Source: Solobacterium sp. (lineage in GTDB: Bacteria > Bacillota_I > Bacilli_A > Erysipelotrichales > Erysipelotrichaceae). Taken from it: a stretch of 44,041 bases of DNA. Positions 1 to 44,041 of the stretch are shown piece by piece. The stretch lies in contig JAFUFO010000024.1 of assembly GCA_017469885.1 (NCBI GenBank), positions 1 through 44,041 on the forward strand, given 5' to 3'. Position numbers and translations under genes: made by a program. The stretch's first letter is position 1. Each line of letters begins with the position of its first letter. Below the pieces are notes generated by a model, which searched no databases, was not told the origin of the DNA, and saw only the letters and a program-made list of their open reading frames with translations.

Positions 1-422
1 TACCGTACATAAGAGGAGCCTCCCTTCTTCTGAATACAAGCAAAGAGTAACAGAGAACACTTACAAAAATTATGCCACACCAACGATAATACGGATATTA
101 TATCTGATATTACGAATACTTCAAGTACAGCAGTACACAATATGTACATTGTCGAACAAGCGAATACCGATTATCATCTATTCTTAAAAAAGCGCGATTC
201 ATCACCACCCATGCGGTGAAGACCAGCGGCTATGGATGGTGTATTCTCGCGGTTTGAATGATAAAAATAATGAATTAAAAATGGATCCGCTGTATAAGCA
301 GACCCATTTGCCGTTCCCTCATGTTCAGACCGTCCAAGCCGCAGGGTTCTCTTCCGCCGCCCCCATTGCGGCGGTTGAATGGATGTTTCGTTGAGGTTTG
401 ACGTTTGATTGTTCAGCCGCAA
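1..422. other. Region without a supportable gene
   Basis: I see no convincing protein in these 422 bases. The longest open frame (174-422, minus, 82 codons) has a composition unlike the neighbours, no recognisable motif and no good ribosome site. The stretch is AT-rich between about 60 and 180. It contains the 3' flank of the minus-strand regulator that ends at 423 and a GC-rich hairpin at 354-374. Confidence 0.6.
354..374 (-). terminator. GC-rich hairpin downstream of the XRE-REC gene
   Basis: CCGCCGC (354-360) pairs with GCGGCGG (368-374) around a 7-nt loop. It lies about 50 nt after the stop of the minus-strand regulator. No U-run follows on either strand, so it is a weak candidate for an intrinsic terminator and may be only a stable hairpin. 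Confidence 0.3.
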
Positions 423-1337
423 TTATCTGTGAAAAGACAGATATTGTTTTAATATTTCGAACAGTCTGTCGATGAGGATCGGTTTTTCAATAAATGCGTC
501 CATTCCTGACGCTGCCGCTTCGTTCCGGTCATGTTCCGAAACATTCGCAGTCATGGCGATGACCGGAATCTGCGCTTTGTCGCGGATTCTGAGGTCACGG
601 ATACGGCGTGTTGCCTCAAATCCGTCAACATTCGGCATCGCAAGGTCCATGAGAATAAGGTCATAATACCCTGCCGGTGCCGTACGCATCTTCCGTACGC
701 AGACTTCGCCGTCTTCCGCAAAGTCGACTTCTGCGCCGGTCTGTTTCAGAATCTCCGCCACGATCTCACGGTTGATTTCCATATCTTCGGCAAGCAGGAT
801 CCGTTTACCGGAAAAATCTGCGCTGGCCATCAGACCAGGCGCAGCCGCAATGCGGTCCTGCACATAGCGATCCAGTTCATCTGGTCGCAGTAACGGATTG
901 GAGGCTCCGGTACTGTCCGCGTGATGGGAACTGACATGCAGAACACTTTCCAGCATTTCCATCATGTATTCTCCGGACACCTTGATGCCCTCCAGATATT
1001 TCATCAGCCGCTCCGGATCATCATGATCCCGGCGGGCAATTTCCACAAAGCCCAGCATTATCGACAGCGGCATCCGGACATCCCGGGATACCTCACATAC
1101 CTGAAGCAGACGTGACGGACGGAATTCATCCTCACATTCCTGTAAAAGGTCATTTACACTGACGCCAAGCACATCCGCAAGGCTTGGAAACAGCGCAATA
1201 TCCGGGAAGGAAAGATCACGTTCCCACTTGGAAACAGCCTTGTCTGTAACACCTACCCTGTCTGCCAGCTGTGCCTGCGTCATCTTTTTCTGTGTGCGCA
1301 GAGTGCGGATACGAGAGCCAAGTTCTGATTTTTTCAC
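423..1337 (-). CDS. XRE regulator fused to a degenerate HisKA segment and a receiver domain
   Basis: A 304-residue protein that joins three modules. Residues 6-62 are a Cro/C1-type helix-turn-helix. Residues about 80-136 align with the dimerisation/phosphoacceptor helices of sensor kinases, but the phosphorylated histidine is replaced: the H-box reads SRDVRMPLS with Arg85 where His is expected. There is no ATPase domain. Residues 178-300 are a CheY-like receiver with the acidic pair Glu184/Asp185, phosphoacceptor Asp231, Thr263 and Lys285 all in place. The start is GTG at 1337, preceded by a strong GGGAGGTGA site; the ATG just upstream is out of frame. It is transcribed divergently from the pot operon regulator. 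I infer a DNA-binding response regulator that dimerises through a dead HisKA; the partner kinase is not in the window. Confidence 0.85.
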   Translation of the reverse strand: MKKSELGSRIRTLRTQKKMTQAQLADRVGVTDKAVSKWERDLSFPDIALFPSLADVLGVSVNDLLQECEDEFRPSRLLQVCEVSRDVRMPLSIMLGFVEIARRDHDDPERLMKYLEGIKVSGEYMMEMLESVLHVSSHHADSTGASNPLLRPDELDRYVQDRIAAAPGLMASADFSGKRILLAEDMEINREIVAEILKQTGAEVDFAEDGEVCVRKMRTAPAGYYDLILMDLAMPNVDGFEATRRIRDLRIRDKAQIPVIAMTANVSEHDRNEAAASGMDAFIEKPILIDRLFEILKQYLSFHR

Positions 1338-1379
1338 CAGTCATCACCTCCCAGCTAAAACCTAGCATGCCTTAACATT

Positions 1380-1399
1380 ACCGGCAATCGACTGCCGGT
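1380..1399. promoter_or_regulatory. Palindrome in the divergent intergenic region
   Basis: ACCGGCA (1380-1386) and TGCCGGT (1393-1399) form a perfect 7-bp inverted repeat with a 6-nt spacer, 43 nt upstream of the XRE-REC start. It could be an operator for that regulator or a hairpin in its mRNA leader. The sequence alone does not decide. Confidence 0.4.
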
Positions 1400-1524
1400 T
1401 TACCTGCACATATGTTCACTTCTATTTTAGCCAATAACCCACCTCCGCCATCCGGCAGAAAACGCGACCTTTTACGGTCTGAAAAAAATATTTGATAATT
1501 CTAAACTTTTTGTTTGAAAAAGTA

Positions 1525-1552
1525 TTGCATTACAGCACCGTTTCTGTATAAT
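1525..1552 (+). promoter_or_regulatory. Promoter of the XRE-cupin / pot operon
   Basis: TTGCAT (1525-1530) and a perfect TATAAT (1547-1552) are separated by 16 bp, and the start codon of the regulator is 62 nt downstream. This is the only strong sigma-A-like promoter visible ahead of potABCD. Confidence 0.6.
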
Positions 1553-1614
1553 TAGCATGGTTTGATAATCGAGAATCAGAAGATTAGCACAACTAAACAA
1601 AGGAGGGTCCCGCA

Positions 1615-2157
1615 ATGTATGATATCGGATCAAGAATCAAAGCGCTGCGATTAAAGAACGGGCTCACGCTGGAAGAACTCGGATCCAGAACAGAGCTTAC
1701 CAAGGGATTCCTTTCCCAGCTGGAACGGAATCTGACTTCACCCTCTCTCACTACACTGGAAGACATTGTCGAAGCACTCGGTGTTTCCATGGCGCGTTTC
1801 TTCGCGGAGGATGATGAAGAACAGATCGTTTTCACAAAGGAAGATGCCTTCATCGACAAGCAGGACGGACGCACCATTTACTGGATCGTCCCGAATTCGC
1901 AGAAGAACAAGATGGAACCGCTGATTCTAGAACTGGCACCCGGAGAGAGTTCCAAGCAGATCGAACCGCATGAAGGGGAAGAGTTCGGTTATGTGCTCTC
2001 CGGAAAGATCAGTCTCCAGCGAGGCAATGATGCACGGAAGCTCACCGTGCGCAAGGGGGAAAACTTCTACGTCAAAGGCAATGAAGCCTATACCCTGATC
2101 AACAACTCCAGTGCACCGGCACGTGTGCTCTGGATCAGCACACCGCCGATTTTCTGA
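1615..2157 (+). CDS. XRE-cupin regulator of the polyamine operon
   Basis: A 180-residue protein with an N-terminal XRE helix-turn-helix (about residues 5-60) and a C-terminal cupin_2 fold (about 108-178; [13 protein letters not shown] is the first cupin motif). This is the architecture of PuuR-like regulators, in which the cupin senses a small ligand. The start has an AGGAGGG site 7 nt upstream. It is the first gene of the transcription unit and stops 19 nt before potA, so it most likely controls the transporter in response to polyamine, and itself with it. The ligand is inferred from context. Unlike the XRE-REC protein transcribed in the opposite direction, it carries no phosphorylation module. 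Confidence 0.88.
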
Positions 2158-2176
2158 TAAGGGGAGGAACAACAGA

Positions 2177-3742
2177 ATGAAAAAACTGATCGAAGTAAAA
2201 AACGTCGTCAAGACATTTGACAACACGGTCGTCCTGAAGGGCATCTCGCTCGACATCTATGAGAACGAGTTTGTCACCCTGCTTGGTCCGTCCGGCTGCG
2301 GCAAGACAACGCTGCTTCGGATCATTGCCGGATTCCTGGATGCGACCGAAGGTCAGGTCATGATGGACGGTCAGGATATTGCACAGATTCCGTCTTACAA
2401 GCGGGACGTCAACACCGTATTCCAGCACTATGCACTGTTTCCGCATCTGGATGTCTATGACAACATCGCATTCGGTCTCAAGATCAAGAAGCAGGCCAAG
2501 GACATCATTGACCAGAAGGTCATGCGTATGATTTCCCTGGTTGGCCTTGAAGGATTCGAACACCGTGATGTCACCAGCATGTCCGGCGGCCAGCAGCAGC
2601 GTGTCGCAATTGCCCGTGCGCTCGTCAACGAACCGCGCGTGCTTCTGCTTGATGAATCGCTGTCTGCGCTGGATAAGAACCTGAGAAAAGAGATGCAGCT
2701 GGAACTCAAGGAGATCCAGCGTGAAGTCGGCATCACCTTCATCTTCGTCACCCACGACCAGGAAGAAGCGCTGACCATGTCCGACAAGATCGTCATCATG
2801 CGTGACGGCGAGATTGAACAGGTCGGTACACCGGTCCAGGTATACAACGAGCCGGTCAACGAATACTGCGCACGCTTCATCGGTGACTCCAATATCATCG
2901 ACGGCATCATGGTCAAAGACCGTCTGGTCCGCTTCGATGATGTCGATTACGAATGCGTCGACTACGGATTTGAAGAAAACGAGCCGGTTGACATCGTAAT
3001 CCGTCCGGAAGATGTGAACATCGTTCCGCGCAACAAGGGCAAGCTCAACGGCGAAGTCAAATCCGTGCTCTTCAAGGGCGTGCACTACGAAGTCATCGCC
3101 GAGACCGCATCCGGTACTTCCAAGACCGTCACAATGCACATCACCGCAAACCATGACGTGTCCAATCCGGAAGCCGGTGAAAAGATCAGTGCTTCCAGCT
3201 TCTACATGGATCTTGAAGACGTCTCCGGAATCAAGGAAGCAGAGATCATCGCGCGTGCCAATGCGCAGGCATGGAACGACAAGGATGAATTCGTTTCCCT
3301 GACAAAGGTTCAGTATGAACTGAAAGAGGAAGTCGGTGTTTACCCCTGCACCTTCGGAACCGATGCCGGCACTTCGATCACGATCAATATCAATGTCGTC
3401 AAGCCGCAGGCAATTGAAGATGCATCCAACGCCGAAGGCATTCAGGCATTCGATTTCTACAAGACCGCAGATGAGATCAAGGAATCCATCGCGCTCGATA
3501 CTGACCTGATCCGCTGGGCTGACGCCTATGCATGGAATATTGAAGACAATTCCAGAGTTGAGATTTGGGATGTCAAATACGATTTCGATGATGAAAACAT
3601 CACCGAGGGTGATTATCAGGTAACCTTCTCCACCCAGGGACGTGAGCTCAAGATCGAGACCACCGACCGTATTGAAGAAGGACAGAAGATCAGCCTGAAC
3701 TGGGACCCGGAAGATATCCACGTCATGAGAAAGATGGGGTAA
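2177..3742 (+). CDS. potA: Spermidine/putrescine ABC transporter ATP-binding protein PotA with Ig-like insertion
   Basis: A 521-residue ATPase of the polyamine importer. Walker A is GPSGCGKTT (37-45), the signature SGGQQQ is at 136-141, Walker B has Asp159-Glu160 ([11 protein letters not shown]; Ser replaces the usual Pro), and the H-loop is His193. A TOBE domain starts near residue 285. It is interrupted: residues 354-412 and 441-498 are two diverged copies of one small beta-rich module, each beginning with a (A/W)A.AWN pattern, after which the last TOBE strand (DPEDIHVMR) resumes. Ordinary PotA is about 350-380 residues. The start at 2177 is chosen because GGGGAGG precedes it; a longer frame from 2111 would overlap the regulator. 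PotB follows after 6 nt. Confidence 0.93.
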
Positions 3743-3748
3743 GCCGCG

Positions 3749-4537
3749 ATGAAATCTTTTTCGAAAATGGTTTATCCGTATGTGGTCTGGGCCGTTGCGA
3801 TGATCGTGCTGCCGATGTTAATGATCGTGCTGTACGCATTCACCGTTAAAGGCAACAGTGTCCTGACATTCCAGTTCACATTTGACAACTTTATCCGCTT
3901 CTTCTCCGACCCGGTATTCCCCGGCGTCTTATGGAGAAGCCTCAAGCTGGCGGTGATCACCACTGTGCTCTGCATCCTGATCGGATATCCGAGCGCCTAC
4001 ATCATCGCGAAGCTCAAGCCGAATTCTCAGGCATTGATGATTCTGCTCATCACCCTGCCGACCTGGATCAACATGCTCGTCCGTACGTATGCATGGAGAG
4101 GCATCCTCGGTCACATGGACATGAGCGGAGAGATGAAGGTCTATATCGGCATGCTGTATAACTTCCTGCCGTTCATGATTCTTCAGATCTATACATCACT
4201 TTCCAAAATCGATCCGAATCTGATCGTTGCGGCACACGACCTCGGTGCCAACAACCGGGAAACGTTCCGCAGAGTCATCCTGCCGCTCTCCCTGTCGGGT
4301 GTGGTCAGCGGAATCACGCTGGTCTTCCTGCCTGCGGTATCGAGCTTCTTCATTCCAAAGCTGCTCGGCGGCGGACAGTATGTCCTGATCGGTAACCTGA
4401 TTGAAGACTACTTCATCTCGACCGGCGACTGGAACTTCGGTTCGGCGATCAGCCTGATCATGGCGATCATCATCCTGATCTCCATGTACATTACTAGAAA
4501 GCTTGACCGTCCGGTCGCAGACGAGGAGGTGGACTGA
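3749..4537 (+). CDS. potB: Spermidine/putrescine ABC transporter permease PotB
   Basis: A 262-residue inner-membrane permease with about six hydrophobic segments. The cytoplasmic coupling (EAA-type) loop reads AAHDLGANNRETFRRVILP, the helix that docks onto PotA. It pairs with PotC to form the transmembrane channel for polyamine supplied by the PotD lipoprotein. The gene begins 6 nt after potA without a strong site of its own, which suggests translational coupling. Its stop codon overlaps the potC start by one base (TGATGG). Length and motif agree with the family. Confidence 0.93.
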   Translation: MKSFSKMVYPYVVWAVAMIVLPMLMIVLYAFTVKGNSVLTFQFTFDNFIRFFSDPVFPGVLWRSLKLAVITTVLCILIGYPSAYIIAKLKPNSQALMILLITLPTWINMLVRTYAWRGILGHMDMSGEMKVYIGMLYNFLPFMILQIYTSLSKIDPNLIVAAHDLGANNRETFRRVILPLSLSGVVSGITLVFLPAVSSFFIPKLLGGGQYVLIGNLIEDYFISTGDWNFGSAISLIMAIIILISMYITRKLDRPVADEEVD

Positions 4538-5346
4538 TGGAACAGAAAACAAAGGCCTATGAGAAGATCTTCCTGATTCTGGTCTTCGCCTTCTTCTATC
4601 TGCCGATCCTGTATGTCGTATTCTTCAGCTTCAACAGTTCCAAGTCGCTGACGACATTCACCGGATTCTCCCTGCAGTGGTACGAGAAGATGTTCAAGAA
4701 CCGCACCATCATGGAGTCCATCTGGTACACGACAAGCTGTGCGGTCATCGCAACCGTTGTCTCCACGATCGTCGGAACCGTTACTGCGATCGGTCTCTCA
4801 AAATCAAGAAAAGCATTCCGGGAAGCAATCAACCAGGTCAACAACCTGCCGCTTCTGAATCCGGATATCGTCACTGCGATCGGGTTTATGTTACTGTTCA
4901 CAAGCTTAAGAATCCGCACCGGCTTCACCACCATGGTGCTGGCGCATATCGCATTCTGTATCCCCTACGTGATCCTGTCCATCATGCCGAAGCTGCGGAC
5001 TCTGGATCCCAACCTTGCGGAAGCAGCCCTCGATCTTGGCTGCACCCCGCTTCAGGCACTGTGGAAAGTCATTATTCCGCAGATCATGCCCGGCATTATC
5101 TCCGGCGCACTGATTGCCTTCTCAATGTCCTTCGATGACTTCGTCATCTCACTGTTTACCACCGGTCCCGGTGTAAACAATATCTCCATCTACGTTTACG
5201 CAAATGTAAAACGCGTAAATCCTACCATCAACGCTCTGTCCGCGATTATCGTTTATGTCATTACGATCGTGCTGATTATCGTAAATGTGGTGCCGATGAT
5301 TAAAGAAAGGAATAAGAAGAAAAATGAACAGCTTCAGAATGCTTAA
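4537..5346 (+). CDS. potC: Spermidine/putrescine ABC transporter permease PotC
   Basis: A 269-residue second permease of the polyamine importer, with about six membrane helices and the EAA-type loop AALDLGCTPLQALWKVIIP. The gene shares one base with the end of potB, and GAGGAGG lies just upstream within potB. Its end overlaps the potD start by 23 nt, so all four pot genes are translationally linked. The C-terminal tail is lysine/asparagine rich (KERNKKKNEQ), as often seen at the cytoplasmic end of PotC. Confidence 0.93.
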   Translation: MEQKTKAYEKIFLILVFAFFYLPILYVVFFSFNSSKSLTTFTGFSLQWYEKMFKNRTIMESIWYTTSCAVIATVVSTIVGTVTAIGLSKSRKAFREAINQVNNLPLLNPDIVTAIGFMLLFTSLRIRTGFTTMVLAHIAFCIPYVILSIMPKLRTLDPNLAEAALDLGCTPLQALWKVIIPQIMPGIISGALIAFSMSFDDFVISLFTTGPGVNNISIYVYANVKRVNPTINALSAIIVYVITIVLIIVNVVPMIKERNKKKNEQLQNA

Positions 5347-6445
5347 GAAGACCGGTGTTGCTGCACTGGCTCTCACACTCGCCGCATGCGGCGGCTCCGG
5401 TTCCGGTTCTTCCTCTGCGGACACCGAAACAGTTGATGCGCAGACCGTCCACGGCTGCAACGTCCTCAATGTTTACAACTGGGGCGAATATATCGGAGAA
5501 GATGTAATCTCCAACTTTGAACAGAAGTACAACGCAAAGGTCAACTATGACATGTTCGAGTCTAACGAGATCATGTACACCAAGCTCATGGGCGGAAGTG
5601 CCTATGATATCCTGGTTCCGTCCGACTACATGATCGAACGTCTCCTCAAGGAGAACATGCTTCAGGAACTCGACAAGTCCCTCATCACCAATATCGATGC
5701 GCTTGACCCGGATGTGGTTGAAATGCAGAAGGTATATGATCCGGAACTGAAATACTCTGTTCCCTATTTCCACGGCTCTGTCGGTCTGGTTTACAACACC
5801 GAGAACGTTGATCCTGCAGAGATCGAGCAGAAGGGCTGGGACATCCTGCTGGATGAAAAGTACAGAGACAAGGTCTACATGTATGACAGCCAGAGAGACT
5901 CCTTCATGGTTGCCTTCAAGGCTCTCGGCTTCTCGATGAACACCAGCGATGAAAACGAGATCCAGCAGGCTTATGAATGGCTCCGCAAGGTCCATGAAAC
6001 CGTTCACCCGGCATATGTAACCGATGAAGTCATCGATGCGATGGCATATCCGTCCGACAACAACCCGAAGGATATCGCAGTTGTTTACTCCGGCGATGCG
6101 GCGTACATCATGGCTGAAAACGAAAGCATGGACTACATCGAGCCGAAGCAGGGAACCAATATCTGGAGCGATGCGATGGTCATTCCGAAGAATGCCGGCT
6201 GCCCGGGTCTTGCGAACGAATTCATCAACTTTATTCTCGAGTATGATTCCTCCTATGACAACTCTGTAACGGTCGGCTACACTTCTTCCAACAAGAAGGT
6301 TACCGAAGACCTCAGCAACGGAGAATTCGACGGTATCGGCGCTTACCTGCCGCGTACCGGCTATGACAAGGATGAAGTATTCCGCTTCAATGAAGTTCTT
6401 GTTCAGAAGCTCTCCGACCTCTGGAACAAAGTCAAGATTGACTGA
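5324..6445 (+). CDS. potD: Spermidine/putrescine-binding lipoprotein PotD
   Basis: A 373-residue extracellular solute-binding protein. A signal peptide ends in the lipobox LAAC with Cys at residue 22, followed by a Gly/Ser linker. The mature protein begins with the PotD/PotF hallmark NVYNWGEYIGEDVI and continues with the SBP_bac_8 fold to the C-terminus. The start at 5324 has a GAAAGGAA site 10 nt upstream; ATG at 5339 would still leave a usable signal peptide. It delivers spermidine or putrescine to PotBC. A hairpin terminator follows 14 nt after the stop, so the operon is closed. Confidence 0.94.
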   Translation: MNSFRMLKKTGVAALALTLAACGGSGSGSSSADTETVDAQTVHGCNVLNVYNWGEYIGEDVISNFEQKYNAKVNYDMFESNEIMYTKLMGGSAYDILVPSDYMIERLLKENMLQELDKSLITNIDALDPDVVEMQKVYDPELKYSVPYFHGSVGLVYNTENVDPAEIEQKGWDILLDEKYRDKVYMYDSQRDSFMVAFKALGFSMNTSDENEIQQAYEWLRKVHETVHPAYVTDEVIDAMAYPSDNNPKDIAVVYSGDAAYIMAENESMDYIEPKQGTNIWSDAMVIPKNAGCPGLANEFINFILEYDSSYDNSVTVGYTSSNKKVTEDLSNGEFDGIGAYLPRTGYDKDEVFRFNEVLVQKLSDLWNKVKID

Positions 6446-6459
6446 TTATCCTGAATCGA

Positions 6460-6494
6460 AAGATGCCTGTGGAAAATCACAGGCATCTTTTTTT
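6460..6494 (+). terminator. Intrinsic terminator of the pot operon
   Basis: AAGATGCCTGTG (6460-6471) pairs with CACAGGCATCTT (6478-6489) around a 6-nt loop and is followed by a run of T (6487-6494). This is a strong rho-independent terminator directly after potD. Confidence 0.9.
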
Positions 6495-6517
6495 ACCGCA
6501 TCTTCGTAAAAACGCGA

Positions 6518-6530
6518 TATCATTTTTTCA
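6518..6530 (+). promoter_or_regulatory. -10-like TATCAT adjacent to the start codon (possible leaderless mRNA)
   Basis: TATCAT (6518-6523) ends 6 nt before the ATG at 6530, and no Shine-Dalgarno sequence is present between the terminator and the start. If this hexamer is the -10 element, transcription would begin at or next to the ATG. The -35 region is poor (TTTACC with a 20-bp spacer). Confidence 0.35.
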
Positions 6531-7249
6531 TGAGACAAGTAACCTGCAAAAACTGCGGTGCAGTATTCAGCGAAAATCTGGAGAAATGTCCGTACTGCGG
6601 CACAATGAACCGCAAAGGCGCCTACCGGTCGTTCCGGTTGACATTTGCCGGCATGGTCGATCAGATGCTCGGTCTGAAGGACGAAGTCAATCAGACAACC
6701 GGAAAGATGATTCTTTCTGCGTTCCTGCGGTCACTGGTATTTATCGCCGTGATCATCGGTATTGCCTTTGGATTTTCCCGAACCGCCAGGGTCAATTATT
6801 ACAGTGATCCCGAGTATGATCAGGAAGCCTATGAGACGATTCTCTGGGAAGATGAAAATCTGGATAAGCTTGATGAAGCTTATGCGAAGAATGACTTCAA
6901 GACAATCAAATCGCTGTATGCCGAAAACAGCAAGGTTGTGCACCGCTGGCCGAACTATGCAAATTATGTTCTGAAAGAACGGTATCAGAACATCATGGAT
7001 TACCCGCACTTCAGCGTTTACGAGCTTCAGAATGTCCTGTATTACCTGTATTTCCCCGACTTCTTTACCTATGGTCACGGCATGGAGAACCTCGATGCGG
7101 AGCAGTATGAATCCATGCGGCAGTCCCTTCTGAAGATGATGGCGGAAAAAGGATATACCGAACAGGAACTGGCGGATATCTATGCGAAACACTCGGACAG
7201 TTACGGATACACGAACATTTCAGAACTTGAAGCGTATGTAAAGGAGTAA
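6530..7249 (+). CDS. Zinc-ribbon membrane protein (first of three related genes)
   Basis: A 239-residue protein of unknown function. Cys6, Cys9, Cys20 and Cys23 form an N-terminal zinc ribbon (CKNCG and CPYCG). One membrane helix at about 62-82 follows, then a charged, helical region of about 155 residues that would lie outside the cell. A segment near residue 113 (LDEAYAKNDFKTIKSLY) resembles segments in the next two proteins, so the three are probably diverged paralogues. The stop is 3 nt before the next start. There is no ribosome site; see the -10-like hexamer just upstream. No catalytic motif is visible. The cytoplasmic ribbon plus external helical domain suggests a sensor or scaffold, which is inference. 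Confidence 0.8.
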   Translation: MRQVTCKNCGAVFSENLEKCPYCGTMNRKGAYRSFRLTFAGMVDQMLGLKDEVNQTTGKMILSAFLRSLVFIAVIIGIAFGFSRTARVNYYSDPEYDQEAYETILWEDENLDKLDEAYAKNDFKTIKSLYAENSKVVHRWPNYANYVLKERYQNIMDYPHFSVYELQNVLYYLYFPDFFTYGHGMENLDAEQYESMRQSLLKMMAEKGYTEQELADIYAKHSDSYGYTNISELEAYVKE

Positions 7250-7252
7250 AGC

Positions 7253-7978
7253 ATGGTTAACTGTAAGAACTGCGGTGCGCCGCTGTCATTGAATGATGCA
7301 TATTGTCCCCATTGCGGAACTCCCAATCCGGAAGCCCAGGAACATCTCCGCAAGCTGGAGGCGCTGAACCAGGAATTTCATAAAGCACAGGACGAAGTCC
7401 ATGATGAAGTCCGCAAAAGCAAAAAAGGATACGGTGTTCTGGTCATCCTGGTGATGCTGCTGCTCGCAAATCTCATCCTGATCCCGTTCCATATGGCAAG
7501 TTATGAGATTGCGGAAAAGCTTCAGATATCCAAAATGGGTGATGAAGAAATCCAGAAGAAACTTGATACGTTTCTTGAAAACGGAGATTATGCAGAGATG
7601 TATCTGTTCACAGACAAATACAATCTCCCCTATCAGAAATATGCGGAGTATAACCGGATAGCCTATCTTGCCGGCTATTATGTCTCTTTTATTGAGAATG
7701 TGACAAATTATCAGTATAACCAGGACAATTATTCCGATCCGCTTGTACGGGCATGCCGGAATATTATCGATTTCAAATCAGAATACAAAAATTATCTTCG
7801 CTGGGCAGAGGATACCAGTCTCATGCCGCATGCGGAACAGGTGAAGCGCGACTTCGATGCAGCCGCAAAAGAATACCTGAAGCTGACGGATGAAGATCTT
7901 GCTGAGGCGGAGGAGATGACCGACTCCGCACTGCTCGTAAGAGTAAATGAGAGGCTGAACGATGAAACGGACAAGTAA
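7253..7978 (+). CDS. Zinc-ribbon membrane protein (second of three)
   Basis: A 241-residue protein built like its upstream neighbour: zinc ribbon with Cys4, Cys7, Cys18 and Cys21 (CKNCG, CPHCG), a short coiled-coil-like stretch rich in Glu/Gln/Lys (about 28-57), one membrane helix (about 59-79) and an external helical domain rich in Tyr and Asn. The paralogue signature reads LDTFLENGDYAEMYLFTDKY. A good AAAGGAG site precedes the ATG. The 3' end overlaps the next gene by 17 nt. Function unknown; the overlap and paralogy imply that the three products act together. Confidence 0.82.
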   Translation: MVNCKNCGAPLSLNDAYCPHCGTPNPEAQEHLRKLEALNQEFHKAQDEVHDEVRKSKKGYGVLVILVMLLLANLILIPFHMASYEIAEKLQISKMGDEEIQKKLDTFLENGDYAEMYLFTDKYNLPYQKYAEYNRIAYLAGYYVSFIENVTNYQYNQDNYSDPLVRACRNIIDFKSEYKNYLRWAEDTSLMPHAEQVKRDFDAAAKEYLKLTDEDLAEAEEMTDSALLVRVNERLNDETDK

Positions 7979-8360
7979 ATGGGTTCCCGTCGGACGGGTA
8001 GCGATTCTGTTGTCAATGGCGGTTCTGTATTTCAATGCCTACATGCTGTTCACAGAAATTCGCAGAGAGGTTAACTATAACAATCACAGCTACGGACTGG
8101 AGGTCCTGAATGATTATTTCGACGAAGGAAACTACTACCAGATCTATGAAAAGACCGTCATAAACAAATACTCCACGCAGGAACTTGCGGTCGATGTCAG
8201 CCAGTATAAAGCGTTCGGACAGTACTATCACAACTATGTCCAGGCAAGAACGCATACCGATAATGCAAACTATCTTGCCTTAATGAATGAAGCGAAACAG
8301 AAGATTACCTGGAAGAAGGTTCTCAATGTGATTGATATGCTGGAACAGGAACTGCACTGA
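7962..8360 (+). CDS. Small membrane protein (third of three, no zinc ribbon)
   Basis: A 132-residue protein that begins inside the end of the preceding gene. It lacks the zinc ribbon and keeps only a membrane helix (about 11-31) and the external helical domain, including the shared segment LNDYFDEGNYYQIYEKT. It looks like a shortened member of the same family. A terminator follows, so the three genes form one transcription unit. I do not recognise a named domain. Confidence 0.78.
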   Translation: MKRTSKWVPVGRVAILLSMAVLYFNAYMLFTEIRREVNYNNHSYGLEVLNDYFDEGNYYQIYEKTVINKYSTQELAVDVSQYKAFGQYYHNYVQARTHTDNANYLALMNEAKQKITWKKVLNVIDMLEQELH

Positions 8361-8403
8361 ATAATGAATGCATGCAGTGATGACCAGTCAGTCATAAATG
8401 CGT

Positions 8404-8429
8404 AAACGGATGCCTGTGCATCCGTTTTT
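8404..8429 (+). terminator. Terminator of the zinc-ribbon operon
   Basis: AAACGGATGC (8404-8413) and GCATCCGTTT (8418-8427) form a 10-bp stem with a 4-nt loop, ending in T-rich sequence. Confidence 0.85.
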
Positions 8430-8464
8430 CTGTCGTTTCCGTATTCTGATATTATTCGAATATT

Positions 8465-8495
8465 TTGTGCATGTACTCCTTTTTTTCGTTATGAT
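8465..8495 (+). promoter_or_regulatory. Possible promoter of the lipoprotein gene
   Basis: TTGTGC (8465-8470) and TATGAT (8490-8495) with a 19-bp spacer, 28 nt ahead of the start at 8524. The spacer is long, so this is only a candidate. Confidence 0.35.
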
Positions 8496-8523
8496 TTTTT
8501 TATAAGGGAGAAATGAAATCATC

Positions 8524-9810
8524 ATGAACAACACATTCAGAAAACTGACCGCGCTGTTTTTGTCATCATTCCTGATCTTCTCTCAGACCGCGTGCGGCAC
8601 AGACACCTCTGCAGGCACGCCCGCAGAAGATGCGGCAGCCGCACCTTCCGCAGAGACATCAGCACAAACAGACAATGCATATACCTACACCACACCGGAA
8701 CAGCTTTCGGCGGATCTTTCTGCTATATCTGAGAACGCTCTGAAACAGCTTACGGAGAAAAAGGATACCATCATTGGATCATTTGGCTCCACACTGGAAG
8801 ATTATCAGGCTGCCTACCCCAAAGTCCTCGAGTGGTACGCAGAGGAAAACAAGGTTACGGAAGAACTGTGCAGTTCCTATGAATCCATGCTCCGAGATGT
8901 GTATCACAGCCTTTCAGATTCTGTCGTAAAGGGAAATGAAAACTGGCCCGACGATCTGAGTAATGTAAATAATGCGTTCGAGGATGCCTATGATGATTAC
9001 CAGGAAAAGGTTTATGATCTCTACTCTGAAATCGTTGTCGATGCGCAGGAAACGCAGGACAGCCTTGTAAAGAACAAGGTGATCACTTCCGATCAGTGGA
9101 GTGAACTGTATGATACAAGCAACGATGACTACGATACTGCGCAGATCAACAGCTGGAAATCGCTCGACAGACTCTACGAAATCATTTACGAGTCCTATGA
9201 GGAGATCGGTAATGCGCTCGACAGTAAGAATACGGATATTGACGGCATCATGGATGAGGTAAAAAAGCGCGTAACCGCGGATGTGGAGGAATCCTACGCC
9301 CAATCCGAACCTGAAGAAACCCCATCTTCCGATTCCGGCACGGATTCTGCCGCAGCCAGCGAGCCGCTGGATTTCGATTCCGGTGAGCTTGATCCTGAAC
9401 TGCTTCTCTACGATATCGCAGGCGATTTCACATGCGCGCTTTCGTTTGTCAGTGAAATTGACGGCAGTAAGCGGCCGGTTCCGGAAGAACAGTCGTATAA
9501 GGAAATCTATGATAAGTACGAAGCACAGATCAAAGAAACAGCGAAAACAGCGCTGGAGGAGTTCCAGTCAGAATCTGCCGGAATGAGTGATGCCAAAGGG
9601 ATCTTTGATCTGGCAAAAGAAAAGCTCACCAAAGTCGCAGAAGTCACCAGAGAAGGCAACATCAAACTTGGCATGTTCTCGTTTACTACAGATATAAAGA
9701 ATGGTGATCATCTCAACAGTTTCATGGAATGGTCTGTGGATCTGCAGGATGTTTATATTGAGGAAGCGTACAAGATTACCGAAGCGTTCGAAGAAAAGAC
9801 CGGTCTGTAA
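8524..9810 (+). CDS. Probable lipoprotein of unknown function
   Basis: A 428-residue secreted protein. The signal peptide ends in SQTAC; the cysteine fits a lipobox although Gln at -3 is unusual. A low-complexity Ala/Thr/Ser/Pro linker follows, then a mainly helical, acidic domain (about 55-255), a second Ser/Pro/Glu linker (about 258-285) and a C-terminal helical domain. I do not recognise a family. GGGAG (8506-8510) lies 13 nt upstream, and a 4-codon open frame (8513-8527) ends on the start codon (ATGA), which could couple or reduce translation. Terminators on both sides show that it is transcribed alone. Confidence 0.8.
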   Translation: MNNTFRKLTALFLSSFLIFSQTACGTDTSAGTPAEDAAAAPSAETSAQTDNAYTYTTPEQLSADLSAISENALKQLTEKKDTIIGSFGSTLEDYQAAYPKVLEWYAEENKVTEELCSSYESMLRDVYHSLSDSVVKGNENWPDDLSNVNNAFEDAYDDYQEKVYDLYSEIVVDAQETQDSLVKNKVITSDQWSELYDTSNDDYDTAQINSWKSLDRLYEIIYESYEEIGNALDSKNTDIDGIMDEVKKRVTADVEESYAQSEPEETPSSDSGTDSAAASEPLDFDSGELDPELLLYDIAGDFTCALSFVSEIDGSKRPVPEEQSYKEIYDKYEAQIKETAKTALEEFQSESAGMSDAKGIFDLAKEKLTKVAEVTREGNIKLGMFSFTTDIKNGDHLNSFMEWSVDLQDVYIEEAYKITEAFEEKTGL

Positions 9811-9838
9811 TTCAAAGCTTTAATATCCATGTTTGTAT

Positions 9839-9880
9839 AAACAGCAGGTTCCCCATTGTATCGGGGATACCTGCTGTTTT
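9839..9880. terminator. Terminator between convergent genes
   Basis: AAACAGCAGGTTCCCC (9839-9854) pairs with 9863-9879 with one bulged T, followed by TTTT on the plus strand. It ends the lipoprotein transcript and probably also the minus-strand transglutaminase operon whose last stop is at 9897. Confidence 0.85.
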
Positions 9881-9896
9881 CCTGTTGTTCCGTTTT

Positions 9897-12092
9897 TCAG
9901 AATTCAGAGCGATTCCTGCGGTTCGTCAGTTTCTGTACAAAGAGCTGTCGAAGATCATACACTGCCGTTTCAAACACGGTGAGATCCCGTTCACTGACAT
10001 CCCGCTCTCCGTACAGGATTTCTTCGTAGACATGAATGAATCTCAGATACACTTCCGGGATCTCCCGGTTCACTCTCGTCTTAAATTCCTGCAGGGTTTC
10101 ACCCGGACCTGGACGGTATCCCATTCGCCTCAGGATTCTCATGCAGCGGCGGAACAGGATCCGGATTTTCTCGCGGTCTGACATCTTCCGATATCGCAGC
10201 TTCCGGATCAGAATATCCAGCGGAATATATGCGATCAGAAACAGTCCTGCCAGAAGAAGCGGCAGATACGTACGGCGGGAAGAACGGGTTTCCTGAAGCT
10301 CAGCCGCTGTATCAGCCGTCGCTTCTGTTTCCTCTTCCTCTTCTTCCTCTTCCTCCACAAGTGCAGTGACATTGTTGTTGGTGCTGTCAGATCGGGCAGT
10401 GACTTTCCAGCCGGCATAGCGCTTGAAGCCGGGACTTGGCTCGAAGTCGAGCCAGCCGATTCCTTCAATATAAGCTTCCGCCCAGGCATGGGCATGTGTG
10501 GACAGTACCTTTGTCTCTTCTTCGCCAGCCGAGAAACAATATCCCTGCTGGTAACGGGCCGGGATTCCTTCCGCTCTTGCGAGCAGTACAAATGCGGTCG
10601 CAAAGTGCGTGCAGTATCCCTGTTTTGATTCAAAAATCAGATAATCAAGGAATTCAGCCGGAGAAGTTACGGTTTCCGGAAGTTCTCCGGGAGATGAGGT
10701 ATATGTCAGGCGTGACAGGACCTTCTCGATTGCCACTAGCTTTTCATAATCCGTCAATGCGCCTTCCAGCACATCATCCAGCCAGGACCGCATCTCTGCG
10801 GACAGCTCAGTCTTCGGACAGTAGATATCACGGATCCGGTTTCGATACGCTGTGAACGACTGCGGTGTATATTCCGAAACATCCAGTCCCTGAAGCACCT
10901 TCGCCGCATCTTCAATCACTTCTTTGGAAGGAAGCTCAATGGACGGATGATTCAACAGATCCTCAAACTTCTCGTAACGCCGGTTCAGACGGCAGTAGTC
11001 AATCGCATATTCATCATTTTTTCGGCCGGTAAACCACAGGTCTCCGCCTTCCTGCATGGTTTCATGATTCCGGATCTGCGGCATGGTTTTTGCGGGCATG
11101 AATACATGTTCCGTACGGATCCCCTTACAGTCGATTTCAAGACCCGAGGTTCGGACATAGTCACGGAGACTGTCTCCGTCATACGTTATGATCGCGGACA
11201 GAGTTTCGATCAGATCATACATCCGGTAATTGTCATCAGAGGTATCTGTCTTCTGCCAGCTTCTGCCGTTGAAGGAATCAAAACTGCGGCCGGACAGATA
11301 GATTCCGGTGCCGGGACTGACCCCGATGGTATGGATCCGCAGCGCCTCATAGGAAGATGAATTCAGATTTCCGAAGAATTCCACTTCATCAGTAAATCCG
11401 ACTTCCGCTTCACTGTGATCCCAGTTTCGTTTCAGGTTCAGTGTCTGTCTCAGCACTTCATACTGCGAGCGTACATTTTCCATCAATGAGCGGATATGTT
11501 TCCACTGGTATGGCTCTGCGGGCATGGTGAACAGTGATACGACAAGAACGGGAAGCGCAAGAAACGGGAACGCAAACGCGATATGTGCCTGTGCGTTGGT
11601 CTGTCCTTCCTTCTTCCAGCTGCGCTGGACCGCTTCCGCAAGCAGAATCAGAAGATACAGCAGGATGAACAGCACTGCACTCTTCCCCTTCTGTATGCCC
11701 CGCACCATAAAGAAAATCAATACACCGATTCCTGCCGCCGCAGGAATGGCACGCAGCCAGCGGTGCGACTGCGCGCGCCACTCCAGAAGTGCACATGCAG
11801 TACTGCCGGCGAGCACCCAGAATACCCAGCGGTGTTCCAGCAGAAAACCGATCCGTTCCTCCTGCGGTACGGAAAGAACGATACCGGCGATCACGGAAAT
11901 ACATACGCCCGCAAGAATCAGACGTCCTCTGGTCTTCAGCTTCCTTGCCAGTACAAGCACCAGCTCGATCAGTGCTGTGCACAGATAGTACTCCGTACGG
12001 ACTTCTTCCATTCCGGACAGGAAACAGAACGAGCTCATTGCGGACAGCGCAAGGACAGCAGTCATGATCAGTTCATACAGAACAGCAGCCAT
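9897..12092 (-). CDS. TgpA-like membrane transglutaminase-domain protein
   Basis: A 731-residue membrane protein. The N-terminal ~185 residues hold six or seven hydrophobic segments, an external region follows, and the transglutaminase-like core is at about 440-560. The catalytic triad is visible: Cys494 in GYCTHFATAF, His535 in HAHAWAEAY and Asp549 in GWLDFEPSPG. Next come a low-complexity stretch with a run of nine Glu, a final membrane helix (about 618-638) and a basic cytoplasmic domain of about 90 residues (DUF4129-like position). It is the last gene of a MoxR-DUF58-transglutaminase triad and shares one base with the DUF58 stop. The family is common; the substrate is unknown, but the active site faces outward, so cell-wall or surface protein processing is a reasonable inference. 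Confidence 0.88.
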   Translation of the reverse strand: MAAVLYELIMTAVLALSAMSSFCFLSGMEEVRTEYYLCTALIELVLVLARKLKTRGRLILAGVCISVIAGIVLSVPQEERIGFLLEHRWVFWVLAGSTACALLEWRAQSHRWLRAIPAAAGIGVLIFFMVRGIQKGKSAVLFILLYLLILLAEAVQRSWKKEGQTNAQAHIAFAFPFLALPVLVVSLFTMPAEPYQWKHIRSLMENVRSQYEVLRQTLNLKRNWDHSEAEVGFTDEVEFFGNLNSSSYEALRIHTIGVSPGTGIYLSGRSFDSFNGRSWQKTDTSDDNYRMYDLIETLSAIITYDGDSLRDYVRTSGLEIDCKGIRTEHVFMPAKTMPQIRNHETMQEGGDLWFTGRKNDEYAIDYCRLNRRYEKFEDLLNHPSIELPSKEVIEDAAKVLQGLDVSEYTPQSFTAYRNRIRDIYCPKTELSAEMRSWLDDVLEGALTDYEKLVAIEKVLSRLTYTSSPGELPETVTSPAEFLDYLIFESKQGYCTHFATAFVLLARAEGIPARYQQGYCFSAGEEETKVLSTHAHAWAEAYIEGIGWLDFEPSPGFKRYAGWKVTARSDSTNNNVTALVEEEEEEEEETEATADTAAELQETRSSRRTYLPLLLAGLFLIAYIPLDILIRKLRYRKMSDREKIRILFRRCMRILRRMGYRPGPGETLQEFKTRVNREIPEVYLRFIHVYEEILYGERDVSERDLTVFETAVYDLRQLFVQKLTNRRNRSEF

Positions 12093-13249
12093 CAGAGCAC
12101 CTCCGTCAGGTCCGCATTGACGGATACCTGTATCACATCGGCGCGATGCGCTGCGATCGGTGTGTCAGACGCTGTATCGTTAACCAGATAAACTGCAGTA
12201 TAAATGCCGTTTCGTATCAGTTCCTGTACAAGACTGTCTGCGGACGCACACCATTCATGAAGCACCAGAATCACGGTTTTCTTATGAAACAGCCGTGCCT
12301 GCCGCAGAACCTCTGCGATCAGTGTCTCCGTTGTACTGGCATGCGTGAACCGGTAGTTTGCCATGCGCGCATAAAAGGATTCAAAACCGATATGCGGATC
12401 CACATTGAGATATTCTGTCCGGTCTTCCCGGATCACGGTTTCCACCGGAATTCCCTGTTCCATCAGATACAGATTCAGCGCGATGACCGTCTCAAGAATC
12501 CGGTTTTCCAGGGGAAGGTAATCTTCCATCCGGTCACTGTAGCGATGCGGATCCATCAGGATGCCGATACCTTCCTGCTGTTCGCCGATCCGTTCGCGGA
12601 TCATCAGTTTTCCATGTGCACCGCTCGCCTTCCAGTTGATCAGTCTTGGATCATCCCCGGTCACATATTCCCGCATCAGCACATCCGCTTCATTTGGGTG
12701 AATGCGGGAATCCTTTACCGCACTTAACAGGATCTCCGTATGTTTCAGTTCCGTAAGATGCACGATATCCGGCTTTACTTTCAGACGCAGCGGCTCCGGA
12801 TTCTTATAGGCAATCGTAAAGAACCGGAAGAAATCCGTAACTTCGATCGTTCTGACGCCGACTTCATAATTACCCCGGTATTTACATACGAGATCTGTCT
12901 TTCGTTCAATGCGCTCTTTCGGCATCAGCTCATATTCAATGTCGTCTGAGAGTCCGCTGATTTCCGAGAAGTCAGAATAGAACCGCACCCGTACACCGGA
13001 AAACAGAAGGAAGCTCTCATTCTGCAGTACAAAGCGGAATACCGCCGGATGGTTTGCGGTCAGTTCCTTTCCTTCGAGATCCTGAAAGATCTTGAACAGC
13101 AGGATCACCAGCCAGATATAAAAAAGCGAAGATACCGGCAGTAACGTAAGCAGGAAAAAGATCCCGTACGTTACCGGTCCTCCGCGCAATGATATTCCGA
13201 TGATGGAAAGGATCCATAAGCCAAGCAGGATCCGGAAGTTCCGTTTCAC
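12092..13249 (-). CDS. DUF58 domain protein (partner of MoxR)
   Basis: A 385-residue protein with two hydrophobic segments at the N-terminus (about 7-25 and 29-52) and a DUF58 / von Willebrand A-like domain near the middle (DVLMREYVTGDDPRLINWKA is the family hallmark). Members act as partners of MoxR AAA+ ATPases in membrane-associated assembly or maturation. The start is GTG at 13249, six nt after the moxR stop; the 3' end overlaps the transglutaminase start by one base. Its position between a MoxR ATPase and a TgpA-like protein matches a widespread conserved triad. Confidence 0.88.
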   Translation of the reverse strand: MKRNFRILLGLWILSIIGISLRGGPVTYGIFFLLTLLPVSSLFYIWLVILLFKIFQDLEGKELTANHPAVFRFVLQNESFLLFSGVRVRFYSDFSEISGLSDDIEYELMPKERIERKTDLVCKYRGNYEVGVRTIEVTDFFRFFTIAYKNPEPLRLKVKPDIVHLTELKHTEILLSAVKDSRIHPNEADVLMREYVTGDDPRLINWKASGAHGKLMIRERIGEQQEGIGILMDPHRYSDRMEDYLPLENRILETVIALNLYLMEQGIPVETVIREDRTEYLNVDPHIGFESFYARMANYRFTHASTTETLIAEVLRQARLFHKKTVILVLHEWCASADSLVQELIRNGIYTAVYLVNDTASDTPIAAHRADVIQVSVNADLTEVL

Positions 13250-13255
13250 AGCGTC

Positions 13256-14176
13256 CTACTCTTTCGGAACACGGACCCGGAAAATAAGCTGATCCAGAAT
13301 CCGGTCAATATCTTCTTTATGAAGCCTTGCCTCTGAAGTTAATACAATCCGATGATGAAGAACCGGAATGGCAACCGCCTTTACATCATCCGGTTTTACA
13401 TAGTCCCTTTCCTGCAGGAATGCATGTGCCTTTGCGGCGGATGTGATTCCGATCGTCGCCCGCGGGCTGGCACCGAGTTCAAATTTTTCTTCTGTCCGGG
13501 TTGCCTGGACAATCTCGCGGATATACCCGAATACCGCATCACTGACATGCACCGACTGAACCTGTTCTTTCATGGCAAGGATGTCTGCCGTCGTGCATAC
13601 ATTCTGAATCGAATCTGCCGTTTTGCCTTCCGCGTGGTTTTTCGCCATCCGGATTTCCGATTCCGCATCGGGATAGCCGATGGAAAGCCGCATCATAAAG
13701 CGGTCCATCTGCGCTTCCGGCAGCGGATAGGTGCCAAGAAACTCGATCGGATTCTGCGTTGCGATCACCATGAACGGATCCGGGAGTTCATGCCGGTCTC
13801 CGTCTATGGTCACGCTTCCTTCCGCCATTGCCTCAAGCAGACTGGCCTGCGTTTTCGGAGATGTGCGGTTGATTTCATCCGCCAGCAGAATCTGGCGCAT
13901 GATGGCGCCTTCCCGGTATTCAAACTCCTGCGTCTTCATGTTGTATACGGATACGCCGACAACATCGGAAGGCAGCGTGTCCGGGGTGAACTGAATACGG
14001 CCGAACGAACAGTCCGTCGCCCCGGCCAGTGTTTTGGCAAGGGTGGTCTTTCCGACGCCCGGAACGTCTTCCAGCAGAACATGCCCGCCTGCCAGAAGGC
14101 AGATGAGCACATTGTCCACAATCGCATCTTTTCCGATAAAGTATTCTGTTATCTGTTTCCGCAGTCTGTTAATCAT
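13256..14176 (-). CDS. MoxR-family AAA+ ATPase
   Basis: A 306-residue AAA+ ATPase. Walker A is VPGVGKTTLA (38-47), Walker B has Asp100-Glu101 in ILLADEINRTSP, sensor 1 lies in VIATQNP, and the arginine-finger region is PLPEAQMDRFMM. MoxR proteins are chaperone-like ATPases that work with DUF58/VWA proteins. AGGTGA precedes the ATG by 6 nt. It is the first gene of the triad; a possible -10 (TACAAT, minus strand, 14206-14211) lies 30 nt upstream. Length and motifs are typical. Confidence 0.93.
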   Translation of the reverse strand: MINRLRKQITEYFIGKDAIVDNVLICLLAGGHVLLEDVPGVGKTTLAKTLAGATDCSFGRIQFTPDTLPSDVVGVSVYNMKTQEFEYREGAIMRQILLADEINRTSPKTQASLLEAMAEGSVTIDGDRHELPDPFMVIATQNPIEFLGTYPLPEAQMDRFMMRLSIGYPDAESEIRMAKNHAEGKTADSIQNVCTTADILAMKEQVQSVHVSDAVFGYIREIVQATRTEEKFELGASPRATIGITSAAKAHAFLQERDYVKPDDVKAVAIPVLHHRIVLTSEARLHKEDIDRILDQLIFRVRVPKE

Positions 14177-14257
14177 TCTGTTTCACCTGCCGGTACTTCA
14201 TCATTATTGTATCGGTTTTGAGAGGTCATGCATACAATGTGCTTCCGCCTGAATCTC

Positions 14258-16003
14258 TCACTGCACCGTCTTGATCTTCCAGCCGGCAGCTTCACGCCGT
14301 TCCTGAATGAAATTCCGATAGATGCCTTCCTGTGACAGCAGTTCTGCATGTGTTCCCTGCTGAACGATCTTTCCCTGATCAATTACAAGAATCTGATCGG
14401 CATGTTCGACGGTTTTCAGACGATGCGCAATCATGATGACGGTCTTCTCATTCGTTAATGCCCGGATCGCCTCCATGAGATCATGCTCGTTTTCCGGGTC
14501 CACGTTAGCTGTCGCTTCATCAAGGAAGATAACCGGTGCGTCCTTCATCATTGCCCGGGCAATCGAGATCCGCTGTTTTTCACCTCCGGAAAGCGATGCG
14601 CCGCCTTCTCCGATCACCGTATCGTAGCCATCCGGCAGTGCCATGATGAAGTCATGACAACATGCTTTTTTCGCCGCCGCAATCACTTCCTCCATCGGCG
14701 CTTCCGACTGTCCGAAGCGGATATTGTCCGCAATCGTATCATGGAACAGATAGACATTCTGGAATACAAACGAGAAGTTCGACATCAGGGAGTCCATATC
14801 ATAGTCTCTGACATCATGGCCGCCGAGTGATACCGTACCCTTGTCCACATCCCAGAAGCGGGCTAACAGATTTACAAGCGTGGTCTTTCCGCCGCCGGAA
14901 GGACCGACAATTGCAGTAACACTCTTTTCCGGAATGGAAAGACTGACACCGTCGATGATCTTCCGCAGGTCATAGGAGAATTCGATATTATCCGCTTTGA
15001 TATCCCGGTTTTCCGGTGTGATCTTCTCACCATCGATGTCCATCTGCGGCGTTTTCAGTATTTCCTGAACGCGGTCAACGCTCGCATCCACGATCCGAAG
15101 CAGAGCAGAATAGTTTCCTGCAGTTTCCAGACTTGCGTTGACGATGAATGCCGAGATCACCATGACGACTGCCGTCAGTGCATCCATGGTTCCATTGCAG
15201 TAAAAGATACATGCGCATAGTGCCATGGCAACACCCGTCAGTTTGGCAATCAGGGACTGCGCGCTCATCCGCGGAATCAGTGTCATTTCCATATCGGTAT
15301 TGACCTTTGAATTCGCCGCAATCGCCTCATTCAGCTCTCCGCTCTTTTTACCGGTCAGATGATACGCTTTTACTTCTGCCATTCCCTGCAGATACTCCAG
15401 CACCTTTTCCACAAGCTTTTCATCCGCATTGATTTTCCGCGGTGCAAGCGTGCCCGCGGCTTTCTGCAGGGATGTATTCGCCGCAAGAAACAGGCAGAGC
15501 CCGATCAGAAGTACCAGAGCAATACGAAGATCAAAGAATGCAAGCATCACAATGATCAGCGCGGTCGTAAGCAGTCCCTCACATACCAGCATGACGACTC
15601 TTGTCGCGACGTTCTCAAGGTTTTCCAGCACGTTGGTTGTGACGGATGTGATCTGTCCGAGACTGTTGTCGCTGAAAAATCCCATCGGAAGATACCGCAT
15701 GTGCTCTGCGATCTCAATTCGTTTCTTTGCGCAGGTATCATATCCGCCTTCCGTCTGCAGCATCGATGCCTTTGCCTTGATCAGTCCGGCTCCGGCAATG
15801 GAGACAGCCATGATGCCAAGGCTCAGAAGAATATCTCTGCCCGTCACCTGTCCAGCAAGCAGGGCTTTTACCATCACTGCGATTGCGGGAATCTTCAGTG
15901 CCTCAAACATTGCCTGAAATACGCCGAGCAGAACGGATGTCTGAAATTTTCTGCGGTTTTCCTCACTGCAGAATGCGAAGAATTTCCGGATGATCTCAAC
16001 CAT
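14258..16003 (-). CDS. ABC exporter subunit, membrane domain fused to ATPase
   Basis: A 581-residue half-transporter: about six membrane helices (about 20-310), then a nucleotide-binding domain with Walker A GPSGGGKTT, signature LSGGEKQRIS, Walker B VIFLDEATANVD with the catalytic Glu, and H-loop IAHRLKTV. Its start overlaps the stop of the preceding half-transporter by 8 bp, so the two would form a heterodimer. Sequence style resembles the IrtAB/YbtPQ subgroup of exporter-fold ABC proteins, some of which import siderophores, so direction and substrate are open. It lies downstream of a TetR gene and a TetR-type operator, consistent with induction by its substrate. Confidence 0.88.
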   Translation of the reverse strand: MVEIIRKFFAFCSEENRRKFQTSVLLGVFQAMFEALKIPAIAVMVKALLAGQVTGRDILLSLGIMAVSIAGAGLIKAKASMLQTEGGYDTCAKKRIEIAEHMRYLPMGFFSDNSLGQITSVTTNVLENLENVATRVVMLVCEGLLTTALIIVMLAFFDLRIALVLLIGLCLFLAANTSLQKAAGTLAPRKINADEKLVEKVLEYLQGMAEVKAYHLTGKKSGELNEAIAANSKVNTDMEMTLIPRMSAQSLIAKLTGVAMALCACIFYCNGTMDALTAVVMVISAFIVNASLETAGNYSALLRIVDASVDRVQEILKTPQMDIDGEKITPENRDIKADNIEFSYDLRKIIDGVSLSIPEKSVTAIVGPSGGGKTTLVNLLARFWDVDKGTVSLGGHDVRDYDMDSLMSNFSFVFQNVYLFHDTIADNIRFGQSEAPMEEVIAAAKKACCHDFIMALPDGYDTVIGEGGASLSGGEKQRISIARAMMKDAPVIFLDEATANVDPENEHDLMEAIRALTNEKTVIMIAHRLKTVEHADQILVIDQGKIVQQGTHAELLSQEGIYRNFIQERREAAGWKIKTVQ

Positions 16004-17745
16004 TGTCCTTTACCTCCATATGCAGATTCCACATTGTTTCATACAGGCCATGGTGCTCCAGCAGCTCTTCATGCGTGCCGGAATCTTCCACCTGGCCGTC
16101 TTTGATGACATAGATCTTATTCGCTCCGGTAATTGTGGACAGCCGGTGGGCTATGACGATCAGCGTCTTGCCCTGTGTCAGTTTTGAAACAGAACGCTGG
16201 ATCACCGCTTCATTCTCCGGGTCGGTATAAGCCGTCGCCTCATCAAGGATCACAACCGGCGCTGCCTTTAACATCGCCCGCGCGATCGAGATGCGCTGCC
16301 GCTCACCGCCTGACAGATGTCCGCCGGAGGAGCCGACCATTGTGTCATATCCGTTTTCAAGGCTCATGATGAAGTCATGGCAGCCGCTTTCCCTCGCGGC
16401 TTTTTCCACTTCCTCATCGGATGCGGACGGCTTTCCAAGCCGGATGTTTTCCCGCACAGACATATTGAACAGATAGTTGTCCTGCGATACAAAGGCAATC
16501 TGATCCGAATATATTTCCTGCGGGATCTTCCGGATATCCGTTCCGCCGAGCGTTACCGATCCGCTGTCTGCGTCCCACAGCGATGCGATCAGCCGGGCGA
16601 TCGTGCTCTTTCCGCTGCCGCTCGGTCCGACCAGCGCAGTATAGGAGCCGGCCGGAATATCCATCGTTATGCCATGCAGGACTTCCTTGTCCTTATAGGA
16701 GAAATGAACATCATTGAGCCGGATACTGCAGTCTTTCGGCGCTTCCCCTTCAGCGGGACGCTCCATCTCCGGCGCATCCAGCACACTGCGTACTTCATTG
16801 ACGATCGTTCCCATGGTCCGGATGTCATCGGAATAACTCATCAGCGTGATGATCGGGGTGATGACGCCGACCGACAGGATGATCACCGTCACAAAGTCCT
16901 GCGAACTCAGGCTTCCGCTTCTTACCAGCAGACCCCCGATCGGGAGAACCGACACCATCGTTGCGGGCATGATCACCATCGCGAATGTAAAGGGAATAAT
17001 ACTGGCGCGCATCCAGTCAAAAAAAACTGCTGGCTGCCTCATTGGCATCATGCACAAAGCGGTCATAGCTGGACTGTGTCTTGCCGAAGACCTTGATGAC
17101 CTGAATGCCGCTGATATATTCCACAGCCGTATCATTCAATGCCTTGGTCGCGGTCACGGTATGTTCATAGAACTTTGCGCTTCCCGCCATCATGAAGATA
17201 TAGCACGACAGCCCGAGCGGCACGGTAGCGATACTGGCAAGGCCCATGCGCCAGTCAATGGTGAAGATGACGATCAGAATGATCACGGGAATCAGAAAGT
17301 TTGCCGTGAATTCCGGCACGATATGCGCAAGCGTTGTCTCAATCGAATCGATGCGCTCGATCAGAACATTCTTGAGTGCGCCGGAACTCTGTTCAAGCAC
17401 TGCGCCCAGCGGCATGCGCGCAAGTTTTTCCGTACAGCGTTTGCGGATTTCACCAAGCACCGCAAAGGTCGCCTTATGACTTGCGGCGGTGGAACATGCA
17501 TGACACAGCACGCGGCACACCCAGAACACTGCCATCAGTGCACAGCGCCCAAGATAAAACTGCAGGCTGCGGTTTCCTGTCATCAGTGCCCGGACTACAT
17601 CCGTGACCACCACGTACGGCGCTACCGAAAAGGTAACGCCGATGACAGCCAGTATGACGCTTCGGACATACTCGCTCCCGTGGTCTCCCGTCTGCCCGAG
17701 CACCCAGGCAATCGGTGAAGACTTCTTCCCGTTTTCCATAAGCAA
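15996..17745 (-). pseudogene. ABC exporter subunit, frameshifted in a T8 run
   Basis: Partner half-transporter in two frames. 17745-17017 encodes the first 242 residues of the membrane domain and ends in AASSFF-stop; the continuation FDWMRAS is in another frame and runs to 15996 with a complete ATPase (Walker A GPSGSGKST, signature LSGGERQRIS, Walker B VVILDEATAYTD, H-loop IAHRLSTI). The frames meet at eight T on the coding strand (17026-17019). Removing one T restores a single 582-residue protein. It could be a real loss, a slippery run read through by RNA polymerase, or a base-calling error. Everything else is intact, and the overlap with the downstream subunit is preserved. ACAGGAGGG precedes the start. 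Confidence 0.85.
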
Positions 17746-17778
17746 ACTCCCTCCTGTCTCTGTTAGCTTACGTTCATA

Positions 17779-17796
17779 GGTTAGGATAACCTAACC
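17779..17796. promoter_or_regulatory. TetR operator O1 (ABC exporter)
   Basis: GGTTAGGATAACCTAACC: perfect 7-bp arms around ATAA. It abuts a minus-strand TATAAT (17797-17802) that would be the -10 element for the exporter genes, so a bound repressor would block RNA polymerase. The same half-sites recur at 18476 and 20149. Confidence 0.75.
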
Positions 17797-17811
17797 ATTA
17801 TATATACATAT

Positions 17812-17831
17812 CGCCTGTCCGAAGACAGGCG
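17812..17831 (-). terminator. Hairpin after the TetR gene
   Basis: CGCCTGTC and GACAGGCG form an 8-bp stem; on the minus strand the loop is TTCG closed by C-G, a very stable tetraloop. It lies 14 nt after the tetR stop. No T-run follows, so termination may be partial. Confidence 0.5.
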
Positions 17832-17845
17832 TATGTGTTCTGTAT

Positions 17846-18460
17846 TCATTGTTTCAGTCCAAGCAGCTGACTCCATCCCGGCAGGAAGAATGCCTCTACG
17901 ACATCCAGGCACCGCATGGCTTCTTCATAGCTGTAGCTATGCACCACCGGTTCAAACAGTGCGGTGACATAGGCACTTAACAGTAAGTGCAGTTCGTTCC
18001 GGCTGATCTCCCGCATCGGGAATCCGTTCTCTCTGATTACCGGCAGGAACCGCTCCATCTCCTGCTGGTGTTCTTCAACCAGATCATGCAGGAAGTTTTC
18101 GTATTCCGTTCCCTGCGCTTTTGTCAGCAGAAGCCGGTATTCCTCCATGTGCGGATAGATGATTTCCCGCATCATGACGATTTCGGAATCCTGCCGAAGA
18201 TCAGCGGTATCTTCACGCATCCTGGTTTCCCACCGGGCAATATGCGCTTTGATCCACTCTTCGATCCGCTGAACGGATGGCTCGGCAATTTCCCGGAAGA
18301 GGTCCGCCTTGTCGCGGCAATGGCGGTAAAGCCCGGCAGCGGTCATTCCGCTCCGCTCGCCGATCCGGCGCATGGATGCCTTCTCATATCCGTATTCCAT
18401 GAATTCCGCGCGTGCGGCCGCAAGCACCCGTGCGTGGCTTTCTGTCTTGTCTCTCGGCAT
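17846..18460 (-). CDS. TetR-family repressor
   Basis: A 204-residue regulator. Residues about 10-56 are the TetR helix-turn-helix (ARAEFMEYGYEKASMRRIGE, then MTAAGLYRHCRDKADLF). The C-terminal ligand domain is all-helical and not assigned to a subfamily. It lies just upstream of the two ABC exporter genes on the same strand. Palindromes of the form GGTTAG-N6-CTAA stand in front of this gene, the exporter and the ATC-hydrolase/reductase unit, so I infer autoregulation and a local regulon. A Shine-Dalgarno site is weak (AAGTGA). Inducer unknown. Confidence 0.9.
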   Translation of the reverse strand: MPRDKTESHARVLAAARAEFMEYGYEKASMRRIGERSGMTAAGLYRHCRDKADLFREIAEPSVQRIEEWIKAHIARWETRMREDTADLRQDSEIVMMREIIYPHMEEYRLLLTKAQGTEYENFLHDLVEEHQQEMERFLPVIRENGFPMREISRNELHLLLSAYVTALFEPVVHSYSYEEAMRCLDVVEAFFLPGWSQLLGLKQ

Positions 18461-18475
18461 AACTGTTCACTTGCT

Positions 18476-18493
18476 GGTTAGTTATTTCTAACT
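18476..18493. promoter_or_regulatory. TetR operator O2 (autoregulation)
   Basis: GGTTAGTTATTTCTAACT, 15 bp upstream of the tetR start. Half-sites GGTTAG and CTAAC with the same 6-bp spacer length as O1 and O3. Just upstream, GTTAAC-GCA-GTTAAC (18506-18520) is a second small symmetrical element of unknown role. Confidence 0.7.
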
Positions 18494-18537
18494 TTATGGT
18501 GCTATGTTAACGCAGTTAACTTAAAGATTCAAGCGCT

Positions 18538-19482
18538 TTATTTCTGTTTCTTTACCGCAAACCGGAACATATCCGCCCCGAGGATCTTTACCCCGGAGCG
18601 ATCTGCCGCAGACTCCAGTTTCCGGAGCTCTTCTTCCGTAAAGATTACGTTCACCGCATCTGCCAGTTCTTCCGCCTGGTACGGCTTCCGGCAGCCGCAG
18701 ATCGGAACGAGACCTTTGGAAGAAACATACGCAATTGCGGTCTGCGCTGGCTTCAGGCCATGCGCGCGGCCGACTTCTTCCATGACCCAATACAGATTTC
18801 CCAGCTTCCGGCGCTTTTTCTGAAACAGAAGTTTCATAATTGTTTTCTTTTCGTTCTGTTTCGGGGGCACAAGGATTCCTTCTTCCAGGACAGCCCAGGC
18901 CCAGAATGAGATATTGTTTTCCCCGCACCAGGATACAAGCCCTTCCGTTTCCCATCTGCGGTCCAGCAGACTGTAATGATTCTGCACGCCGTACAGCGGG
19001 ATGCCTGCTTCCTCAAGGATCTGTTTTGCCAGCTTACATTCCTGCAGGTTGAAGTTGGAAACGCCGATGTGATGAATCTTTCCTTCCCGGTACAGGTCAG
19101 TCATCTCGTTCAGATTTTCACGGATCGAATTGGGCAGATGGAGCTAGTAGATATCCACGCTGTCCCGTTGAAAGTCCGCAAGATCCTTTTCAAAGGAGGC
19201 GCGCACCTGGCCCGGCTTGTATTTTCCGCCGGGCGTATATTTTGCGGAGATGAGTGTTCCTTCTCTGCACAGTCTTCCGGCCATCGGCTGACCTTTGCCG
19301 AGTCCGTAGTCGCGTGCGGTATCAAAAATCGTAAGACCCTTTGAAACCGCGGTCTTCACCGCTTCACGGATGATATCTTCACTCACATAGTTTCCCCGCA
19401 GGGCTTTGCCGTACAATGCGTCACCCCATGCGTTTGTGCCGATCACTGCTTTCGGTGATAACGTTTCTGTTCTTTCTGTCAT
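18538..19482 (-). pseudogene. Aldo/keto reductase interrupted by an in-frame amber codon
   Basis: A 315-codon frame encoding an aldo/keto reductase. The tetrad is visible: Asp54 (FDTA), Tyr59, Lys81 (SAKY) and His115 (LHLP). Codon 113 is TAG (19144-19146), directly before Leu-His, so the reading frame splits into residues 1-112 and a downstream part that could restart at ATG 19104. Both halves are in one frame, so this is a nonsense substitution and not a frameshift. Without the second half the active site lacks its histidine. The gene sits between the ATC-hydrolase-like gene and tetR on the same strand. Recent inactivation is most likely, because the rest shows no damage. Confidence 0.85.
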
Positions 19483-19505
19483 AGTGTTATCCGTCCTTTT
19501 ACCGT

Positions 19506-20114
19506 TCAGCGCTTCTGTACCAGAAAATCACACCGGTCTTTGCCGGTCCCAAGTGTTCCGGTCCGGCAGAACCGGATACCCGGAAGGTTTCCGTACGTCC
19601 GCAGGTCATTGTCACAGAAGATCTTTGTCAGTTCCGGGCAGCCCAGCTCACTGAAATACCGGTGATACGGACAGGCAATGATATCCATCCGGTATTCTCC
19701 CTTTTTCTTCGGATAGAACACATTCTGAAAACCGGATGCCGGCCCGAACATCTTCCGGCTGACCGGGCCCCATGCATGTATGAATAGGGAAGGCATCCCC
19801 GGAAGCTTCATCATCTTCACAAGACGCCGGTTCATTTCCGCACAGTTTGCGATGGCGGCATGTTCGATGATGTCATACGCTTTCTGTTCATCCATGGATT
19901 CCTTCAGCGTGAGATATACCGCAGCCGCCGGAAAGATGAAATTGTCCGTATGCATGCGCTGTCCTTTCGGGATGGACTTGTAATGTTCCAGAACCGCATC
20001 CAGACGGACTGCCGCTGCCTTCCAGATACGGTCACTCTCCGCTTCCGCAAGCTGACGGTCCATCTCCGCTTTTATGAATGCCTTCTGTTTCAGTATCCTC
20101 TCTCCGTATGTCAT
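19506..20114 (-). CDS. L-2-amino-thiazoline-4-carboxylic acid hydrolase-like protein
   Basis: A protein of about 202 residues. The C-terminal half carries the conserved Cys/His-rich block of the ATC-hydrolase family: IIACPYHRYF, then CPELTKIFCDNDLRTYG, and near the end FCRTGTLGTG and RCDF. Named members open the thiazoline ring of L-ATC on the route to cysteine, but most relatives are uncharacterised, so the activity is only suggested. Three possible starts lie in a row (GTG 20120, ATG 20117, ATG 20114); the last is best spaced from AAGAAG. It is the first gene of a unit with the reductase, behind a promoter overlapped by a TetR-type operator. Confidence 0.82.
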   Translation of the reverse strand: MTYGERILKQKAFIKAEMDRQLAEAESDRIWKAAAVRLDAVLEHYKSIPKGQRMHTDNFIFPAAAVYLTLKESMDEQKAYDIIEHAAIANCAEMNRRLVKMMKLPGMPSLFIHAWGPVSRKMFGPASGFQNVFYPKKKGEYRMDIIACPYHRYFSELGCPELTKIFCDNDLRTYGNLPGIRFCRTGTLGTGKDRCDFLVQKR

Positions 20115-20137
20115 CATCACTTCTTAATCCCTGTTTT

Positions 20138-20166
20138 ATTGTACCTCAAATTAGTGATAACTAACC
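20138..20166 (-). promoter_or_regulatory. Promoter of the ATC-hydrolase / reductase unit
   Basis: On the minus strand TACAAT (20143-20138) is preceded, 17 bp upstream, by GGTTAG (20166-20161) in the -35 position. The operator O3 fills the space between them, a classic arrangement for repression. Confidence 0.5.
20149..20166. promoter_or_regulatory. TetR operator O3 (ATC-hydrolase unit)
   Basis: Read on the minus strand it is GGTTAGTTATCACTAATT, identical to O2 at 15 of 18 positions. The third member of the GGTTAG-N6-CTAA set. Confidence 0.65.
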
Positions 20167-20196
20167 AAAGGGTGGAACCTTTCGTTCCTGGTATTC

Positions 20197-20229
20197 AAAA
20201 AAAGACACCCCGACAACTGTCAGGGCGTC
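20197..20229 (-). terminator. Terminator of the adhesin gene
   Basis: On the minus strand GACGCCCTGAC (20229-20219) pairs with GTCGGGGTGTC (20214-20204), with two G-T pairs and a 4-nt loop, followed by seven T (20203-20197). Confidence 0.88.
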
Positions 20230-20307
20230 CAGCAAAACAGAATTCGCTTTACTTTTTTGATCAAATTAATTTCCGTGTATAACAAATACCTGATTTTAAA
20301 TCTTCAG

Positions 20308-23300
20308 TCAGTCAAATTTTTTCAGTGCCGTGTATGCTATCAGCGCAACGAGTAATGAAAGTCCTGCCGTAGTCCACCATTTGACATTATTGATTCTGTC
20401 AGACGTATTTGGAATCACTCTCGGCCGTACCGGCGGGATTGTCGGTGTCGATGTCGGCGTGGGCGTGATTATCGGCGTTGAGGTCGGAGTTGGCTCAGGT
20501 GTTGGTGTTGGTGTGGGGTTCGGAGTTGGCGTAGGTGTTGGTGTTGGTGTGGGGCTCGGAGTTGGCGTAGGTGTTGGAGGAATATACGTATTTGTTACTT
20601 TAACAGTCTGAGTATCCTCCGGTTCACCTTTGGATACTTCTATCGTTACGGTATATTCCTTGACGTCATACGTAACGTTTTCAATCGAACCTTTTTCCTC
20701 TTTGACAGAATAGACATATGTACCGGCTGCCGTATAGCTGATTTCGCCGAAACTCTTTGTATGATCTTCATCTGTATTCTTGATTGTGATACTTGTTGCC
20801 TCCGGCATCGGAACTCCGGATTCCGCACTCAGAGTAAATGTGAATTCATCGCTGTCCAGCCAGTTTCTGCCTTCCAGCAGTTTCTGAACGAGGATCTCGC
20901 CTTTTCCTTCAATCCTCTGTCTGTTCAGGATTGTATAACCGCTTTCCGAATCTCCGTCGAGCATTCCGGTATACAGATCTTCTGTTTCAATCGTGATAGT
21001 AACGACCGGTTCTGTATTGCTGACAACGACTTTGTAGACGGTTGTGTTTTCAAGATATAGATCGTCATTTCCGGATGTAAGTTCCTTCATGTAATATGTG
21101 CCGGCTGTCACATCTGTGAACTCAACGATTCCGTCTTCATCTGATTCTGCTGTATACGGCTTATCAAGTCTTTCCGCAGGTTTCGTGCACGCCTTGTCGG
21201 TATACAGTGCGAATTCAGCGCCTTCCAGCGGAATACTGGAAGACTTTTCTTCCTCATCCGTTTCGCCCAGTTTTGTAAAACGGAACGTGTTCAGTTTTGC
21301 AAGACCGACCCCGGTGTAATAGACTTCAGGCACAAATGATACGGCACTCCGTCTTACGGTACCGGATTTATCAACTTTGAAATGCGATTCGGCGACCGCG
21401 TTGCTTATATCGGCATTTTTTATATCATTGCGCCATTTATCTGCAGATGACGGTGTATCAGATTCGATGTGTTCATAATCATAGGCAGTTTCCGCATCCG
21501 ACTTTGTAACAGTCAGAGTATAGTCACCCTTGAGCAGATAAACCGGTCTTCCCTGATCGTCTGTCAGCTTCATGGAGCCATCGCTTCCAACAGGCACCAC
21601 CACAGGAGGAGTTGAGTTATCATCCCGTGAGAGCACGGCAGTAAAGTTTTCTCCGTATCCGTTTTCTGATTCATCAAATTCCGCATTCATATCATCATCA
21701 ATGAATATCTGTCCGAGGAATGTGGCTGAAGACGGGGTCGCTGCGACAACCGGCGTATATTTCCAGTGGTTTGAGCTCTCGCCGAGTTTTGCTCTTCCGT
21801 ATCCTCTCCAGAGATCCATTTCACTGATCTTTGCATTTGGATCAACCGTCATAGAGAACACAGCTTCTCCCGTTTTACCAGGCAGAATATCATCAACCGC
21901 CACAAACTTGACGAGCACTACGTTCTCATAGGAAACGGGTGTCGATGTCCATTCGGCAATTACCGGTTCCCAGCTGTCACGCTCTTCTACCGTGCAGTCG
22001 TCATAGCTATTGGGATTTGATGTGGCACTTACCGCATACCAGGTCTGCCACATTGTCCCGTCACCGACCATTTTGATCGGGCCTGTCAGACTCGCAGTGA
22101 ATTCAAATGGTTTGATAACAGATACATCAGTCGGCGATGCAAGTTCCACGTTGTTAAGATACGAATAACTCGTGCCTTTTTTGGGAATCGGAAGATATAT
22201 GATCGTGTCTTTGAAATATTCAGATTCCGAGTTGGATACATAACTCAGTTTGACTTCAGCAGGCTTTCCTTCATGCACAACGGCAACCGAACTGTCGCCG
22301 CCTGTCCATGTTTTCCAGTCAGCTTCAGGGCTTTCAACAGAACGTATTGCAAGATCCATTCCCAATCCGACAAGCGGCTTGATGAAGAACTGGTTTTTTC
22401 CGATTACAGCCTGATATTCACTGCCTCGGCCCATACGATTGCCGGAATCTTTAACAACATGTGATTCACCGCCGGTTGCGGTATATACTTTTCCGGGTTC
22501 GCCGCCGACATACCAGAGAACACAGTCCTGTGTAAGAAGTGAATACTGCGGACATGTACTTGAAACAACCGCATTAAATCTGACACTGATTTTGTGTTCC
22601 TCTGTTTTTACAGTACCGCCGAAATTGCCGCTGTTCGTACTTTGCTCATTGGCAACCATATCAAGCGGATTCACAGAGGTAAAATCAAAACACTGCCACG
22701 TTGCGCCATCAATCGTAACTTCGCGTGTCGCAAGCCATTTCAGATCGAACCAGCTGTCGTCTTTATGATTGCCGGCAGCAGACTGACCTTCCACGGAATC
22801 CGTATTCAGTTCGATTCCCTTCGGCAGACAGATCGTAATAGTCGGATCGATTGTTGTATCCTGCTCAAATCTCATCGACGCTGCGGACAGTGTCGAGCGG
22901 AAATATAAAACGTCATTGGGATACCAGTTCTGAATATGACTGCCGTCCGGCGAGTCGCTTACGATCGTGGTTGCATAGCCGCCGCCGACTCTATCAAAGC
23001 CAGGCTTAACGCCGGCATGTGCTTCTATCGGCTCCTGTGTCTGAGCATTCTTCGCGGGTGTATCTGTGTAATTGCCTTCTGCATCCAGTTTGACAATCGA
23101 AATGTTCACGCGTCCCGGCGTATTATCGAGATATTGCCCGATAAAACCGATGCCGCCATCCAGATAAGTGGTATCATAGTCCAACTGAGAGACATCTGTT
23201 GTCAGGTATGCTTCGCTGATATATTCACCGGCCTTAAGCCCTATCTCGTTTCCGGCTATCATGTAATTTCCAAAACCGGCGGCTGTGGGAGTAGTTCCAT

Positions 23301-25209
23301 ACGGTCCCGGCAGTTCAATCGTGCGGCCCTCGCTTCCGTCCGCATTAAATGTTTTAATCTTGATGTTTCGAATCTGTTTACCCATCATTCGGAGGCCGGT
23401 AATTCCCAGCTTGTTCTCGTCATTTACGAAATGAAACGGCACACCGTCATAGGCAAAACCGCATTTAAGACCGGTATGAGTGAGCAGGATATCATAATCA
23501 TCCAGACCGTAGTCTTGTTTCAGATCGCGTCTATCTACGTCACTGTCTTTGAGTGTGATCAGATATGATCCCTCTTCAGCACCTACATAAACAGTCCGTG
23601 TATATCTGACCAGGCTAAGCTCCTTTGTTTTATCCATGCGGGTCACCGATCCGGTGGCTGTGATATTGAAGGATTCCGGGTTTTCACCTTTTCCATATAC
23701 TTTCGAGCAATCAGGATGAAAATCAGTTCCGCTTCCTGCTCTGGCCTCAAAGTATACTCTGAACATTTCATCATTGTGTCTGAAGATCTGATGGTCTCCT
23801 GTTATGGTGACTGTCCCGCCGCCGTTCACGGGGTCTTCATCTACGGTATATGTTCCTTTAATCAGTGCGCCTGTCTGGTCAGTGGAGAAGAAAACACCTT
23901 CCGGGTATGTTAATGTCAGAGAATATGTATCACCGAAGGATTTCCAGGCACGGTGAGCTGTTGTGCCGAGATATTGATTTACCCTCCCCTTGATTTCAAA
24001 CCGGACGCTACTAGCGTCTTCCGCAACAGAAAGATTATAAGTCTGGTCCATTGCGGCCATGCCGATTCTCGGAATACTAGAAGCCGTAATATTCACGTCA
24101 GTTTCTTCAACAACAGGCTCTGCTTCCCCTTCCTGCGAGTTAAGCGTCACCTTGATCGGAGGCATTTCTTCTGTTGCACTTGTCCCAGCGCGCGGAAAAA
24201 GTGTCGGCTGCGGACGTACCTGAACAATCAGTTTCACGTTGTCCGCATCCCCGCTCAGGGTGTATGTCAGCTTGCCTGCATAAACCTTTGCTTCATTAGC
24301 GCTCGGATACTCCTCAAGGTACTGCGTTTCCCAGGTATTATCAGAAGTCGCCACCGTTCCGTAAGCAGAAGATCCGGGATTCGGAGCTAATGTTGCAGCC
24401 ACGATCATTTCAGCATATTCCTGATCGATCTTTATATGTGCACCTGCATCCACAGCCACTTCCATTGTTTTCTGGGGAATCGTAATACTATGGTCATCAT
24501 CGGAATCTTTTGCGGAATAACCAATGACTACCCATCCTGCAGGAATGTCCACTACGATGCTTTTTAGGCCGGATGTCTGCGGCATATTTGCAGTGATGGT
24601 TAAAGTTGCTACATGGTCTGCCTGCAGTTGCCCGTTATCCAGTCCGTCAACTGTAACATCCAGCGAGACGGGGTCTCCTGCCGCATTGGCCGGGGCTTTC
24701 CGCACTTCATTTTGTTCAGTGTCTGACTCACTATCGTTGTTCTTTATCACAGGATCTAAATCAACCTGATTCCCAGAATCATCCGAAAGCTCTTCTATTT
24801 GATTACTTTTCGTTTCATAATCAAAACCAGAATCTTTCTGATCCTCAGGATTATCTAAATCAACCTGATTCCCAGAATCATCCGAAAGCTCTTCGATTTG
24901 ATTACTTTCCGTTTCATAATCAAAACCAGAATCTTTCTGATCCTCAGGATTATCTGAAGATTGCCCTGTCTGATTACCTTCGGTATTAACAGAACCATCT
25001 GACACATCAGTGTCATCATCTTGATTTTTGTCGGATGCGTAAGCTTCCGGATCCATGTTACTTTCCTTTTCTTCTGAATCCTGATCAGAAATCTCATTTA
25101 CAGATTCTTCTGGAGGTTGCTGGTCAGTTCCTTCCGCATAAGCAGGGAAGGAACTCATTGCCATAACCATCATCAAGGAAATAAATAATGCAAAAATCTT
25201 TTTTTTCAT
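20308..25209 (-). CDS. Large LPXTG-like surface adhesin with SpaA and FctA-type domains
   Basis: A 1633-residue cell-wall protein. It has a signal peptide (1-25, ending AYA), an acidic low-complexity region with two 33-residue repeats (about 86-152), a long stretch of beta-rich extracellular sequence (about 180-1160), an SdrB/Cna-B-like module (1163-1300), a SpaA/prealbumin-like module (1306-1403; EGAEFALYTDKACTKPA), an FctA-type pilin isopeptide module (1433-1535; KLLEGRNWLDSDEFTFTL), a Pro/Thr spacer (about 1540-1596), the sorting signal IPNTS (1599-1603), a membrane helix and the tail KKFD. IPNTS departs from LPXTG at two positions. GGAG lies 7 nt before the ATG. The promoter region is bounded by inverted repeats next to a serine recombinase, so expression is probably phase-variable. 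No sortase gene is in the window. Confidence 0.9.
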   Translation of the reverse strand: MKKKIFALFISLMMVMAMSSFPAYAEGTDQQPPEESVNEISDQDSEEKESNMDPEAYASDKNQDDDTDVSDGSVNTEGNQTGQSSDNPEDQKDSGFDYETESNQIEELSDDSGNQVDLDNPEDQKDSGFDYETKSNQIEELSDDSGNQVDLDPVIKNNDSESDTEQNEVRKAPANAAGDPVSLDVTVDGLDNGQLQADHVATLTITANMPQTSGLKSIVVDIPAGWVVIGYSAKDSDDDHSITIPQKTMEVAVDAGAHIKIDQEYAEMIVAATLAPNPGSSAYGTVATSDNTWETQYLEEYPSANEAKVYAGKLTYTLSGDADNVKLIVQVRPQPTLFPRAGTSATEEMPPIKVTLNSQEGEAEPVVEETDVNITASSIPRIGMAAMDQTYNLSVAEDASSVRFEIKGRVNQYLGTTAHRAWKSFGDTYSLTLTYPEGVFFSTDQTGALIKGTYTVDEDPVNGGGTVTITGDHQIFRHNDEMFRVYFEARAGSGTDFHPDCSKVYGKGENPESFNITATGSVTRMDKTKELSLVRYTRTVYVGAEEGSYLITLKDSDVDRRDLKQDYGLDDYDILLTHTGLKCGFAYDGVPFHFVNDENKLGITGLRMMGKQIRNIKIKTFNADGSEGRTIELPGPYGTTPTAAGFGNYMIAGNEIGLKAGEYISEAYLTTDVSQLDYDTTYLDGGIGFIGQYLDNTPGRVNISIVKLDAEGNYTDTPAKNAQTQEPIEAHAGVKPGFDRVGGGYATTIVSDSPDGSHIQNWYPNDVLYFRSTLSAASMRFEQDTTIDPTITICLPKGIELNTDSVEGQSAAGNHKDDSWFDLKWLATREVTIDGATWQCFDFTSVNPLDMVANEQSTNSGNFGGTVKTEEHKISVRFNAVVSSTCPQYSLLTQDCVLWYVGGEPGKVYTATGGESHVVKDSGNRMGRGSEYQAVIGKNQFFIKPLVGLGMDLAIRSVESPEADWKTWTGGDSSVAVVHEGKPAEVKLSYVSNSESEYFKDTIIYLPIPKKGTSYSYLNNVELASPTDVSVIKPFEFTASLTGPIKMVGDGTMWQTWYAVSATSNPNSYDDCTVEERDSWEPVIAEWTSTPVSYENVVLVKFVAVDDILPGKTGEAVFSMTVDPNAKISEMDLWRGYGRAKLGESSNHWKYTPVVAATPSSATFLGQIFIDDDMNAEFDESENGYGENFTAVLSRDDNSTPPVVVPVGSDGSMKLTDDQGRPVYLLKGDYTLTVTKSDAETAYDYEHIESDTPSSADKWRNDIKNADISNAVAESHFKVDKSGTVRRSAVSFVPEVYYTGVGLAKLNTFRFTKLGETDEEEKSSSIPLEGAEFALYTDKACTKPAERLDKPYTAESDEDGIVEFTDVTAGTYYMKELTSGNDDLYLENTTVYKVVVSNTEPVVTITIETEDLYTGMLDGDSESGYTILNRQRIEGKGEILVQKLLEGRNWLDSDEFTFTLSAESGVPMPEATSITIKNTDEDHTKSFGEISYTAAGTYVYSVKEEKGSIENVTYDVKEYTVTIEVSKGEPEDTQTVKVTNTYIPPTPTPTPSPTPTPTPTPTPNPTPTPTPEPTPTSTPIITPTPTSTPTIPPVRPRVIPNTSDRINNVKWWTTAGLSLLVALIAYTALKKFD
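20425..20585. repeat. Pro-Thr coding minisatellite in the adhesin spacer
   Basis: Short degenerate repeats of the GGTGTTGGTGTTGG type (plus strand) encode the Pro-Thr wall-spanning spacer of the adhesin, with a longer unit GGGCTCGGAGTTGGCGTAGG-like occurring twice. Such tracts are prone to length change by slippage. Confidence 0.75.
24754..24952. repeat. Two 99-bp direct repeats in the adhesin N-terminal region
   Basis: Two adjacent copies with a period of exactly 99 bp (for example the C at 24756 and 24855) differ at only a few positions and encode 33 residues each, containing NQIEELSDDSGNQVDLD. The near identity indicates a recent duplication; loss or gain would keep the frame. Confidence 0.9.
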
Positions 25210-25229
25210 AACCGATCTCCAAAAAGCAA

Positions 25230-25252
25230 TTTTGAAAGGTGTACCTTTCCAA
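25230..25252 (+). repeat. Left inverted repeat (putative recombination site)
   Basis: A 23-bp site centred on a GT core (25241-25242), itself nearly palindromic (AAAGGT-GT-ACCTTT). It matches the complement of 25372-25394 at 19 of 23 positions without gaps. It lies 21 bp upstream of the adhesin start, beyond its ribosome site. Confidence 0.7.
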
Positions 25253-25381
25253 CTCTTCAGATCGGGTTACGATTTTTGCCTGCGAAGGCATGCAGTTTTT
25301 ATTGTGTTTATTTATATAATCTATTAGTATGAATTTGTATTTTTTTAAAGAAGCATTTTGGGATTCTTGCTTTGCAAAAGT
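25243..25381. other. Putative invertible promoter segment of the adhesin
   Basis: 139 bp between the GT cores of two inverted repeats, between the adhesin start and the end of a serine recombinase gene. It is AT-rich. A perfect TATAAT (25315-25320) reads on the plus strand, away from the adhesin, while TATAAA/TATATA-like sequence in the same place reads toward it; no good -35 is visible in either direction. Recombination between the repeats would flip this DNA and leave the adhesin's ribosome site and coding region unchanged. The current state (on or off) cannot be told. Confidence 0.6.
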
Positions 25382-25394
25382 ACACAATTCAAAA
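25372..25394 (-). repeat. Right inverted repeat (putative recombination site)
   Basis: Read on the minus strand, it starts TTTTGAATTGTGTAC and matches the left repeat at 19 of 23 positions, with the GT core at 25383-25382. It lies 16 bp beyond the stop of the recombinase gene. Confidence 0.7.
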
Positions 25395-25409
25395 ACTGAC
25401 ATAAAGTCT

Positions 25410-26036
<627 letters not shown>

Positions 26037-26084
26037 TTATTAATAAAATGGACGATGCAACGATATCTCTCAAGTTGGAGTGCA

Positions 26085-26210
26085 CCTCCTTTCAGGTGTT
26101 CCTTCAAGCCTGGTGCTTATCCTAAGCTGTCACGCAGTGACTGATTGCTTAGGATGCCGTCACAGCGAGTGATCGCCGAAGGCGACAAAACTTCAGTGCC
26201 GGGTAGTTGA
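26085..26210. other. Hairpin-rich non-coding region upstream of the recombinase
   Basis: No protein is visible. Several perfect stems follow one another: CACCT/AGGTG (about 26085-26100), ATCCTAAGC (26119-26127) with GCTTAGGAT (26147-26155) enclosing GTCAC-GCA-GTGAC (26129-26141), a second GTCAC...GTGA pair (26160-26172) and TCGCC-GAA-GGCGA (26173-26185). On the minus strand this would be the recombinase mRNA leader, with an AAAGGAGGTG sequence inside one stem. It could be a regulatory leader RNA or the relic of a transposon end. I cannot assign it. Confidence 0.45.
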
Positions 26211-26213
26211 CAT

Positions 26214-26249
26214 AAAAAACACGTCCGAAATATAGAACAGAATCGGACG
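26214..26249 (-). terminator. Terminator of the HIRAN operon
   Basis: On the minus strand CGTCCGA (26249-26243) pairs with TCGGACG (26228-26222) across a 14-nt loop, followed by a T-run (26219-26214). It separates the HIRAN operon from the recombinase. Confidence 0.8.
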
Positions 26250-26276
26250 CAGTGTCGCAAATATATCTCCTTTTAA

Positions 26277-26669
26277 TCAGTAATCCACCAGATAAATACC
26301 GATCCGCACACGGTAGAAGCCGTTTTGGTTTATGACCGATATCACCTTTGCGATCAACAGTTTCCCCGCATCTATCAGGCGGGAGAATACCTGATTGTCC
26401 CGTTCCGGTACATAACCGAGTTTCTGTTTCTGTGCATTCAGAATCAGTATGGCTCTTTCATCGAATTTGTTTTCTTCTCTCTGCAGGACCAGCTTCTCAT
26501 TGACTTCCAGGGCATCATATACCGAAGGGTCTTTGATATAGCTTGTCCCGGCAATCACGGTGTCAAACAGGTAGATTTCATTCACCAGAGGTTTAATGAT
26601 CTCACCCAGGCTCTTTTCTTCCACCACCGCAAGCAGGTCATCATTCTTAATTGTCAGTTCATTTCTCAT
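26277..26669 (-). CDS. HIRAN-domain protein (last gene of the four-gene operon)
   Basis: A 130-residue protein. Residues about 35-115 match the HIRAN domain, a small beta-barrel that in SWI2/SNF2-type proteins binds 3' DNA ends: TSYIKDPSVYDAL, then REENKFDERAI and GYVPERDNQVFSRLIDAG. The first 30 residues are a short helical extension. No enzymatic domain is attached, so it is a stand-alone HIRAN module. The start overlaps the preceding gene's stop by 4 bp. A second, different HIRAN protein opens the same operon. Function unknown; roles in DNA-damage or phage response are possible from the domain only. Confidence 0.85.
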   Translation of the reverse strand: MRNELTIKNDDLLAVVEEKSLGEIIKPLVNEIYLFDTVIAGTSYIKDPSVYDALEVNEKLVLQREENKFDERAILILNAQKQKLGYVPERDNQVFSRLIDAGKLLIAKVISVINQNGFYRVRIGIYLVDY

Positions 26670-27433
26670 GCGTACATCTCCTTTACCGGAAAGTTCTTCA
26701 GCACCTCGTCCAGTTCCGCGGAATACTGCATGTACTCCTCGATTTCATTCTGCAGTTCTTCCAGTTTCCGGTTCACCTGCACATCATCTTCCAGCAGGAA
26801 ACGATAGGTATACGGTGTCGTGGAAATGATCCGCTCAATTTCCTTCTCCGTACGCGCAATCTTCTTCTCGATATCCGGAATCATCGATTTCTCTGTATCG
26901 ATTCCGTTATCTGAAAGATAGGCATTTACCAGCACTTCCAGCTCCTGCAGTTTCTCCAGGCAGTTATACCGGTAGGCATTCACGATCCGGTTCCAGTACT
27001 CCAGCAGTTTCGGATCATTACTGGTTTCCGGCCGCATATCCGGATGAATCTTCCGTGCCAGCCGATAGTAGATTTCCCGGATCTTCCGGACATCCTCTCT
27101 GGAAATGATCTTCGCGTTCTGAGCCGCCTTCGCTTCCTCTTTCATACGGTTCAGCTCCGCTTCATACTCTGCCATTTCCGCATCGATATGACTGTACAGT
27201 TCAACCGCATTAATGGTCTTCCCCTGGTTGACGCAGCGCTGGCAGAAGGCAATCATCTTTTTCTTCCGGATACATTCAATCTTCTTCCGGAATGCCTCCG
27301 CCAGCTGGTCTCCGAACAGTCTCATGTAGTCCACGTAAAACTGCGCTGCTTCCCTCCGCAGATTCTCTTTCTTCAGTATCAGTTCCTCATACAGGATGTA
27401 AGACGCATTTGTACTCTTAATCAACTCTGTCAT
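26666..27433 (-). CDS. J-domain-like helical protein
   Basis: A 255-residue, strongly charged, largely coiled-coil protein. Residues about 112-165 resemble a J domain: an IREIYYRLARK helix, the HPD motif at 130-132, and a following helix (LEYWNRIVNAYR). A true J domain would stimulate an Hsp70 (DnaK) ATPase; here it sits inside long helices, as in J-like proteins of unknown role. The N-terminal region has a CQRC pair (64-67) without a second pair. The gene overlaps the upstream SEL1 gene by 17 bp and the downstream HIRAN gene by 4 bp, so expression is coupled. Function unknown. Confidence 0.82.
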   Translation of the reverse strand: MTELIKSTNASYILYEELILKKENLRREAAQFYVDYMRLFGDQLAEAFRKKIECIRKKKMIAFCQRCVNQGKTINAVELYSHIDAEMAEYEAELNRMKEEAKAAQNAKIISREDVRKIREIYYRLARKIHPDMRPETSNDPKLLEYWNRIVNAYRYNCLEKLQELEVLVNAYLSDNGIDTEKSMIPDIEKKIARTEKEIERIISTTPYTYRFLLEDDVQVNRKLEELQNEIEEYMQYSAELDEVLKNFPVKEMYA

Positions 27434-28316
27434 GGCTCACCTCCACGTTGTAGATTTCCCAATAACGGACATACAGCGGTTTCCCGTCAAGCTTTGCGTT
27501 CCGGAACAGTTCATTCACGGAACGGTACCAGTGTCCGTCAAAGCACACTACATACTCCCCGTTATCAATTTCCGAATGAATCTCATATTTCTTCTGTCTG
27601 TATCGGAATGTCACGGTGCACGGTTTCTTCAGCACATAGAACAGATCAAAGATATCCAGATTGGAATAATCCGGTTCAATCAGGGAATACAGGTCATTGA
27701 TCAGCCAGTCCATGACGTTGATGTCGCCGAAGAACTCCAGCAGCCGCATCCGCTCCGGAAGATCATCTTTTGCCATCTGATAGAGACGGACGGCCTCCTC
27801 GATGTTTCCTTCCTTCTTCCGGATGTCCGCCAGTCTTGTACAGATATCCGGAAGTTCGAGAAACCTGCGTTCATCATCCTTGTGTGCTTCATACAGCTCT
27901 TCGATGATCGAACAGTATTTTGCATAATCCGGTTCCACGAAATACCCGTTTTTGTACATGTCCGCAAGCTTCCGCTTTCCCTCGTCATTTCCAAGCGCTG
28001 CGGCTTCCGAAAAATAGCGGAATGCCTTCTCGTAATCCACCGTCCCGGTGCGGCCGTAATACCAGATATAGCCAAGGCATACCGCAATATCATGGTCGCC
28101 CAGTTCATAGGTCATCTCATAATACTTCAGCGCAAGATCAAACTGGCGGCGGTCATAGTAATACGACCCAAGATCACTGCTGTACCAGGGATCCTTTGTC
28201 TGGTTCAGAAGATACTCGGTCACTTCAAACAGTGCATCCTCATGTTCATGATTGTTCTGCCAGTGAATCTCTTCCTTATACTGTTCGTAACGTTTTCTGG
28301 CTTCCTCTACGGTCAT
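27417..28316 (-). CDS. SEL1/TPR-repeat protein
   Basis: A 299-residue soluble protein. Residues about 55-195 are SEL1-like helical repeats (YYDRRQFDLALKYYEMTYEL, AFRYFSEAAALGNDEGKRKLAD, EAVRLYQMAK). The C-terminal ~90 residues are beta-rich (TVTFRYRQKKYEIHSEID, YVVCFDGHWYRSVNELF) and may form a separate small domain. No signal peptide is present. SEL1 repeats are protein-binding scaffolds, so it probably links the J-like and HIRAN partners of its operon, which is inference. It begins 20 nt after the first HIRAN gene and overlaps the J-like gene. Confidence 0.85.
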   Translation of the reverse strand: MTVEEARKRYEQYKEEIHWQNNHEHEDALFEVTEYLLNQTKDPWYSSDLGSYYYDRRQFDLALKYYEMTYELGDHDIAVCLGYIWYYGRTGTVDYEKAFRYFSEAAALGNDEGKRKLADMYKNGYFVEPDYAKYCSIIEELYEAHKDDERRFLELPDICTRLADIRKKEGNIEEAVRLYQMAKDDLPERMRLLEFFGDINVMDWLINDLYSLIEPDYSNLDIFDLFYVLKKPCTVTFRYRQKKYEIHSEIDNGEYVVCFDGHWYRSVNELFRNAKLDGKPLYVRYWEIYNVEVSHDRVD

Positions 28317-28336
28317 TCCGTTCCTCCTGTTCTGTT

Positions 28337-28648
28337 TCAGTGTTCGGTTTCTGTTTCCCCGTTCACAAGTTCTGCGATCGCAACATCCTCAAGCCGGAAA
28401 CGGACAATGCATTTTGTTTCCTGATCAAAGTCCCGGTAAATATATCCGGCAGAGTGGGTTCCTCTTGCGACAGTGGAAGAGCTGTTTGCGGCATAGCCGT
28501 ACTTTGCGCCGTTTGAAGAATAGACCGCAATGGCCTCATCATCGTACTCATTGGGTTCCTTCTTCAGGATCAGCGTATTGCCCGGATGGACAAAGGACGC
28601 CGCCATAAAGTCATCCAGATGCGAAATCGTAATAAATGTCTGTTTCAT
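28337..28648 (-). CDS. HIRAN-domain protein (first gene of the four-gene operon)
   Basis: A 103-residue protein that is nearly all HIRAN domain (about 1-92): KKEPNEYDDEAIAV, then GYAANSSSTVARGTHSAG, the variant common in stand-alone Firmicute HIRAN proteins. GAGGT lies 8 nt before the ATG. It is only distantly similar to the HIRAN protein at the other end of the operon, so this is not a recent duplication. Read-through from upstream is limited by the terminator at 28691-28722. Confidence 0.85.
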   Translation of the reverse strand: MKQTFITISHLDDFMAASFVHPGNTLILKKEPNEYDDEAIAVYSSNGAKYGYAANSSSTVARGTHSAGYIYRDFDQETKCIVRFRLEDVAIAELVNGETETEH

Positions 28649-28690
28649 GTTGTCTTACCTCACACTGGCAGAATACCCGGCGGGAAATAC

Positions 28691-28722
28691 AAAAAATGCG
28701 CCAGTATTCAAACTGACGCATT
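28691..28722 (-). terminator. Terminator of the InlB-repeat protein gene
   Basis: On the minus strand AATGCGTCAGT (28722-28712) pairs with ACTGGCGCATT (28705-28695), including one wobble pair, followed by six T. Confidence 0.85.
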
Positions 28723-28756
28723 CATTTCATGCAAATTGTATTGCCGGTTATTTCAA

Positions 28757-29686
28757 TTAATAGCCGTAGACCGGATACAGGGACAGATCGTTGCCAGTGT
28801 TCTTGATGTACGCACCCGGTTTCCATCTTACATAACCGGTACCTTCCGCATAGTCCCAGCCGATCAGATGCATGCCGTCCGGGCACCAGGATACCCAGGT
28901 CGGCGCAACCCAGTACTCTCCGACATGGACCGTTGTGGATCTTCCGTCAACCCACATCGTATTCGATTTTGTCGGATCAACCGCAGGCTTGACATTCGGG
29001 TTAAAGCCTTTTCCATGGTACTGATATGCAGTGTCATTTTCAAAATACCACAGTCTTCCGGCATCATCGGCGTACAGCGTATGTCCTTCCACAGGACCGA
29101 CATAGCGGAACACTTTGTCCGGGTGACCGGAGGTCTGGTAGGAGCCCCAGCTGTTTCCCCAGTAATGAGTCGGGAAATATCCCTCACCGAAGAACCACAG
29201 TGTGCCGTTGGGATCCTTATAGACGATATAACCGTCTGCAGAGTTGAATGCATATTTTACAACAAGATCCTTTCCGGAGACCGGAGCCGGTGCCGGGCTG
29301 GCGCCATAGGCATAGATGTGTCCGTTGGAATCCACGGTATAGAGCGCACCGTTCGGGTTCTGGTAAACCGTTGTGCCGTTGACGGTGGAGTTATAGGTGA
29401 GCTTCATTTCCGTGATGGTTCTTGCGGCAGCCTGAGTTACGCCGTACAGTTTGTTTCCGTAGGAATCGAGATACGTACGGGCTCCGTTTTCCTCATAGAC
29501 CCAGGAATAGCCGTTCTGTGAGTAGATCGTCCATCCTTTTCCATTAACTTCCCAGGTATAGTACCCGTCAATATCGCCGTACGGGCCGCCGCCGTTAACC
29601 TGCGCCTGAACCGGTGTCATGAAGAGCATTACACTGAGAACCGCTGCGCTGACCGCAGTGAGTTTTTTTACAATACGTCTTAACAT
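28757..29686 (-). CDS. Secreted protein with C-terminal InlB-type repeat
   Basis: A 309-residue secreted protein. The start at 29686 is chosen because AAGGAG lies 8 nt upstream; an earlier ATG at 29710 would add eight residues without a site. The signal peptide ends near VQA. The body (about 30-250) is rich in Tyr, Gly and Asn with short repeating beta units (NPNGALYTVDSNGHIYAYG, DPNGTLWFFGEGYF, DDAGRLWYFENDTAYQYHG), a propeller-like pattern. The last ~50 residues match the InlB B-repeat/Flg_new module (WCPDGMHLIGWDYAEGTGYV, then LSLYPVYGY). There is no anchor, so it is free or wall-bound. Function unknown. Confidence 0.85.
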   Translation of the reverse strand: MLRRIVKKLTAVSAAVLSVMLFMTPVQAQVNGGGPYGDIDGYYTWEVNGKGWTIYSQNGYSWVYEENGARTYLDSYGNKLYGVTQAAARTITEMKLTYNSTVNGTTVYQNPNGALYTVDSNGHIYAYGASPAPAPVSGKDLVVKYAFNSADGYIVYKDPNGTLWFFGEGYFPTHYWGNSWGSYQTSGHPDKVFRYVGPVEGHTLYADDAGRLWYFENDTAYQYHGKGFNPNVKPAVDPTKSNTMWVDGRSTTVHVGEYWVAPTWVSWCPDGMHLIGWDYAEGTGYVRWKPGAYIKNTGNDLSLYPVYGY

Positions 29687-29810
29687 ATTTACATACTCCT
29701 TCGTATACATATCGTAACAATTTGAGGTGCGTTTTCAAGAAAAAACATTAAGATTTTGCGTTTCCGCCGACAATATGGAAATCACAGATCTCATCGCCGT
29801 TTCCGATCGT

Positions 29811-30137
29811 CCTGGTGCGGAGTTCATCAATGATGCGGAAACGGTGCGCTGCGGAACAATGTTCTTGCGGGCACGATGCTTTGCGACACCGCTCATGTTC
29901 TTATGCTTTTCCATGGTGCACTTCACGCAGGCGATCGGCCGAGGCAGAGACTCGTTCCTGCTTGCGGTGATCCGCCAGCTTGTCTTCAATATTCCGCTGC
30001 TGTTTCTGTTCAATCATCTGTTTGGCGTACAGGGCATTGTCTGGACACAGCTGACGGCGGATCTCTTTACCGTTGCGGTATCCTATCTGATCTATTTCCG
30101 GATCCGGAAACAGGAAGGCTGGCCGGTCACGATCTGA
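29811..30137 (+). pseudogene. C-terminal remnant of a MATE-family transporter
   Basis: About 109 residues that match only the end of a MATE (DinF/NorM-type) drug/cation exporter: FINDAETVRCGTMFL, ATPLMFLCFSMVHFTQAIG, and LFGVQGIVWTQLTADLFTV. A full MATE protein is about 450 residues, so three quarters are missing; the DNA before about 29811 does not continue the homology and gives way to the secreted-protein gene on the other strand. No ribosome site is present. A decayed fragment left by a deletion is the simplest reading. Confidence 0.8.
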
Positions 30138-30147
30138 ATACTGATTT

Positions 30148-30170
30148 CACCGGAGTGATTCCGGCGTTTT
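30148..30170 (+). terminator. Hairpin after the MATE remnant
   Basis: CACCGGA (30148-30154) and TCCGGCG (30160-30166) pair with one mismatch and are followed by TTTTCTTT. It lies directly ahead of a TATAAT at 30174-30179. Confidence 0.55.
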
Positions 30171-30173
30171 CTT

Positions 30174-30186
30174 TATAATGAGGGTA
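30174..30186 (+). promoter_or_regulatory. TATAAT adjacent to the DUF3810 start (possible leaderless mRNA)
   Basis: A perfect TATAAT (30174-30179) ends 6 nt before the ATG at 30186. The only Shine-Dalgarno-like bases (GAGGG) touch the start codon and are too close to work normally. A -35 element is not evident. Confidence 0.4.
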
Positions 30187-31265
30187 TGAAAAACGGACTG
30201 CGGACATGGATACTCTCTCTGGTTCTGCTTTTCCTGGCAGGACTGGAAATGCTGCTGATGCGGAACTATCCGGCATCCTTTTTTCCATGGTACCGAAACA
30301 GTTCAAAGGTTCTGATGGGCACGCTTGCCGGACTCTTCTCAGTTACACGGTTCTCCGTCTGGGATGTCGGCGCGGCTGTGCTGGTGTTGGTATTAATCAT
30401 TGCGCTGATCCGGTGTATCCGCCGGAAACAGGGATTCGTCTCACTTCTGCGGAGAACCGTTCTGATCGTGTCGGTTCTGGTTCTGATTGCCATGCATGGC
30501 TGGCTCGGCAATCACTATGCGCCGAAGCTTTCGGCGTATCTGAACCTGGAGGTAAAGCAGTATTCCACGCAGGAATTATATGAGGCTGCGGAAGCCTATC
30601 TGATGGAAGCGGCTTCCCTTGCGCCAGAGATCAGTCGGGACAATACAAAGCGTCCCCTTCCGGCAGATTTTTATGAAACGGCCCGCACTGCAGGAAGTTC
30701 CTATACGGCGCTTTCCGAAACATATCCGGTATTCAAAGGTTCCTCGGTTCCGGTGAAGCGCTTTTCCCTGATCGGCGAGTATCTGCTGTACAACGGCATC
30801 ATCGGAATGTTCATGCCGGTTACCGGAGAAGCATCCGTTCCCCGCAACGTGCCCATCATTCCGCTGCCGTTCACGATGTGTCATGAGGCTGCGCACCGGC
30901 TTGGCATAGCCAGTGAACAGGAGGCAAACTTCTGCGCCTTTCTTGCATGCATGAACAGCGATGATCTGTATTTCCGCTACAGCGGTGCGTACTCTGCTTT
31001 CGGGTACTGCTGGAATGCACTGGTAAGCGCAGACCCCGACCGCGCAAAGAAACTCTATGAAACGTATAAAATGCAGAAAGGTGTTTCCCTGGTATTCATG
31101 GACCGTCAGGACACTCAGGCTGCGTATGATAAATACGACTCCCCGCTACAGGAAGTCAGCGACAATATCAATGATACGTATCTCAAAACCTTCTCCCATG
31201 AAAGCGGCATCCGCTCCTATGGAGAAGTAACGGATTATCTGATTGCCTGGCACCAGAGCCACTGA
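30186..31265 (+). CDS. DUF3810 membrane protein, putative zinc metalloprotease
   Basis: A 359-residue protein of the DUF3810 family. Three hydrophobic segments (about 8-25, 60-78, 90-105) are followed by an external domain. This holds HEAAH at 233-237, the HExxH zinc-protease pattern, with Glu246 in ASEQEANF positioned as a third ligand. The family has no established substrate; a membrane-anchored metalloprotease is inferred from the motif. The ATG lies 6 nt after a TATAAT. The downstream deaminase follows after 40 nt and may be cotranscribed. Confidence 0.87.
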   Translation: MKNGLRTWILSLVLLFLAGLEMLLMRNYPASFFPWYRNSSKVLMGTLAGLFSVTRFSVWDVGAAVLVLVLIIALIRCIRRKQGFVSLLRRTVLIVSVLVLIAMHGWLGNHYAPKLSAYLNLEVKQYSTQELYEAAEAYLMEAASLAPEISRDNTKRPLPADFYETARTAGSSYTALSETYPVFKGSSVPVKRFSLIGEYLLYNGIIGMFMPVTGEASVPRNVPIIPLPFTMCHEAAHRLGIASEQEANFCAFLACMNSDDLYFRYSGAYSAFGYCWNALVSADPDRAKKLYETYKMQKGVSLVFMDRQDTQAAYDKYDSPLQEVSDNINDTYLKTFSHESGIRSYGEVTDYLIAWHQSH

Positions 31266-31305
31266 TTGTGCCATCGGTCATCGTGACAGAAAGGACAACC
31301 GCCCT

Positions 31306-33063
31306 ATGAAGACAAAAGAAGAAAAGCTGAACCTGATCAAAGCTGCCATGGGAGAACTTCCCTGCGACAAAACCGTGACGAACATTCAGTTCGTCAACGT
31401 GTTCACCGGGGAAATCTATCCTGCGGAAGTGGATATCTTTCACGGTTATGTCATCCGTGTGCGCACCGCACAGGATGCGCCGGGAAAACCGGCGTCCGAA
31501 ATCATTGACGGCGAAGGACGGTATCTGATTCCGGGTTATGTGGATACCCATATGCATATTGAAAGCACGATGCTGATACCGGAGAACTTTGCGCGTGTTG
31601 CCCTGCCGTGGGGCACCACAACAATCAATCATGATCCGCATGAAATCGGAAACGTCCTCGGCGTTCCCGGCATCCGCTTCATGATTGAAAACGGGAAGAA
31701 GACTCCGCAGCGTCAGTATGCGATGGCATCTTCCTGTGTGCCGGCCGTCGTCGGAATCGAACACGCCGGCGCAAGCTTCACCGCCGAAGAAATCTCCGAG
31801 ATTCTCGAGATGGAGAATGTTACAGGGGTTGCGGAAATCATGGACTTCGTCGGTGTCATCACCGGCTCAGCACGCATGCATGACATTATCGAAGCCGGCA
31901 TATCCAAAGGCGCATTCCTGCAGGGACACTGCCCGAAACTGTCAGGTGCGGGTCTTGACGCGTATGTCCTTTCCGGAATCGAAAGCGATCATGAAACCTC
32001 CGCGGCAGATGAAGTGGTGGAACGGCTGCGCCGCGGGATGTTTACCGATCTGAAGTCGTCTTCCCTGGTGGATAACTTCAGTGAACTGTCCAAGGCGTTT
32101 CCGCGTGTGAAATACCATGATCACATTTCCTTCTGTACCGATGACGTGCACGTGGGAGATTTGCTTACCGTCGGTCATATGAACAACCTCGTGCGTCAGG
32201 CAATCCGTTACGGTGCCGACCCGGTGGACGCCATCCGGATGGCAACCCTCAACGGCGCAAGAGAAGAACGTCTGACGGATGTCGGCGCCATCGCGCCGGG
32301 ATATCATGCGGACTTTCAGCTGGTAAACGCACTCGACGGCGAAATGCCGGTAATGGTCTTCGTTGACGGAGAACTCATCGCTGAAAACGGGAATTATCTT
32401 GGCAGCGCCTATGAGCCCGGGGAATCGTTTGAAAATACCGTACATACACAGTGGATCACATCCGCAGAAGATCTTTTGCTTACCAGTGACCGCAGAGACA
32501 ATGTCACAGTGAATGTCATGGTTCCTGAAGACAGCGGAAATATCATCCGGCATATTGAGCCGATCCCGCTTCCGGTGAAGGACGGTATTGTCTCACTGGA
32601 AGGACGGGAGGATCTTGCGTATGTATGCGTCATCAACCGCCATGGCCTCCAGTATAAGACCATCGGTGTCATGAAGAATTTCGGCCTGAAGGAAGGCGCA
32701 ATTGGCTGCACAATCTCGCACGACTCCCATAATCTGATTCTCGTATATAAAAACCACGAAGATGCCTTCGTGGTTCTCAAAAAGCTGGAAGAAGCCGGCG
32801 GCGGTATGGCCCTGGCAGTCCAGGGAGAACTCCGCAGTATTCTTCCTCTGCCGGTTGCCGGACTCATGTCGGACAAACCGGCGGATGAAGTCAATGCGGA
32901 ACTGGTGCACTTCCGGAATACCTATTACGAAGTGATGAAACAGGATGCCAACCTGCAGGCAATCAGTCTGATGTCACTCACCGCACTGCCCGGCGTCATT
33001 ATCACGGATATGGGTCTTGCGGACGGTATTACCCAGAAGCTGATTCCGGTATTTGCGGATTAG
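31306..33063 (+). CDS. ade: Adenine deaminase
   Basis: A 585-residue amidohydrolase of the Ade/AdeC family, which converts adenine to hypoxanthine and ammonia in purine salvage. The metal-binding motif THMHIES is at 81-87; other hallmarks are TINHDPHEIGNVLG, GHCPKLSG, the YHDHISFCTDDVHVGDL block and the C-terminal GALAVQ-like segment GGMALAVQGELRSILPLPV. Length fits (B. subtilis Ade has about 577). The start at 31306 has AAAGGA 11 nt upstream; the longer frame from 31243 overlaps the preceding gene and lacks homology. Its stop overlaps the stop of the convergent phosphatase gene, with no terminator between them. Confidence 0.94.
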   Translation: MKTKEEKLNLIKAAMGELPCDKTVTNIQFVNVFTGEIYPAEVDIFHGYVIRVRTAQDAPGKPASEIIDGEGRYLIPGYVDTHMHIESTMLIPENFARVALPWGTTTINHDPHEIGNVLGVPGIRFMIENGKKTPQRQYAMASSCVPAVVGIEHAGASFTAEEISEILEMENVTGVAEIMDFVGVITGSARMHDIIEAGISKGAFLQGHCPKLSGAGLDAYVLSGIESDHETSAADEVVERLRRGMFTDLKSSSLVDNFSELSKAFPRVKYHDHISFCTDDVHVGDLLTVGHMNNLVRQAIRYGADPVDAIRMATLNGAREERLTDVGAIAPGYHADFQLVNALDGEMPVMVFVDGELIAENGNYLGSAYEPGESFENTVHTQWITSAEDLLLTSDRRDNVTVNVMVPEDSGNIIRHIEPIPLPVKDGIVSLEGREDLAYVCVINRHGLQYKTIGVMKNFGLKEGAIGCTISHDSHNLILVYKNHEDAFVVLKKLEEAGGGMALAVQGELRSILPLPVAGLMSDKPADEVNAELVHFRNTYYEVMKQDANLQAISLMSLTALPGVIITDMGLADGITQKLIPVFAD

Positions 33064-34802
33064 AGCTGCAGTAAATCACCCGCGAGTTCTGCATTTTCAT
33101 GCATGTGTTCCGAAGGTGCGCCTGGTTCATTCGCTCCGAACCAGGTCAGTGAGAGAATCGTAATATCATCGAACTGCGCCATGCCTTCGGAGAAAGCATC
33201 GATCCGTTCTTTGACAGCGAGGGAGAGATCCTTCGCTGTTTCATTGTGTGCTTCCGACTGCACGATCTCGAGCAGGTGCTTCGTGCCGATCTGTTCTTCG
33301 GCTGTATTCATCGCATCGGTTGCGCCGTCGGTATACACAAATACGCGGTCACCCTTATGGAGCTGATAAGTACAGGTCTTGTATTTCATGTTCGGAAGTT
33401 CACCGACCACAAGACCGTGAATATCATTGATCTGTTCAAACGGTTTGCCTTCCAGTGCCATGAACGGATACTCATGACCGGCGCTTGCCGTATTCATGAC
33501 CCCGGTATTCAGATTCAGAATACCGATCCAGATCGTAATGAACATGCTCATGGGGTTCTGTTCATACAGGGTGTTGTTCACCTGGACAAGAACCTTTGCC
33601 GGATCCCGTTCATTCATGACGACCGAACGTACGGTTGTCTTTCCGGCCATCATGAACAGCGCTGCCGGAATACCCTTGTCTGATACATCACCGATGACCA
33701 TGACAAGATGTTCCTTGTCATCTGTCAGGAAGAAATCATAGAAGTCACCGCCGACCTGACGTGCCGGATGCATCAGCGCATACAGTTCATACTGGGAATT
33801 TTTCGGGAAGTCCGTCGGAAGCACACCGTTCTGAATACCGGAGGCGATGGACAGCTGTTCACTGATCCGTCCTTTTTCAATGTATTCCTCACGCAGCTTC
33901 TCCTGTGTTTCCACAACGCTGGACTCAAGATCATACAGGGAATCACTGAGATCTTCGATTTCATCCCGTGTATTCACATTCGCACGGATTGGCTTGGCCG
34001 ACTGCTCGGAGGAGTTGGCGGCACGGAAATCTTCCGCCGCTTTTTTCACTTTCAGAATCGGCACCGCAAACAGTTGACTTGCGAGCAGTGACCCAATCAG
34101 TGCGCAGATGACACTGACTGCGATCAGGTAGGTTCCCATATTCAGAAGATATTTTCCGGCCTCTGCCGCCAGCGGCGCAAGATTCCGCTCTGATCCGATG
34201 AACAGGTACTCATTGTTTTCCGGAGAAATTTCCTCAAGCGGCACAAAGGTATATAAGACCGGAACCCCTTTGTCGTCCGCCCCGCCCACATACGAGCTGC
34301 CGCTTTCCAGAGCAGACGGTTCCATCTGCATCTCCCGGGTTTGACCGATCAGACTCAGCTGATCCGCAGACGCCGCAATGTACTGACAGGTTCTGCCTTC
34401 GCAGTCCATCATCACGATGTCACTGTTGCTGGCGATGTTTTCGATGCGGGAAAACAGACGGCTGATATAATTCATCGACTCTGACAGTCCCTGTTTTTCA
34501 AGATAAGCCATCAATGATTCTGTATATGCTTCATCTGTTTCCGCATTCTCCCGCAGTGCTGCGGCTTCTTCCGACAGGAGCGTTTCCCTGAGCGTTCTGG
34601 CCTGTTCATGGTCCACTGCGCCTGCCGCTGCCCGCGCAAGGGTATCTCCCTGCATGATCCAGTCACGAATCATAATAAAGGTCGCATTCGCCGTACTGTT
34701 TATAATTCCCAGCAACGTCGCTATGAAAACCATCCATGTGATGACTTTGAACATCCGGAATGATAACCGACGATGCCGTTTCTTCTTCACTTTCTTTGCC
34801 AT
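33060..34802 (-). CDS. SpoIIE/RsbU-type PP2C phosphatase with sensor and HAMP domains
   Basis: A 580-residue membrane phosphatase. Helix 1 (about 20-42), an extracytoplasmic sensor region (about 45-220), helix 2 (about 222-248) and a HAMP linker (about 250-305) precede the SpoIIE catalytic domain (about 320-555), with HPARQVGGDFYDFF, VIGDVSDKGIPAALFMM, SAGHEYPF, YTDGATDAMN and FDDITIL. The Asp residues in GGDFYD, IGDVSDKG, YTDG and FDD are the metal ligands of PP2C-like phosphatases. Such proteins dephosphorylate anti-anti-sigma factors; no STAS or RsbW partner is nearby, so the target is unknown. AAGGGAAAGAG precedes the ATG. Confidence 0.92.
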   Translation of the reverse strand: MAKKVKKKRHRRLSFRMFKVITWMVFIATLLGIINSTANATFIMIRDWIMQGDTLARAAAGAVDHEQARTLRETLLSEEAAALRENAETDEAYTESLMAYLEKQGLSESMNYISRLFSRIENIASNSDIVMMDCEGRTCQYIAASADQLSLIGQTREMQMEPSALESGSSYVGGADDKGVPVLYTFVPLEEISPENNEYLFIGSERNLAPLAAEAGKYLLNMGTYLIAVSVICALIGSLLASQLFAVPILKVKKAAEDFRAANSSEQSAKPIRANVNTRDEIEDLSDSLYDLESSVVETQEKLREEYIEKGRISEQLSIASGIQNGVLPTDFPKNSQYELYALMHPARQVGGDFYDFFLTDDKEHLVMVIGDVSDKGIPAALFMMAGKTTVRSVVMNERDPAKVLVQVNNTLYEQNPMSMFITIWIGILNLNTGVMNTASAGHEYPFMALEGKPFEQINDIHGLVVGELPNMKYKTCTYQLHKGDRVFVYTDGATDAMNTAEEQIGTKHLLEIVQSEAHNETAKDLSLAVKERIDAFSEGMAQFDDITILSLTWFGANEPGAPSEHMHENAELAGDLLQL

Positions 34803-35029
34803 ACTCTTTCCCTTACCGCTGAACTGTATATCTAATTCTGTATTTCAACATAAACTGTATTAATGAAATGCCGTATTTTCGCTGTTTTCATTATACATTG
34901 CATTCCATATACAAATTGCGGTGTCTCACTGAACGCAGACCCTTGTTCCCCTTCAGGCAGTTCACTTTTCCTCATCGGATCTTTCCGCCATAATGCATAC
35001 AGATATCATATTGCCCGGAGGTACTTATC

Positions 35030-35647
35030 ATGCGTATTGAACAGCGGGTCATCGGTCCCTGCATCACCAATGTATATCTTCTGATCAGTGAGAAAAACAA
35101 TGCTGTTCTGATTGATCCAGCTGACGACGCAGATCAGATCATTCAATGGATCAAAGAGAGCGGCGCAACCCTGAAATACATCTTCATCACTCACGGACAC
35201 GCAGACCATGTGCTCGCACTGCGAGAAGTACGGGATGCATTCCATGTGCCGGTGATTATTTCAAAAATCGATGCAGAGCGGCTTGTTCATCCGGAACTGA
35301 TCAATGACCGTCCGTATGTTAAAGTTCCTTTTCGGCCGTTTTCCCCGGATATCCTTGTCCAGGAAGGCGACGAGCTCTGGCTGGATGAACTGAAACTTCG
35401 CTTCTATGCCATGCCCGGGCACACCGATGGCTCACTGGCCGTGATTGTGAATGATGTGATTTTCAGCGGTGATACCCTGTTGAAAAACAGACATGGGAAA
35501 ACAACGCTGCCCGGCGGTAATGAAGAGAAACTGATTGCCTCGATTCGAAGAATGCTGGGAGAACTGAGAGGAAATTACCGCATTCTGACCGGCCACCGGG
35601 AAGAAACAACGCTGGACGAAGCACGGGAATACTGGAATATACACTGA
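35030..35647 (+). CDS. MBL-fold metallohydrolase (glyoxalase II-like)
   Basis: A 205-residue metallo-beta-lactamase-fold hydrolase. Zinc ligands are all visible: THGHADH (54-60), His131 in GHTDGS, Asp148 in SGDTL and His189 in TGHREET. The size and spacing match small hydroxyacylglutathione-hydrolase-like proteins of Firmicutes; the physiological substrate is not defined for this group. CGGAGG lies 8 nt before the ATG. It is monocistronic: a divergent phosphatase gene is upstream and a bidirectional terminator is 8 nt downstream. Confidence 0.92.
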   Translation: MRIEQRVIGPCITNVYLLISEKNNAVLIDPADDADQIIQWIKESGATLKYIFITHGHADHVLALREVRDAFHVPVIISKIDAERLVHPELINDRPYVKVPFRPFSPDILVQEGDELWLDELKLRFYAMPGHTDGSLAVIVNDVIFSGDTLLKNRHGKTTLPGGNEEKLIASIRRMLGELRGNYRILTGHREETTLDEAREYWNIH

Positions 35648-35654
35648 CACATGA

Positions 35655-35679
35655 AAAGGACGCCTCGTAAGCGTCCTTT
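35655..35679. terminator. Bidirectional terminator between MBL-fold gene and flavodoxin
   Basis: AAAGGACGC (35655-35663) and GCGTCCTTT (35671-35679) form a 9-bp stem with a 7-nt loop; on the minus strand it is followed by TTTTC. Confidence 0.75.
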
Positions 35680-35703
35680 ACAATTCATATCGATTTTCGG
35701 TGA

Positions 35704-36176
35704 TTACAGTCCAAGACCGGCAGTCCAGACCTTCAGTTCTTCTTCCGAAATATCTCCGCCCATACGCAGTCCGGTTTCGGTTTCAGCACCGGTGAGTTCT
35801 GCAATCCGCTTGCATGTGGAGCCGATCGGGCTTTCGCCGGAGGTGCAGAACGGAATGATCTTTGCGCCGGTGAAGTCATTTTCGGTTAAAAAGGTATCCA
35901 CAGCACTCGGTTCTCTGCCCCACCAGATCGGGAAGCCGACAAATACTGTGTCGTATCCGGTTTCCGCAAGCTTTGCGGAGAGCGCCGGACGGCAGTTCGG
36001 ATCTTTCATCTCAACCGATAATCTTGAGTTCGGATTCGTGTAGTCAAGATCTTCCTTTGTGTACGGCTGTACCGGTGTAATCGCAAAGAGATCCGCACCT
36101 TCTACTTTTGCCAGTTCTTTTGCGACTTTCTCGGTAACCCCGCTGACAGAAAAAAAGCAACCAGTTTCTTACTCAT
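35704..36176 (-). pseudogene. Flavodoxin, frameshifted in a T7 run
   Basis: A 158-codon flavodoxin-fold gene in two frames. The start (ATG 36176, AGAGG 10 nt upstream) gives MSKKLVAFF and then leaves frame; the continuation SVSGVTEKVAKELAKVEGA is in another frame and runs to 35704 (GYDTVFVGFPIWWGREPSAV, FCTSGESPIG). The break is a run of seven T on the coding strand (36157-36151); eight would restore one protein of 157 residues. The break falls in the FMN phosphate-binding loop at the N-terminus. As with the ABC gene at 17019-17026, this may be a true lesion, a switchable tract or a base-calling error. Everything downstream is intact. Confidence 0.82.
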
Positions 36177-36361
36177 GATTTTCATACCTCTTTTCTGCAT
36201 TAATGATAATCTCCCTCCGTTTGAACGTAATATGTTTTGCCCAAACGCGATTGATGTCCGTCGTCGTCTGTCCAGTTCTGACATCCGTTTCCTGCGGGCG
36301 CTGCTCACTTCTTACGGAACAGCCGCTGTTTCCGTTTATTCGTATTATGCGTTATGAAACC

Positions 36362-36381
36362 GGGCGGGGCTTTCCCCGCCC
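36362..36381 (-). terminator. Strong GC hairpin after the Rpn remnant
   Basis: GGGCGGGG (36362-36369) and CCCCGCCC (36374-36381) around a 4-nt loop. No T-run follows, but the stem is very stable and lies directly after the Rpn C-terminal fragment on the minus strand. Confidence 0.55.
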
Positions 36382-36408
36382 TCATTGAATATCTGTGTTC
36401 AGAGATCC

Positions 36409-37077
36409 TTACGAAAGCTTCTTTACTTCTTCCAGTACCGCTTCCTGAAGTTTTGCAGGAATATCCAGAAAAGCTATCGCTTCATCTGCTGAAATATTCA
36501 GCTTCTTCATTACAGTAAGCACAATTGCGGCAGAAGTCTTCACAGTAACTTCTTCTGTATTCTTCTCGAGAATCTCTTTCTTCTCTGCTTCTGACAGTAA
36601 GCTCTTCATCGTTATCTTCTTGAGCCTCTTACGTAATGATTGTACCGCACTCGAATAATTAATGCCTGTGTATTCACTCATAAACTCACTCACCTCATCT
36701 TCATGTCTGATCGTCCTTGTGTCATCCGGTTCACAATCACTCTGTTTACTTTCCTGTATGGTTTTTACGATATGCTAGAAACCTGTCTTCAGTCTTTCCT
36801 TCTCACTCTGATCCATCCGCTTCACATCTATCAGATTCATCCGGTAATCATTCACATAACGCTTCAGTCCTTCCGGTATGCTTCCCAGTGTCTCATACAG
36901 GGTCAATGGTTTATTCCATGGCTTTTCTCCGTAATACACAACAAAGGTGATCACCGGATACCGTTCCTTTCCCTGGTTCATCTGGTCCCGGTACGCTGCT
37001 CCGTCATACCCGATATTACGGAATACCATATCCGGATCGATCCTGTTCTGGTTTTCCGCACCCAGAATCAAAAAAAA
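36409..37077 (-). pseudogene. Remnant of an Rpn-family PD-(D/E)XK nuclease/transposase
   Basis: One frame with an internal TAG. The upstream part matches the middle of Rpn (recombination-promoting nuclease) proteins: GAENQNRIDPDMVFRNIGYD, YPVITFVVYYGEKPW and YVNDYRMNLIDVK. The frame then stops (TAG at 36775-36777) and continues without damage through HIVKTIQESK to the C-terminal helical tail (MKKLNISADEAIAFLDIPAK) ending at 36409. The N-terminal third, which includes part of the nuclease core, is missing. The last 94 codons have an ATG of their own (36693) and could be annotated as a small hypothetical protein. I read the whole as a decaying mobile gene. Confidence 0.75.
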
Positions 37078-37151
37078 GTAATTAAATTTATCAATTCTTT
37101 TTTCACCATTTATGCACATTTATTACAATTGAGTCATAAGGAGGTCTTACT

Positions 37152-37646
37152 ATGAGTGAGATTGTAGATGTTGAAAAAGCGAAAACAGTTTTAAACAACG
37201 GTATGGAAGAAGCCAAGGCAATCATTGATAATCCGGAAAAAGTCGAACAAGTTCTGAAAGAGGTCGGAGACAAACTGGCAACGGTCCCTGTGCTCGGCAA
37301 TCTGTTCACCGAGCTTCCGGATATGATTTCCCTCGTTCAGAGCTATATCACAAAGGAATACACCGAAGTCTCCCTGAAGGTCATCCTTGCGGCAGTCGGT
37401 TCCTTTATCTATCTGATCAACCGGAAAGATCTGATTCCTGACCGTATTCCTATCATTGGAATGCTGGACGATATTGCGGTTGTCGGTCTTGCGCTTGAAA
37501 TGGTCAAGCCCGAACTGAAAACCTATCGGGAAAAGAAAGCCGCAAAAGCCGCTGCGGCAGCGGAGAAACCCGTGGCTGCTGAAGCACCTGTGGCTGCTGA
37601 AACACCTGTGGCAGCTCCTGCGGCAGCTGAAAAACCGGAAGCCTGA
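37152..37646 (+). CDS. YkvA-like (DUF1232) membrane protein with an Ala/Pro/Glu repeat tail
   Basis: A 164-residue protein. Residues about 75-115 carry the DUF1232 hallmark (LINRKDLIPDRIPIIGMLDD), with a hydrophobic helix before it. The N-terminal ~60 residues are helical and charged. The C-terminal ~30 residues are a low-complexity tail built on PVAAE units (PVAAEAPVAAETPVAAP), encoded by short direct repeats that may vary in number. A perfect AAGGAGG site lies 8 nt before the ATG. The family has no assigned function. It is followed by a bidirectional terminator. Confidence 0.85.
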   Translation: MSEIVDVEKAKTVLNNGMEEAKAIIDNPEKVEQVLKEVGDKLATVPVLGNLFTELPDMISLVQSYITKEYTEVSLKVILAAVGSFIYLINRKDLIPDRIPIIGMLDDIAVVGLALEMVKPELKTYREKKAAKAAAAAEKPVAAEAPVAAETPVAAPAAAEKPEA

Positions 37647-37735
37647 GTTCTTTCCCGTTTCCGATACACAACGTATTACGACGGATGCTGAACCGGCAAA
37701 GGCATACGGATTCTGAATATCACTCACAAATATAA

Positions 37736-37789
37736 AACAAAGCCGCTGCGCTTATTACAATGATGTAATGAACTCAGCGGCTCTTTGTT
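37736..37789. terminator. Bidirectional terminator between convergent genes
   Basis: AACAAAGCCGCTG (37736-37748) pairs with CAGCGGCTCTTTGTT (37775-37789) with a small bulge and a long loop; it separates the YkvA-like gene from the minus-strand gene ending at 37804. Confidence 0.75.
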
Positions 37790-37803
37790 ATTTTCAGTAA
37801 ATA

Positions 37804-38157
37804 TCACTTTACACTGTGTGCCTGTGCAAGCCGGTTTTCCTCTGCGGGTTCCGGCACATCCGTATTCTGTGATAATTCATCCGGAAGTTCTGCATTCCGC
37901 TCTGCCTTCAGCACCCGTGTTCCGATGCGGATTGCGGCAATGCCCAGCGCAATCGTCAGGATGCCCTGTCCCGGCAGCACCAGCATGGCCACACCTCCCA
38001 TCACCAGTACGAATCCCACCAGGATGATCAGTATTCCCACCGGCGCAGGAAGATGCCAGCCGAGAACGGTTGTCTCCCATTTGCGGACATAGTGATCATG
38101 CAGGTCATGCAGTTTATGAATAAAGCTTCGTGTATGTTCGATCATCCTGTGCATCAT
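37804..38157 (-). CDS. Small PGPGW-type membrane protein
   Basis: A 117-residue membrane protein. One long hydrophobic stretch (about 38-78), probably two helices, contains VLPGQGILTIALGIAAI, resembling the PGPGW family pattern with Gln in place of the second Pro. The N-terminus is His-rich (MMHRMIEHTRSFIHKLHDLHDHY) in broken groups and might bind metal. ATAGGA precedes the start. Function unknown; it is probably monocistronic. Confidence 0.75.
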   Translation of the reverse strand: MMHRMIEHTRSFIHKLHDLHDHYVRKWETTVLGWHLPAPVGILIILVGFVLVMGGVAMLVLPGQGILTIALGIAAIRIGTRVLKAERNAELPDELSQNTDVPEPAEENRLAQAHSVK

Positions 38158-38230
38158 GTGCGTTCCTATGACCTTATTCTAGCGGAATGACGACTGCGCT
38201 GTCACAGATCAGAACTCCGCCATATCCTGC

Positions 38231-38473
38231 TCAGGACATATGTGATATCGGTTTTCCCTCCATGATCTCATTGACCGTTCGGTTGTACTCCCGGAGCTGT
38301 TCAAACGCTTCGTCTTCCGGCAGGTCACTGTCCCAGCCGACCAGCGACTTTCCGACAAGAAACAGCCGGACAAACACCGCTTCATCCGAGATGAGGCCTG
38401 CGCTTCTGAGGCGTTCTGCCTCGGTGAATTCACCTCTGGCATACCGGATCAGATTCTTCAGATTTTCATCCAT
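38231..38473 (-). CDS. Small hypothetical protein
   Basis: An 80-residue soluble, acidic protein, predicted mainly helical (NLIRYARGEFTEAERLRSAG, EQLREYNRTVNEIMEGK). I do not recognise a domain. AAGGAGG lies 12 nt upstream of the ATG, slightly far but otherwise strong. The overlapping frame at 38209-38442 has a less natural composition and is taken as a shadow. Confidence 0.6.
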   Translation of the reverse strand: MDENLKNLIRYARGEFTEAERLRSAGLISDEAVFVRLFLVGKSLVGWDSDLPEDEAFEQLREYNRTVNEIMEGKPISHMS

Positions 38474-38566
38474 AACGTACGTTTCCCTCCTTATTTCAAC
38501 ACAATGTTACAGGAGGACACATGTAAAAATACTGCCTGTGCACAAAAACTGATTGGCAGGCAGAAT

Positions 38567-38598
38567 AAAACCCCGCAATCCGCGGATGGATCACGGGG
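38567..38598 (-). terminator. Terminator of the PTS / ChbG operon
   Basis: On the minus strand CCCCGTGATCC (38598-38588) pairs with GGATTGCGGGG (38581-38571), with two wobble pairs, followed by TTTT (38570-38567). Confidence 0.88.
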
Positions 38599-38623
38599 AA
38601 TATTCAGGGAATGGTATTACTTT

Positions 38624-39376
38624 TTAAAGATCCCGGTAGGTCACAAGCTGCACGCCCTGTTCTTCAAGCCATGCCCTGACCTTCGGGTCACACAGCATTT
38701 CAACTTCCTTCGTGCGGTTGACCGTCAGGGACGAGGTCTGCAGGATGTACCAGTCCAAATATCCCGGATGGCAGACAAACATCGGGCATTCACCCTCTGC
38801 GTAGTCCTTCAAGACTGCGTTTTTCAGTGCGGTGAAGGGATCATAGTCCGGCCCCATGCTTTCCATGGACGTTACGATCGTTGTATTCCGGAATTTTACC
38901 GGTCCTTCCAGCGCAAACGGAAGGAGCGGAAGGTGATGACGTTCTGCCACAATCTCAAGTCCTTTGAACAGGTTGTTGCTGGCCACCGCATGGGCTTCAA
39001 AGTATTCAGGTTCTCTTCCGGTGAGCTCTTTGAACTTTGCGTACTGCGCTTCAATTTCCAGGACGACTTCATCCAGTACGACAAAGTCTTCCTTTGCGCT
39101 GCGGTATTCCTTACTGGATTTGAACTCTCCGTTTTCATTGGTGATGCTGGGGATGAGAGAAGGATCGCATACCGGTTTCCCGACACAGACATTTGTATGC
39201 TGGCCAAGGCAGACATCATATCCGGCAATCAGGTCGAGACCTGCTTTTGCGGTCGGCATGTTGGGCATGAGTCCGACTGACCGGATCAGACCTTCCTTTA
39301 CCGTCTTTGCGATACCGAGGTTTACGGCTTCACAGTAACCGAGATCATCTGCCCGGATCAGTATCCGTTTTGCCAT
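38624..39376 (-). CDS. ChbG/YdjC-family carbohydrate deacetylase
   Basis: A 250-residue metal-dependent deacetylase-like protein. RADDLG (8-13) supplies the metal-binding Asp, GQHTNV the first His, and FEAHAVASNN and FVCHPGYLD later conserved blocks of the YdjC/ChbG fold. ChbG removes an acetyl group from phosphorylated chitobiose or similar sugars. It follows the PTS gene by 22 nt and is preceded by AGGAGA, so it probably acts on the phosphosugar delivered by that PTS. Substrate specificity cannot be read from sequence. Confidence 0.88.
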   Translation of the reverse strand: MAKRILIRADDLGYCEAVNLGIAKTVKEGLIRSVGLMPNMPTAKAGLDLIAGYDVCLGQHTNVCVGKPVCDPSLIPSITNENGEFKSSKEYRSAKEDFVVLDEVVLEIEAQYAKFKELTGREPEYFEAHAVASNNLFKGLEIVAERHHLPLLPFALEGPVKFRNTTIVTSMESMGPDYDPFTALKNAVLKDYAEGECPMFVCHPGYLDWYILQTSSLTVNRTKEVEMLCDPKVRAWLEEQGVQLVTYRDL

Positions 39377-39398
39377 AGCTGATTTCTCCTGTGAATGA

Positions 39399-40793
39399 TT
39401 ACTTGTTGTCGTTGCGGCAGAGGAAGTAGGTAACCGCTGCGGCTACAACGATGGAAATGACACCGCCGATAATACCGTTGATGAAGTTTGCGGAATTGCC
39501 GCCGGCATACGCGGTCAGGGCAAGGAAGCTTGCGACCGGAACGAGTGCATAAGCTTTCGCGCCGAGCAGAGAAGCGTACAGTGCGCCTGCAGCTCCGCCG
39601 GCTACCATGCCGATGAGCGGCTTGCGGGCACGGATACCGGTGCCGTAGATACCCGGCTCGGTAACACCGCCGATGAATGCGGCAATCGTATTGGTCATCG
39701 CAAGGCTCTTTTCTTCCTTATCCTTTACTGCCAGCCAGTAACCAAGGCACATACCGGTAACTGCCAGGGAGGCATTGACTGCGCCGACAGAAACGATTGC
39801 ATCGTAACCGTTCTGTGTGAAGACCATGATCATCTGTGTGATCATGACCTGATGCATGCCGGTCATGACAAGGAACTCCCAGACACCGCCGATGATCATC
39901 GCGCCAAGCGGTCCGAACGTATTGCCGAACCACATGATCGCTGCGCAAATGTAGTTGCCTAGCCAGCCGCCGATCGGGCCGAGAACGATGAGCATTACCG
40001 GCAGCATAATTCCAACGGTTAATGCAGGTACGCCGATGACCTTCAGGGAATCCGGTGTGATCTTCTTAAGGAATTTTTCCACATAGCTTCCCACCCAAGT
40101 AGTGAGAATGATCGGAAGCAGTGTGGAGGAGTAGTTCTGTACAGCTGCCGGAATTCCGTATACCCTGAACGGAGTTCCTTCCGCAGCCATGGATACCAGG
40201 GTCGGGTGAATCAGGATTGCGCCGAGCATGGCACCCATGATCGGATTCATGCCGAACTTCTTTGCGGAGGTAAAACCGACGAGTACCGGGAAGAAGTAGA
40301 ATGCGGAGTCACCGACAAAGGTGAACAGTGTATAGAGATCGGTTCCCTCTTTCAGTACTCCCAGCATGCCCGGACCGAGCACTGCTACCAGCATCTTGAA
40401 AATCGATGCCGCCAGCATGGCCGGAATGATCGGGGTAAGAGATCCGGAGAGGCCGTCCATGATCGCGGATCCGATGCCCTTCAGGGTCAGCGGCTGCTTC
40501 TCCGCCGGCGCATCGAGGTTTTCATCTACTGCTTCCTGCTTTGCGAAACCGCCGAGGTCACAGACTTCCGCATATACCTTGTCGACATTCGGTCCAATAA
40601 TGACCTGGTACTGTTTGCCGGCACGGTTGATTCCGATGACGCCGGGGATCTTCTTGATTTCTTCGTCGTTGAGCACGGAGTCGTCTTTCAGATTGAAGCG
40701 AAGCCGTGTGATGCAGTGAGTCACAAATGATACGTTGTCTTTTCCGCCGACTGCCGCAAGTACATCACTCGCGATCTGCTTATTGTCTGCTAT
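39399..40793 (-). CDS. PTS sugar transporter EIIBC, glucose/beta-glucoside family, apparent ATA start
   Basis: A 464-residue EIIBC if translation begins at the ATA codon 40793-40791. That codon lies 9 nt after AAGGAG and is followed by ADNKQIASDVLAAVGGKDNV, the normal EIIB beginning where other members have Met. The EIIB active Cys is residue 27 in VTHCITRLRF. From about residue 110 the protein is the EIIC channel with about ten helices (GIGSAIMDGLSGSLTPIIPA, GGVTEPGIYG). The first conventional start, GTG at 40724, would delete the first EIIB strand and leave Cys at position 4. No EIIA domain is attached. Sugar is unknown; neighbours (RpiR, ChbG) hint at an N-acetylated or beta-linked sugar. 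Confidence 0.85.
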   Translation of the reverse strand: MADNKQIASDVLAAVGGKDNVSFVTHCITRLRFNLKDDSVLNDEEIKKIPGVIGINRAGKQYQVIIGPNVDKVYAEVCDLGGFAKQEAVDENLDAPAEKQPLTLKGIGSAIMDGLSGSLTPIIPAMLAASIFKMLVAVLGPGMLGVLKEGTDLYTLFTFVGDSAFYFFPVLVGFTSAKKFGMNPIMGAMLGAILIHPTLVSMAAEGTPFRVYGIPAAVQNYSSTLLPIILTTWVGSYVEKFLKKITPDSLKVIGVPALTVGIMLPVMLIVLGPIGGWLGNYICAAIMWFGNTFGPLGAMIIGGVWEFLVMTGMHQVMITQMIMVFTQNGYDAIVSVGAVNASLAVTGMCLGYWLAVKDKEEKSLAMTNTIAAFIGGVTEPGIYGTGIRARKPLIGMVAGGAAGALYASLLGAKAYALVPVASFLALTAYAGGNSANFINGIIGGVISIVVAAAVTYFLCRNDNK

Positions 40794-40815
40794 TTTCCAA
40801 ATCTCCTTATTAATT

Positions 40816-40831
40816 TTGAATTGTCATTCAG
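40816..40831. promoter_or_regulatory. Putative RpiR operator at the PTS promoter
   Basis: TTGAAT-TGTC-ATTCAG, an inverted repeat with a 4-bp spacer, 23 bp upstream of the PTS start on the minus strand. The same half-sites recur at 40981-40996. Confidence 0.6.
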
Positions 40832-40940
40832 TTTTCTGTGAGGGCACAATGTTCTCTATCGTCCCTTGTGATGCCTGTTTTTGCCATTTTCACGGCTGTT
40901 TCGTAACTGGAGCGCGCCTCCTAACTTACAAACCCAATAT

Positions 40941-40954
40941 ATTCAAAAATGAAT
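40941..40954. promoter_or_regulatory. Middle inverted repeat in the PTS-RpiR intergenic region
   Basis: ATTCA-AAAA-TGAAT, with the half-sites in the opposite order to the two flanking copies. It may be an auxiliary site or a chance by-product of AT-rich sequence. Confidence 0.4.
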
Positions 40955-40980
40955 CGTGAGTCAATACCAAAATCATTTTT

Positions 40981-41009
40981 TTGAATTTACATTCAATTTT
41001 CGATATACT
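40981..41009 (+). promoter_or_regulatory. Promoter of the RpiR gene with overlapping operator
   Basis: TTGAAT (40981-40986) and TATACT (41004-41009) with a 17-bp spacer. TTGAAT-TTAC-ATTCAA (40981-40996) is a perfect palindrome that covers the -35 element, so RpiR probably controls its own gene. Confidence 0.65.
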
Positions 41010-41031
41010 TTTCTCATGGAGGGCTGTCTGT

Positions 41032-41799
41032 ATGAATATGTTTTCCTTAATGGAGTCCAGGAAAGACTCGTTTTCCAAAACCGACCGGCTGATCTGCAAT
41101 GCGGTCAATAAATTTCCGGATGAATTCGCCTCTGCTTCCATAAACCATATTATTGAACACCGCGGGTTCTCCCAGCCTTCTCTGACAAGGTTTGCCAAAA
41201 AGCTCGGATTCTCAGGCTTCAATGAATTTCAGTACCAGTTCCGCCGGGATCTGCTGGAGAAGCCTGCTTCACAGAGCGCAAAGAGCCGGGCGGAATCCTA
41301 TGCGGATGAACTCCGGCTGAGTGATCAGGTTCTGACAGATGCGCTTCTCGAAGACATCACAGACCGCATCATGAACAGCACCGCATCCTATTTATACGGA
41401 ACCAGTCTTTCACGCATGCCGGCTGAATTTCTTGCGGAGTCGCTCCGTATTCTCGGTGTGCGGAATGTTCAGGCGCTTCCCGCGGATGCGTATCAGGTAC
41501 CGTTTCTGAGCAGTGATCTCTTTCTGTGCTTCTCCGCCCACTCGGGCCATTACTGCGCGGAAGCGGTAAACGCAATGAGAAAGGCAGAACACAGACCGTA
41601 TTCCGTACTTGTCACAATGAATCCGAAACATCCGCTGCGCAGTAAATTCGATCAGATGATTGTCTTTCCCGAAGCGCCCTACTTAGGCAACAAGCGCATG
41701 ATATTGAATGACACGCTGGCCTTTATGATGTTTATTGACCGGGTGACAAATCTCATCAGCATGAAGCTGTCGCAGAAATCCTCCATAATAAGTGAATAA
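41032..41799 (+). CDS. RpiR-family regulator (HTH plus SIS domain)
   Basis: A 255-residue regulator: an HTH_6 domain at about 1-75 (FSKTDRLICNAVNKFPDEFA, FSQPSLTRFAKKLGFSGFNE) and a SIS phosphosugar-binding domain at about 105-235 (YLYGTSLSRMPAEFL, LFLCFSAHSGHYCAEAVNAM). RpiR/MurR proteins respond to sugar phosphates. The start at 41032 has TGGAGGG 8 nt upstream; an upstream TTG at 40981 would be inside the promoter. Divergent from the PTS gene, with shared palindromes, so it most likely regulates PTS-chbG. A terminator follows at once. Confidence 0.9.
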   Translation: MNMFSLMESRKDSFSKTDRLICNAVNKFPDEFASASINHIIEHRGFSQPSLTRFAKKLGFSGFNEFQYQFRRDLLEKPASQSAKSRAESYADELRLSDQVLTDALLEDITDRIMNSTASYLYGTSLSRMPAEFLAESLRILGVRNVQALPADAYQVPFLSSDLFLCFSAHSGHYCAEAVNAMRKAEHRPYSVLVTMNPKHPLRSKFDQMIVFPEAPYLGNKRMILNDTLAFMMFIDRVTNLISMKLSQKSSIISE

Positions 41800-41802
41800 G
41801 CA

Positions 41803-41830
41803 AAAGAGCGGTTCATCAGAGCCGCTCTTT
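41803..41830. terminator. Terminator between RpiR and the NAGPA-type gene
   Basis: AAAGAGCGG (41803-41811) and CCGCTCTTT (41822-41830) form a 9-bp stem around a 10-nt loop, shared by two convergent genes. Confidence 0.75.
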
Positions 41831-41857
41831 CATCTGGTTCAGTAACTGTGTTTGTCC

Positions 41858-42736
41858 TCAGTCCTCTGCCTCCTGGACATAGTCATCTTCATAGACCATG
41901 GAGGTGCTGGTTCCGCCGTCGAGACGGATCGCATTGTACACGTCCAGTCCCAACAGGAAGTCCTGTACTTTCTCATCCCGCATGCCGTTCCAGAAGCTGA
42001 TCAGGTAGTAGGTTCCGTCTTTCTTCTGGGCAAGGCAGCTGAAGGCATAGTCATTGTAATGATATTCATACCACCCGTATCCGTCGGTGATGTCATTGCG
42101 CTCGCCGTTGACGATATAGGTATAGGAGCCGGACACTGCACATTCCGAATCCACTTTTTCACCAACCCATTCCGTGGTGCCTGCGACGACATTCTCTCCG
42201 CTGTACACGAGCTTCATCAGACCGGTGCGGTCCCAGTAGGCAGTCGCATACCCGCTTCCGTAATCCGGAAGGTTCGGTTCCCCGCGAAAGTTTGTCCACT
42301 TTCCTGCCATGCGCAGACCGCCGACCGGCTGTCCGTAGTTGGGGTTTGTATGCCACGCATAGTAATTGGCGTTGATTCCGCCGGCACGCACGTAACCTTC
42401 ACTGACCAGACCCCAGTCATAGATGTCATTGAGCCATTCCGCATAGCCCATGTAGTCCATTTTGACAAAGGTTGTCTCCGAGGGCTTCACCTCCAGCATG
42501 TCGTAATTGATTCCGTTGAAGTTGCCCGTGTGGTGAAGGATCTCTGCATCGGTGCCTTTGAGGGTATAGATATTGACCGCTGAGCCTACCGCATTGTTCA
42601 GGCCGAGAATAAAGGTATTCGAACTTCCCTGTCCCCAGGCTTTCTTTATTAATTCGGCATTGACCTGCAGGGTATTGGTTACGGCAGTCCCAAGCAGTGC
42701 GCACAGCGCAGCAGTTATCTTCATTGATTTCTTCAT
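41858..42736 (-). CDS. Secreted phosphodiester glycosidase (NAGPA/DUF2233)-like protein
   Basis: A 292-residue secreted protein with a signal peptide ending VNA (about 1-27). The NAGPA-type fold is recognised by GYVRAGGINANYYAW near the middle, which supplies catalytic-site Asn residues in the family, and by the C-terminal AIRLDGGTSTSMVYE. Relatives remove terminal sugars from phosphodiesters in teichoic-acid-like or phage-decorated glycans; the substrate here is not known. The ATG has no Shine-Dalgarno site, and a TATAAA (minus strand, 42748-42743) ends 6 nt upstream. Divergent from the MORN lipoprotein 80 bp away. Confidence 0.82.
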   Translation of the reverse strand: MKKSMKITAALCALLGTAVTNTLQVNAELIKKAWGQGSSNTFILGLNNAVGSAVNIYTLKGTDAEILHHTGNFNGINYDMLEVKPSETTFVKMDYMGYAEWLNDIYDWGLVSEGYVRAGGINANYYAWHTNPNYGQPVGGLRMAGKWTNFRGEPNLPDYGSGYATAYWDRTGLMKLVYSGENVVAGTTEWVGEKVDSECAVSGSYTYIVNGERNDITDGYGWYEYHYNDYAFSCLAQKKDGTYYLISFWNGMRDEKVQDFLLGLDVYNAIRLDGGTSTSMVYEDDYVQEAED

Positions 42737-42742
42737 ACGCGT

Positions 42743-42807
42743 TTTATATTACGCGATTCTGATCGGAAAAGACAGACTGAAAAAACGTGTACGTGTTGTT
42801 ATACAAT
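42743..42807. promoter_or_regulatory. Divergent -10-like hexamers next to two start codons
   Basis: TATAAA (minus, 42748-42743) lies 6 nt before the ATG at 42736, and TACAAT (plus, 42802-42807) lies 9 nt before the ATG at 42817. Neither gene has a good ribosome site. Both -35 regions are poor. This arrangement would give two leaderless or nearly leaderless mRNAs. Confidence 0.35.
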
Positions 42808-42816
42808 AAGTGGCGT

Positions 42817-43881
42817 ATGAAAAAACTGTTACTGCTTATCCTGCCGGCAGTTCTTCTGGCAGGCTGTTCCGTAAAGGAACAGGAAACTGAGATTACAGTA
42901 TTCGGCAATCCCATGACGGCTGTCTATACCGGTAAGGTAAAACGAAAGGTTCCGAATAAAGAAGGCTCTGCCGTACTCAGCGATGATGCGGCGGTGGAAG
43001 GAATCTTTGCGGACGGGGTTTTTGTCTCGGGTACTGCGGATGAGGTACCTTACAGCACCACATACAATACGCAGACCATCACCGGAACCTACAGCGGAGA
43101 GGTAGCGGAAACCCTGCCCTCCGGAAACGGATCCTTTGAATCCGATACCTTTAAGTATGAAGGCACCTGGACCGGCGGCACACCGGATGGAACCGGCACA
43201 ATGACCGCGGATCAGTTCTCCGTCGGCACAGGTGACAGTGCCGTTACCGGAAGTTACAGCGGCGGCGTAAATCAGGGCCTTGCGGACGGAACCGGAACCT
43301 TCACCTATCAGGAAGGCAATAACGAAATTGAGATGGTCGGAACCTTTGCGAAAAACCAGTATGACGGTCTTATGACAAAAACCGTCCGGTATCCGGATAC
43401 GGAAAAGTCCTGGCCGGTGTATTACAGAAACGGAACCCTGCAGGATTCCCCTGCCGCAATGATTGCGTATCTTGAAGGTATGCGGAGTGAGTCCTACTGC
43501 CTGAAGGAAGCACAGCTGTCCTTCATCAACGATCACGCTGCCCTGTTTGAAGGAACCGGAAACGCACCGGACACCTACAGTACAGCGTTTGATTATGAAA
43601 GCTTTGCGGATACCGATGAACCTGCATTCATCCAGATCTCCAATGCGGCCGTTAAATCCGTGCAGCGCTATATTCCGTATGAAGGTGCGGATACCGTCAC
43701 TTCAATGATCGTTCAGAACCACGAGGGCTGGTATCATCTCTTCTTCACCTATGCGGTGGAAGATGTGAATAACGGCGATACCGTAAGTATCTGTGCACTG
43801 CCGCTATGCCGCAGCACGCTGACCGCACCGGAAGACGACTATTCGGCCATCGATGCGGCAGGCGCATCGCTGATCCGATAA
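42817..43881 (+). CDS. Lipoprotein with MORN-type repeats
   Basis: A 354-residue lipoprotein with lipobox LLAGC (Cys17). Residues about 75-180 hold MORN-like repeats (ITGTYSGEVAETLPSGNGSF, YEGTWTGGTPDGTGTM, VTGSYSGGVNQGLADGTGTF), short beta hairpins often involved in protein or membrane contact. The C-terminal ~150 residues form an unrecognised domain. The start at 42817 begins the signal peptide; the longer frame from 42787 adds residues without purpose. It is divergent from the NAGPA-type gene and has no clear terminator before the insertion sequence. Role unknown. Confidence 0.83.
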   Translation: MKKLLLLILPAVLLAGCSVKEQETEITVFGNPMTAVYTGKVKRKVPNKEGSAVLSDDAAVEGIFADGVFVSGTADEVPYSTTYNTQTITGTYSGEVAETLPSGNGSFESDTFKYEGTWTGGTPDGTGTMTADQFSVGTGDSAVTGSYSGGVNQGLADGTGTFTYQEGNNEIEMVGTFAKNQYDGLMTKTVRYPDTEKSWPVYYRNGTLQDSPAAMIAYLEGMRSESYCLKEAQLSFINDHAALFEGTGNAPDTYSTAFDYESFADTDEPAFIQISNAAVKSVQRYIPYEGADTVTSMIVQNHEGWYHLFFTYAVEDVNNGDTVSICALPLCRSTLTAPEDDYSAIDAAGASLIR

Positions 43882-43909
43882 TTTCACAGGCTCCGGAATG
43901 TGATATGAT

Positions 43910-44041
43910 CCCGCCAAAGTAGACACACGAAATATAGAAACGTGTATCTATGGAGGTGGGATTTTATCATGGGAAGAAAATTAAAGGTTTCCTATGAAGA
44001 CAAGATCAAGGCATGTGAGGATTATTTGAGTGGAACTGCAA
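43910..44041 (+). mobile_element. Left end of an IS3-type insertion sequence (cut by the window)
   Basis: The last ~130 bases have a transposase start, a GTAGACACACG end-like sequence near 43918 and a small hairpin ACACG...CGTGT (43925-43945). The exact terminal repeat cannot be placed because the other end is outside the window. Confidence 0.5.
43969..44041 (+). CDS. IS3-family transposase OrfA, N-terminal fragment
   Basis: The first 24 codons of a gene that runs off the window: MGRKLKVSYEDKIKACEDYL. This is the typical beginning of IS150/IS3-type OrfA proteins, whose N-terminal helix-turn-helix binds the element ends. TGGAGGTGGG lies 9 nt upstream of the ATG. OrfB with the DDE domain would follow outside the window, usually through a programmed -1 frameshift. 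Confidence 0.75.
   Translation, partial: MGRKLKVSYEDKIKACEDYLSGTA

Follow-up and report, generated by a model that had tools for sequence, protein, structure and literature searches.

Four minus-strand genes, designated A, B, C and D, occupy positions 26277-28648 of the window, that is, of the whole stretch of Solobacterium sp. DNA that was analysed (44,041 nucleotides). The features of the locus are as follows.

28694-28723, minus strand: intrinsic terminator of the gene upstream of A (12-bp stem, T-rich tail), which forms the 5′ bound of the operon
28337-28648, minus strand: gene A, small stand-alone HIRAN-like protein of 103 aa, an optional part
27417-28316, minus strand: gene B, SEL1/TPR protein of 299 aa with a solenoid (~1-210) and a C-terminal beta domain (~222-299)
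26666-27433, minus strand: gene C, J-domain protein of 255 aa with a coiled coil, a J core and C-terminal helices
26277-26669, minus strand: gene D, HIRAN protein (130 aa) whose N-terminal extension is conserved, an obligate-looking partner of C
~26212-26252, minus strand: probable terminator after D (7-8 bp GC stem and T6, with a 14-nt loop)

Genes A and B are separated by a gap of 20 bp, B and C overlap by 17 bp, and C and D by 4 bp (ATGA). This minus-strand layout, the sizes of the gap and overlaps and the terminators on both sides are exactly as the original prediction gave them. The stem-loop after D, whose loop of 14 exceeds the limits of the terminator scanner, has a minimum free energy of -17.5 against a shuffle mean of -12.5 (z -2.0). 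In the upstream regions of 121 related operons, LexA boxes are not enriched (exact matches in 2/121 versus 1/327 controls), and the operon is marked by neither CIRCE nor CtsR sites.

Purifying selection acts on each of the four genes, with dN/dS values of 0.04-0.23 against their nearest relatives (unsaturated estimates only). The notion that they are chance neighbours or miscalled reading frames could appeal to the scores of A and C, which singly fall below the Pfam cut-offs, and to the codon usage of the window, which yields long ORFs on both strands. It is refuted by the comparative data and retains a negligible probability: frame and order are conserved, with the dN/dS values given above, and the module is not a product of chance since about 100 other loci preserve it as a unit. 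As a separate observation, D differs from its counterpart in the nearest relative of the locus (L051) with a pS of 0.31, while the values for A to C are only 0.04-0.08, as if recombination had replaced D.

The make-up of the module varies between genomes. Among 129 distinct loci carrying C, the arrangements are BCD (52), CD (30), C alone (20), CDB (8), BBCD (6), ABCD (4) and minor forms. Gene D lies directly downstream of C in 107 of them, mostly with overlaps of 4 or 13-16 bp, and a SEL1 gene belongs to the cluster in 78. In the family to which the window belongs, 28 of 273 genomes hold both a D-type HIRAN (counted at E<=1e-20) and C, 2 hold D only, 4 hold C only and 239 neither; one of the two D-only genomes is a fragment, and in one of the four C-only genomes the gene sits at a contig end. 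The corresponding Fisher p value is 1.2e-31, a figure that overstates independence given the kinship of the genomes. Pairwise divergences are also correlated (C-D r=0.60, B-D 0.44, B-C 0.38), beyond permutation maxima of 0.17-0.29. By contrast with this recurrent set, A precedes B at only five Solobacterium loci, and also at L080, there without C; one locus with C (L072) belongs to a genome that has no HIRAN gene anywhere. Given the cluster counts, the co-occurrence and the correlated distances, the core is J protein plus HIRAN, SEL1 is the usual third part, and A, being limited to a few Solobacterium genomes, is an addition. The recurrent module that had been predicted thus exists, in the strong association of C with D, although not as a fixed set of four genes.

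Carriers of the module number more than 100 gut or rumen bacteria, with a patchy distribution and with flanks that differ at most loci. Within the family of the window, 32 of 273 genomes and 13 of 60 genera possess C. A scan of named genomes gave 78 C loci, almost all from gut or rumen sources, in Solobacterium, other Erysipelotrichaceae, Lachnospiraceae, Ruminococcus and Oscillospiraceae, and with a few MAG labels (Planctomycetaceae, Chloroflexi, Thermoguttaceae) that may be binning errors. Examples are Butyrivibrio sp. CB08 (Lachnospiraceae) and R. flavefaciens YRD2003, both of which have the B-C-D arrangement; among 391 genomes sampled from the class to which the Butyrivibrio genome belongs, 30 contain C.

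Several lines of evidence identify C as a J-domain protein. Its match to Pfam DnaJ (PF00226) covers model positions 13-51 of 63 and stays below the gathering cut-off (E=6.6e-5, 23.4 bits versus 27.8). A profile of the C family matches DnaJ-family structures in the PDB over residues 113-156, the best being DnaJ-A3 at 6e-6. In class-wide genome scans, residues 110-155 of the same profile recover DnaJ-length ORFs (~375 aa) from most genomes, and in the genome of the window the profile matches a 422-aa ORF at C7:120747, the dnaJ hit. That ORF adjoins dnaK (C7:117579-119300), the only strong Hsp70 match of the genome. The HPD motif is invariant in all 67 C proteins compared, and the canonical J-core residues Y122, A153 and Y154 are also kept in the family. 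The AF2 model of C (pLDDT 91, pTM 0.81) places a helix at 112-129, HPD at 130-132 and a second helix at 141-155, so that J helices II and III are present while helix I does not occupy its customary position; this J core (112-155) follows an antiparallel coiled coil of 105 residues (2-106). When the whole model was submitted to a fold search, coiled coils swamped the matches listed, and no J domain was among them. Judged by sequence and predicted secondary structure, C is a genuine J-domain protein, and the J-like segment suspected earlier can be read as a J domain on account of its invariant HPD, the confidently modelled helix-HPD-helix and the DnaJ profile matches.

Some homologues of C differ in form. 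Those at L259 (2662-3876) and L261 (4340-5536) are longer at the N terminus by about 130-160 residues, which look like a real additional domain; apparent N-terminal extensions at several other loci look like start-codon artefacts of the ORF caller and were set aside. In large Clostridia genomes (L275-L281), a distant relative of C occurs without HIRAN after a conserved pair of ~580-aa proteins (cluster m0), and probably represents a separate subfamily.

Protein B reaches the Pfam Sel1 model above its cut-off (E=9e-9, 36 bits versus 30.7). Its AF2 model (pLDDT 94) shows the Sel1/TPR solenoid, which superposes on the Sel1 structure 6ok3 with a Z of 14.3 and an rmsd of 4.0 over 202 aligned residues, and the beta domain behind it; the predicted SEL1 protein with a beta-rich C-terminal domain is thus borne out. 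At some divergent loci, a short SEL1 gene lacking the C-terminal beta domain lies downstream of D. HIRAN-SEL1 pairs are also found with no J gene, at L080 (2083-6712, A-type and B) and L086 (8509-9833, D-type and B), which suggests that HIRAN and SEL1 form a functional pair as well.

The HIRAN assignment of D is clear. D consists of the HIRAN domain alone, with no fused SNF2 ATPase; it matches Pfam HIRAN (PF08797) at E=1e-13 (51.4 bits, above the gathering cut-off of 24.7), and its profile finds PDB entry 3k2y (1.6e-14) and, more weakly, human HLTF (7e-4). Protein A, at 1.9e-4 and 21.6 bits, lies below the same cut-off. The profile of its family, which is small, nevertheless matches 3k2y (2.5e-6) and HLTF (4e-3), and comparison of the A and D profiles by hhalign gives 97%; A is therefore homologous to HIRAN but divergent. 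Two different stand-alone HIRAN proteins had been proposed for this operon, and both are recovered, A through profiles.

Across the 42 D proteins compared, R64 and G85 never vary and F or Y stands at position 69 throughout (42/42); D70 is found in 39/42 and N67 in 37/42. We take position 69 to occupy the place of HLTF Y93. The equivalents of HLTF R71 and Y72 are presumably S/T43 and H/Y/F44, and that of the basic position E89. In HLTF, Y72 and Y93 form the pair that stacks on the dinucleotide (PMC4666394). From its sequence, D is a true HIRAN protein with an apparently only partly conserved DNA pocket, in which the R, N, F/Y and D positions are kept and the equivalents of R-Y and K are not; the DNA-binding residues anticipated in the original prediction are accordingly present in part. 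On these residues, DNA binding by D would be plausible. Characterised members of the HIRAN family bind DNA ends (PMC8262856, PMC4666394), and bacterial HIRAN proteins have been termed uncharacterised (PMC11090510).

Bacterial HIRANs have also been proposed as putative antitoxins, as for HipN beside HipI kinases (PMC8262856), and HIRAN-HipA-diDNase clusters exist (PMC11706625), so that one could conceive of the operon as regulatory or toxin-antitoxin-like, with HIRAN acting as antitoxin or repressor. This idea was rejected as very improbable: A to D contain neither a HipA-like kinase nor any further toxin family, D has no match to a HipS-like domain, and B and C have no catalytic domain. The HipIN variant of this idea was rejected, there being no kinase match among the four proteins.

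A clue to function comes from gene neighbourhoods. At three loci (L127-L129), C and D lie directly upstream of addB-addA-like genes; at L131, C alone occupies this position, and at L130 the order is addB-addA-yjeF-C. These five loci all belong to one family of the class. In Lachnoclostridium sp. UBA1781 (L206, 3471-7896), B-C-D is followed directly by sbcD-sbcC; in L072 (9320-13542), an unrelated genome, sbcD-sbcC directly precedes C; and at L059, sbcC lies just upstream of a SEL1-J-HIRAN cluster. Counting the addAB family once, three independent direct linkages are observed against about 0.2 expected (Poisson p ~0.0015), where the expectation is a rough estimate for two operons and the linkage was spotted after the fact. 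At most loci the neighbours are unrelated genes, and the sbcCD links are few. This operon-like linkage to the genes of the DNA-end nucleases AddAB or SbcCD in three lineages is suggestive, and is the only clue to mechanism that the context provides.

Co-chaperones of the J-domain type are known to aim DnaK at DNA machinery, as DnaJ does with lambda P/DnaB, and CbpA is a further case. Against this background, we tentatively propose as the most economical mechanism, at somewhat less than an even chance, that C and D, usually joined by B, form one complex that senses a DNA end or fork and recruits DnaK. D, with A as a second sensor in the present operon, would recognise a DNA structure whose end is free or stalled. 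The complex and its client would be kept together by the solenoid of B and by the long coiled coil of C, while the HPD-bearing J core would recruit the host DnaK. At the expense of ATP, DnaK would then disassemble or free the proteins at the DNA site, for example blocked or stalled replication or repair complexes, and the cleared site could be acted upon by enzymes that process ends, AddAB or SbcCD for instance. On a bolder reading, which is somewhat less probable, the module would be a new type of bacterial machine, an end or fork sensor for which the general Hsp70, DnaK, serves in trans as the remodelling motor, a task otherwise given to a helicase or translocase of its own. The proposal builds on the conserved linkage, co-occurrence and correlated divergence of the genes, the J core and its HPD, the HIRAN and SEL1 folds, the purifying selection, the single housekeeping dnaK-dnaJ pair as available partner and the AddAB/SbcCD linkage. 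Against it count the restriction of the addAB cases to one family and the small number of sbcCD links, the unrelated neighbours at most loci, the L072 genome with its C but no HIRAN, the pocket positions of D that apparently depart from those of HLTF, and the lack of LexA, CIRCE or CtsR sites at the operon. From the invariance of HPD in C we infer recruitment of DnaK, and from the HIRAN family and the addAB/sbcCD linkages the DNA step; the physical complex and the identity of the client are conjectural.

The main rival keeps the chaperone part and dispenses with DNA. Here B and C would bring clients to DnaK as a specialised quality-control co-chaperone, and D would be a protein- or peptide-binding beta-barrel. 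The strong J features of C and the nature of SEL1 solenoids, which are protein-binding scaffolds, fit such a role; moreover, the HLTF-like basic and aromatic pocket residues of D are not all retained, and the DNA-related neighbourhood is not consistent across loci. This explanation is nonetheless rather unlikely, as D is by profile a clear member of a family whose characterised representatives bind DNA ends (PMC8262856, PMC4666394), the addAB/sbcCD linkage is repeated, and the upstream regions have no CIRCE or CtsR heat-shock site.

Comparison with known systems places the proposed DnaK-recruiting sensor among the J co-chaperones. C shares with DnaJ and CbpA the J core with its invariant HPD and would, like them, act via host DnaK on protein-DNA complexes; it differs in that the core is embedded in a coiled-coil protein that has neither G/F nor zinc domains, and in being genetically tied to a stand-alone HIRAN and a SEL1 scaffold. 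With HipI-HipN/HipL and HIRAN-HipA-diDNase (PMC8262856, PMC11706625; PADLOC PDC-M03), the module has in common a stand-alone or fused HIRAN, likely DNA-end-binding, in an accessory operon, and PDC-M03B has a HIRAN part that D matches; unlike those systems, the module lacks a Hip kinase, a HipS domain and a diDNase, and has J and SEL1 partners instead. The likeness to HLTF/Rad5 lies in the HIRAN fold (7e-4) and in the idea of a remodelling ATPase brought to 3′ ends, whereas D has no SNF2 motor or RING, several of its presumed DNA-contact residues differ, and DnaK would have to be recruited in trans. The closest solved HIRAN to D is lp_0118 of Lactobacillus plantarum (PDB 3k2y), which differs in being an uncharacterised single protein.

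In the open-access PMC literature, no description of a J, HIRAN and SEL1 combination was found, in line with the earlier statement that no such system is described. Within it, 'HIRAN domain' and 'DnaJ' occur together in a single paper, which apparently concerns 2-nonanone sensitivity in cyanobacteria and not such a system. The composition of the module is new, and its proposed working is a variant of that of specialised J-protein co-chaperones. To our knowledge, the stable operon of HIRAN and J protein offers the first concrete, testable partner for HIRAN outside the Hip kinases. If the proposal holds, the module would link the processing of DNA ends in gut and rumen Firmicutes with Hsp70 chaperones; being compact (three genes), widespread and expressible as a unit, it makes the idea directly testable.

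The surroundings of the operon bear on a further explanation, namely an accessory system against phages (or plasmids), which would detect the ends of invading DNA or intermediates of replication and have DnaK disassemble them. The original prediction had leaned towards defence or stress because of a neighbouring recombinase and mobile remnants. The operon of L051 shows 97% identity, and an ATC-hydrolase gene lies 130 bp beyond it. In the window, the interval between operon and ATC-hydrolase gene (20308-26018) contains two genes, one for a resolvase (25410-26018) and one for a surface protein of 1633 aa that bears repeats and a Thr-Pro stalk. Both the resolvase and this adhesin are absent from the same place in L051, which amounts to a lineage-specific indel of ~5.5 kb; the resolvase is therefore not part of the module, and was either inserted independently or lost in L051. 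The patchy spread, the differing flanks and the resemblance of D to one half, the HIRAN half, of PDC-M03B (a PADLOC candidate) would suit a defence function, as would a few single neighbours that are defence genes (AbiEi, BrxA, LmuA, a Type I MTase). The immediate neighbours as a whole (143 gene positions) are, however, mostly housekeeping or unique genes. They hit 39 PADLOC families versus 105 for 128 control genes and so show no enrichment, in a crude comparison that counts families and whose controls, drawn from such genomes, are inflated by generic ATPase families. Among the core genes there is no recognisable effector (nuclease, NADase, kinase or pore), and relatives of C are absent from the viral contigs and from the plasmid collection searched. 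With neither the recombinase in L051, nor PADLOC enrichment, nor a viral-contig relative to sustain it, the inference of a mobile defence island is not supported; the defence explanation is unlikely, and weaker than the quality-control one. The one matching record in the phage collection, of 1,993 bases, aligns with part of the SEL1 solenoid only. At one locus (L187, 603-3761), C and D lie directly downstream of a 1053-aa fusion of a protein kinase, a STAND NTPase and TPR repeats.
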